Shown here piece by piece: positions 1 through 41,297 of a DNA stretch of 41,297 nucleotides. Source of the DNA: Solobacterium sp. (GTDB lineage Bacteria > Bacillota_I > Bacilli_A > Erysipelotrichales > Erysipelotrichaceae). Each line of letters begins with the position of its first letter. The first letter of the stretch is position 1. The stretch is taken from assembly GCA_024698805.1 (NCBI GenBank), contig JAILQT010000107.1, positions 1 to 41,297 of the forward strand, in the 5' to 3' direction. The notes beneath the pieces were generated by a model, which saw nothing but the letters and a program-made list of their open reading frames with translations, was not told where the DNA came from and did not search any database. The position numbers and the translations under genes were made by a program.

Positions 1-96
1 CATGCGCTTGATTTTTTGTGATTTTTGCATAAAAAAGAGAGATTTTGGCTGCTTACAACCTTCAATCTCCCGTTTGCCTGTTATTTCTGTCTCAGG

Positions 97-135
97 GTTG
101 CGCTATCTTTTACAAAGTTGCGCTGAGTTTTACAA
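97..135. repeat. Tandem 19-bp direct repeat in an AT-rich non-coding stretch
   Basis: Two copies (97-115 and 117-135) begin GTTGCGCT and end TTTTACAA. They match at 16 of 19 positions and have a 20-bp period, about two helical turns. Bases 1-249 hold no gene I can support. Short tandem repeats of this size occur at the termini of some insertion sequences (IS21-type elements, for example) and in tandem operators. The neighbouring pseudogenes make an IS-end remnant plausible, but no transposase is present in the window. Confidence 0.5.
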
Positions 136-194
136 CTCACCTTTTTCGTAATTGTTTTTCAAGATATGCAGCAGCTGATCCGCCATAATGAAAG

Positions 195-213
195 CCGGCA
201 GGAATACTGCCGG
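195..213 (-). terminator. Hairpin after the decayed epimerase gene
   Basis: A perfect 7-bp stem (CCGGCAG/CTGCCGG) closes a GAATA loop about 40 bp beyond the stop of the minus-strand epimerase remnant. Read on the minus strand it is followed only by CTTTCATT, so the U-tract is weak. Confidence 0.45.
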
Positions 214-252
214 TATTCATAAAATGATATCAGGAATGATGCAGGACTGTCC

Positions 253-1078
253 TCAGTCAACATCCAGTTCGTTTACTTCTTTGGGATATTCCCTGAGTTC
301 GTCCTCTTTGTGAAGTGGATTCCATACCTGGGTAAAGAACGGGTCGACTTTTGCCCGCTGACCGTAGTTCCAGCTTGTGCGTTCGCATTCGTAACACCAG
401 TGGCCGCCTTCCAGGATGAGACGGGGACTGGTCTTAAACGTATGTCCGAATGCACATCTGCAGGAAAGTTTTGTCTTCCAGCCGCCCTTCTTCATTGCTG
501 TGCTGAGCAGTGTGCCGCCGCGGAACTCCACTGCTTTTTTCATATCTTCATATGTGAGTTCCCCTTCCGGCTTCGTCTCGTCATATCCGTGATCGATAAG
601 TACGACTGCATCCCAGTCCGTGAAGTGATCCATCTCGGCGGCTTTTTCCGGGAGAGATTCCCATGCTTTGCGGCTGCCCCAGTACGCATCGATATGGTCT
701 TCCATATTTTCATCGATCCAGTGCTTTGGACCATGTTCGGAATTTGGCGCTTCTTAGAACGTGCTTTTGATTATGTTCCCCATCATCTTCTCCCCGCCGG
801 GAAGGGCGCACAGCTTTTTGCCGAAGGAGGCTGCAGGTCCGAGTTCCTACAGATAGGCATCCACGAAATACCGGATGCTGTCGGAACGGAAGTGCAGATA
901 GTCTTCCAGTTTGTCGGAATCAAGATAATACTGGCTGTGGAAGTTCCTTGTCGCGGTATGTTTGTTGTCGATGACATTGTCGAGTCCTTGATCCCGATCT
1001 CACTGTACATGCGCCTGTACATCTCGTACGTATCGATGCGGTACGGTTCGCCGCCGCCGGTATTGCAGATAAGGAACT
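253..1078 (-). pseudogene. Decayed NAD-dependent epimerase/dehydratase-like gene, 5' end missing
   Basis: The minus strand carries remains of one protein. It opens at the very edge with ICNTGGGEPYRIDTYE, then has a frameshift near 980 (an IKD codon run passing into the LDNVIDNKHTATRNFH frame), a stop TAG near 868 (after VDAYL) and a stop TAA near 757 (after KSTF). From there it is open for 150 residues to 253. The C-terminal part has CxC and CxxC pairs about 24 residues apart, which suggests a zinc ribbon. The text resembles the C-terminal half of roughly 450-residue epimerase/oxidoreductase proteins of Firmicutes, recalled by eye only. The N-terminal Rossmann half is absent. The family call is moderate, but the pseudogene status is well supported by the three lesions. 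Confidence 0.6.
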
Positions 1079-1525
1079 GTGCAGCCGGCGGATATCAACC
1101 GCACGACGTTCTACAGGCATTGCGGTGACCAGGAAGCGAAACTGGTGGACAGGACGATGGATTACATGAAAGATGTGAGCCGCGATGCCGCAATGGTCGA
1201 CCTCATCGAAGCGTTTCTGAAATATGTGCGTCAGGATGCAGCCCTGTTCCGCGTACTCTTCTGCTGCGGCAGCACACATGAACAGCAGATGCTCTCCTAT
1301 ATGCAGAACGTTCTGAAAGGACTTCGTTCCAACCTTCCGGGATACGGTACGGAAAAGCAGGAAAAGTATGTCCTGGATTTCCTGATGTACGGGACCTTCC
1401 ATGTCCTCCTGGCATGGATCGAGAACGATTTTGACATGCCTGAAAAAGAGATCGCCGGACTGATCTATACGATGTGCGGCAGCATCAGCACCGGCATCGC
1501 AGAAAAAAACCGCCCTCATTGCTGA
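1079..1525 (+). pseudogene. TetR-family regulator lacking its N-terminal DNA-binding half
   Basis: The open frame begins with the end of a TetR recognition helix (DINRTTFYRH, then GDQEAKLVD) and continues into a typical helical ligand-binding domain of about 140 residues. A normal TetR protein has about 35-45 residues before this motif. Here that sequence is replaced by the antisense of the epimerase remnant, and the frame meets TAA at 1070. The only usable start is GTG at 1079, with no ribosome site. A protein made from it would lack the first HTH helices and should not bind DNA. The stop at 1523 lies inside the terminator of the facing glucosidase gene. Confidence 0.72.
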
Positions 1526-1531
1526 GAGCGG
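1503..1531 (-). terminator. Rho-independent terminator of the GH1 gene
   Basis: Read on the minus strand, a 9-bp stem with one mismatch (CCGCTCTCA/TGAGGGCGG) and a GCAA loop is followed by seven T residues. It lies 9 bp past the stop of the 6-phospho-beta-glucosidase gene. It overlaps the last codons of the facing TetR remnant. Confidence 0.85.
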
Positions 1532-1539
1532 CAGGATGA

Positions 1540-3051
<1,512 letters not shown>

Positions 3052-3055
3052 CTAT

Positions 3056-3085
3056 ATTATAGGTTCTTTTCTGTCATACCGTCTA
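3056..3085 (-). promoter_or_regulatory. Possible promoter for the first GH1 gene
   Basis: On the minus strand a perfect TATAAT (3056-3061) lies about 28 bp before the GH1 start. The -35 candidate TAGACG (3080-3085) is 18 bp away and matches consensus at 4 of 6 positions. Confidence 0.35.
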
Positions 3086-3139
3086 TCCGGCGAATGCATT
3101 CCCTGCAGACGAACACCTCAACGGTTTATTATCGGCAGT

Positions 3140-3889
3140 TCATCCGTGCTTCTGTTTCCGCAGCTCCTGTGCGATCACATCATTGAACATCAGGAATGCG
3201 AACGTATCCGACAATACGGTGCTGGTCGTATCCGCAAGCGGAAGCGTGGGAAGACAGAACACCTCATCAAAGTTATGGCGCAGAGGATGTTTGGAATTCG
3301 TGGTCACCAGGACCAGGTAAGGCTTAACGGCATTCTCCACGCGGAAATTGCGGAGGAAGCCCTGATGCGAGTTCCCGCTGATCGCGGAATAGATGATCAC
3401 CATATCGTTTTCTCTGAAATGATACGGCATCATATCCGGTTCGGGCATCATTGCACATATGTCATCCTCAAATGACAGCGCGATCAGCATCTCTTCCGCA
3501 GGAAGCCGCGAAAGATTTGCCCCTGCCAGGATCACCTTCCTGCTGCCGCGCATCCGGCGAATCAGGCTGCGTATCTCTTCCGTGCTGATCGATCTCTCCG
3601 TCTGTTTGAGGATACTTGCGTATTTTTCCCCGTTTGAACTCTTTGAATCGTTCTCCTTCAGTTCTTTCAGATCCTGGGCAAGCTGATACTGCAGTTCCGC
3701 AAACCCGCCGAAGCCGAGTTTCTTTGCGAAACGCGTCAGGGCCGGTTTTGTCACTTCGCTGTCATCGGACACTTTTGTGATGCTGCTGGTCGCAAATTCT
3801 TCCGGGAATTTTCTGATCATTTCATATATGCGCCTGTCGGTCTTGGAGAATGAACTGACAGCCGCATCCATTAATTCCAAAGTATTCAT
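3140..3889 (-). CDS. RpiR/MurR-family sugar-phosphate-responsive regulator
   Basis: This is a 249-residue transcription regulator of the RpiR family, with an N-terminal helix-turn-helix and a C-terminal SIS domain that senses a phosphosugar. The N-terminus (MNTLELMDAAVSSFSKTDRRI) is typical. The HTH segment VTKPALTRFAKKLGFGGFAE and a SIS-like stretch with REN, VIIYSAISGNS and VLVTTN follow. I chose the ATG at 3889 because GGAGG sits six bases before it; an in-frame start at 3940 would add 17 residues without a ribosome site. The gene is divergent from the PTS EIIC gene, with a palindrome between them, so it is the likely regulator of the EIIC/ChbG/GH1 genes and of itself. Repressor or activator role cannot be read from sequence. 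Confidence 0.88.
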   Translation of the reverse strand: MNTLELMDAAVSSFSKTDRRIYEMIRKFPEEFATSSITKVSDDSEVTKPALTRFAKKLGFGGFAELQYQLAQDLKELKENDSKSSNGEKYASILKQTERSISTEEIRSLIRRMRGSRKVILAGANLSRLPAEEMLIALSFEDDICAMMPEPDMMPYHFRENDMVIIYSAISGNSHQGFLRNFRVENAVKPYLVLVTTNSKHPLRHNFDEVFCLPTLPLADTTSTVLSDTFAFLMFNDVIAQELRKQKHG

Positions 3890-3925
3890 ATAGGGCCTCC
3901 CTGACAGTATCATTATAGCGCAAAT

Positions 3926-3963
3926 GGAAACGAAATGCATTTCATAAATAAAATATGTTTCAT
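3926..3963. promoter_or_regulatory. Candidate RpiR operator in the divergent intergenic region
   Basis: A perfect 12-bp palindrome GAAATGCATTTC (3932-3943) is framed by an outer pair, GGAAAC (3926-3931) and GTTTC (3957-3961). It lies just upstream of a minus-strand TATAAT (3912-3917) that could serve the rpiR-type gene, and about 75 bp upstream of the predicted EIIC start site. The assignment to this regulator rests on position. Confidence 0.5.
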
Positions 3964-3979
3964 TTTTGTATTTTTATTA

Positions 3980-4008
3980 TTGACACATGTTTTGTTTATG
4001 GCTATAGT
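3980..4008 (+). promoter_or_regulatory. Sigma-A promoter of the PTS EIIC operon
   Basis: A consensus TTGACA (3980-3985) is separated by 17 bp from TATAGT (4003-4008). The predicted start is near 4015, leaving a leader of about 67 bases before the EIIC start codon. Confidence 0.82.
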
Positions 4009-4020
4009 ATGGGTGTGAGG

Positions 4021-4034
4021 TAAAAGCGCTGCCA
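4021..4034 (+). promoter_or_regulatory. cre-like site for CcpA repression
   Basis: TAAAAGCGCTGCCA matches the 14-base cre consensus TGWAARCGYTWNCW at 12 positions. It lies just downstream of the predicted start site, a usual place for catabolite repression by roadblock. Confidence 0.5.
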
Positions 4035-4081
4035 AACGGCTGCCTGATCAGCAGCAAAAAAGAAATCTGAGGAGATTGAAA

Positions 4082-5350
4082 ATGGAGAAACTATTAGATA
4101 AACTGATCGCAATTTCAGCTAAATTTGCACAGAATACTGTATTGAATATCATCCAGGGCGCATTCATGATGTTAATGCCGATCACGATGATCGGCGGATT
4201 CACCGCCCTCTTCAACGGCATCGGCATCGATGCTTACCAGGCATTCATCGCTTCGACCGGGATCAAGAGCGTTCTCAGCGTCATCTACCAGTGGACGATC
4301 GGCATGTTCGGTGTCTACGTATCCTTCCTTGTTGCATACCAGTTTGCCAGGACGCACAAATGCGCAAAATCAGATATCGCTGTAGCCCTGACTTCCCTGG
4401 TCTGCTTCCTGATCGTTACACCGTATGTCATTCCGGAAGAGCCCTTCGCTGCAAACTCCCTGCCGACGACATGGCTCGGTGCATCCGGTATGTTCACAGG
4501 CATCATCATTGCCTTCGTGGTTGGCTACATCTTCAAGTTCTGCCAGAAATACAACATCGTCATCAAGCTGCCTGAGCAGGTCCCTCCTATGGTCTCTGCA
4601 CAGTTCACAAGCATTATCCCCGGTGCGATCTCAATGATCCTCTTCGGCATCATCAATCTGATCTTTGCCGGAACTCCCCTCGGTTCTTTCCACCAGCTGA
4701 TCTACACAGTCGTTTCCGCACCGCTTAACGCAGTCGGCTCCAATATCTTCGGCTGCTGGATCCTGATGGTCGTACTCTACGGACTCTGGTTCTGCGGCAT
4801 TCACGGCGGCATGACAGTCGGACCGATCATCATGATGCTCTTCATGCAGCTGCAGATGGAGAACATGGCGGCTTACCAGGCAGGCCTGCCTCTGCCCCAT
4901 ATGTTCGTCGGCGACGCATTAAGCTATGGCTCCGGTTCCATTCCGATGATCATCGCTGCCCTGCTTATCTGCAAGTCGGAATCCAACAAGTCCATCTCCA
5001 GACTTGGCTTCCTGCCCGCATTATTCGGTGTCGATGAACCCGTATACTTCGGTATGCCGATGATCCTGAACCCGATCTTCTTCATTCCCTGGGTCCTCAT
5101 CGCCCCGACAGTATCCGTCTTCGGAACACACCTGCTCAAGCTGGTCGGCCTGCTGGGCTATTCCAACGCAACAGGCGGCCAGAACGCTGCCAACCTCCCG
5201 TTCTTCGTCGGCAACATGATGAACTACGGTGTCAGGGGTCTGATCTGGGGCTGTGTACTGTTCGCAGTCATCGTCCTTGCCTATATACCTTTCGTAAAAG
5301 CATATGACAAACAGATGCTTGAAAAGGAAAAGGAAACTGTAACTGAATAA
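4082..5350 (+). CDS. PTS EIIC permease, lactose/cellobiose family
   Basis: This 422-residue integral membrane permease has many hydrophobic segments and the family landmarks GAFMMLMPITMIGGF near the N-terminus, WFCGIHGGMTVGPI in the middle and GVDEPVYFGMP with PF(F)VGNMMNYG toward the C-terminus. It should import and phosphorylate a beta-linked disaccharide together with EIIA and EIIB partners. No EIIA or EIIB gene is present in the window, so these must be encoded elsewhere or shared. ATG at 4082 follows GAGGAG with seven-base spacing and is preferred over an upstream in-frame TTG. The gene leads an operon with a ChbG-like deacetylase and a GH1 phospho-glucosidase. Confidence 0.93.
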   Translation: MEKLLDKLIAISAKFAQNTVLNIIQGAFMMLMPITMIGGFTALFNGIGIDAYQAFIASTGIKSVLSVIYQWTIGMFGVYVSFLVAYQFARTHKCAKSDIAVALTSLVCFLIVTPYVIPEEPFAANSLPTTWLGASGMFTGIIIAFVVGYIFKFCQKYNIVIKLPEQVPPMVSAQFTSIIPGAISMILFGIINLIFAGTPLGSFHQLIYTVVSAPLNAVGSNIFGCWILMVVLYGLWFCGIHGGMTVGPIIMMLFMQLQMENMAAYQAGLPLPHMFVGDALSYGSGSIPMIIAALLICKSESNKSISRLGFLPALFGVDEPVYFGMPMILNPIFFIPWVLIAPTVSVFGTHLLKLVGLLGYSNATGGQNAANLPFFVGNMMNYGVRGLIWGCVLFAVIVLAYIPFVKAYDKQMLEKEKETVTE

Positions 5351-5360
5351 CCAGAAAAGC

Positions 5361-5391
5361 GGAGGAGGATGGGATACCGTCCTCCTTTTAT
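5361..5391 (+). terminator. Attenuator-like hairpin between EIIC and ChbG genes
   Basis: AGGAGGA (5363-5369) pairs with TCCTCCT (5380-5386). Inner GG/CC pairs give a stem of about 10 bp with a GATA loop, followed by TTTATC. The short U-tract suggests partial termination or mRNA end protection that would raise permease output over the enzymes. The 5' arm itself is a GGAGGAGG string. Confidence 0.6.
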
Positions 5392-5412
5392 CAAAGGAAA
5401 GAGAGGAATACT

Positions 5413-6207
5413 ATGAAACTTCTTGTACAGAGCGATGATTACGGAATCACAAGGGCAGTCTCCCTCGGCTGCATCCACGGCATCAGGAACGGTATCGTAC
5501 GGAATACAGGCATGTTTGCCAACATGCCCTGGATCGAAGAATGCGTCGACTGGATCAGGCCTTATCTTGACCGGATCGCATTCGGCATCGACCTCAACGC
5601 ATCTACAGGACCTTCCATCCTCGGACATGATAAACTCCCCACACTGACACACGAGGATGGGATGTTCCTGGGTTCAAAAGAGAACCGGGAACTGGATACC
5701 GAAGAAAACGGTCATGACCATCTGGCTGCGCACAGGGACGAACTGTACGCTGAATTCAAAGCGCAGATCGAAAGATACATCGAGCTTGTCGGCCATAAGC
5801 CTGACTACATCCACAATCATGCCTACGGCACAAAAACAACGGATGAAGTCACACGCACACTGGCAAAAGAATACGGCATCCTCTGCTCCGTCGCATTCAT
5901 GGACAGGCCGGAAGTAAAGGAAGCCGGCATGGGCTGGTATGTCTGGGGCGGTCCGGAAGCGCAGCTTGGTGAAGACCCTGTCTCCTATATCACATCGGAC
6001 AAAGGCGGTATCCTCGATAAGGAATACGGGTATATCGTTTCCCATTGCGGCTATGCGGATGCGGATCTCTTCAAACTGACAAGTTTCTCCACCTGCAGGG
6101 TCAAAGATCTTGAAGCCATGACAAGCGATGCGGTAAAGAACTGGGTGAAGGAGAATGATATCGAACTCGCTTCATTCAAAGACCTGCCGAAGGAATGGAT
6201 CGCATGA
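5413..6207 (+). CDS. ChbG/YdjC-family carbohydrate deacetylase
   Basis: This 264-residue protein has the YdjC/ChbG fold. It carries an early metal-binding DD pair (QSDDYG, Asp8-Asp9), a conserved FGIDLN segment, HNH (about residues 133-135) where the family has its metal histidines, and a late SHCGYAD segment. Characterised members remove one acetyl group from N,N'-diacetylchitobiose or its 6-phosphate, acting after PTS uptake. AGAGAGGAA precedes the ATG. Its place between a lac/cellobiose-type EIIC and a phospho-glucosidase fits processing of a phosphorylated acetylated disaccharide in the cytoplasm. The substrate is inferred from family and context and is not proven. Confidence 0.85.
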   Translation: MKLLVQSDDYGITRAVSLGCIHGIRNGIVRNTGMFANMPWIEECVDWIRPYLDRIAFGIDLNASTGPSILGHDKLPTLTHEDGMFLGSKENRELDTEENGHDHLAAHRDELYAEFKAQIERYIELVGHKPDYIHNHAYGTKTTDEVTRTLAKEYGILCSVAFMDRPEVKEAGMGWYVWGGPEAQLGEDPVSYITSDKGGILDKEYGYIVSHCGYADADLFKLTSFSTCRVKDLEAMTSDAVKNWVKENDIELASFKDLPKEWIA

Positions 6208-7586
6208 CATACCGTTTCCCGGACAGTTTCCTGTGGGGTGCCTCCACAAGCGCTTTCCAGGTCGAAGGCGGATATAACGAAGGCGGAAGAGGTCTTGCGA
6301 CCACGGATGTTCAGAAAGTGCCGGAAGGCACAGCGGACACCAAAGTCGCAGCCGATCACTACCATCACTGGCGTGAAGACGTCAGCCTGATGGCAGAGCT
6401 CGGTCTGAAGACATACCGCATGAGTTTTTCCTGGAGCCGCATCATGCCGGATGAAACGCTGAGGCCGAATGAAGAAGGTCTGGCTTTCTACGACCGGCTG
6501 ATCGACGCATTGCTGGAAAACGGTATCGAACCGTTCGTCACCCTTTATCATTTTGAATGCCCGCAGGCACTTGTCGAAGCATTCGGCGGCTGGAAGAGCC
6601 GGAAAATGATCGATGCGTATGCAGCTTATGCCGAAGTATGCTTCAGGCATTTCAAAGGCAGGGTCAGAAAATGGGTCACTGTCAATGAACAGCTGATCGC
6701 AACTGCCGCAGGCAACCTCAACGGGAACTTTGAGAAAGATCCCGTAAAGAATCTGAAAAACATCTATCAGATGAGTTACAATGTTTCCCTTGCGGAACAT
6801 AAGGCATTTGAACTCCTGAAAAAGATCGATCCCGAAGCACTGATCGGTCCCGTATGCGCGATCCAGGTCGTCTATCCGTACTCAAGCAGGCCGGAAGATG
6901 TCGCTGCTGCGTGGCAGGCAGAAGAGATGATGGAGTTCTATATGCTTGACATGAGTGTAAGAGGCGCGTACTCCCCTTTCGCTGCCTCTTATCTCAAAAC
7001 GCATGGCCTGTATCCCGAAACAGACCCGTCCGATGAAGCAGTCCTGAAAGGATCTTCACCCGACTTTATCGGCGTAAACTATTATTTCTCGGTCTGCGCA
7101 AAGAAAAAGGAAGGCCCTGTCAATTATAACCAGCCTCCTTTCTGGGTCTCGGAACTGTATGATATCTGTGACAATCCCCATCTGAAAAAGACAGAGTGGA
7201 TGAACATGGGCATCGATCCCGAAGGCCTGCGTACCGGCATGGAAAAGATATACCAGAGATACCTGCTGCCGATGATCATCACCGAGAACGGCATGGCCGT
7301 CAGCGAAACTCCCGATGAAAACGGCAGGATCGACGACACGTACAGGATCGAATACATTAAAGCGCATCTGGAACAGGTCGCTGTCATGCTGGAAGAAGGG
7401 ATAAGCATCATGGGGTACTGCCCATGGAGCTTCCTGGACGTCGTCTCTTCCCATCAGGGATTCGCGAAGAGATACGGACTCGTTTATGTCGACAGGACAG
7501 AAACAGATCCGAAAGACTGTGCAAGGATCCGGAAAAGCAGCTTTTTCTGGTACCGGAACGTTATCCGTCAGAACAGTCTGCTATAG
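6204..7586 (+). CDS. 6-phospho-beta-glucosidase, glycoside hydrolase family 1 (second copy)
   Basis: This is a 460-residue GH1 enzyme starting MTYRFPDSFLWGASTSAFQVEGG. Acid/base Glu162 is in VTVNEQ and nucleophile Glu361 in IITENG. The phospho-sugar residues Ser415/416, Lys422 and Tyr424 are in the segment VVSSHQGFAKRYG, with a phosphate loop one residue shorter than in the first GH1 of this locus. ATG at 6204 overlaps the ChbG stop (ATGA) and has AAGGA nine bases upstream, so it is preferred over ATG at 6195. Translational coupling suggests it uses the deacetylase product or the same imported disaccharide phosphate. The protein is clearly diverged from the gene at 1540-3027, so the two probably differ in aglycone preference. 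Confidence 0.92.
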   Translation: MTYRFPDSFLWGASTSAFQVEGGYNEGGRGLATTDVQKVPEGTADTKVAADHYHHWREDVSLMAELGLKTYRMSFSWSRIMPDETLRPNEEGLAFYDRLIDALLENGIEPFVTLYHFECPQALVEAFGGWKSRKMIDAYAAYAEVCFRHFKGRVRKWVTVNEQLIATAAGNLNGNFEKDPVKNLKNIYQMSYNVSLAEHKAFELLKKIDPEALIGPVCAIQVVYPYSSRPEDVAAAWQAEEMMEFYMLDMSVRGAYSPFAASYLKTHGLYPETDPSDEAVLKGSSPDFIGVNYYFSVCAKKKEGPVNYNQPPFWVSELYDICDNPHLKKTEWMNMGIDPEGLRTGMEKIYQRYLLPMIITENGMAVSETPDENGRIDDTYRIEYIKAHLEQVAVMLEEGISIMGYCPWSFLDVVSSHQGFAKRYGLVYVDRTETDPKDCARIRKSSFFWYRNVIRQNSLL

Positions 7587-7606
7587 GTAACAGATCATTA
7601 AGACAG

Positions 7607-7640
7607 AACACACCCGGCATACAGCAGCCGGGTGTGTTTC
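7607..7640 (+). terminator. Terminator of the EIIC/ChbG/GH1 operon
   Basis: A perfect 12-bp stem (AACACACCCGGC/GCCGGGTGTGTT) with an eight-base loop lies 20 bp past the GH1 stop. The T-tail (TTC) is short, but the stem is very stable. It may also stop the converging lipoprotein transcript. Confidence 0.8.
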
Positions 7641-7665
7641 ATATTGGTAAGGATTTCTCCGTGTC

Positions 7666-8313
7666 TTATTTTTTCTTTTTCAGCGCAAGCAGGACGACAA
7701 GCACAACGGCGAGGGCACCGGCAATGCCGAGTCCGATCTTCGCTGCTTTCGGCAGGCCTGCCTTGCAGGTGACTGTCAGTGTTTTTTCATTGGCCTCAAG
7801 CAGGTCGACTGTTACCCTGTTCCCTTCGACTGTACCGGTATTCGCCTCCGGCTTGCCGGGCATATTGACAGTAATGACAGCTTCCGCCCCGTATTCTTTC
7901 AGGGAGGCTATGCTCAGCCCCATAGAGGAGACCTCCGGGTCTTCCGTGATCGTGTTCTGCATATCGGAAAGGTCCATCTCAAGGGTAATGACATTGTCGT
8001 TTTTGGTGACCTTCACAGAGTCAGCCGGCAGTTTGGAGACCTTGACGCCTGCGAACGCATCTTCCCCTTCGCCTTCCTTGACGATCTCCACTTCTGCCTC
8101 GGGATCATCTTTTTTGAACTGTTCCGCCATCTGCTCCAGCGCCTCATCGGAAGTACCGCCGCCGATCGTCAGCATGCTTTCCTTCATGAGGACAGTATAG
8201 GAACCGGTGTATGTCGCATCGCTTTTGACATCGACGTTCATCCGCATTTTAAAACAGCCTGTAAGGGATAATACCAGCGCAAGGATGCCTGCTTTCTGTA
8301 ATAATTTCTTCAT
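7666..8313 (-). CDS. LppM-type lipoprotein with a C-terminal membrane anchor
   Basis: This is a 215-residue exported protein. The N-terminus MKKLLQKAGILALVLSLTGC is a lipoprotein signal with the lipobox LTGC, giving lipidation at Cys20. The ectodomain has the pattern of LppM-like domains (MRMNVDVKSDATYTGSYTV) and many acidic residues. The end is a hydrophobic segment (about residues 192-211) followed by KKKK, so the protein is tethered at both ends. The start at 8313 has GAGGAGG just upstream; a longer frame to 8409 lacks a ribosome site and would bury the signal peptide. Function is unknown; LppM-like domains occur in surface proteins of Gram-positive bacteria. Confidence 0.82.
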   Translation of the reverse strand: MKKLLQKAGILALVLSLTGCFKMRMNVDVKSDATYTGSYTVLMKESMLTIGGGTSDEALEQMAEQFKKDDPEAEVEIVKEGEGEDAFAGVKVSKLPADSVKVTKNDNVITLEMDLSDMQNTITEDPEVSSMGLSIASLKEYGAEAVITVNMPGKPEANTGTVEGNRVTVDLLEANEKTLTVTCKAGLPKAAKIGLGIAGALAVVLVVLLALKKKK

Positions 8314-8502
8314 ATTCCTCCTCTGATCCGGGGATTCTTTTATGCATAACACCTGATCCCGGATCTTCCCCATCAGTGTATCATGTGCGGGATATCCTGC
8401 AACGGCCAATGTATACAGGAATTATTAAGTATTGTTTCAGCTGCCCGGATCCTTTCCGCTTCAGGACACAGTATCCTCCAGAGCACACCTGTCCGCAGGG
8501 AT

Positions 8503-8799
8503 CTATTCTGCCGGACGGGTAGCCTTGTATTCTTTATCACCCGGTCTGTATATCTTTCCGTTTTCATAGAACTGCCCGTCGATCAGTACACGGAACATAA
8601 TAACTTTGCCGAATCGCAGGCTGCGGATCCTCTTTTTCGCCATGCGCACAGCCTTTGAAGCATCATCCGTATCCGCTTCAAACTGCATTTCGATCTTTCC
8701 GATATTCCTGACGTATCTGTACTTCGGGTCATCACATGCGAGCAGGGTCTCCCTGATCTCGTTCCTTAACAGCGGCGATGTCACATTGATCAGAACCAT
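8503..8799 (-). CDS. Small basic protein of unknown function
   Basis: This is a 98-residue protein that I do not recognise. It starts MVLINVTSPLLRNEIRETL and is rich in Arg and Lys in the middle (AVRMAKKRIRSLRFGK). It has no signal peptide or membrane segment and ends with a Gly/Tyr/Lys-rich tail. A GAGGAG ribosome site lies five to six bases before the ATG, and the frame is clean, so it is probably expressed. It stands alone between the lipoprotein and DeoR genes, with about 100-190 bp of non-coding sequence on each side. Confidence 0.65.
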   Translation of the reverse strand: MVLINVTSPLLRNEIRETLLACDDPKYRYVRNIGKIEMQFEADTDDASKAVRMAKKRIRSLRFGKVIMFRVLIDGQFYENGKIYRPGDKEYKATRPAE

Positions 8800-8904
8800 A
8801 TCTTCTCCTCATTTCTGTACAGGTTTACTTTACCATATATCTGAAATACATATATGTGACATGCACGCATTCATTATAAGACCTGCCGGACACAGAAAAA
8901 CGGA

Positions 8905-9684
8905 TCATACGATGATGATCCGGGGAATGCTGTCTTTCAGATAACCGCTATTTTTTTCTTCGATGCCGCTGTCGGTGATCAGGACATCTATATCGCCCAG
9001 CCCTGCGAATTTTTCAAAATCCAGCAGGCCTGCTTTGGAAGAATCCGTCAGCAGGATCACTTCTTCCGCCGAGCGGATCATTGCCCGCTTGAGTGCCGCA
9101 AGGTCGCCGTTGGATACAGTCAGACCGTTTTCATTCAAAGCGGATGTTGCCAGGAACAGTTTTTTGAAATGATACCTGCCCAGTTCGTCAAGTGCCTGCT
9201 GCCCGTACGTATAATGAAAACCGCTGCGGATACTGCCGCCCAGAATGCGGAGGGCGCAGTTTTCTTTTGTCTCAAGGGTCTCCAGCACACGCAGGTCATT
9301 GGAATAGACTGTCAGCGGGCCTGCAGCCGATGCGGCCAGCGCTTCCGCAAAACAGGTCATCGTCGTACCCGTATCAAGCAGGACCGTTTCCCCCGGGGAC
9401 AGAAGTGATAAGGCTGCAGAGGCTATCCGCTTCTTTTCCTCATAATGCCGGCGTTCGCTGATCAGCGGCTCCCGTATGAACTGCCGCAGGTCGGATACAG
9501 GCACAGCACCGCCGTGTGTGCGCTGCAGGAGGCCTTCATTCTCCAGCGCCGTCAGATCGATACGGATCGTTGTCCCGCTGACCCGGTATTTTTCACTCAG
9601 CCCGGCAACAGATACACTTCCCTGCTCTCTCAGCAGCTGCAGTATCCCCCCGCGCCTCTCTTCGGTATAGATCTTCGGATTCAT
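8905..9684 (-). CDS. DeoR/GlpR-family sugar-phosphate repressor
   Basis: This 259-residue regulator has the DeoR HTH (RGGILQLLREQGSVSVAGLSE, then VSGTTIRIDLTALENEGLL and RTHGGAVPV) and a C-terminal effector domain with VLLDTGTTMTCFAEAL and the later ILLTDSSKAG motif. DeoR proteins usually repress a nearby operon and release DNA when a phosphorylated intermediate binds. The gene is divergent from the deoC operon, so that is its likely target. No Shine-Dalgarno sequence precedes the only plausible ATG (CATTTTAAAATAAAACC lies before it), which fits a leaderless or weakly translated message. Confidence 0.9.
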   Translation of the reverse strand: MNPKIYTEERRGGILQLLREQGSVSVAGLSEKYRVSGTTIRIDLTALENEGLLQRTHGGAVPVSDLRQFIREPLISERRHYEEKKRIASAALSLLSPGETVLLDTGTTMTCFAEALAASAAGPLTVYSNDLRVLETLETKENCALRILGGSIRSGFHYTYGQQALDELGRYHFKKLFLATSALNENGLTVSNGDLAALKRAMIRSAEEVILLTDSSKAGLLDFEKFAGLGDIDVLITDSGIEEKNSGYLKDSIPRIIIV

Positions 9685-9690
9685 GGTTTT

Positions 9691-9720
9691 ATTTTAAAAT
9701 GCATAGTCCGGGAATGCAAA
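9691..9720 (-). promoter_or_regulatory. Promoter of the DeoR gene, possibly leaderless
   Basis: On the minus strand TTTGCA (9715-9720) and TAAAAT (9691-9696) are 18 bp apart. The -10 box ends only six bases before the ATG, so transcription would begin at or very near the start codon. Confidence 0.5.
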
Positions 9721-9736
9721 CAAACGAAGGCTGAAA

Positions 9737-9765
9737 TTGACACGTATACCCGGATAAAATAAAAT
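9737..9765 (+). promoter_or_regulatory. Promoter of the deoC operon
   Basis: A consensus TTGACA (9737-9742) is 17 bp from TAAAAT (9760-9765). The start would fall near 9772, about 43 bases before the deoC start codon. Confidence 0.8.
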
Positions 9766-9779
9766 TAAATCAAATAAAA

Positions 9780-9800
9780 CGAAAGTAAATGAAACTTTCG
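9780..9800. promoter_or_regulatory. Candidate DeoR operator
   Basis: Perfect inverted repeat CGAAAGT (9780-9786)/ACTTTCG (9794-9800) with a seven-base spacer lies just downstream of the predicted deoC start site. Bases 9754-9779 before it are a series of AAATAAAA-like units. Known DeoR-family sites often contain CGAAA/TTTCG half-sites, so repression here is a reasonable inference. Confidence 0.55.
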
Positions 9801-9814
9801 GGAATGAGGGACAA

Positions 9815-10498
9815 ATGACATATACCATTAAAGAAGTTGCCGCCATGGTGGATCACACCAACCTGAAACCATATGCGGTAACAGCAGATTTCCAGAAGCT
9901 CTGCGATGAAGCCAGGGCTTACGGTTTCAAGTCTGTCGCGATCAACACCTATCCTGTCAGCATATGCAGGAAAATGCTGGAAGGTTCGGATGTACTGACC
10001 GGCGCTGCTGTCGGTTTCCCGCTTGGGCAGATGACGATCGACGCAAAAGCTGCAGAAGCGGAATATGCCGTGAAGGACGGGGCGCAGGAATTTGATTATG
10101 TCCTGAACGTCGGAAAACTGAAGGAACATGATTACGCCTATATCGAAGAAGAGATGAGCCGTATGACTGCGGTCGCAAGGCGTGCCGGCATCTGCTGCAA
10201 AGTCATCTTCGAGACCTGCTACCTCACGGAAGAAGAGATCATTGAAGCCGCAAAGATCGCTTCCCGTGTAAAGCCGGATTTTGTCAAAACAAGCACCGGT
10301 TTCGGTACGGGAGGTGCGACCGCGGAAAATGTGAAGCTCATGAAAGAGAACTGCGGTCCTGATGTGCAGGTCAAGGCAGCCGGCGGCATACGCACATGGG
10401 AATCCGCAAAAGCCATGATCGACGCCGGTGCGACGCGTCTGGGGACATCGAGCGGTATCCGGATCATTGAAGAGATGAAAGCAGCCGGACTGGAGTGA
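9815..10498 (+). CDS. deoC: Deoxyribose-phosphate aldolase
   Basis: This 227-residue class I aldolase should cleave 2-deoxyribose 5-phosphate to acetaldehyde and glyceraldehyde 3-phosphate. The Schiff-base Lys158 is in FVKTSTGF, the second active Lys188 in VKAAGGIR and the acidic Asp94 in EFDYVLNVG. The N-terminal MVDHTNLKP motif is standard. GAGGG precedes the ATG. It is the first gene of a five-gene operon that lacks the usual companions of nucleoside salvage (phosphopentomutase, nucleoside phosphorylase, cytidine deaminase). The true substrate may therefore be another deoxy- or modified sugar phosphate. The family call is firm; the role in this operon is open. Confidence 0.93.
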   Translation: MTYTIKEVAAMVDHTNLKPYAVTADFQKLCDEARAYGFKSVAINTYPVSICRKMLEGSDVLTGAAVGFPLGQMTIDAKAAEAEYAVKDGAQEFDYVLNVGKLKEHDYAYIEEEMSRMTAVARRAGICCKVIFETCYLTEEEIIEAAKIASRVKPDFVKTSTGFGTGGATAENVKLMKENCGPDVQVKAAGGIRTWESAKAMIDAGATRLGTSSGIRIIEEMKAAGLE

Positions 10499-10515
10499 AC
10501 CCGGCGGAAAGACCT

Positions 10516-11562
10516 ATGAAAAATAAAGTCAATGTATGTGTACTGGGATGCGGCCGCGCAGGTATGATCCATGCACGGAATTATGCAGGCCGGGTCCGAG
10601 GATGTGTCCTGGCAGCGCTGTGTGACCCGTCTGAAGAGAACCTCCTGGCCGCCTCTGAGGAAACAGGCGTTAAAAAGCTGTACAGGGACTGGCGGGATGT
10701 GATGAAGGATCCGGACATCGGCGCCGTGATCGTCGTCACACCCACCCAGTTTCATCACGACATCGTCATTGCAGCTGCCGAAGCAGGCAAGCATGTATTC
10801 TGCGAGAAGCCGATGGCTTCCACGGAAGCGGAATGCGATGACATGATCGAAGCCTGCAGGAGAAACAATGTTAAGCTGCAGCTCGGGTTCATGCGGCGTT
10901 TTGACAGGAGTTTCCGGCGCGGCAGGCAGATGCTTGATGAAGGTCTTGCGGGTAAGCCATCGCTGATCAAATCAAATACATACGGTCCCAGTGAGCCGAA
11001 GGAATGGATGTATGACGTACGCAGGAACTACGGTCCGATCGGGGAAGTGAACAGTCATGACTTTGACACGCTGCGCTGGTATGCCGGCAGCGAAGTCAGG
11101 ATGATCCATGCGATCGGCAGCAATTTCCGCAGCCCTGAAAAGAAGCAGGAATATCCGGAATACTATGACACATGCACGGTCATGCTGGAATTTGAAAACG
11201 GCATCCTCGGTGTCATAACCGGGGCGCAGTATGTTCAGTACGGGTATGATGCGCGTACCGAGATCCTGGGTACGAACGGGATCATCAAAATCGGAAGCCA
11301 GCGTGCCGAAGCAGCCGAAGCAGTGACAGCTGACCGCGTGATCCGTGCGGATTCCATGGATTCCTGGCGGACGCTGTTTATTGAAGCGTATCAGGCGGAA
11401 GCACAGGCATTTATCGACTGTATCCTGAATGACACGGAACCCCCTGTTACGGGAACAGACGGGAAGATGGCGCTTGTGCTCGTTCATGAAGGCCTGCGCT
11501 CGATCCTGGAACACCGTCCCATATATCTGAATAACGGGCTGCCGGAGGATAATACAGAATGA
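10516..11562 (+). CDS. Gfo/Idh/MocA-family oxidoreductase
   Basis: This is a 348-residue NAD(P)-dependent sugar or cyclitol dehydrogenase. The N-terminal Rossmann fold shows VCVLGCGRAGMIHARN. The family motif with the catalytic lysine is HVFCEKPMA, and the substrate-side segment GPIGEVNSHDFDTLRWY carries the Asp/His pair typical of inositol 2-dehydrogenase-like enzymes. ATG at 10516 follows GGCGGAAAG; an upstream GTG at 10495 overlaps the deoC stop and lacks a site. It lies 17 bp after deoC and overlaps the next gene by four bases. It probably oxidises a hydroxyl of the sugar handled by this operon. Confidence 0.88.
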   Translation: MKNKVNVCVLGCGRAGMIHARNYAGRVRGCVLAALCDPSEENLLAASEETGVKKLYRDWRDVMKDPDIGAVIVVTPTQFHHDIVIAAAEAGKHVFCEKPMASTEAECDDMIEACRRNNVKLQLGFMRRFDRSFRRGRQMLDEGLAGKPSLIKSNTYGPSEPKEWMYDVRRNYGPIGEVNSHDFDTLRWYAGSEVRMIHAIGSNFRSPEKKQEYPEYYDTCTVMLEFENGILGVITGAQYVQYGYDARTEILGTNGIIKIGSQRAEAAEAVTADRVIRADSMDSWRTLFIEAYQAEAQAFIDCILNDTEPPVTGTDGKMALVLVHEGLRSILEHRPIYLNNGLPEDNTE

Positions 11563-12614
11563 AAGCATTAACACTTTTTGGGGCCGGACAGCTGGAACTG
11601 TCCGAGGTCCCGGTACCGGAAATAAGCGAAGATGAACTGCTTATCAGGGTAAGGGCAGCTTCGATCTGCGGCACGGACATCCGGATGTGGAAAAACGGGA
11701 CGCCGCGTGCTTCGCGCAGCCGCCCGCTGATACCGGGTCATGAATTTGCCGGTGATATCGTAAAAGCCGGCAGTCAGGTAAAAGGATACTCTGCAGGCGA
11801 CAGGGTATCCGCCGCGCCGAATATCGGGTGCGGGCACTGTGACATGTGCGTCAGCGGAAATACACATCTGTGCAGGGAAATGGAAGCGTTCGGCGTCACG
11901 ATGAACGGCGGTTTTGCGGAATATGTCCGCATACCCCGGAACGCTGTTATCCAGGGGAATATCATGAAGATCGGCGATGACGTATCGTATGAAGCTGCTG
12001 CCCTCATTGAGCCCCTCTCGTGCGTATACAACGGCCAGATCCTGCTCGGCATAAGACCTGGCGATGATGTCCTGGTCATCGGCCTCGGGCCGATCGGGAT
12101 CATGCATATCATGACGGCGCGCATCCTCGGTGCCGGGAAGATCTATGTAAACGATCTGTCGGAAAGCCGCATTGCCCAGGCATGCGGACTGTTTCCGGAA
12201 GTCCTTCCGGTCCGCGGGGATATTCTTGAGGGGTTCCGCTCGTACGGGATCAGCGGTGTTGACATATGCATTATCGCCGCCCCTGCACCGGACGCGCAGT
12301 CCGCATCCCTCGAATACATGAATATGAACGGCAGGCTGCTGTTCTTCGGCGGCCTTCCCGACAGCAGGAAGATCGTACCGATCAATACCAACCTGATCCA
12401 CTACCGGCAGCTGACGATCCAGGGCTGCACGAAGCAGAGCATCTCGGAATACCGCAAATGCGCAAAGCTTGTAAATGACGGGCGTATCCCGCTGGATCTT
12501 ATCATGTCGGATTCATACCGCATCGAAGACTATGCGCAGGCATTTGAAAATGCCGCTGCCGCAAAAGGTCTGAAACACGTGTTCCGGTTTGACGGAACAG
12601 GATCGGAGCAATGA
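11559..12614 (+). CDS. Zinc-dependent medium-chain alcohol dehydrogenase
   Basis: This 351-residue protein belongs to the sorbitol/threonine dehydrogenase branch. Catalytic zinc ligands are Cys37 (SICGTD), His61-Glu62 (GHEFAG) and Glu151 (IEPLSC). The structural zinc cysteines are Cys91, Cys94, Cys97 and Cys105. The NAD-binding glycine motif is VIGLGPIG (173-180). The start overlaps the preceding stop (ATGA), so the two oxidoreductases are coupled. A polyol or sugar-alcohol substrate is likely by family, but which one is unknown. Two dehydrogenases in one operon suggest an oxidation-reduction pair that moves a carbonyl before kinase and aldolase act. Confidence 0.9.
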   Translation: MKALTLFGAGQLELSEVPVPEISEDELLIRVRAASICGTDIRMWKNGTPRASRSRPLIPGHEFAGDIVKAGSQVKGYSAGDRVSAAPNIGCGHCDMCVSGNTHLCREMEAFGVTMNGGFAEYVRIPRNAVIQGNIMKIGDDVSYEAAALIEPLSCVYNGQILLGIRPGDDVLVIGLGPIGIMHIMTARILGAGKIYVNDLSESRIAQACGLFPEVLPVRGDILEGFRSYGISGVDICIIAAPAPDAQSASLEYMNMNGRLLFFGGLPDSRKIVPINTNLIHYRQLTIQGCTKQSISEYRKCAKLVNDGRIPLDLIMSDSYRIEDYAQAFENAAAAKGLKHVFRFDGTGSEQ

Positions 12615-14146
12615 TGGAACAGAAACTTCTGATGGCGATCGACCTCGGCACAAGTTTTGTCAAAGCCGGGATATATGATCCGGAAGGAAACGAACTCGCT
12701 GCCGCAAGGAAAGCGATCAAAAGTATCCAGCCCCGTCCGGGCCAGTTCATCCAGCACGGCGATGACCTGATGGCGGCTGTTGAGTACTGCATGAAAGAAT
12801 GTGCCGGTTCAGCACGGGAAAATGCCGCAAAAATCGCCGTGATCGGATTTACCGGGCAGATGGCCGGCTTTATGGGTGTCGATGAAAACTGGAACGATGT
12901 GACCGGATGGTCATGTTCCCTGGATACCCGCTACATCCCCTACGCTGAAAAACAGAATGCCCTTTTCGCGGATGATTTCTACCGGGTCTCCGGAACGAAC
13001 AGTCCCCTGTTCTCTTCCAAATACGCATGGTTCAAAAGTGAATTCCCTGAAGAAGCAAAACGGATCGCCAAATACCTGATGATCAGCGGATATGTGATCG
13101 GCAGGCTGTCGGGCCTTCCGATCAAAGAAGCTGTTATCGACGGCTCACTGATCACATGGACAGGACTGGCCGATGTCAGGAACCGCTGCTGGTCCCGGAA
13201 GCTTTGTCAGGAGCTTGGGATCGATCCGGACCTTCTCCCGAGGATCGCAGAGTCCTCAGAGGTCGTCGCGTACCTCTCCGAAACAGCAGCCGGACGCACG
13301 GGACTGTGCGCCGACATCCCGCTGGTCAGCGGTGCCGGGGACAAGATCGCCGGCTGCACCGGCGCAGCGAACCTGAGCCCCGGGGATATGCTGTTTGAAG
13401 CAGCGTCGTTCGGTGCCGTCAGCTGCATGACCGATGTGTACAGGCCCGACCTGGAGCAGCGCGGATATGACATGCTGAACGGGAGTACACGCGGCAGCTA
13501 CTGCGCGCATTACTATATGCCGGGATCCGGCATTACCCAGGAATGGTTCATCAGCCGGTTTTACCGGAAAGAGAATGAAACACTGAAAGAAGCCTACGCG
13601 CGTATCGACGCGGAGATCGCCGGGATCCCCCCGGGCTGTGAAGGACTGTTCGCAGTCGGTATGCTGGGAGGCACTGTCATGCCGTTCAACGGTGACCTCA
13701 GGGGTGTATTCATGGGACAGACATGGACCCATACGCCTGCACATTTCTACCGCGCGATCGTTGAAAGCTTTGCCTTTGCGCTGAAAACAGCCATTGGGCG
13801 GATGAACGCAATGTATCCGCAGTATACAGAAAGAGACTGCATCCGGATGATCGGCGGCGGTGCGGATTCGGAAGTATGCGCGCAGATCTATGCAGATGTT
13901 CTCGGCATGCCTGTGGAAACACTCAGCCGCAGGGATCCGGCACTGTGGGGCAGCTGCCTGCTCGGTGCGAAAGGCATCGGCCTGATCGATGGCCTGGAAC
14001 AGTATGCGAAAGAGCATATCCGGATCAGAAAGCGTTTTGATCCCGACCCTGAAAAGCGCATCGTATACGATGCACTGCAGGAACGATACAACAGATATAT
14101 CGGCATACTTACCCCGTTATGTCGCGAGCTTCAAAAGAATTTGTAA
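12611..14146 (+). CDS. FGGY-family carbohydrate kinase
   Basis: This is a 511-residue ATP-dependent sugar kinase of the xylulokinase/gluconokinase superfamily. It shows the N-terminal phosphate loop MAIDLGTSFVKAG, the substrate-site WSCSLDTR (Asp105), the catalytic Asp244 in VSGAGDKIAG and the C-terminal nucleotide motif MIGGGADSEVCAQI. It overlaps the dehydrogenase gene by four bases. The neighbours suggest that it phosphorylates a ketose or sugar made by the isomerase-like protein and dehydrogenases, giving a substrate for DeoC. FGGY members differ widely in substrate, and sequence inspection cannot choose between pentulose, hexulose or deoxy forms. Confidence 0.9.
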   Translation: MMEQKLLMAIDLGTSFVKAGIYDPEGNELAAARKAIKSIQPRPGQFIQHGDDLMAAVEYCMKECAGSARENAAKIAVIGFTGQMAGFMGVDENWNDVTGWSCSLDTRYIPYAEKQNALFADDFYRVSGTNSPLFSSKYAWFKSEFPEEAKRIAKYLMISGYVIGRLSGLPIKEAVIDGSLITWTGLADVRNRCWSRKLCQELGIDPDLLPRIAESSEVVAYLSETAAGRTGLCADIPLVSGAGDKIAGCTGAANLSPGDMLFEAASFGAVSCMTDVYRPDLEQRGYDMLNGSTRGSYCAHYYMPGSGITQEWFISRFYRKENETLKEAYARIDAEIAGIPPGCEGLFAVGMLGGTVMPFNGDLRGVFMGQTWTHTPAHFYRAIVESFAFALKTAIGRMNAMYPQYTERDCIRMIGGGADSEVCAQIYADVLGMPVETLSRRDPALWGSCLLGAKGIGLIDGLEQYAKEHIRIRKRFDPDPEKRIVYDALQERYNRYIGILTPLCRELQKNL

Positions 14147-14158
14147 AGGAGATCTGTC

Positions 14159-15511
14159 ATGGAGCATGTAAAAGCACCTAAAGCTGCCGTAGTCCCTCTT
14201 CTGTTCAAAGAGGCAAATGAACGCGAACAGGGTGAATACAGGGAACAGCTGGACAGGCTGAAGGTACTGTACGGCGATACCGCTGAATTCCTCGAAACAG
14301 TCATCGCAGGGAAACCGATCCCCGAATGTGACGCTGTCCTCTTCCCGCAGATGATCGGAGCCGGTTATCATTACAAGGATGCATTCCTGGCCTATAATAA
14401 ACCCCTCCTCGTGATCACCTCCCGTTTCGGGACGGTCGATATGTGGGACTGGGAACTGATCAGTTACCTGCGCAGCGCAGGGCTGAACGTCTTTTCACCG
14501 TACAATGTCGAACTCGGCAAGGTCATATTCCGTTCACTCGCAGCGAAGACCCATCTGCAGGGGGCGAAATTCCTGATGTTCCAGGACGACCCGGGCGAAG
14601 GTATGCAGGCGTATATCTTCAAGCGTTTCTACTGGTGGGAAAAAGAATGCACGGAAACGATGGAAAGGGTCTTCGGCATACGCATGATCTACAGCAGCTG
14701 GAAAGCTGTCAACAGGCGTGCGGATGAGATCGATCCCGCAGCAGCCCTTGCGGAATTCAATTCATGGGAGCTTCCCTGCGATCCGCGGGTCACTGATGAA
14801 CAGAAGACACTGATCGGCCAGCTGTATCTCGCGATCTGCGAAAAGATCGATGAACTCGGCGGTGTGGACGGCATCGGCGCAAACTGCCTGAATGAGTCCA
14901 TGTATTCGAAGACGACGCCCTGCACGATCTGGAACAGGCTCTTTGAGAAATACGGCATCATCTGGTGCTGTGAAGGCGATACGCTGACGCTGCTTTCCAC
15001 GTATATCCTCTATCAGGCGCTGCAGGCCCCGATCCAGATGACGAATATCTATCCTTTCCTCGTCGGCCAGGCAGCCATCTATCACGAGCGTATCGACAGG
15101 TTCCCGGATGTGGATGAGCCGAAAAACTACGCGCTCGGCGTCCACTGCGGTTATGCAGGCTTCGCGCCGCGGGCATTCTGCGGCTGCAAATGGAAAGTCA
15201 TGCCTAAAGTTCTGGCGATCGTCAATGAAAGATCCACGATGGTCGACTGTGAACTTCCTGCAGGTGAAATGGTCCTTGCCAAGATCAATCCTTCGTTTGA
15301 CAAGATCACCGTCATACCCGGGGAGATCGAACGGTTTGTACAGTTCCCGGATACAGACTCCCTGAACGCAACACTGCTTCATTACTCCAAAGGCGAAAAA
15401 GTCATGGAGGAGCTTCCGTCCCATCACCAGATGATCATAGTCGGCGACCAGAAAGCAAAGATCACGCAGATCGCCAGGGTATTCGGCTGGGACTGCGAAG
15501 TTATTGAATAG
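14159..15511 (+). CDS. L-fucose/L-arabinose isomerase-fold protein
   Basis: This is a 450-residue protein that resembles the fucose/arabinose isomerase superfamily. The two-part architecture is visible: an N-terminal alpha/beta half with FPQMIGAGYHYKD and VITSRFGTVDMWDWE, and a C-terminal half with NCLNES (Glu246), WCCEGDTLTLLS (Glu272, Asp274), GVHCGYAG and LLHYSKGE (His408). The Glu, Asp and His correspond in order to the metal and catalytic residues of fucose isomerase, although the spacing differs. It is shorter than FucI (about 590) and near the size of other family members. It starts 12 bp after the kinase with AAAGGAGA as ribosome site and closes the operon. The likely job is aldose-ketose isomerisation of the operon's sugar, but activity is inferred. 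Confidence 0.72.
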   Translation: MEHVKAPKAAVVPLLFKEANEREQGEYREQLDRLKVLYGDTAEFLETVIAGKPIPECDAVLFPQMIGAGYHYKDAFLAYNKPLLVITSRFGTVDMWDWELISYLRSAGLNVFSPYNVELGKVIFRSLAAKTHLQGAKFLMFQDDPGEGMQAYIFKRFYWWEKECTETMERVFGIRMIYSSWKAVNRRADEIDPAAALAEFNSWELPCDPRVTDEQKTLIGQLYLAICEKIDELGGVDGIGANCLNESMYSKTTPCTIWNRLFEKYGIIWCCEGDTLTLLSTYILYQALQAPIQMTNIYPFLVGQAAIYHERIDRFPDVDEPKNYALGVHCGYAGFAPRAFCGCKWKVMPKVLAIVNERSTMVDCELPAGEMVLAKINPSFDKITVIPGEIERFVQFPDTDSLNATLLHYSKGEKVMEELPSHHQMIIVGDQKAKITQIARVFGWDCEVIE

Positions 15512-15537
15512 GCATTATTTGACAGGATCCGCTTCTG

Positions 15538-15574
15538 AATGGCATGAGCTATACGATGGCTCATGCCATTTTAA
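15538..15574 (+). terminator. Terminator of the deoC operon
   Basis: A perfect 12-bp stem (AATGGCATGAGC/GCTCATGCCATT) with a nine-base loop lies 26 bp after the isomerase-like gene and runs into TTAAG. Confidence 0.82.
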
Positions 15575-15631
15575 GACAGGGCGGCGGCTTTCCGTTCCCT
15601 GCAGTCCCTCTGTTCTGCCGGATACGAAACA

Positions 15632-15658
15632 GGCTGCAGCAGATCCCCTGCTGCAGCC
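15632..15658 (-). terminator. Hairpin after the aldo/keto reductase gene
   Basis: A perfect 11-bp stem (GGCTGCAGCAG/CTGCTGCAGCC) with loop ATCCC lies 14 bp beyond the stop of the minus-strand AKR gene. On that strand it is followed by TGTTTCG. Between this hairpin and the deoC terminator (15575-15631) I see nothing coding. Confidence 0.7.
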
Positions 15659-15671
15659 ATCATTCACGGTC

Positions 15672-16667
15672 TCAGATTATCTGTTTTTTCCAGGCGGTAT
15701 TGCCGAGCGCGCCTACGACCGCATGCGGCACATAAGGCTCTTCCAGATATGCCTTCTCCTCTTCACTGAGTTCCAGTTCAACGGCTTTGACAGCACCGTC
15801 GATATGGGATACCTTCGTTGCGCCGACAACGGGGGAAGTCACCTTCGAGAGAAGCCATGCAAGGGAGATCTCCGTCATGGAGACGCCTTTTTTATCTGCG
15901 AGTTCGCTGACCCTTTCAATGATCTTCGCATCCTGTTCCTGCGTTGCGTCGTATTTGGTCTTTGCGAACGCATCAAGCTCCAGACGCTTTGATGTCTCGC
16001 CCGGTCTCTTTGACAGTCTGCCGGAAGCCAGCGCACTGTACGGTGTCATGGCGATATTGTCTTCCAGACAGTAGTTGCGCAGTTCCCTTTCGTCTTCCCT
16101 TGCCAGCAGGTTGTAATGGCTCTGCACGGAAACGAACGGCGTCAGGCCTTCCTTTTCCGCCAGCGCATTCGCTTTCGCAAGCTGCCATGTCCAGCAATTG
16201 GAGATCCCGAGGGCACGCACCTTTCCTGCCTTTACGGCTTTGTCCAGTGCCGTAAGTGTTTCAAGGACAGGTGTATCATAATCCCACATGTGCATGATAT
16301 ACAGGTCGATATAGTCTGTGCCGAGACGGCGCAGGGAGTCGTCGATGCATTTTTCGATCCATTCTGCACCGGTATACTTTCCCGTATTCTCACCGAAACG
16401 GGGCGTATATTTCGTCGCGATGACGACCCTGTCACGGACATCCTTCAGGGCTCTGCCGATGAATTCCTCGCTGCTGCCGCCCTGGTATGCCATGGCTGTA
16501 TCGAAGAAATTGATCCCCTGGTCCAATGCATGGTCAATGATCTTTTTCGTGTCTTCGTACGGGAGCGTCCATTTGTGCATGCCTGCTTCCGGATTGCCGA
16601 AGCCCATGCAGCCAAGGCAGATCCTGGATACTTCCAGATCAGTGTTGCCGAGCTTTGTATATTTCAT
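15672..16667 (-). CDS. Aldo/keto reductase
   Basis: This is a 331-residue NADPH-dependent (beta/alpha)8-barrel reductase of the YajO/IolS-like branch. The tetrad is visible as Asp56 (FFDTA), Tyr61, Lys86 (IATKY) and His126 (YIMHMWD). C-terminal cofactor-binding segments include SNCWTWQLAKANAL and SPVVGATKVSHIDGAV. ATG at 16667 has AAAGGA six bases upstream; the frame extends to 16682, but that start would overlap the ribosome site. It follows the MBL-fold hydrolase gene by 18 bp and shares its MerR-type promoter, which suggests a role in handling a reactive carbonyl or electrophile. Confidence 0.92.
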   Translation of the reverse strand: MKYTKLGNTDLEVSRICLGCMGFGNPEAGMHKWTLPYEDTKKIIDHALDQGINFFDTAMAYQGGSSEEFIGRALKDVRDRVVIATKYTPRFGENTGKYTGAEWIEKCIDDSLRRLGTDYIDLYIMHMWDYDTPVLETLTALDKAVKAGKVRALGISNCWTWQLAKANALAEKEGLTPFVSVQSHYNLLAREDERELRNYCLEDNIAMTPYSALASGRLSKRPGETSKRLELDAFAKTKYDATQEQDAKIIERVSELADKKGVSMTEISLAWLLSKVTSPVVGATKVSHIDGAVKAVELELSEEEKAYLEEPYVPHAVVGALGNTAWKKQII

Positions 16668-16685
16668 ATTCTGTCCTTTCAAAGA

Positions 16686-17471
16686 TCAGAGGTCATAAGC
16701 TTCGCCGACTGCCTTGACGAAAAGCCTGTCCGGGTTGACGATCATGTTTCTGACGACTTCGGGATCACCGTTGAATTCCTTCCATTCCGGTGCGTCCACG
16801 CAGCCCCAGTGGATCGGGAGCAGAGGTGTTTCGGGATATGCGTCCGTCATCTTCCTGACGCCGTCAAGACCGATATGCCATCTGGAATCGGAGATGTCCA
16901 GCAGGATGAGATCCATCGCCTCCTGGTGCAGCTGTTCTTCCATCAGCCTGGAATCACCCGGCATCCAGATGACGCCGTCTGCTGTCTCGATGCGGAAACC
17001 GCAGAAATCTTCCATTTCATAATGTCTGAGTGCAGAGTGCTTCGGGGAAGCGTTCTGCCATGCATGGTCAGCCGGCGTCAGCGTGACCTTCACGTCATTG
17101 ACCATGAATGATCCGTGGATATCATGACCCTGTGCAGGGATTCCGATCTCTTCGCACAGCTGTGCGACATAGTGCGTCGTATGGACAGCGTCGATCCTGT
17201 CCTTGAGTTCATTCAGTGTAACCTTGCTGAAATGATCGTTGTCGCAGTGCGTGATGATCACCGCGTCTGCGTGGGGAACGTCTTCCGGCAGCAGCGGTGC
17301 TTCTGTCAGGATCTTCATATCAAAGCCTTTCAGCAGCGGGTCGATCAGGATGACTGTACCGCGGCTGTTGATCATCGCGCCTCCGCCGCCGAGCCAGTAA
17401 ACTTTTGTACCTTCGATCTTTTCAAATGCGTCTTTATTCATTTCAATTCTTTCTGCTTTTGCCTGTGTCAT
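16686..17471 (-). CDS. MBL-fold metal-dependent hydrolase, UlaG-like
   Basis: This 261-residue protein has the metallo-beta-lactamase fold. The metal motif is THCDNDHF, an HxxxDH form with Asp in place of the second His of the usual HxHxDH. Later ligands are in PADHAWQ, MPGDSRL and LPIHWG. The arrangement resembles the UlaG-like L-ascorbate-6-phosphate lactonase group and related lactonases. GGAGGA precedes the start. It is the first gene of a pair with an aldo/keto reductase and is driven by a promoter with a MerR operator. Lactone or thioester hydrolysis is plausible; the substrate is unknown. Confidence 0.83.
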   Translation of the reverse strand: MTQAKAERIEMNKDAFEKIEGTKVYWLGGGGAMINSRGTVILIDPLLKGFDMKILTEAPLLPEDVPHADAVIITHCDNDHFSKVTLNELKDRIDAVHTTHYVAQLCEEIGIPAQGHDIHGSFMVNDVKVTLTPADHAWQNASPKHSALRHYEMEDFCGFRIETADGVIWMPGDSRLMEEQLHQEAMDLILLDISDSRWHIGLDGVRKMTDAYPETPLLPIHWGCVDAPEWKEFNGDPEVVRNMIVNPDRLFVKAVGEAYDL

Positions 17472-17497
17472 ACTTTCCTCCGTTTGTTTACAGGCCT

Positions 17498-17528
17498 AAA
17501 ATAGATGTTAGAGTATACTCTAAGTCAA
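17498..17528 (-). promoter_or_regulatory. MerR-type promoter and operator of the MBL/AKR operon
   Basis: On the minus strand TTGACT (17523-17528) and TATTTT (17498-17503) are separated by 19 bp, the over-long spacer characteristic of MerR-activated promoters. A perfect 16-bp palindrome TTAGAGTATACTCTAA (17508-17523) fills the spacer. It resembles the TTAGAGT-type operators recalled for AdhR-like MerR proteins. On the plus strand TTTACA (17487-17492) and TAGAGT (17509-17514) could drive the MerR gene itself, with the operator over its -10 box. Confidence 0.82.
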
Positions 17529-17544
17529 GGGGAGAATTGAAAAA

Positions 17545-18015
17545 ATGTCACAATATTTTACGATCGGCGAAGTTGCACAGCGCACCGGCATCAGCGCGCA
17601 TACATTACGTTACTATGACAAAGAAGGACTGCTTGCATTCGTCAGGCGCAGTGAGTCAGGCATACGCCGGTTCTCCGAAGAGGATTTTGAGCCGCTGTAT
17701 ACGATCACCGTGCTCAAGCGCAGCGGGATGCCGCTGAAGGATATCCGCAGGTTCATGGAGCTTTACCTGCAGGGCGATGAGACCATCCACGAACGCCTCG
17801 TGATGTTCGAAGGACAGAAAAAACTGCTGCAGGAACAGATCGACGAACTGCAGAAAATGATGAAGATCGTCGATTACAAATGCTGGTATTTCAGGGAAGC
17901 CGAGAAATACGGGGATATCAATTATTACAAGAAGCTCCCGAAGGAAGAAGTTGACGAACGGATCAATGAATTCAACCGGATCGTCAAAGATTTCCGGGAA
18001 GGACATCCGGAATAA
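17545..18015 (+). CDS. MerR-family regulator, AdhR-like
   Basis: This is a 156-residue activator. The N-terminal winged helix is classic (YFTIGEVAQRTGISAHTLRY, then YYDKEGLL and GIRRFSEEDFEPLY). It is followed by KRSGMPLKDIRRFMEL and a coiled-coil dimer helix (about residues 80-118). The C-terminal effector part is short, with one Cys (in DYKCWYF), so it may sense an aldehyde or electrophile by thiol chemistry as AdhR does; that is inference. GGGGAG precedes the ATG. It is divergent from the MBL/AKR operon, whose promoter carries the matching 19-bp spacer and palindrome. Its 3' end is only three bases from the facing LysR gene. Confidence 0.93.
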   Translation: MSQYFTIGEVAQRTGISAHTLRYYDKEGLLAFVRRSESGIRRFSEEDFEPLYTITVLKRSGMPLKDIRRFMELYLQGDETIHERLVMFEGQKKLLQEQIDELQKMMKIVDYKCWYFREAEKYGDINYYKKLPKEEVDERINEFNRIVKDFREGHPE

Positions 18016-18018
18016 CAC

Positions 18019-18918
18019 TTACCCTGCATGCGAAGCCGGACTGCTGCCGAAAGACCTGCGGATCTGCTGCAGGAAACGCTCCGCGATCGGCGTGAAGCTT
18101 TGATATTTATTCCAGATCAGGTACATCTTCATCTCCAGTTCCGGCTCCAGAGGACGGAATACCATGCCGCTGGACGGGGATGTATCGACCAGGTTGTTCA
18201 GGGTCAGGAGTATGCCCAGCCCTTCCCTCGCAAACATGGAACCGTTGTAGGCCAGACGGAACGTGCCTTCCAGCTGAAGGCTGTCAAACTGTTCCCCTGC
18301 CCACGGACGGATATCGTTTTCCCAGCTCTGGCCCGAACAGAACAGGGGCCTGCCTGCAAGATCACCGGCGGTGATCTTTTCTTTTGATGCCAGCGGCGTG
18401 TCCGCAGGGAAAACAGCCCCGAAATGATCGGATTCCGGGAAGGTGATATAACTGTATTTCCTCTCATCCGGCTTTTCACAGATGACAGCGAAATCGAGAA
18501 GGCCTTTATCCAGTTTTTCCGTGACCTGCTCGGTATCGCCGCTCGTGATGTGATAGCTCAGACCCGGATAGAATTCCTTAAATGTCCGGATCTCTTTTGC
18601 CAGACGGCGGATCTGGTAGGATTCCGCCAGGCCGAAATAGATATCACCGCCGGTGACCTCATCCAGGGACAGGAATTCCTTTTCGATCTTATCCGCCATG
18701 TTCACCAGGTCCTCTGCCCTGTTCCGGAGCAGGATGCCTTCTTCGGTCAGTGTCAGGCTGAAGCTGTGGCGGATGAACAGCTTTTTGCCAAGCTCATCCT
18801 CCAGGCTTTTCAGCTGTTTTGAAAGTGTCGGCTGCGTAACATGCAGAAGGTTCGCTGCCCTGGTCATATTCTCTTCCCTGGCAACCGCCAGGAAATATCG
18901 AAGTGTGCGTATCTCCAT
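18019..18918 (-). CDS. LysR-family regulator
   Basis: This is a 299-residue LysR protein with the N-terminal winged HTH MEIRTLRYFLAVAREENMTR, then AANLLHVTQPTLSKQLKSLE and ELGKKLF. A substrate-binding domain of about 200 residues follows (GDIYFGLAESYQIRRLA, later FAVICEKPDERKY). AAAGGAGG precedes the ATG. It is divergent from a small protein/alpha-beta hydrolase/lipoprotein/EFR1 operon, with palindromic DNA between, and is the likely regulator of that operon. The effector is unknown. Confidence 0.92.
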   Translation of the reverse strand: MEIRTLRYFLAVAREENMTRAANLLHVTQPTLSKQLKSLEDELGKKLFIRHSFSLTLTEEGILLRNRAEDLVNMADKIEKEFLSLDEVTGGDIYFGLAESYQIRRLAKEIRTFKEFYPGLSYHITSGDTEQVTEKLDKGLLDFAVICEKPDERKYSYITFPESDHFGAVFPADTPLASKEKITAGDLAGRPLFCSGQSWENDIRPWAGEQFDSLQLEGTFRLAYNGSMFAREGLGILLTLNNLVDTSPSSGMVFRPLEPELEMKMYLIWNKYQSFTPIAERFLQQIRRSFGSSPASHAG

Positions 18919-18945
18919 CGAAACACCTCCTTTTTGTATTATTCC

Positions 18946-18984
18946 TTACCAGAATATCATGATATTCATTATAACAATTGGTAA
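18946..18984. promoter_or_regulatory. Divergent LysR operator/promoter region
   Basis: A perfect 16-bp palindrome GAATATCATGATATTC (18952-18967) lies inside a wider inverted pair, TTACCA (18946-18951) and TGGTAA (18979-18984). A minus-strand TATAAT (18968-18973) and a plus-strand TATAAC (18970-18975) overlap the site. Regulator binding should therefore affect both directions. Confidence 0.55.
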
Positions 18985-19034
18985 AGATCAATAAAACTTC
19001 CTACAATGTGATCGAAGAAAGGAAGAACGGTCAT

Positions 19035-19265
19035 ATGGAGCAGGCATTGGATACGATACTGGCAGGTCTGAAAGAGACCGGGTGCACGGACGATACGCTG
19101 AAGAAAGCGAAGCAGGTCTATGAGACCGGTACTGCCGATGAACTGATCCGTTTCTTCCGCAGATACCGGTGCGGACTGATGGAGGAGCTCCATGAGAGCC
19201 AGCGGCGCGTTGACTGCCTGGACTATCTGATCCGGCAGACAAAGAACAAAAAGACCGGACTGTAA
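19035..19265 (+). CDS. Small conserved-looking protein beside the LysR gene
   Basis: This is a 76-residue cytoplasmic protein, mostly helical and charged: MEQALDTILAGLKETGC, then a middle with ELIRFFRRYRCGLMEELHES and an end with RRVDCLDYLIRQT. ATG at 19035 follows AAAGGAAG; the frame continues upstream to 18978 without a better start. Similar short proteins next to LysR or MerR genes are familiar to me from clostridial genomes, but I know no function. It opens the operon and ends 19 bp before the hydrolase gene. Confidence 0.72.
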   Translation: MEQALDTILAGLKETGCTDDTLKKAKQVYETGTADELIRFFRRYRCGLMEELHESQRRVDCLDYLIRQTKNKKTGL

Positions 19266-19284
19266 TACAGAAAAGGAGAACAGC

Positions 19285-20286
19285 ATGATCAGAAAAGAAG
19301 AACTGACACTTGTCACAGAATGGGACAAAACATTTCCGAAAAGCGTAAAGGTCGATCACAGCAAAGTAACATTTGTGAACAGATACGGCATCACCCTTGC
19401 GGCGGATCTGTATATACCGAAGAACACAGAAGGAAAACTCCCGGCAGTCGCCGTCAGCGGACCCTTCGGTGCTGTCAAGGAACAGTGCTCCGGCCTGTAT
19501 GCGCAGACGATGGCGGAGCGCGGCTTCATGGCACTTGCATTCGACCCCTCTTTCACAGGTGAAAGCGGCGGCAGTGTAAGGTATATGGCTTCCCCTGACA
19601 TCAATACGGAAGACTTCATGGCTGCAGTCGATTTCCTTTCCCTGCATGAACAGGCAGATCCGGAACGGATCGGCATCATCGGCATCTGCGGCTGGGGCGG
19701 CATGGCACTGAATACTGCAGCGCTTGATACACGCATCAAAGCGACTGCCGTGATGACCATGTATGACATGACACGTGTGAACGCCAAAGGGTATTTCGAT
19801 TCCGAAGACAGTGAAGAAGCACGCTATGCGAAAAAGGCGGCGATGTGCGCTCAGCGTCTGAAGGATCTGGAAGCCGGTGAATATACACTGGGCGGCGGCG
19901 TGGTCGACCCGCTTCCTGAAGATGCACCTTATTTTGTAAAGGACTATTACGATTACTACAAGACACCGCGCGGCTATCACGCACGTTCGCTCAATTCCAA
20001 CGGCGGCTGGAACGTCATCGGATGCGAATCCTTCATCAACCAGCCGATCCTGCAGTACAGCAATGAGATCCGCTCGGCAGTACTGATCGTGCACGGCGAG
20101 AAAGCACATTCCTGCTATTTCGGCAAAGACGCCTATGAGGACATGGTCCGTAACAGCAAATACACAGACAACAAGGAACTGATGATCATCCCGGGCGCTT
20201 CCCATACAGACCTGTATGACGGCGGCGGAAAGAACCTGATCCCGTTTGACAGACTGGATTCATTCTTCCGCGAATATCTGAAATGA
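19285..20286 (+). CDS. Alpha/beta hydrolase with a cysteine-type nucleophile elbow
   Basis: This is a 333-residue protein of the YcjY/dienelactone-hydrolase-like group. The oxyanion region VAVSGPFGAVKEQ, the elbow GIIGICGWGGMAL (Cys where most hydrolases have Ser), an acid candidate in VLIVHGEKAHS and the late histidine in PGASHTDLYD give a plausible Cys-Asp/Glu-His triad. AAAGGAGA precedes the start. It overlaps the lipoprotein gene by four bases (ATGA). The protein has no signal peptide, so it acts in the cytoplasm. The substrate is unknown; ester or lactone hydrolysis is the family norm. Confidence 0.85.
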   Translation: MIRKEELTLVTEWDKTFPKSVKVDHSKVTFVNRYGITLAADLYIPKNTEGKLPAVAVSGPFGAVKEQCSGLYAQTMAERGFMALAFDPSFTGESGGSVRYMASPDINTEDFMAAVDFLSLHEQADPERIGIIGICGWGGMALNTAALDTRIKATAVMTMYDMTRVNAKGYFDSEDSEEARYAKKAAMCAQRLKDLEAGEYTLGGGVVDPLPEDAPYFVKDYYDYYKTPRGYHARSLNSNGGWNVIGCESFINQPILQYSNEIRSAVLIVHGEKAHSCYFGKDAYEDMVRNSKYTDNKELMIIPGASHTDLYDGGGKNLIPFDRLDSFFREYLK

Positions 20287-20825
20287 AAAAAGCAGGACTG
20301 CGGCATGTGCTTGCGGCTGCCTCCATCCTTCTGACCCTTGCCGGATGCAGCACGAAGGAACAGGCTGATACAGAGACTGCCGGACAGGCAGTTTCCGAAA
20401 CAGCGGAACAGGAGATCACAGAAACAGCAGCCCCGGAATCATCTTCGGCAGAACAGGAGGAAGAAGTTATGACTGAACTGTGCTTAAACATCAACGATAC
20501 AGAGATCCCCGTGATCTGGGAGGATAATGAATCCGTCAAAGCATTGCGAGAGCTGGCTGCCCGGCAGCCCCTCACCGTTGCGATGTCCATGTACGGCGGG
20601 TTTGAACAGGTCGGTCCCCTCGGCACTGACCTTCCGCGCAATGACAGACAGACCGTCACCGAAGCCGGTGATATCGTGCTCTATTCCGGGAACCAGATCG
20701 TCATGTTCTACGGTTCCAATTCCTGGTCGTATACCCGGCTCGGAAAAGCAGACGGACTCTCCGCCTCACAAATGAAAGAACTGCTCGGAAACGGTGATGT
20801 GACCGTAACGATCACCTGCCGTTAA
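20283..20825 (+). CDS. Cyclophilin-like-domain lipoprotein
   Basis: This is a 180-residue exported lipoprotein. The signal is MKKAGLRHVLAAASILLTLAGC with lipidation at Cys22. A 40-residue Glu/Thr/Ser-rich linker is followed by a compact domain (about residues 65-180: LCLNINDTEIPVIWEDN, then SMYGGFEQVGPLGTDLP, then GDIVLYSGNQIVMFYGSNSW). That pattern matches the bacterial cyclophilin-like fold often called DUF/cyclophil_like2. It is translationally coupled to the hydrolase. Members often sit near flavodoxin-type genes, and an EFR1-type gene follows here. Isomerase activity is not established for the family. Confidence 0.82.
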   Translation: MKKAGLRHVLAAASILLTLAGCSTKEQADTETAGQAVSETAEQEITETAAPESSSAEQEEEVMTELCLNINDTEIPVIWEDNESVKALRELAARQPLTVAMSMYGGFEQVGPLGTDLPRNDRQTVTEAGDIVLYSGNQIVMFYGSNSWSYTRLGKADGLSASQMKELLGNGDVTVTITCR

Positions 20826-20845
20826 GTCATGGAAAGGACTAAGAT

Positions 20846-21634
20846 ATGATCTTATACTTCACAGCTACAGGAAACAGCCTTTACGCCGCAAAGCAGCTGG
20901 ACGATGAACTTCTCAGCATCCCGCAGGAGATGCATCGCAAAAACAGGCATTATAAAGCAGACAGGATCGGTATCGTCTGCCCGCTCTTTGAATTTGAGAT
21001 GCCGCCGATGGTCAAAGATTTCATACGCGGTTCCGAATTTGAGACAGATTATTTCTATGTCGTTGTCACCTACGGCATGCATCACGGCGGCGTTGCCGTA
21101 CGTACGGATGAATTCCTGAAGTCCTGCGGCATCGATGCAGGCTATATCAATACGCTCATCATGCATGACAACGCGCTGATCGTATTCGATATGGACCAGC
21201 AGCGCACCCTCGAAGCAGGAAAGCAGGTAGACGAGCATATCGCACAGATCAAAGCGGATATCGACGCAAAGAGGACAATGATCCAGGAACCCGAACAGGG
21301 GGAGATCGATTTCTATAACGGCTATATCGAGCATAAAAAGAAAGCCGGTCCCATGTATTCCTTCCCGCTCTACCGCATCGAAGACAGCTGCATATCCTGC
21401 GGCACATGCACAAAGGTATGCCCCCGCGGATGCGTCCGCCTGGTGAACGGAAAGCCGGTCTATGATTATACCGGCTGCATCAACTGCATGGCGTGCATAC
21501 AGGCATGCCCTGTCAAGGCGATCCGGTTTGCGTCGGTCAAAGAACCGAATCCCGCTTCCCGCTACAGGAACGTGCATATCAGCCTGGCCGAGATCATCCG
21601 GGCAAACAAGCAGGACCTTCCCGAAGCGGAATGA
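20846..21634 (+). CDS. EFR1-type flavodoxin-ferredoxin protein
   Basis: This 262-residue cytoplasmic electron carrier has an N-terminal flavodoxin-like half (MILYFTATGNSLYAAKQL, the FMN phosphate loop). Its C-terminal half has two 4Fe-4S motifs, CISCGTCTKVCP and CINCMACIQACP. It should pass low-potential electrons to a partner reductase. It closes the LysR-linked operon, 20 bp after the cyclophilin-like lipoprotein, with GGAAAGGA as ribosome site. Anaerobes carry many such EFR1 proteins, and the partner here is unknown. Confidence 0.9.
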   Translation: MILYFTATGNSLYAAKQLDDELLSIPQEMHRKNRHYKADRIGIVCPLFEFEMPPMVKDFIRGSEFETDYFYVVVTYGMHHGGVAVRTDEFLKSCGIDAGYINTLIMHDNALIVFDMDQQRTLEAGKQVDEHIAQIKADIDAKRTMIQEPEQGEIDFYNGYIEHKKKAGPMYSFPLYRIEDSCISCGTCTKVCPRGCVRLVNGKPVYDYTGCINCMACIQACPVKAIRFASVKEPNPASRYRNVHISLAEIIRANKQDLPEAE

Positions 21635-21690
21635 CCATCCGCCAAATCACATGATCTGAAAGCTTCCGCATATGCGGATCCCTCCATACA

Positions 21691-21728
21691 AAAAGAGATC
21701 AGTCTACAGTTGAACTGATCCCTTTTTT
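21691..21728. terminator. Shared bidirectional terminator
   Basis: GATCAGT (21697-21703) pairs with ACTGATC (21714-21720), extended by AAAAG/CTTTT on the outside. T-runs follow on both strands, so it can stop both the EFR1 operon and the facing ConA-like gene. A perfect 14-bp palindrome TCCGCATATGCGGA (21665-21678) lies just before it. Confidence 0.82.
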
Positions 21729-21736
21729 ACATTCCG

Positions 21737-22357
21737 TCAATCGCAGAATTCGATCTCCAGGTCCTTGAAGAAGGCTTCCGTACCGATCTCGCAGAAGAAG
21801 CCGACGGAACCGCGCGCGTCTTTGCCGTGCTTCATGTCCGTGACGGTGAGCACAGGTTCCTCTTCATCATTCAGATAGAACGCTGCCGTCTTATCCTTTA
21901 TGACAGCTTTCAGCTGCACCCATTCATCCAGTTTGTTACGGATCGGCGCTTCGTATTTCGTGATGCCGAATTCCCGGAAATACGCGAATGTGTAGCCCGG
22001 GTAGGAGAAATACTGGCAGCCGTGGGCTTTGCGGACAGGGTCGTCCGTCATCCCGTTTGTCGGACGGATATAGAAAGACTCAAACTCGCTGTTGTTTTCA
22101 TTCACCCTGTAGACGATGCCGATGAACCCCCTGGCAAAATCCGGGGCGTCCGGCAGCAGCCTGCTCAGCATCTTCACTTTGATCACGCCGTTATGGAAAT
22201 CGCAGTCTTTCAGTCTGACGATCGTATTCTCATCAAACTGCATGATCTTGTCTTTCTTGACGGCGCGGACCGTATCTTCATTATCCAGTCTGTAATTCTG
22301 TGCATCGGCATGGATCATTTCAAATTCCGAAATATCCGAAGGCACTTTTCTGAGCAT
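21737..22357 (-). CDS. ConA-like (LamG/DUF1080-type) domain protein
   Basis: This is a 206-residue cytoplasmic protein with no signal peptide. The pattern is that of a concanavalin-like beta-sandwich: GVIKVKMLSRLLPDAPDF, GFIGIVYRVNENNSEFESFY, EWVQLKAVIKDKTAAFYLND and GSVGFFCEIGTEAFFKDLEI. This is the layout of DUF1080-type or LamG-like carbohydrate-binding or hydrolase domains. ATG at 22357 has GGAGGAAG upstream; an earlier in-frame start at 22432 has none. It lies downstream of the tryptophanase-type gene but is separated from it by a terminator. No catalytic residues can be assigned. Confidence 0.68.
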   Translation of the reverse strand: MLRKVPSDISEFEMIHADAQNYRLDNEDTVRAVKKDKIMQFDENTIVRLKDCDFHNGVIKVKMLSRLLPDAPDFARGFIGIVYRVNENNSEFESFYIRPTNGMTDDPVRKAHGCQYFSYPGYTFAYFREFGITKYEAPIRNKLDEWVQLKAVIKDKTAAFYLNDEEEPVLTVTDMKHGKDARGSVGFFCEIGTEAFFKDLEIEFCD

Positions 22358-22444
22358 ATCTCTTCCTCCTGTATTTTCTGCCTTTATTTTCCCATATCCG
22401 GGCTGATTATCAAATGTCTTTTCCGGTCGCATCAGTTCCTGTAT

Positions 22445-22477
22445 GAAAAGACCTCACCGGAAAGTGATGAGGTCTTT
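22445..22477 (-). terminator. Terminator of the tryptophanase-family gene
   Basis: A perfect 11-bp stem AAAAGACCTCA/TGAGGTCTTTT lies 24 bp beyond the stop, with T-runs in the arms. Confidence 0.85.
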
Positions 22478-22500
22478 TCTGTATACGGGTAATGAGACCG

Positions 22501-24153
22501 TTAACGGTCACAGAGTTCTTCAGGTGAAGGCTCGTACGGTTCAAGCCATGCGTGGAAATGGCGCATCGGCAGGTTTTTCCCGAAAGTGATGCGCAGGTCC
22601 GGTATCGTGTCGCGGTCTTTATGGAGCTGTGCGGCGGCTGCGATGATGTAATCCATATGCTGCCGGGAGTACATGCTGCGGTTGACGGCAAGACGTACGA
22701 CATTGCATACTTCCGCCTGCTGTTCAGGCGTCTTCAGATCATATTCCATTGAGAAGTCGCCGAGTTCGGAACAGCGGATGCCGTACCTGTGGATCATCTC
22801 AAGCGAGAGTGCCTGGCCGGCAAAGCTCTCATGCCCTCTTTTGTAATCAAAGAATCTGTCCACATCGATATAGACGCCGTGGCCGCCTGCAGGCAGTACA
22901 ACAGGCACGCCTGCCTTGTGAAGTCCCTGTGCCAGGTATTCGCACTGCATGACCCTTTCATGCTGGTATTCGAAGCGCTGTTCTTCATACAGTCCCTGCG
23001 CAAGCGCCATGATATCATGTCCGGACATCGCGCCGTAAGAATCATTGCCGTAAGCGGAGATCTGTCTGACCTTCAGAAGATGGCCGATATCCGTCTTCAC
23101 GGTGCCGTCTTCATTGAATTCGGAGAACTTCTTCCAGAACAAGCCTTTATCCCTGAACGCGAGGATGCCGCCCATATTCGAGTGCCCGTTTTTCTTCAGT
23201 GAAGCCGATACCGCATCGAAGTAAGAGAACATCTCTTTTGCGATCACGGCGATGGACTTATCTGCGTACCCTTCTTCGTTCATCTTGATGAAATAGCAGT
23301 TCTCTGCCCATCTTGCGCCGTCCATGATAAACGGTATTTCATACTTATGCGCGATCCCGGATACGGCACGGATATTTGCCATCGACACTGGCTGGCCGCA
23401 TACGGAATTATTTGTGACAGTTGAATAGATCATCGGGACATTTTCAGCGCCGACCGCGTCGATCAGCTGCTTCAGCTTATCCAGATCCATATCCCCCTTA
23501 AACGGGTTCTTTTCATATGTACCGTCCGCAGGGACCTCGAACAGGATCTCCTTGCGGAAGAGATTGCGCGGGATCGAACCCATCTGTTTGATGTTTCCCT
23601 CTGTTGTATCAAAGTGGGCATTGGAGGGGATCGTAAATACTTTCCCGGGATATTTCTTTGCGAGCACAGGCTTGATCACATCGAACAATAACGCTTCCGC
23701 GCATCTTCCCTGGGGAAGGATAAACGCGTTCGGGCGTTCGAGCTGATACGAACCGCTGTTGAAGAACCCGCCTTCCGAATCCACGAGATAGACATCGTTC
23801 ATCATCTTTTCGATATCGTCCGTATCTGTTCCGTTCCGGATATAGTCGATCAGTCTTTTCTGATCATCCCCTCTTTCCCATACGTCTCTAAGCGCATCAA
23901 GGAGGATATAATACCCCTTGTTGCGGCCGTAGGATTCGTCACCCAGGAATAATGCGGACCACTGTTTGTCCGACATGGCAGTGGTTCCCGAATCGGAAAG
24001 GCAGTCGATGTACAGCATGCCTGCAGGGAATGCGAATTCATTGTAATGTGTCCTCTTCAGCGCTTCGAGTCTCTGCTCTGCTGTCACAGTCGGAAGGTTC
24101 CTTGTCACGAAAGTAACAGATTTTGGTGCTTCAACATCCAGCGGATAGTTCAT
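22501..24153 (-). CDS. Tryptophanase-family PLP beta-eliminating lyase
   Basis: This is a 550-residue PLP enzyme of the tryptophanase/tyrosine phenol-lyase family, which splits an aromatic amino acid to the free aromatic, pyruvate and ammonia. Landmarks align with E. coli TnaA: GDESYGRNKGYY, FILPQGRCAEALLF, NAHFDTTEGNI, NVPMIYSTVTNNSVCGQPVS, PFIMDGARWAENCYFIK and the PLP lysine Lys320/321 in SASLKKNGHSNMGG. It is about 80 residues longer than TnaA, with an insert near residues 88-140 before the QGR motif and an extended C-terminus, so its substrate may differ from tryptophan. AAAGGAGG precedes the ATG. A divergent LysR gene and a LysR-type site suggest inducible control. Confidence 0.85.
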   Translation of the reverse strand: MNYPLDVEAPKSVTFVTRNLPTVTAEQRLEALKRTHYNEFAFPAGMLYIDCLSDSGTTAMSDKQWSALFLGDESYGRNKGYYILLDALRDVWERGDDQKRLIDYIRNGTDTDDIEKMMNDVYLVDSEGGFFNSGSYQLERPNAFILPQGRCAEALLFDVIKPVLAKKYPGKVFTIPSNAHFDTTEGNIKQMGSIPRNLFRKEILFEVPADGTYEKNPFKGDMDLDKLKQLIDAVGAENVPMIYSTVTNNSVCGQPVSMANIRAVSGIAHKYEIPFIMDGARWAENCYFIKMNEEGYADKSIAVIAKEMFSYFDAVSASLKKNGHSNMGGILAFRDKGLFWKKFSEFNEDGTVKTDIGHLLKVRQISAYGNDSYGAMSGHDIMALAQGLYEEQRFEYQHERVMQCEYLAQGLHKAGVPVVLPAGGHGVYIDVDRFFDYKRGHESFAGQALSLEMIHRYGIRCSELGDFSMEYDLKTPEQQAEVCNVVRLAVNRSMYSRQHMDYIIAAAAQLHKDRDTIPDLRITFGKNLPMRHFHAWLEPYEPSPEELCDR

Positions 24154-24201
24154 GGTATCCTCCTTTGTCCCGGCGGTTACGGCCGCAGTGTTTACATAGA
24201 C

Positions 24202-24230
24202 AGGATAGCAGTGTTCCCGTGATGTGTTAA
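24202..24230 (-). promoter_or_regulatory. Promoter of the tryptophanase-family gene
   Basis: On the minus strand TTAACA (24225-24230) and TATCCT (24202-24207) are 17 bp apart. The -10 box is poor, as expected for an activator-dependent promoter. Confidence 0.55.
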
Positions 24231-24246
24231 ATTAGTATTTTCCGCC

Positions 24247-24271
24247 GATTTATAAGCATATATTATAAATC
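24247..24271. promoter_or_regulatory. LysR-type binding site
   Basis: A perfect 9-bp inverted repeat, GATTTATAA (24247-24255) and TTATAAATC (24263-24271), has a seven-base spacer. Its centre is about 64 bp upstream of the start predicted from the lyase promoter, the standard place of a LysR recognition site. It also lies upstream of the extended -10 box of the LysR gene. Confidence 0.65.
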
Positions 24272-24291
24272 AGCAGAAAAAAACGTTCTTT

Positions 24292-24300
24292 TGATATAAT
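24292..24300 (+). promoter_or_regulatory. Extended -10 promoter of the LysR gene
   Basis: TGATATAAT is a perfect extended -10 element (TGn-TATAAT). No good -35 box lies upstream. The start would be near 24307, giving a short leader before the ATG at 24333. Confidence 0.6.
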
Positions 24301-24332
24301 AATCAAAGTACTATTAATCTGAGGTAAAGAAT

Positions 24333-25244
24333 ATGGATATCCAGAAGATCAGATTCGCAGCGGCGGTATACAGCACAGGAAGTTTTACGAAAGCCGCTTC
24401 GGCTCTCCACGTCACGCAGCCCCTGCTTTCCCAGCAGATCTCGGCGCTGGAGAAAGAGATCGGGTTCACACTTTTCCAGCGGACGACCAGATCCGTCGTC
24501 CCGACCGAACACGGCGTGTTCTTCTGCAAGCAGGCTGCAGAAGTGCTCAAGGAATATGATACGCTGCGGAACCTGGTAAGGATCCACAGCAAAAACTACC
24601 GTGATACGATCACGATCGTGACCGCGCCGCGCATCAGTTCGATCGAACTGCCGAAAGCCATAACAGATTACTACAGGCTCGGGAGCCAGATCACGATCAG
24701 CTATACGGAGCTTGAAGAATCACAGCTGGCGCATCTGGCGGAAGAAGAGGACAGTTCCTGGGATGTCGCGGTATTGCGGAGCACGGACAGCGAAGATCTT
24801 CGAAATCTCAGGAACATGTCTTCCTGCGTCCTTCTGCGCGATCCCATCGTACTGCTGTGCGCGGATAATCATCCGCTGCGTTCCAGGAAATCTGTTTCCC
24901 CGGATGACCTCAGGGACCAGAGCATCGTTTTCGGTTCCCCTGACAGCATCGTATACAAAGAGATGGAGAACGTATTTGATGAAGACTATATCCGTTCCAG
25001 GAACATCCCGGTATTCTCCAACAGCCACAATCTGATGAAAGACCTTGTACAGAGCGGCCTGGCTGTCGCCATCGGCAACCGGAGCCTGGCATATCATTAC
25101 GGTCTTTCGTACATACCCCTTGATATCGATATGTCAAACGATGTGTACATGATCTGGAAGACGCATGTCACAAAGCCGGTGATCCGGAACTTCATCGATT
25201 ATCTGATGGATTATTATGCGGATGATGCCCATCCGAAAATGTAA
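24333..25244 (+). CDS. LysR-family regulator divergent from the tryptophanase-family gene
   Basis: This is a 303-residue LysR protein. The HTH is in IRFAAAVYSTGSFTKAASAL and HVTQPLLSQQISALEKEIGF. A two-lobed effector-binding domain follows, from ITIVTAPRISSIELPKAI onward. GAGGTAA precedes the ATG. The shared intergenic region with the lyase gene carries a LysR-type inverted repeat at the expected distance, so control of that gene is the natural inference. The effector could be the amino acid substrate. It ends about 40 bp from the facing TetR gene. Confidence 0.92.
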   Translation: MDIQKIRFAAAVYSTGSFTKAASALHVTQPLLSQQISALEKEIGFTLFQRTTRSVVPTEHGVFFCKQAAEVLKEYDTLRNLVRIHSKNYRDTITIVTAPRISSIELPKAITDYYRLGSQITISYTELEESQLAHLAEEEDSSWDVAVLRSTDSEDLRNLRNMSSCVLLRDPIVLLCADNHPLRSRKSVSPDDLRDQSIVFGSPDSIVYKEMENVFDEDYIRSRNIPVFSNSHNLMKDLVQSGLAVAIGNRSLAYHYGLSYIPLDIDMSNDVYMIWKTHVTKPVIRNFIDYLMDYYADDAHPKM

Positions 25245-25260
25245 CCGCACTGTATAATAA

Positions 25261-25283
25261 AACGGTCCCGCAGGACCGTTGTT
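25261..25283. terminator. Bidirectional terminator between convergent LysR and TetR genes
   Basis: A perfect 8-bp stem AACGGTCC/GGACCGTT has loop CGCA. The minus-strand reading continues into TTTTATT and the plus-strand reading into GTTTCTC. Confidence 0.75.
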
Positions 25284-25285
25284 TC

Positions 25286-25840
25286 TCATTCAGATGCTTC
25301 CGCTGTCTGGGGATGATTGAAGAGCCGGTAGATCATCATCGCAACGTTATGCGCGCTCTCCCGCTTCCCGTCCTCTTCCCATTTCAGAAATGAGTTCAGA
25401 AGCCCGCCTGCATATGCGTACAGTTCGTACATATGCAGTTTTTTCTGCGGCAGGATATTCTTCATCATATACTCGTTCACCGCGTCGATCAGGATCGTAT
25501 AGAGGCCGTTCCGATTGAGGACAAGGAAATAACGGGAATACCTGTCAAAATAATTCAGCGAGAATTCAATGTGTTCCAGACGCATGAAAACATCCGGATC
25601 ATCGACCTCTCCCCCTTCGATCATATATCCTGTTACAACGATATTCAGGTAATCGCACAAGGCATCGTACAGGTTCTCATAATACCGGTAGAAGGACATG
25701 CGCGAAACGCCGGCGTTCTGGATCACGTCGGATATCCTGATCTTCGTAAAGTCCTTCTTTTCCAGTTCATCGAGTATGGCATCCCCGATCGCCATCCGTG
25801 TGGTAACGGTGCGGCTGTTCAGTTCCCTCTTGATCTTCAT
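25286..25840 (-). CDS. TetR/AcrR-family regulator
   Basis: This is a 184-residue TetR protein. The N-terminal HTH is AIGDAILDELEKKDFTKIRI, then SDVIQNAGVSRMSFYRYYEN. A C-terminal helical domain of the kind seen in DhaS-like Firmicute regulators follows (YLNIVVTGYMIEGG, FSLNYFDRYSRYFLVLN, then GGLLNSFLKWEEDGKRES). GGGAAG lies close before the ATG. It is divergent from the DegV gene across a tandem repeat that looks like an operator. The ligand is unknown. Confidence 0.9.
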   Translation of the reverse strand: MKIKRELNSRTVTTRMAIGDAILDELEKKDFTKIRISDVIQNAGVSRMSFYRYYENLYDALCDYLNIVVTGYMIEGGEVDDPDVFMRLEHIEFSLNYFDRYSRYFLVLNRNGLYTILIDAVNEYMMKNILPQKKLHMYELYAYAGGLLNSFLKWEEDGKRESAHNVAMMIYRLFNHPQTAEASE

Positions 25841-25843
25841 AAC

Positions 25844-25901
25844 TGTTACACTTCCCCTGTTTTTGTATCATGTGTTACATTTTGGCCTGTTTTGTATATT
25901 T
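25844..25901. repeat. Two tandem ~29-bp repeats in the TetR/DegV intergenic region
   Basis: Copy one (25844-25872) and copy two (25873-25901) both run TGTTACA, a short T/C stretch, CTGTTTT, then GTAT. They abut directly and start three bases from the TetR start codon. Tandem copies across a promoter suggest cooperative operator sites for the TetR protein. Confidence 0.55.
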
Positions 25902-25955
25902 TAGCATTCCCGGAAAGTTCATACAATTGCCATGTCTGAAAAGGAGGTAAAGCCT

Positions 25956-26783
25956 ATGAGGATCATTGCGGATTCATCCTGTGATCTGTATACCCTGGAC
26001 TGGCCGGATTTCCGGACCGTTCCCCTTACGATCTTTACACGCGAAAGAAGCTTCACGGATGAAGTTTCGCTGGATATCAAAGAAATGCTGGATTATCTGG
26101 CAGGTTATAAAGGACGTTCCTACACTTCATGCCCCTCCGCGGACGCATGGCTCAATGCGTTTGAGGGTGCGGACGAGATCTTTGTCGTTACGGTGACCAG
26201 TTCCCTGTCCGGTTCCTACAACAGCGCGATGCTCGCTGCGAACCAGTACATCGAAGAGAACCCGGACGTGAAGATCTCTGTGATCGACTCGCTGTCGACC
26301 GGTGCGGAGGAGATCCTGCTGCTTCTCAAACTGACGGAATACGCAAAGGACTGTGCTTCCTTTGAAGAGACGGACAGGAAGATCCGGGAATACCTGAAGA
26401 AGTCACGCTTATTCTTTTCCTTCTTCTCCCTGCATAACCTAAGCCAGAACGGACGTGTGAACAAAGCTGCGGCAGCAGCACTCAGCCTGCTGAACATCGC
26501 CGTCACCGGCACTGCCACACAAGATGGTAAGATCAGCGTCACCGGCAAAGCCAGGGGTGAAAAGAAATCCGTCCGCACGCTGGTGCAGGAGATCACAAAT
26601 GCCGGCTATCAGGGCGGGCGTGCAATAATCACACATGTGGAGAATGAAAAGTCCGCAGAAAGTCTGAAACAGGAGATCCTGAAGGAATGGCCGCAGGCAG
26701 ACGTTCGTATCTTCCCTGCACGCGGTCTCTGCAGCTATTACATGGAGCGCCGCGGCGTCGTCATCAGCTGTGAGACAGCCTGA
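25956..26783 (+). CDS. DegV-family fatty-acid-binding protein
   Basis: This is a 275-residue DegV protein of the FakB type, which holds an acyl chain for fatty acid kinase FakA. The N-terminus MRIIADSSCDL is typical, followed by YTSCPSADAWLNAF, the acyl-carboxylate site VTVTSSLSGSYNSAM and the C-terminal HVENEKSAESLKQEI. ATG at 25956 has a near-perfect AAAGGAGG site; the frame continues upstream to 25932 but without one. Whether this copy serves phospholipid synthesis or another ligand is not evident. The divergent TetR protein may control it. Confidence 0.9.
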   Translation: MRIIADSSCDLYTLDWPDFRTVPLTIFTRERSFTDEVSLDIKEMLDYLAGYKGRSYTSCPSADAWLNAFEGADEIFVVTVTSSLSGSYNSAMLAANQYIEENPDVKISVIDSLSTGAEEILLLLKLTEYAKDCASFEETDRKIREYLKKSRLFFSFFSLHNLSQNGRVNKAAAAALSLLNIAVTGTATQDGKISVTGKARGEKKSVRTLVQEITNAGYQGGRAIITHVENEKSAESLKQEILKEWPQADVRIFPARGLCSYYMERRGVVISCETA

Positions 26784-26805
26784 AGACTGACAACTAAAAA
26801 TATAT

Positions 26806-26849
26806 AAAGCGCAGACGTATACTGCAGCGTCTGCGCTTTCGTTTTGTCT
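26806..26849 (+). terminator. Terminator of the DegV gene
   Basis: A perfect 12-bp stem AAAGCGCAGACG/CGTCTGCGCTTT with a ten-base loop is followed by CGTTTTGT. It can also act on the converging phosphatase transcript because A-rich sequence precedes it. Confidence 0.85.
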
Positions 26850-26855
26850 GTTGTT

Positions 26856-28031
26856 TTACAGCTCCTCGATCGAAACGATCTTTCCGAGTTCTTCGAGACT
26901 CGATGCGATCTCCCGGACGACCAGTTTCTTGGCTTCCAGGGAAACATCGCTGCCCAGGTTATGATGACCTGCATTTTCCGAAAGACCGAGCAGGAACGTC
27001 ACTGCACTGGAATCAGCCAGCGCTTTTACAAGGAGGGTCGCACCGTCTTCTTCTTTGGAAAGAAGGAGATCTTCATAGAATTCCGGGTCTTTGCAGGAAT
27101 GGCGCAGGAGCAGGCTGACTTTCTGCATCGTGATCAGGCCTTCTGTGACGAGGTCAATGCCTTTGATGAATGCCTTGGGAGGCACATCGCTCATCGGCGT
27201 ATCGGTATCGGGGACGACGTCTGTCTGCAGATACCGCGCAACGATCTGGCTCGTCGTGCCGCCGCAGACGATCCTTTGGCCGCTTGCCTTCATCAGCCTC
27301 GACAATACCTTTTCATCATTCTCCTTGTTTTTCGGAGGTCCTGCCATGACGACCGTCTCCGTTGCGGGGATGATCCTGGCTGCTGCGACGGTGCAGTCAT
27401 CGCTCGGCTTGCCGTCATACAGGCTGTTCACCATGGCAAGCAGGATCCTCGCACATTCCCGGGCAGGATCCTCATCCGTGATCGCCGCGCCGAGGAACGC
27501 TTCGACATCGCTCTGCCCCCAGTCGTAATTCAGCTTCATCTCCGTATCCGCATACAGGATGCCGTCGGAGAAGAAGAGGATATGGTCATCCGGCTCAAGC
27601 ATGAATTCCGATTCATAGATCTTCTTCCCGCTGATCATGACCTCTTTCTTTTCGTAATCCAGGACCTGGTTCCTGCGGATGAATACCGCGATCGGGTTGT
27701 CATACTGTGCCAGACGCGCCTTGCCGCTGTAATCGACCTGCAGGATCGTAAAGGTGCTGTAGGCAACTTCCCTTTCGGAACAGACCGGCAGCGTCGCCGC
27801 GATGGTCTCGACCGCTTCATACAGGGGCAGGCCTTCGAAGATCATCTCCGATATGATCTTGCTGGTCAGGGTGGAAAGGATGTTTGCCTTGACACCGGAA
27901 CCGAGTCCGTCCGCCAGGACCATAACGAACGAATCCTCGTTCCGCCTGATCATGACTCTGTCGCCGCACAGCTCCTCACCGTAATGAAACAGCGATTTCC
28001 AGGCGGCGTCCACGTGGATCCTGGCGCTCAT
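26856..28031 (-). CDS. SpoIIE-type PP2C serine phosphatase coupled to a hydrogenase-like sensor
   Basis: This is a 391-residue protein. Residues 1-225 form a SpoIIE/PPM phosphatase: metal-binding Asp41 in LADGLGSGVKAN, Asp156 in FFSDGI and Asp211-Asp212 in SDDCTVAAARI. Residues about 230-391 form an extra domain that I do not recognise (RIVCGGTTSQIVARYL, late helical VVREIASSLEELG). There is no membrane segment, so it is a cytoplasmic enzyme. The start overlaps the stop of the hydrogenase-like gene by four bases (ATGA), so the two are made together. SpoIIE phosphatases usually dephosphorylate STAS proteins; an STAS/RsbW-like pair lies at 35218-35940. The sensor-to-phosphatase link is inferred from coupling and from the known association of one sensory [FeFe]-hydrogenase group with PP2C genes. 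Confidence 0.88.
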   Translation of the reverse strand: MSARIHVDAAWKSLFHYGEELCGDRVMIRRNEDSFVMVLADGLGSGVKANILSTLTSKIISEMIFEGLPLYEAVETIAATLPVCSEREVAYSTFTILQVDYSGKARLAQYDNPIAVFIRRNQVLDYEKKEVMISGKKIYESEFMLEPDDHILFFSDGILYADTEMKLNYDWGQSDVEAFLGAAITDEDPARECARILLAMVNSLYDGKPSDDCTVAAARIIPATETVVMAGPPKNKENDEKVLSRLMKASGQRIVCGGTTSQIVARYLQTDVVPDTDTPMSDVPPKAFIKGIDLVTEGLITMQKVSLLLRHSCKDPEFYEDLLLSKEEDGATLLVKALADSSAVTFLLGLSENAGHHNLGSDVSLEAKKLVVREIASSLEELGKIVSIEEL

Positions 28032-29713
28032 ATCTTCTCTCCGTTGACGACTTTCTGCAGGTTGAGCAGCGCGACCTTTGAGCTTGCGGTCGTTTCACCG
28101 AGCATGGACGCGATCTCCTGGACCGTGCGCATCTGTTCGTTGATGACCTTCTGCGTGACTTCCATCGTCTTCGCACGCGCTTCCGCCATGGCAACTTCCT
28201 GCAGTGTCTCTGCGGTCCTGTCCATCAGGATGATGACACGCAGCGACTGGCTCCGGACATTGACGATCGCATGTTCGAACAGCTTGTCATACATGTCGTA
28301 GTAGCAGTGGAAATGGGAAGCCTTGAAGCCTGTTTTCCTTATCAGGTCAAGCAGGTCTTCGTTGGGGAGGATCCCTTCCAGGGGCATCCCGACCGGGTTC
28401 ACCATATCCAGATTGAGCATTTTCCTGGCAGTGGCATTCATATCATAGACAAGCAGTTTCTCGTCGGTGACGATGATGCCGTTCGGCGTATTGTCGAATA
28501 CGACGCCGGCCAGGGACTGCGCCCTTTCCAGTGCGTCGGGCAGACAGATCTTCGGATCCGCCTTGCCGTCCAGTACGGCGATCGCCTTCAGGCGGCATGT
28601 CTCATAACCGCATCCGCCGCAGTCATGGATCTTCATCGGCGAAGTCTTGCCCATGGCGATCATCTGCTTATTGATCTCTTCTTCGGTATGGACAGGATGG
28701 TATACAGGATCCGCTCTCCATTCCGCCTTCATCTCGACAGGGAGCTCGCCGCCGGTGACCTTCGGTTTGTTGGAAACGGCCCTGCGGATACTGCGGTGTG
28801 CAGAGAATTCACTGTGCTTGTAATGCGAGAGCAGCGGTCCTTCCAGACATGCGCCGCGGCAGGAGTTGACCTCAAGCAGGCAGCCGTCCAGTTCGCCTTT
28901 GCGGATTGCTTCCAGCATGACCCGGACACGCTCGATTCCGTCGACAGGGAGGTAATCATAGTATTCGTTTTCGGGAAGGGTCGCGATGACGCCGCCGGCA
29001 GTCGGATAGACCCTGGAGATCGAGCCTTCAAATTCTGTCCACTCCCCTTCTTCGGATTCGCTCAGATCGTTTCGGAGCCAGTCCAGCACTTCCTCCATAC
29101 TGATGCAGGCATCGATGGAGCCTGCGAATCTCGCATCCGCGATCTCCTTGTACTTTGCGATGCACGGGGAAAGGAATACGATCTTCGCATCGGGATGGTT
29201 CTGTCTGATCATGCGGCCGTGGGCAATGATCGGGGATACCACGGGCGCCATCTGATCGATCAGATCAGGATATTCTTTTTCGATGAGCGTGTTGACAGCC
29301 GGGCAGCATGTCGTGATGATGTTCTTCATCGTATGCTCGTTCATCAGGTTGATATAAGCCCTGGAGACCATCGCGGCGCCTTCCGCCGTCTCCCGGACAT
29401 CCACGAACCCCCTCCTTACCAGCATGTTTTTCACGATGCCGATATTCTGCCAGACGACCGCGAAGCTCGGTGCTGCGCTGAGGATCACCTCTTCGCCTGC
29501 AGCCAGCCACGAGAGGACTTTCTTCATATCGGATTTTGTCGATTTGGCGTCATGCGGGCATGCGGCATAGCATCTGCCGCAGAGAATGCACTCGTTTGCC
29601 TCGATGTTCGGGGCATTTTTGAGATATGTCATCGCGTTGGTCGGGCATGCCCGCACACAGCGGAGACAGCTGCGGCAATGGGAATCCACAAGACGGATAT
29701 ATTCTGATTTCAT
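28028..29713 (-). CDS. Sensory-type [FeFe]-hydrogenase homolog with PAS domain
   Basis: This is a 561-residue cytoplasmic iron-sulfur protein. Domains in order are: two 4Fe-4S ferredoxin motifs (Cys13/16/19/23 and Cys42/45/48/52); an H-cluster domain (about 65-320) with L1 TTCCPAV (Cys136-137), L2 LSPCIAK (Cys184) and L3 NSCRGAC (Cys285, Cys289); a PF04060-type 4Fe-4S motif (Cys365/368/373/390); a PAS domain (about 400-500) and a helical tail (500-561). All four H-cluster cysteines are kept. The PAS tail and the coupled SpoIIE phosphatase fit the group C (phosphatase-linked) sensory class rather than bulk H2 metabolism. It probably senses H2 or redox state. A mature H-cluster would need HydEFG, which is not in the window. 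GGAG precedes the start. Confidence 0.88.
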   Translation of the reverse strand: MKSEYIRLVDSHCRSCLRCVRACPTNAMTYLKNAPNIEANECILCGRCYAACPHDAKSTKSDMKKVLSWLAAGEEVILSAAPSFAVVWQNIGIVKNMLVRRGFVDVRETAEGAAMVSRAYINLMNEHTMKNIITTCCPAVNTLIEKEYPDLIDQMAPVVSPIIAHGRMIRQNHPDAKIVFLSPCIAKYKEIADARFAGSIDACISMEEVLDWLRNDLSESEEGEWTEFEGSISRVYPTAGGVIATLPENEYYDYLPVDGIERVRVMLEAIRKGELDGCLLEVNSCRGACLEGPLLSHYKHSEFSAHRSIRRAVSNKPKVTGGELPVEMKAEWRADPVYHPVHTEEEINKQMIAMGKTSPMKIHDCGGCGYETCRLKAIAVLDGKADPKICLPDALERAQSLAGVVFDNTPNGIIVTDEKLLVYDMNATARKMLNLDMVNPVGMPLEGILPNEDLLDLIRKTGFKASHFHCYYDMYDKLFEHAIVNVRSQSLRVIILMDRTAETLQEVAMAEARAKTMEVTQKVINEQMRTVQEIASMLGETTASSKVALLNLQKVVNGEKI

Positions 29714-29743
29714 ATGATGTGCTCCTTCTTCTGACTGATTAAA

Positions 29744-29772
29744 ACTGTATCCAGAAAAAGTATATCAGACAA
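29744..29772 (-). promoter_or_regulatory. Promoter of the sensory hydrogenase/phosphatase operon
   Basis: On the minus strand TTGTCT (29767-29772) and TACAGT (29744-29749) are 17 bp apart, each matching consensus at 4 of 6 positions. The leader before the ATG is short, about 25 bases. Confidence 0.5.
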
Positions 29773-29793
29773 TCCGGCGGAATATCCGTTTGC

Positions 29794-29850
29794 AAAAACA
29801 AAAAAGCCTGCAGAATACCGGCCGGATGATACCTGTCATATCCGCAGACT
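29794..29850 (-). terminator. Terminator of the TIGR04076/AKR/PHP operon
   Basis: On the minus strand AGTCTGC pairs with GCAGGCT, with further imperfect pairing inside a long loop, and is followed by TTTTTTG and TTTTTG. It separates the PHP gene from the hydrogenase promoter. Confidence 0.65.
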
Positions 29851-29864
29851 GTTTTCAGATCTTT

Positions 29865-30623
29865 TTACTGACCGGGTTCAAAGAGCCGCCATTCGCCGGT
29901 TTCCTTCTGCAGGAAAGGTTTCATCTCACCGGAACAGACCATGCGGATGTAATCCTGAACGGACCCGACCGGCTGCAGGCTGCACATGCCGGCGATCTCC
30001 GGTTCAAGTCCTTTCTTCTTCAGGCCTTCAAACACCGCCGAGGCAACATGGTTGTCCGAGCCGCATGTTTTCAGCAGGCCGTATCTGTCCGCATAGATCT
30101 GCGCCATTTCGTTGGCGAGCGGCGGCTGGTGGGAATTGATGATCTCCGCGGCGTGGACGACCCTCGGGAAAAGACGGATATGGTCGATATAGTGCGCTTC
30201 CCTGTAAGGATGCGCCTGCACGACGAAAGCGCCTTCCTGCATCAGGAAGCCCAGTTCTTCCGTTTTCGTCATCTTCATGATCTCCGGATGCGCCCTGTAC
30301 CACTCTTTGTCCAGACCGTAGATCAGGAAATCCGTGCCCTTATAGGAAAGCTCTGTCCCGGGGAACACTTTCAGCCCGATCTTCTTTCCTTCTTCCGCAG
30401 CCTGCTCATAATCGGAATAGTAATAATCGACCTGTTCCTCATACGGCAGGCTCCTTGCGCGGATATTGATATTCCCGTCCAGGAAATGATTTGTCAGGAA
30501 GATGCCGTCATAGCCGATCTCTTTGTAGAAACGTACCGTCTCCTGCACGGATGCCCTCCCGCAGTTGGAAACGGGGGAAGTATGGCAGTGCGTCTCATAT
30601 CTGTAATAGTTCTCTGTATCCAT
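29865..30623 (-). CDS. PHP-domain metal-dependent phosphoesterase
   Basis: This is a 252-residue PHP protein. Metal ligands lie in ETHCHTS (His12, His14), FLTNHF, FPGTELSY, VVQAHPYRE and CGSDNH. The fold is that of histidinol-phosphatase/PHP phosphoesterases, but members have diverse substrates. GGAAT precedes the ATG. It is the last gene of an operon with an aldo/keto reductase and a TIGR04076 protein, 36 bp after the reductase. A phosphorylated sugar or small metabolite is a likely substrate; none can be named. Confidence 0.85.
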   Translation of the reverse strand: MDTENYYRYETHCHTSPVSNCGRASVQETVRFYKEIGYDGIFLTNHFLDGNINIRARSLPYEEQVDYYYSDYEQAAEEGKKIGLKVFPGTELSYKGTDFLIYGLDKEWYRAHPEIMKMTKTEELGFLMQEGAFVVQAHPYREAHYIDHIRLFPRVVHAAEIINSHQPPLANEMAQIYADRYGLLKTCGSDNHVASAVFEGLKKKGLEPEIAGMCSLQPVGSVQDYIRMVCSGEMKPFLQKETGEWRLFEPGQ

Positions 30624-30659
30624 GGATATATTCCTTCCGGATGACGAAGATGGACAGGC

Positions 30660-31721
30660 TCAGCTCTGTTCCTCCCCGTTGATGTTCATATGCATGATAT
30701 TGCGGTATTTTGAACCGACGGTGCGTTCCAGTTCAAACGGTTCGCCGGGAAGCAGCGGGTACTGTTCGATGAAAGCACGCAGCGAACGGATATCTTCTTC
30801 TTTCATGTCAAAGGTGAAGATCCTGGTATTATCTTCGACATGCCTGCTGTTGCGCACGCCGATCACGGCAGCGGCAGCACCTTCCTGTTCGAGGATATAG
30901 CGCGTAGCGAGCTGGGATATGCCGACGCCGTAACGGTCTGCCATATCCTTCATCATCTTCAGGAGTTCCTGGTAACCGTCCCAGCCGAGCGAATCTTCCA
31001 GCACCTGCAGGTATTTCACCTGGGAGCGTGTCTCGGGCACGACAGACTCACGGCTCCTGCCGATATAGCGTTCTGCCAGGAACCCGCCTGCCAGCGTGCC
31101 GTAACAGATCAGTCCGATCCCGTGATCGCTGCAGTATTTCTGCAGCTTCTTTTCCGGCCTGCGGTCAAGCAGGGAATACTGTGCCTGGCAGGAAGCGATC
31201 TCAATGCCCGCGTCCACAAGCATGGCCAGATGGTCCGTATCGAAATTCGTTACCGATACATTGCGGATCTTCCCTTTCTCCTTCAGCTTCTGCAGATGCC
31301 CTGCAGTTTCGATCATGCCGGGCACTTCATAGTCCCACCAGTGGAACTGCACGACATCCAGGATGTCCCTGTTCAGACGCAGCAGGCTCCTGTCGATGAT
31401 GCTCTCGGTAAAGTCGAAATCCACCTTGTCCAGGTATTCCAGGTCCGGTACATACTTCGTATGGATCTGGATGTCATCCGCAGACAGGATCGAGGAGTCC
31501 TTCAGTTCCCTGATGAACTCGCCGATGAATTCTTCCGCACCGGTATAGATATCCGCACAGTCAAATGTCGTAAAGCCCCTTTCTGCAAGCTGATAAAAGG
31601 CTTTCTTCACATCTTTTAAGTCCAGTTCCCCATCCAGGCTGTGCCCCAGGGACAGCTGCCAGCAGCCGTTCAGCACCCGGCTGATCGTATAGCCGGGCGT
31701 CAGTTCGATCCTGTTATTCAT
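30660..31721 (-). CDS. Aldo/keto reductase
   Basis: This is a 353-residue (beta/alpha)8 reductase. The tetrad is Asp54 (TTFDCAD), Tyr59 (DIYTGAEEF), Lys89 (IHTKY) and His127 (VQFHWWD). Cofactor-site segments NVSVTNFDTDHL and AAVIGVRNSRHVEDN follow. ATG at 31721 has GGAGGA upstream; the longer open frame to 31964 is antisense extension within the neighbour gene. The start lies inside the last codons of the TIGR04076 gene (8-base overlap), so the two are coupled. It is distinct from the AKRs at 15672 and 37891. Confidence 0.9.
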   Translation of the reverse strand: MNNRIELTPGYTISRVLNGCWQLSLGHSLDGELDLKDVKKAFYQLAERGFTTFDCADIYTGAEEFIGEFIRELKDSSILSADDIQIHTKYVPDLEYLDKVDFDFTESIIDRSLLRLNRDILDVVQFHWWDYEVPGMIETAGHLQKLKEKGKIRNVSVTNFDTDHLAMLVDAGIEIASCQAQYSLLDRRPEKKLQKYCSDHGIGLICYGTLAGGFLAERYIGRSRESVVPETRSQVKYLQVLEDSLGWDGYQELLKMMKDMADRYGVGISQLATRYILEQEGAAAAVIGVRNSRHVEDNTRIFTFDMKEEDIRSLRAFIEQYPLLPGEPFELERTVGSKYRNIMHMNINGEEQS

Positions 31722-32058
31722 CGTTTGTGTCCTCCAATGGTACAAGTGTCGTTTCACTGTGGCGGAACCTTCGTCTGCCTGTCCTTGTGATGCGGAACCT
31801 GGCCCCGCAGTTGGGATCGGGGCAGGCGATCTCGCTGTCTGTATACATCCAGTCATTCCTGTCCGATGTCCTCTGCTTTGCGGGCAGCAGCGGCAGTAAA
31901 GCACTGAGCGCATACATCGAAAAAGCATTCGTCTGCGGGAAGATGAGGTCCTCGCCATGCACAAGGAAATAATCCCCTTCGCGGTGTCCGCATACCATCG
32001 GCCTGTCCGTCGCGATCACTTCGACTTTCAGATCATACAATTCAAAACTGTCATCCAT
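31714..32058 (-). CDS. TIGR04076-family protein
   Basis: This is a 114-residue cytoplasmic protein with the layout of TIGR04076 proteins: a beta-rich start (ELYDLKVEVIATDRPMVCGH), REGDYFLVHGEDLIFP, a helical middle with SMYALSALLPLLPAKQR, and a C-terminal IACPDPNCGARFRITRTGRR with a CPDPNC pair that may bind metal. GGAG lies about eight bases before the ATG. The family has no settled function. Its coupling to an aldo/keto reductase and a PHP phosphoesterase suggests a role in the same metabolic step. Confidence 0.8.
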   Translation of the reverse strand: MDDSFELYDLKVEVIATDRPMVCGHREGDYFLVHGEDLIFPQTNAFSMYALSALLPLLPAKQRTSDRNDWMYTDSEIACPDPNCGARFRITRTGRRRFRHSETTLVPLEDTNDE

Positions 32059-32164
32059 ACCTTCACTCCTGTGTTTCCGCTCTACAGGACTATTATCGCA
32101 TCCCATACGGACAAATGTGTACATATGCACCGGAGAAAACCGTTCCGTTTTTCCTGATTTTGCG

Positions 32165-32170
32165 TATAAT
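32165..32170 (+). promoter_or_regulatory. -10 box of the VUT/amidase/GNAT operon
   Basis: A perfect TATAAT has TG three to four bases upstream. The -35 candidate TTCCGT (32143-32148) is poor. A start near 32177 would place the preQ1-like hairpin at the very 5' end of the RNA. Confidence 0.55.
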
Positions 32171-32189
32171 AATACTGCTGTATTCCAGC

Positions 32190-32240
32190 CAAGCAGTTCG
32201 GGTCCGATATCCTGCTTGTAAAATATTAAAACCAAAGGAG
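32190..32240 (+). promoter_or_regulatory. Possible preQ1-I-like riboswitch or leader element
   Basis: CAAGCAG (32190-32196) pairs with CTGCTTG (32212-32218) around the loop TTCGGGTCCGATATC. An A-rich tail with TTAAAACC leads straight into AAAGGAG. The small preQ1-I aptamer has the same order: a short stem, a loop starting UUC, then an A-rich tail that pairs back next to the Shine-Dalgarno. Here loop GGU could pair with tail ACC (32231-32233). The tail is longer than in standard preQ1-I, so this is a candidate only. The downstream gene is a VUT-family transporter, the family of queuosine-precursor importers. Confidence 0.4.
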
Positions 32241-32249
32241 AATGTTTTT

Positions 32250-32996
32250 ATGCGTTTTATCAGAAACACACTGGAGGAATATAAAGACCTCCTGCGCAGC
32301 GTTCCCTCTATGGTGATTGCTGTTTTTGTTTTGTCTGTCGTACTGATGAACCTGCTTGCCGGCAGGGAACTGTACCGTTCCGATTACTTCTGCCTGAATA
32401 CAGGACTTGCCCTGTCATGGATCTCATTCCTTTGCATGGACTGCATCTGCAAGAGATTCGGCGCCAAAGCTGCTGCCAGGATCTCGGTGCTGGCGATCGC
32501 AGTCAATATGGTCTGCGCGGTCCTCTTTTCCCTGCTGATGATGACGCCGGGCAGATGGGCAGCGTACTATTCATCCGGCGATCCTGCAGTCGGGGAGATG
32601 ATCACAGCAGGCATCGATGCGACGTTCTCCGGCGCATGGTATGTCGTCGCCGGATCATCCGCCGCGATGTTTGCGGCTTCGCTTGTCAACGGTACACTGA
32701 ACCAGTTCGTCGGAAAGAGGGCGGACAAAGGTGACTTCAGCGGATTTGCCGCAAGAAGCCTTGTCTCCACATGCATCGCCCAGTTCGTTGACAACTTCGT
32801 GTTCTCGGCGCTGGTATCGCATGTATTCTTCGGCTGGACATGGATGCAGGTGCTGATCTGTTCCTTTACGAGCATGCTGATCGAGCTTGCCTTTGAAGCA
32901 GTCTTCACACCTGTCGGGTACAGGATCTCAAAGGGCTGGGAAAGGGAGCAGGTCGGCCAGCTTTACCTCGACAGACTTGCGCAGGCAGCCAGATGA
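32250..32996 (+). CDS. VUT-family (queuosine-precursor type) transporter
   Basis: This is a 248-residue integral membrane protein with about six hydrophobic segments. Features of the VUT/YhhQ family are VVLMNLLAGRELYRSDYFCL, MDCICKRFGAKAAARISVL, SLVNGTLNQFVGKRADKGDF, AQFVDNFVFSALVS and the C-terminal FEAVFTPVGYRISKGWE. YhhQ imports queuine or preQ0/preQ1; substrate here is inferred. ATG at 32250 has AAAGGAG upstream; the frame extends to 32115, but that part is leader sequence. It overlaps the amidase gene by four bases, an unusual partner for this family. Confidence 0.82.
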   Translation: MRFIRNTLEEYKDLLRSVPSMVIAVFVLSVVLMNLLAGRELYRSDYFCLNTGLALSWISFLCMDCICKRFGAKAAARISVLAIAVNMVCAVLFSLLMMTPGRWAAYYSSGDPAVGEMITAGIDATFSGAWYVVAGSSAAMFAASLVNGTLNQFVGKRADKGDFSGFAARSLVSTCIAQFVDNFVFSALVSHVFFGWTWMQVLICSFTSMLIELAFEAVFTPVGYRISKGWEREQVGQLYLDRLAQAAR

Positions 32997-34471
32997 GCAT
33001 GAAGCTGGAACTGCTTTCCGCTGCCCAGCTGGGCAGGCTGGTCAATAAGAAGGAAGTCTCCCCGACCGATGTCGTACTGTATTTCAAAGACCGGATCGAA
33101 AGACGCAATCCTTCCATCAACGCGTTTGTATATACGAAATTTGAGGATGCCCTGAAAGAAGCGAAAGCCCTGGAAGACCGTCTTGCCCGCAATGAAGACA
33201 TCGGCCCCCTTGCCGGCGTACCGGTAGCCCTGAAAGACTTCCTGCCTTCGAAAAAAGGCTGGACGAATTCCCACGGCGGCGTAAAATCGCTGATCACGGA
33301 AGATGCGGAAGATTCCGTATTCTATACAGCCGCAAAGAATGCCGGGGCCATTGCCTTAGGCAAGACCAATGCCCCCGCATTCGCATTCCGCGGCACGACG
33401 GACAACCGTCTGTACGGTCCGACATCGACGCCTTTTAGGCCGGGATACAATTCCGGCGGTTCCTCCGGCGGCAGCGCGGCTGCAGTCGCTGACGGGCTGA
33501 TCCTGATCGGGGAAGGTTCCGACGGCGGCGGTTCAATCCGCATCCCCTCTTCCTGGTGCGGCTGCTTCGGCTTCAAGGCTTCGATCGGTACGATCCCTTC
33601 GGTCAACCGTCCGGACGGCTGGTCGGCGTCACACCCCTATTGTTTCAGCGGTGCGATCACGAAGACTGTTGAAGACAGCGCCGTCATGCTGGAATATATG
33701 CAGGGCTATAACAGCCGCGACCCTCACAGCGCATTCCGTCCGAAGCGGAGATTCACGGAACTGATGAACCGTCCGGTCCAGGGCTGGAAGATCGGCTATA
33801 CGGATGATTTCGGTATCTTTACCGTCGATGAAGAAGTCAGGCAGATCGTCCGCAAAGCTGCGTACCGCTTTCAGGAAGCCGGTGCTTCCGTCGAACCTGT
33901 CACCTTTAAATTCCGTCATACGCAGAATGAATATGCGGAGCTGTGGTGCCGGAGCATCTGCTTCGATACGGCAACAGACATGGAATTATGGAAACAGAGG
34001 GGGTTCGATATCGTCCGGGATCACCGTGATGAGCTCCCGGAAGAATTCATTTACTGGAACGACGTGATGTTCCGGTCAACGGTCATGGATATCCGCGCGA
34101 TCAATGAGATGCGCACGGAGATCCTTGACGTACAGGAAGATGTATTCCGCGGCTATGACCTCATCCTCTCGCCGGTAACGGTCTGCCCGCCTGTAAGGAA
34201 CACGGACGACGGCAATACGAAAGGCCCCGTCTCACTGAACGGAAAGCCTGTCGAGCCGCTGATCGGCTTCTGCGAGACATTCTTTGAGAATTTCACAGGC
34301 AACCCTGCCGCATCGGTCCCCGCCGGACTGACAAAGGACGGCCTGCCTGTCGGCATGCAGATCATCGGCAGGAAGTACATGGATGAAGATGTCCTGGCTG
34401 CTGCCCGTACGTTTGAGCAGATCGCACCGTGGTCCTATGAGATCCCCCTCAGCCGGGATACAGGAGAGTGA
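32993..34471 (+). CDS. Amidase-signature family hydrolase
   Basis: This is a 492-residue enzyme with the Ser-cisSer-Lys triad: Lys81 in VALKDF, cis-Ser157 in NSGGSSGGSAAAVA and nucleophile Ser181 in GSDGGGSIRIPSSWCG. Other family segments are GKTNAPAF and GNPAASVPAG. It hydrolyses a carboxamide, releasing ammonia; the substrate is unknown. It differs from GatA because no GatC or GatB gene is near. The start overlaps the transporter stop (ATGA), and the GNAT gene follows within three bases, so the three form one transcript. A salvage path that imports an amide and trims it is possible. Confidence 0.9.
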   Translation: MSMKLELLSAAQLGRLVNKKEVSPTDVVLYFKDRIERRNPSINAFVYTKFEDALKEAKALEDRLARNEDIGPLAGVPVALKDFLPSKKGWTNSHGGVKSLITEDAEDSVFYTAAKNAGAIALGKTNAPAFAFRGTTDNRLYGPTSTPFRPGYNSGGSSGGSAAAVADGLILIGEGSDGGGSIRIPSSWCGCFGFKASIGTIPSVNRPDGWSASHPYCFSGAITKTVEDSAVMLEYMQGYNSRDPHSAFRPKRRFTELMNRPVQGWKIGYTDDFGIFTVDEEVRQIVRKAAYRFQEAGASVEPVTFKFRHTQNEYAELWCRSICFDTATDMELWKQRGFDIVRDHRDELPEEFIYWNDVMFRSTVMDIRAINEMRTEILDVQEDVFRGYDLILSPVTVCPPVRNTDDGNTKGPVSLNGKPVEPLIGFCETFFENFTGNPAASVPAGLTKDGLPVGMQIIGRKYMDEDVLAAARTFEQIAPWSYEIPLSRDTGE

Positions 34472-34473
34472 GT

Positions 34474-35037
34474 ATGGAAAAGAGATCGACGCTGTTTCAG
34501 GAATACCCTGTCATGGAAGATGACATGATCCTGATCCGGAAGATGCGCGATGAAGACGCGGATGCCCTGGCAGGGATGTGCGCCGAAAAGGAAGTGTACA
34601 GATATGTCCCGACTTTCCTGTATGAACTGAAATACGAAGACAAACATGAAGTCATCGCGAAGATGGATGCGGAGTGTTTCGACACAAAGGAAAGCATCCT
34701 GCTCGGTGTCTATCTGAAAGAGACCGGTGAATTCACCGGGATCGCGGAATTCTACGCCTATGAGCCGGAAAGGCGGAAATGCTCGATGGGACTGCGCCTG
34801 AAGCAGGAATACTGGGGCAGGAAGATCGCTTTCCATGCGGAAAAGCTCATGATCCGCTACCTTCTGGATGAGGCAAACATACGCATCATCACCGGACATG
34901 TCATGCAGGAGAACAAAGCTTCTGCCGCAGCCGCACTGAAGAGCGGCTTCGAAAAGCGTTACTGCGATATCCTCGAAGACTGGGGCTTTGCGGAACCTGT
35001 ATTGATCGACAAATACGTCATCAAGATCCCGGAATGA
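34474..35037 (+). CDS. GNAT-family N-acetyltransferase, RimJ/RimL-like
   Basis: This is a 187-residue acetyltransferase. The fold pattern is MILIRKMRDEDADALAGMC, then EFTGIAEFYAYEPERRKCSM and the acetyl-CoA loop QEYWGRKIAFHAEKLMIRYL, with a final NKASAAAALKSGFEKR. GGAGAG precedes the ATG at 34474. It is the last gene of the VUT/amidase operon, three bases after the amidase stop. The acceptor may be a protein N-terminus or a small amine produced by the amidase; sequence does not decide. Confidence 0.87.
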   Translation: MEKRSTLFQEYPVMEDDMILIRKMRDEDADALAGMCAEKEVYRYVPTFLYELKYEDKHEVIAKMDAECFDTKESILLGVYLKETGEFTGIAEFYAYEPERRKCSMGLRLKQEYWGRKIAFHAEKLMIRYLLDEANIRIITGHVMQENKASAAAALKSGFEKRYCDILEDWGFAEPVLIDKYVIKIPE

Positions 35038-35053
35038 TCACGAATGCTTCATT

Positions 35054-35075
35054 GCCTGCTTATGCAGGCTTTTTC
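35054..35075 (+). terminator. Terminator of the VUT/amidase/GNAT operon
   Basis: GCCTGC/GCAGGC (6 bp) with loop TTAT is followed by TTTTTC, 17 bp after the acetyltransferase stop. Confidence 0.8.
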
Positions 35076-35129
35076 ATTCCCCTGCCAACGAAAAAGACCG
35101 CATTCCTGCAGTCCCTGTTGTCCGGTATG

Positions 35130-35170
35130 CTTATGCCGCAGGAAAGAAGTCATCTGTCTGCGGGCATAAG
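35130..35170 (-). terminator. Imperfect hairpin after the STAS gene
   Basis: CTTATGCCGCAG (35130-35141) pairs with CTGCGGGCATAAG (35158-35170) apart from one bulged base. It lies about 48 bp beyond the STAS stop. There is no clear U-tract, so it may protect the mRNA end rather than terminate. Confidence 0.4.
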
Positions 35171-35217
35171 AAAGATCCATTGCGCATGGACAATGAATCA
35201 GTCCTGTATGTTTTGTC

Positions 35218-35514
35218 TTATTCGATCGTCAGGATGTCTGAGAAACCGGTGACTTCAAAGATCTCCATAATGATCTCATTCACATGGATGACCTTCATCT
35301 TTCCCTGTCTGTTCATGACCTTCTGTGCGGAAAGCAGGACGCGCAGACCGGCAGAGGAGATATAGTCCAGTTTTTCCAGATCCAATGTCAGTGATTCTAT
35401 TCCGTCCAGAGATTCAGACATCTCTTTTTCCAGTTCCGGTGAAGTCGTAGTATCAAGACGTCCTTCAAGTTCAATGGTCAGTTCTTTTCCGTTTTCGATT
35501 TTGTTGATGGTCAT
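35218..35514 (-). CDS. STAS-domain anti-sigma factor antagonist
   Basis: This is a 98-residue STAS protein of the SpoIIAA/RsbV type. It starts MTINKIENGKELTIELEGRL, with LTLDLEKLDYISSAGLRVLL at the core. The phospho-acceptor by alignment with SpoIIAA is Ser54 (second Ser of the SS pair). Unphosphorylated, it would bind the RsbW-like kinase encoded 18 bp upstream; phosphorylated, it would let go. GGAGGA precedes the ATG. A cytoplasmic SpoIIE phosphatase able to reset it is encoded at 26856-28031. No sigma factor gene is adjacent. Confidence 0.92.
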   Translation of the reverse strand: MTINKIENGKELTIELEGRLDTTTSPELEKEMSESLDGIESLTLDLEKLDYISSAGLRVLLSAQKVMNRQGKMKVIHVNEIIMEIFEVTGFSDILTIE

Positions 35515-35532
35515 TTACATTTCCTCCCGTAA

Positions 35533-35940
35533 TCAGATTTTTTTCTGCAGATGCAGGACATTCTGTCCGTCCCTGTATTCATAGCTCATATGATCCATGA
35601 GCTGTTTCACCATGAATATGCCCAAGCCGCCGACTTCACGTTCTTCAACAGACAGCGTAACGTCAGGATCGATCTTCTCAGCCGGATTATACGGTATCCC
35701 CCTGTCTTTAAAGGTGATCGTTACCATGGAATCCGGTTTGGAGACTTCCACGCTCACTGTCGCCTTCCCCTTCCCGGGGGCGTAGGCATAGTGTGCGATA
35801 TTGACGAAGATCTCCTCGACCGCCACATCGATCTGTGTCTGTGCTTTTATGGGGCAGCCTGCTTCCTCTAGCTGTGCATCAATAAATTCCAGCACGGCCG
35901 CGGTATTGACAACTGCCGCATCGATTGTTAATTCTCTCAT
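35533..35940 (-). CDS. RsbW/SpoIIAB-like serine kinase (HATPase_c_2)
   Basis: This is a 135-residue GHKL ATPase. The N-box is VEEIFVNIAHYAY (Glu42-43, Asn47), the G1 box FKDRGIPYNP (Asp79) and the G2 box GGLGIFMVK (104-112). It should phosphorylate the STAS protein encoded just downstream and bind a sigma factor or another target when the STAS protein is phosphorylated. Only a weak AAGAG site precedes the ATG. The leader region 35941-36060 holds no consensus sigma-B promoter that I can see. The missing sigma gene means the output target is unknown. Confidence 0.9.
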   Translation of the reverse strand: MRELTIDAAVVNTAAVLEFIDAQLEEAGCPIKAQTQIDVAVEEIFVNIAHYAYAPGKGKATVSVEVSKPDSMVTITFKDRGIPYNPAEKIDPDVTLSVEEREVGGLGIFMVKQLMDHMSYEYRDGQNVLHLQKKI

Positions 35941-36095
35941 ACGCCTGTTCTCTTCATGTTGCTGTAGATCTAAGAATCAGCAGGATCTCATTATCGTATC
36001 CGGCCTCGTACAACTTTCATAATATACCTATGTAAATCTAATCATAGCAGAAATCATGAGAATTGTATGTGAATTGTATATCAGAAATGAATCAT

Positions 36096-36149
36096 TTCCC
36101 TTATTTTGCATGCGTGCAGAAAAAAAGGGAATCGATATGCGTGTATAAT
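36096..36149 (+). promoter_or_regulatory. Long hairpin/operator and -10 box before the GH13 gene
   Basis: TTCCCTT (36096-36102) pairs with AAGGGAA (36125-36131), with further TTTTGCA/TGCAGAAAA pairing inside, giving an imperfect stem of about 15 bp. A perfect TATAAT (36144-36149) follows; no good -35 box is seen. The dyad could be an operator over the -35 region. Confidence 0.45.
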
Positions 36150-36177
36150 AGGGGTAAATACAGATACGGAGGATATC

Positions 36178-37875
36178 ATGAAGACAGGCTGGTATAAAAA
36201 CGCGGTAGTATATCAGGTCTACCCGTTCAGTTTTATGGATGCGGATAACGACGGCTGGGGCGATATTGAAGGCATCATCTCCAGGCTTGATTATATCAAG
36301 GATCTCGGCGTGACAGCCATCTGGTTCTCACCGCTCTATAAATCCCCTGATTATGATTACGGATATGACATCAGCGATTACCGCGCGATCGATGAGAAGT
36401 TCGGTACGATGGAGGACTTTGACAGACTGCTGGAGGAATGCCATAAAAGGGATCTGAAAGTGATCATGGACATGGTGATCAACCATACCTCCATCGAACA
36501 CCCGTGGTTCAGAAAGGCAATGGAATCCCCGGATTCCCCTTATCGCGACTATTACATCATCCGGAAAGGAAAACAGGAAGGCGATAAGCTCCTGCCTCCC
36601 TGCAACTGGGAGTCTTCCTTTACAGGCTCTGCCTGGGAAAGGATAGCGGATACGGATGAGTTCTACCTCCATCTTTTCTGCAAAGAACAGGCAGATCTGA
36701 ACTGGGAGAACCCGAAGGTACGTGATGAGATCGTTGATATCCTGAACTTCTGGCTGGACAAAGGCGTGGACGGTTTCCGTTTCGATGTATTCAATATGTT
36801 CTCAAAGGTCTATCCGCTGCAGGATGACTATGATAAGAAGTCTTTCCAGGCCGGCGCACCGTATTATGTCGACGGTCCCCGCATGCACGAGTTCCTGAAA
36901 GAACTCAGTGAAAGATCGCTCTCCCTGTACGATACCTATACGGTCGGCGAGTCCTTCCATCCTTCCGATGAAGATGCGCATGCGTATGTGAACGAGAAGA
37001 ACAAAGAACTGGATACGATATTCAATTTTGCCCATCTGGATTCCGACAATATCAAAGGCAAAAAATATTTCCAGAAGCCTTTCGACATCCTGCAGTTCAA
37101 AAAAGGACTGCTGGAACCGCAGATCTCCTACTATTCCGATGGCTGGAACACGCTTGTGCTGGAGAACCATGACAATGCCCGCTGTGTCAGCCGTTTCTCC
37201 ATCGATACTAAGCACCGCCGCTATGAAGCCGCAACGATGCTGGCAACGATCACCTATATGGGATTCGGCATCCCGTTCATCTATATGGGACAGGAGATCG
37301 GCATGACCAACTGCGCATTCAAAAACATGGATGAACTGAAAGACCCGGTCAGCCATTTTGTTTATGACCTGATGACCGGGTACGGTATTCCGAAAAAGCT
37401 GGCGTTCAGTTTCATCAGGTTCGGCGCAAGGGACAATGCCAGGGTGCCGATGCAGTGGGATGATTCCGTGAACGCCGGTTTCAACAAAGGACACGAAACA
37501 TGGCAGTGCATCAATCCGGAATACAAAGAGATCAACGCTGCGAAGGATCTGGCATCGGAAAGATCCATCTACCGGTATTACCAGAAGCTGCTGCAGATCA
37601 AAAAGACGAATGAGACGGCTGTCTGGGGCGAAACGGAAGAATACGACCATAACAACCGCAGGATCATAGCATACAGCAGAATGTACCGGGGTGACCGTCT
37701 GTTCGTCGCAGGCAATTTCAGCCGCAGGAAAACGGAATACCGCTTTCCTTCCTGGGTGAAGGACGCGGAAGTACTCATCAGCAACTATGATGAAGTCAGC
37801 GTAAAAGACGGCGTTGTTACACTGCAGCCGTACCAGGCTGTCGTATTTGAAAAGAAGACCGTAAATAAGAAATAG
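36178..37875 (+). CDS. GH13 oligo-1,6-glucosidase/alpha-glucosidase
   Basis: This is a 565-residue cytoplasmic GH13 enzyme of the oligo-1,6-glucosidase subfamily. It starts MKTGWYKNAVVYQVYP, with the calcium loop DADNDGWGDI (21-30). The catalytic residues are the nucleophile Asp203 (GFRFDVFN), acid/base Glu258 (TVGESF) and the third Asp332 (ENHDNAR). QADLNWENP is the subfamily marker. Val204 directly after the nucleophile is the residue linked to alpha-1,6 preference (maltose-specific enzymes have Ala or Thr), so isomaltose-type oligosaccharides are likely substrates. CGGAGGA precedes the ATG at 36178; the frame extends upstream to 36106 without a site. The gene ends 15 bp before a ferredoxin-type AKR gene. 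Confidence 0.92.
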   Translation: MKTGWYKNAVVYQVYPFSFMDADNDGWGDIEGIISRLDYIKDLGVTAIWFSPLYKSPDYDYGYDISDYRAIDEKFGTMEDFDRLLEECHKRDLKVIMDMVINHTSIEHPWFRKAMESPDSPYRDYYIIRKGKQEGDKLLPPCNWESSFTGSAWERIADTDEFYLHLFCKEQADLNWENPKVRDEIVDILNFWLDKGVDGFRFDVFNMFSKVYPLQDDYDKKSFQAGAPYYVDGPRMHEFLKELSERSLSLYDTYTVGESFHPSDEDAHAYVNEKNKELDTIFNFAHLDSDNIKGKKYFQKPFDILQFKKGLLEPQISYYSDGWNTLVLENHDNARCVSRFSIDTKHRRYEAATMLATITYMGFGIPFIYMGQEIGMTNCAFKNMDELKDPVSHFVYDLMTGYGIPKKLAFSFIRFGARDNARVPMQWDDSVNAGFNKGHETWQCINPEYKEINAAKDLASERSIYRYYQKLLQIKKTNETAVWGETEEYDHNNRRIIAYSRMYRGDRLFVAGNFSRRKTEYRFPSWVKDAEVLISNYDEVSVKDGVVTLQPYQAVVFEKKTVNKK

Positions 37876-37890
37876 AACACAGGAGGACTT

Positions 37891-39078
37891 ATGCTTTACA
37901 ACGAATTCCAGGGAATGCAGTTATCCCGTCTCGGTTTCGGCTGCATGCGTTTCGCGAATGATCCGGCAACAGGTGAGATCGACCAGGACAAGGTCAATAA
38001 AATGTTTGATCTTGCGATCTCCGGCGGCGTAAATTACTTCGATACGGCGTATCCGTACCTCAGCGGGAAATCCGAACTTGCCATGGCGGAAGCACTGAAA
38101 AAGTATCCCCGTGACAGCTATTACATCGCTGATAAATTCCCCGGTCATTCCCTGCCCGGACCGGTGGACAACATCGCGCTGTTCAATCTTTCCCTGAAGA
38201 AATGCAATACGGATTATTTTGATTTCTACCTGCTTCACAACATCACCGAATGGTCGGTCAAGATCTATGAGAGTGATGAATACCATATCATCCCCGACAT
38301 CCTGAAGATGAAGGAAGAAGGAAAGATCCGTCATCTCGGCTTCTCGTTCCACGGCGGACCGGACCTGCTGGAAGAGTTCCTGGACCGCTATGAAGGCGTT
38401 TTTGAATTCGTGCAGATCCAGTGCAACTACCTGGACTGGACGCTGCAGGACGCAAAGAGGAAATACGACATCATCACAAAGCACGGTCTCGGCGTATGGG
38501 TCATGGAGCCCTGCCGCGGCGGGAAACTGGCAGTTCTTCCTGAAGCGGATTCTGCCAGACTGAAAGCCTTTGACAAAGAAGCGAGCGACGCATCGTACGC
38601 GTTCCGCTTCCTGCTGGGCCTGCCCAACATAAAGATGATCCTTTCCGGCATGAACGAGGTCGCGCAGGTAGAAGACAACCTGAAGACATTCAATAACTAT
38701 AAGGCCCTTTCCGATGAGGAATACAAGACCCTCGCGGACATCGCCGAAGGCATGAAAAAAGGCGTTCCGTGCACACAGTGCAGATACTGCTGCGACGGAT
38801 GCCCGATGGAGCTCGATATCCCGTATCTCCTCTCTGTCTACAACGACTACAAATACGCTGCTTCCGCTGTCAGCGGCATGCGTCTGGACGGTCTGGAGGA
38901 GAACAAACTTCCTTCTGCCTGCATCGGCTGCGGCCGGTGCTCGCACGCATGCCCGCAGGGCATCGATGTGCCTGCCGCCCTTCAGGAGCTTGCGAAGATG
39001 TACGCCGAAGGTCCGAAATGGGCGAACGCTGCCAAGAGCAGGCATGAAGCCATCAAAAAAGACCTGAACATGCAGTAA
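37891..39078 (+). CDS. Ferredoxin-type aldo/keto reductase (two 4Fe-4S clusters)
   Basis: This is a 395-residue protein. Residues 1-280 are an AKR barrel with Asp51 (YFDTAY), Tyr56, Lys82 (IADKF) and His116 (YLLHN). Residues about 285-370 carry two 4Fe-4S motifs: CTQCRYCCDGCP, with one more Cys than usual, and CIGCGRCSHACP. Such proteins are common in anaerobes and may use ferredoxin rather than NADPH. AGGAGG precedes the ATG. It shares the transcript of the GH13 gene, though no metabolic link is obvious. The substrate is unknown. Confidence 0.9.
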   Translation: MLYNEFQGMQLSRLGFGCMRFANDPATGEIDQDKVNKMFDLAISGGVNYFDTAYPYLSGKSELAMAEALKKYPRDSYYIADKFPGHSLPGPVDNIALFNLSLKKCNTDYFDFYLLHNITEWSVKIYESDEYHIIPDILKMKEEGKIRHLGFSFHGGPDLLEEFLDRYEGVFEFVQIQCNYLDWTLQDAKRKYDIITKHGLGVWVMEPCRGGKLAVLPEADSARLKAFDKEASDASYAFRFLLGLPNIKMILSGMNEVAQVEDNLKTFNNYKALSDEEYKTLADIAEGMKKGVPCTQCRYCCDGCPMELDIPYLLSVYNDYKYAASAVSGMRLDGLEENKLPSACIGCGRCSHACPQGIDVPAALQELAKMYAEGPKWANAAKSRHEAIKKDLNMQ

Positions 39079-39095
39079 TATACCTGTTTTGAAAA

Positions 39096-39127
39096 TGCCT
39101 GACCGCAGCGGTCAGGCACTTTTTCTT
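39096..39127 (+). terminator. Terminator of the GH13/AKR operon
   Basis: A perfect 10-bp stem TGCCTGACCG/CGGTCAGGCA with loop CAG is followed by CTTTTTCTTT, 17 bp after the AKR stop. Confidence 0.9.
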
Positions 39128-39129
39128 TG

Positions 39130-39987
39130 TCAGTACTGATCCAGATCACATGCGAGCAGCACAGGCCTTTCATTCGGGGTATCATTCGGCTGGTGGAGCA
39201 CAAGGTATTCCTTTCCTTCCCTGTCCGCAAAGATCATGCCGTGTCCGCCGTCGCTGTCAAACAGGGGCTGCGGATCGATCGTCCAGTTCCCGTCGATCTC
39301 GCCGCTGTCCGACCTTGCCAGGGCTTCCGCATAGCCTTTTTCCCCGTAGCTTGCCCATAACATGAGCAGGCCTCCGTCCTTTTTCCTGTACATAAACGGT
39401 CCGTCCGTAATGAAGAAATCCCCTGTTTTCATTTTGGGCTCCGGGCGCACCCACGGTTTCGCATACGACGCTTTGAACATCGTGACAGGCGCTGACACAG
39501 CGCGTTTCAGGTCTTCGCTGAGCTGCACATAACACATCTCGCCGTCGACCAGGTCCAGCCATTCGTGGCAGAAGACCATATACAGGACCCCTGTCTTTGA
39601 AATGTACAAGGTGCCGTCCAGGCAGTTCCATTCTTCCGGTGTGATCTTTCCCTCGCTGTGGATCTGATACGGGCCGAGCGGCCTGTCCGCCCTGAGGATC
39701 ATCGTCCCTTTTTTGTTTATTACAGAATTCGCAAAGGTCGCGAACATGTAATACGCACCTTTGTACACATGCACTTCGGGTGCCCAGTAACATCTGTCGC
39801 CCCAGAAGCCTTCCGGTCTGTGGAACACTTCAAAGGGTCCTTCCCAGTTTTCAAGATCTTCGGACACATAGCCGTCGATGCCGTCCTGCTCGCCCCAGCA
39901 TGTCGGGCCCCTTGTCCCGTACAGGTAATATACGCCTTCATCATTCAGGATGAACGGGTCGCGGATATGGATATCATTCAGTTTCAT
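39130..39987 (-). CDS. Glycoside hydrolase family 43-like protein
   Basis: This is a 285-residue single-domain five-bladed beta-propeller protein. The catalytic base is Asp10 (HIRDPFIL) and the pKa-modulating Asp124 lies in NCLDGTLYI. The usual general acid Glu (in EGP) is replaced by Asp195 in ITDGPFMY. GGHGMIF carries the conserved His near the centre. It has no signal peptide, so it works inside the cell on imported oligosaccharides such as arabino- or xylo-oligosaccharides. GGGAGG precedes the ATG. It stands alone, facing the GH13/AKR operon across its terminator. Confidence 0.85.
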   Translation of the reverse strand: MKLNDIHIRDPFILNDEGVYYLYGTRGPTCWGEQDGIDGYVSEDLENWEGPFEVFHRPEGFWGDRCYWAPEVHVYKGAYYMFATFANSVINKKGTMILRADRPLGPYQIHSEGKITPEEWNCLDGTLYISKTGVLYMVFCHEWLDLVDGEMCYVQLSEDLKRAVSAPVTMFKASYAKPWVRPEPKMKTGDFFITDGPFMYRKKDGGLLMLWASYGEKGYAEALARSDSGEIDGNWTIDPQPLFDSDGGHGMIFADREGKEYLVLHQPNDTPNERPVLLACDLDQY

Positions 39988-40091
39988 ACAGCCTCCCCTG
40001 CGGATCCTCCCGGTTTCATTATACAGGATGGATAACAGGAACAGGCATTTGCACTCTGTCTGAATTCTTCATGAAATATGATGCAGTCTGA

Positions 40092-40120
40092 TTATCATTT
40101 GCGGAATTATAAAGTACAAT
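40092..40120 (+). promoter_or_regulatory. Promoter of the flavodiiron gene
   Basis: TTATCA (40092-40097) and TACAAT (40115-40120) are 17 bp apart, with 4 and 5 of 6 consensus matches. GGAGGT follows before the start codon. Confidence 0.6.
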
Positions 40121-40151
40121 CAAAGAGTACATATAACGGAGGTACATGATA

Positions 40152-41297
40152 ATGCATTGTACAAAGAAAGTGCTTGAAGACCTTTTGTGGGTCGGCGCTG
40201 ACGACAGGAGGCTGACCTGTTTTGAAGGCGTCTACGGTGTTCCCAACGGTGTTTCCTATAATTCCTATCTGCTGCTGGATGAAAAGACGGTACTGTTCGA
40301 CACAGTGGACAAAGCTGTCGGCCATACATTCTTTGAGAACGTTGCCTACGGGCTGGACGGCAGGAAGCTGGACTATCTGGTGATTCACCACATGGAACCC
40401 GACCATGCGGCTACGATCGAAGACCTGATCTACAGATATCCGGAGACGACGATCATTGCGAACGCAAAGATCAAAACGATGCTGGCGCAGTTCTTCGACT
40501 ATGACATGAGCGAAAAGATCCGGGTCGTAAAGGAAGGCGATGTCCTCTCGACCGGAAAACATGAACTGACATTCGTCAATGCGCCGATGGTGCACTGGCC
40601 TGAGGTCATGATGTCCTATGACAAAACGGATAAGATCCTGTTCACAGCAGACGCGTTCGGTACGTTCGGCGCGCTCAACGGGCACATCTTCGCCGACGAA
40701 GTCGACTTCATGCACGACTGGCTCGATGAAGCCAGAAGATACTTCACGAATATCGTCGGCAAATACGGGCCGCAGGTACAGATGGTCCTCAAGAAAGCGG
40801 CAGCGCTGGAGATATCATATGTCTGCCCGCTCCACGGCTTCGTATGGCGTTCCCACTTCGGGGATTTCCTGGAAAAATACAATCTCTGGAGCACATATAC
40901 GCCGGAAGTCAAAGGCGTCTGCCTGGCATACGCAAGTGTTTACGGCCATACGGAGAACATGGCGAACATCCTTGCCGGCAAGCTCGTTGACCGCGGCGTC
41001 CCTGTCGAGATGTTCGATACGTCCGTCATCCCTGCAAGCTATATCGTAGCCAGCGCATTCCGCAACAGCCACCTTGTATTCGCTGCCACGACATACAACG
41101 CAGGCATCTTCGTAACGATGGAGAACCTGCTTCATGACATCGTCGCGCATAACCTGAAGAACCGTAAGATCGCCCTGCTGGAAAACGGCTCCTGGGGCCC
41201 TATGAGCGGCAAGCTCATGACGGAACTCCTCAGCAAGCTCCCCGGTACGGAATTCATCCAGGAACCTGTGACCATTAAATCCGCACTGAAGGAAGAC
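40152..41297 (+). CDS. Flavodiiron protein (FprA type), 3' end cut by the window
   Basis: The open frame runs 382 codons to the window edge; family members have about 400. The N-terminal MBL-type domain keeps the full diiron set: His80, Glu82, Asp84, His85 (HHMEPDHAA), His148 (PMVHWP), Asp167 (FTADAFG) and His228 (CPLHGFVW). The C-terminal flavodoxin domain starts near residue 254, with the FMN loop YASVYGHTENMA and NGSWGPMSGK. It reduces O2 to water, or NO to N2O, and protects anaerobes. GGAGGT lies nine bases before the ATG at 40152; the in-frame ATG at 40146 is too close to it. The natural stop lies beyond 41297. Confidence 0.95.
   Translation, partial: MHCTKKVLEDLLWVGADDRRLTCFEGVYGVPNGVSYNSYLLLDEKTVLFDTVDKAVGHTFFENVAYGLDGRKLDYLVIHHMEPDHAATIEDLIYRYPETTIIANAKIKTMLAQFFDYDMSEKIRVVKEGDVLSTGKHELTFVNAPMVHWPEVMMSYDKTDKILFTADAFGTFGALNGHIFADEVDFMHDWLDEARRYFTNIVGKYGPQVQMVLKKAAALEISYVCPLHGFVWRSHFGDFLEKYNLWSTYTPEVKGVCLAYASVYGHTENMANILAGKLVDRGVPVEMFDTSVIPASYIVASAFRNSHLVFAATTYNAGIFVTMENLLHDIVAHNLKNRKIALLENGSWGPMSGKLMTELLSKLPGTEFIQEPVTIKSALKED

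Follow-up and report, generated by a model that had tools for sequence, protein, structure and literature searches.

Does the hydrogenase-like protein encoded beside a serine/threonine phosphatase in this stretch of DNA sense hydrogen, and does it act through its neighbour? The window analysed (41,297 nucleotides) is one entire contig of a 91%-complete MAG of 2.81 Mb in 146 contigs; Solobacterium sp. and Erysipelotrichaceae from rumen and gut are the names carried by genomes of the same genus. A preliminary description had placed two open reading frames here and both exist, one coding for a HydS-like protein and the other for a phosphatase (Table 1). The two were also described as translationally fused in expression. 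Of this claim the four-nucleotide ATGA overlap stands and the fusion does not; from the overlap we propose that the genes are probably coupled in translation. With a Shine-Dalgarno sequence (AGAAGGAG) upstream of HydS and a terminator-like stem after the phosphatase, the pair looks like a self-contained two-gene operon.

Table 1. Features of the HydS-phosphatase pair, in window coordinates
Feature	Coordinates	Strand	Evidence
HydS, group C-type [FeFe]-hydrogenase-like sensor, 561 aa	28028..29713	-	ORF, Pfam, tree, AlphaFold model
SpoIIE/PPM-type serine/threonine phosphatase, 391 aa	26856..28031	-	ORF, Pfam, structure model
HydS stop/phosphatase start overlap, ATGA, 4 nt	28028..28031	-	Sequence; overlap or abutment in 31/31 relatives
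Shine-Dalgarno AGAAGGAG before HydS ATG	29722..29729	-	Sequence
HydS N-terminal 2x[4Fe-4S] ferredoxin domain; C13 C16 C19 C23 / C42 C45 C48 C52	29546..29692	-	Fer4_10/Fer4; all eight Cys invariant
HydS H-domain (PF02906); L1 TTCCPAV, L2 SPCIAKYKE, L3 EVNSCRGACLEGP	28835..29491	-	Pfam; C137, C184, C285, C289, K187 conserved
HydS C-terminal cluster motif C365-x2-C368-x4-C373-x16-C390 (PF04060)	28538..28624	-	Pfam, alignment
HydS PAS domain	28220..28498	-	Pfam PAS 406-460; predicted strands 412-498
HydS C-terminal helical tail, near-invariant QMxxVQEIASLLGETTAxSKVALxxL	28046..28216	-	Predicted helices 500-538, 543-556; 105 homologues
SpoIIE phosphatase domain; D41, D156, D211, D212 conserved, D24 just upstream	27372..27938	-	Pfam, alignment
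Phosphatase C-terminal alpha/beta domain; invariant GGT, PP, GxDLxTEG	26859..27359	-	Pfam-less; alignment, model
13-bp palindromic stem, terminator-like, directly after phosphatase stop	26806..26839		Sequence

HydS has Pfam matches to Fer4_10 (residues 8-53), Fe_hyd_lg_C (75-293, 1.4e-39), FeS (PF04060; 364-392, 1.1e-7) and PAS (5.7e-6). The architecture described earlier, in which all H-cluster cysteines are kept, a PF04060 4Fe-4S motif is added and the protein ends in a PAS domain and a helical tail, was recovered in full. The cubane cysteines C137, C184, C285 and C289, and K187 (K358 in the CpI numbering, which was obtained here by motif alignment and not from the CpI sequence itself), are unvarying in 105 HydS homologues. 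In the same set the positions equivalent to A230 and P231 show no variation, while that of S232 varies in four; within the Erysipelotrichaceae clade of HydS the [2Fe]-pocket equivalents of A230, P231, S232, P324 and K358 are all invariant. The C299 position in this clade (n=33) is occupied by Cys in 25, Ala in seven and Ser in one. The window protein has Cys at this position (TTCCP), with Ser and Asn at the positions of M353 and M497, respectively. Sensory-type hydrogenases typically have such replacements at the M353 and M497 positions and mostly a residue other than Cys at C299 (PMC10055695). The four C-terminal cysteines exactly match the Cx2Cx4Cx16C motif described for the M2e/M2f sensory enzymes (PMC8163306). 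Thermotoga maritima HydS (M2f) likewise combines a C-terminal four-cysteine cluster and a PAS domain with a residue other than Met at the M497 position; unlike the window protein, with Cys and Ser, it has Ala at the C299 and Gly at the M353 position. The AlphaFold model of HydS (pLDDT 76) aligns in its H-domain with an active enzyme, CbA5H (8zqd), at Z 27.5.

The tail that follows the PAS domain is near-invariant across Erysipelotrichaceae and Clostridia. A role as a histidine-kinase DHp segment was considered and rejected, since the H-box-like position is Gln in 33/33 sequences of clade 1 and in 57 of the 58 from Clostridia. From its conservation and predicted helices, the tail is the best candidate for an output surface that transmits the signal to the phosphatase.

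The phosphatase contains a SpoIIE domain (PF07228, residues 32-220, 7e-19), and D24, D41, D156, D211 and D212 are invariant in the alignment of relatives, in agreement with the intact metal sites noted earlier. Its model (pLDDT 88) aligns with Bacillus subtilis SpoIIE (5ucg) at Z 24.3 and rmsd 2.5 over 211 residues. The predicted PPM fold and the metal-binding aspartates are those of the SpoIIE/PPM class and are shared with B. subtilis SpoIIE (5ucg, 3t91); unlike the latter, the window phosphatase has HydS as a partner and carries a C-terminal domain of unassigned function. An unknown C-terminal domain had been noticed before, and its approximately 165 amino acids indeed have no Pfam match. 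In the model, residues 225-391 form a mostly well predicted alpha/beta domain; the match lists of the structure comparison made for its fold were filled by the PPM domain.

To which class HydS belongs was addressed with an H-domain tree of 80 rows representing groups A, B, C and D. Each group formed one side of a branch (A 100/100, B 96/93, C 95/92, D 100/100), with the window HydS inside the group C clade (43 rows) beside Anaerorhabdus furcosa, Holdemania massiliensis and Traorella massiliensis; T. maritima HydS was not among the rows, so that the group C label of this clade rests on architecture. Against the NCBIfam models for groups A and B the protein stayed below cut-off, scoring 180 of 450 bits with TIGR04105, the best, and 82 of 406 with TIGR02512. 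HydDB lists group C3 as "phosphatase-linked (putative)", whose members may sense H2 and regulate via serine/threonine phosphatases (PMC5037454). The window HydS matches this group by its domains, a group C H-domain with PAS, and by the adjoining gene for a Ser/Thr phosphatase, rather than by assignment with the HydDB classifier, and is like C3 a putative sensor.

HydS was found at E<=1e-63 in 44 of 70 genomes of the same genus. Wherever both genes were readable, in 31 relatives, HydS and the phosphatase lie on the same strand at a spacing of -26 to +1 nt, and against an 88%-identical relative dN/dS is 0.05 for both genes; the pairing is therefore not due to chance. Among 80 wider loci from named genomes, the phosphatase adjoins HydS in 57 of the 73 with a readable HydS. 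The pair is found across Clostridia and in some spirochaetes, and its frequent companions are a group B hydrogenase, AdhE and a 2Fe-2S protein. Many relatives have the gene order group B hydrogenase - thioredoxin-like 2Fe-2S protein - HydS - SpoIIE, and in clostridial loci the order is AdhE - kinase-like - 2Fe-2S - HydS - SpoIIE - group B. In contrast to these operons, the window pair stands alone, with the adjacent group B hydrogenase, 2Fe-2S and AdhE genes absent. The genes hfsA, hfsC and hfsD of Thermoanaerobacterium saccharolyticum are presumed to correspond to genes of the relatives' operons. As in Ruminococcus albus, where HydS occurs with a phosphatase, and in the hfsB system, a PAS-bearing group C hydrogenase is co-encoded with regulatory and fermentative genes, the relatives of the window having the 2Fe-2S protein, HydS, SpoIIE and the group B hydrogenase in one operon. 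This layout agrees with reports on the R. albus HydS and phosphatase subunit (PMC6776011) and with the effect of hfsB deletion on adhE in T. saccharolyticum (PMC5707799). The domain order, the exact Cx2Cx4Cx16C motif, the phylogeny and the conserved gene pairing all bear out the view that this is a phosphatase-linked, group C-type sensory hydrogenase: the sensor/phosphatase unit is real, conserved and of an already proposed kind, and is not new as a kind.

HydE, HydF and HydG are normally needed for assembly of the H-cluster. None of the three was detected in the genome of the window, a result that leaves H2 unsupported as the obvious signal; the preliminary description had suggested sensing of H2 or redox. 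Among the genus genomes searched HydG passed the cut-off in none, and HydE was found in 10 of 61. All three maturases also went undetected in A. furcosa, H. massiliensis and T. massiliensis, Erysipelotrichaceae isolates that have the HydS-phosphatase pair. Clostridia with the pair, in contrast, have HydE (17/17), HydG (16/17) and HydF (9/9 tested). Whereas group C3 is generally interpreted as sensing H2, the lineage of the window thus appears to lack the maturases, and this is what is new here. It is highly improbable that their absence is an artefact of assembly or detection in an otherwise ordinary group C3 pair. Such a reading would draw on the incomplete and fragmented state of the window genome, but the maturases are equally missing from the isolates, of which H. 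massiliensis is a high-quality draft in 8 scaffolds (PMC4062643), and from the single-contig genomes G058 and G064, each with a hydrogenase of group A type. The search also picks up diverged HydG at ~540-600 bits in members of the family, and together with its own control this is evidence against detection failure. Calls of absence can nevertheless mislead, since in several acetogens HydG was not identifiable by motif (PMC9431212); these acetogens were the only case encountered in the literature searched for maturase-free [FeFe]-hydrogenases, which held no report for the HydS family.

Since the maturases were undetected here and are present in the pair-carrying Clostridia, HydS may carry only the cubane, without the [2Fe] subsite, and may report the redox state of its iron-sulphur clusters rather than H2. 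Against a cubane-only H-domain, the invariant [2Fe]-pocket residues of the Erysipelotrichaceae clade and the Cys at C299 in 25 of its 33 sequences could mean that the [2Fe] site is still made, and the group A and B hydrogenases of those genomes likewise retain most H-cluster motifs. With such a site HydS would be a true H2 sensor, as proposed for HydDB C3 and R. albus, with a complete H-cluster made by a HydG-independent route, or with maturases that were missed, and H2 binding would be relayed to the phosphatase. The invariant H-cluster ligands, and clostridial homologues of the same architecture in genomes with all three maturases, point this way, and an alternative maturation route could be offered by the HydE and HydF of about 10 members of the genus, mostly clustered with NifH/NifEN-like genes, or by the HydE-HydF-NifEN-like-HypDEF sets of order-mates. 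We consider the H2 sensor doubtful, for HydE and HydF went undetected along with HydG in the window genome and the three isolates. It is quite improbable that HydS is a slow catalytic hydrogenase beside a regulatory phosphatase that it does not directly control: the fold similarity to CbA5H and the Cys at C299 fit an enzyme, but the PAS domain, C-terminal cluster and invariant tail, the sensory-type residues at M353 and M497, the position in group C and the missing maturases do not.

The genus members with HydE and HydF mostly have these genes clustered with NifH/NifEN-like and ABC-transporter genes. The conserved HydG-less cluster reads NifH-like (GKGGIGKST) - two nitrogenase-component-1-like - binding protein/FecCD/ABC - HydF - a protein of 82-92 amino acids - HydE, and was seen at L209, L217, L218, L222, L224, L226 and L201/L216 (G041, G014, G018, G048, G032, G015 and G002), with its genes in a different order at L223 (G009). 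By eye, the 82-92 amino acid protein resembles the TM1266 hydrogenase regulator. Other HydG-less clusters, in order-mates, combine HydE and HydF with NifE/NifN-like (PF00148) proteins and HypE/HypD/HypF: L210 (G078:C17, 4981-15775), L213 (G077, 1-6387), L219 (G083:C29) and L220 (G091:C109), the last on a short contig and with HypE only. At L210 and L219 the cluster adjoins a group B-like [FeFe]-hydrogenase. Perhaps these order-mate clusters specify a hybrid route of H-cluster maturation, with HypDEF in the place of HydG.

In the group A hydrogenase of the genus, L1 reads TSCSPGW and not TSCCPGW in 30 of the 31 sequences read (L001 832-2595, L164-L193), which puts Ser where CpI has the cubane ligand C300. 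Group D-like proteins of 386-398 amino acids in this taxonomic order (L201 11571-12746; L202-L208) keep four H-domain cysteines. Their L1 is of the TSFCP type and their L2 lacks PCxxK, so the [2Fe] pocket looks lost, even in G073, which has HydE, HydF and HydG. The L201 gene sits next to hydAB among DRTGG, HATPase and PHP genes.

We lean towards a self-contained redox sensor/phosphatase unit formed by HydS and its neighbour, the H-domain of which is likely cubane-only in this lineage. The redox state of the HydS iron-sulphur relay would shift with electrons supplied by ferredoxin, a nearby hydrogenase or H2, and the change would reach the PAS domain by way of the C-terminal [4Fe-4S] cluster. 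From here the invariant tail (VQEIASLLGETTA, LLGETTA hairpin), presumably by physical contact, would switch the co-translated SpoIIE-type phosphatase up or down, and the phosphatase would dephosphorylate a Ser/Thr regulator. The probable targets of this regulator in the related operons are hydrogenase/AdhE fermentation genes. With HydE, HydF and HydG apparently missing, the H-domain would most likely hold only a [4Fe-4S] cubane and sense redox poise (reduced ferredoxin or FeS state), not H2. Eukaryotic Nar1/IOP1, which functions in FeS assembly, uses a hydrogenase-like fold without these maturases; it differs from the present pair in having neither PAS nor phosphatase.

As for the substrate, the phospho-STAS protein (35218-35514) proposed earlier is unsupported, since it lies ~5.5 kb away, is near HydS in one other locus only of those read, and a further eight SpoIIE-domain matches occur in the genome. 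The STAS protein and the HATPase_c_2 protein (35533-35940) are stand-alone, of the anti-sigma antagonist/anti-sigma type, with no dedicated phosphatase adjoining. We rejected the two (35218-35940) as a cognate output: at the one other locus, L066, the HATPase belongs to a protein that itself contains a SpoIIE domain, and neither was detected near HydS at the remaining loci read. As a substrate of the phosphatase, STAS is a weak candidate. The neighbouring PHP-domain gene (29865-30623), the aldo/keto reductase and the DegV gene show no conserved association with HydS among the loci compared. The aldo/keto reductase domain encoded at 37891-39078 is followed by a C-terminal 4Fe-4S dicluster domain.

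It is mainly owing to their PAS domain that the group C "sensory" hydrogenases pass for H2 sensors, and the literature examined contains no proof of a signal or an output for any of them. The HydS-phosphatase pair is a minimal two-gene unit, and it occurs in cultured species without detectable H-cluster maturases, in which the need for H2 and for the [2Fe] site in signalling can be asked. Since the lineage apparently lacks the maturases, the claim that group C senses H2 becomes directly testable in cultured bacteria. We tentatively suggest that the HydE/HydF/HydG-less Erysipelotrichaceae have kept the hydrogenase fold as a [2Fe]-less redox sensor that controls a co-translated phosphatase and makes no use of hydrogen. 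If it is true that neither H2 nor the [2Fe] site is needed, gut and rumen studies would have to revise their annotation of group C genes as "H2-sensing".
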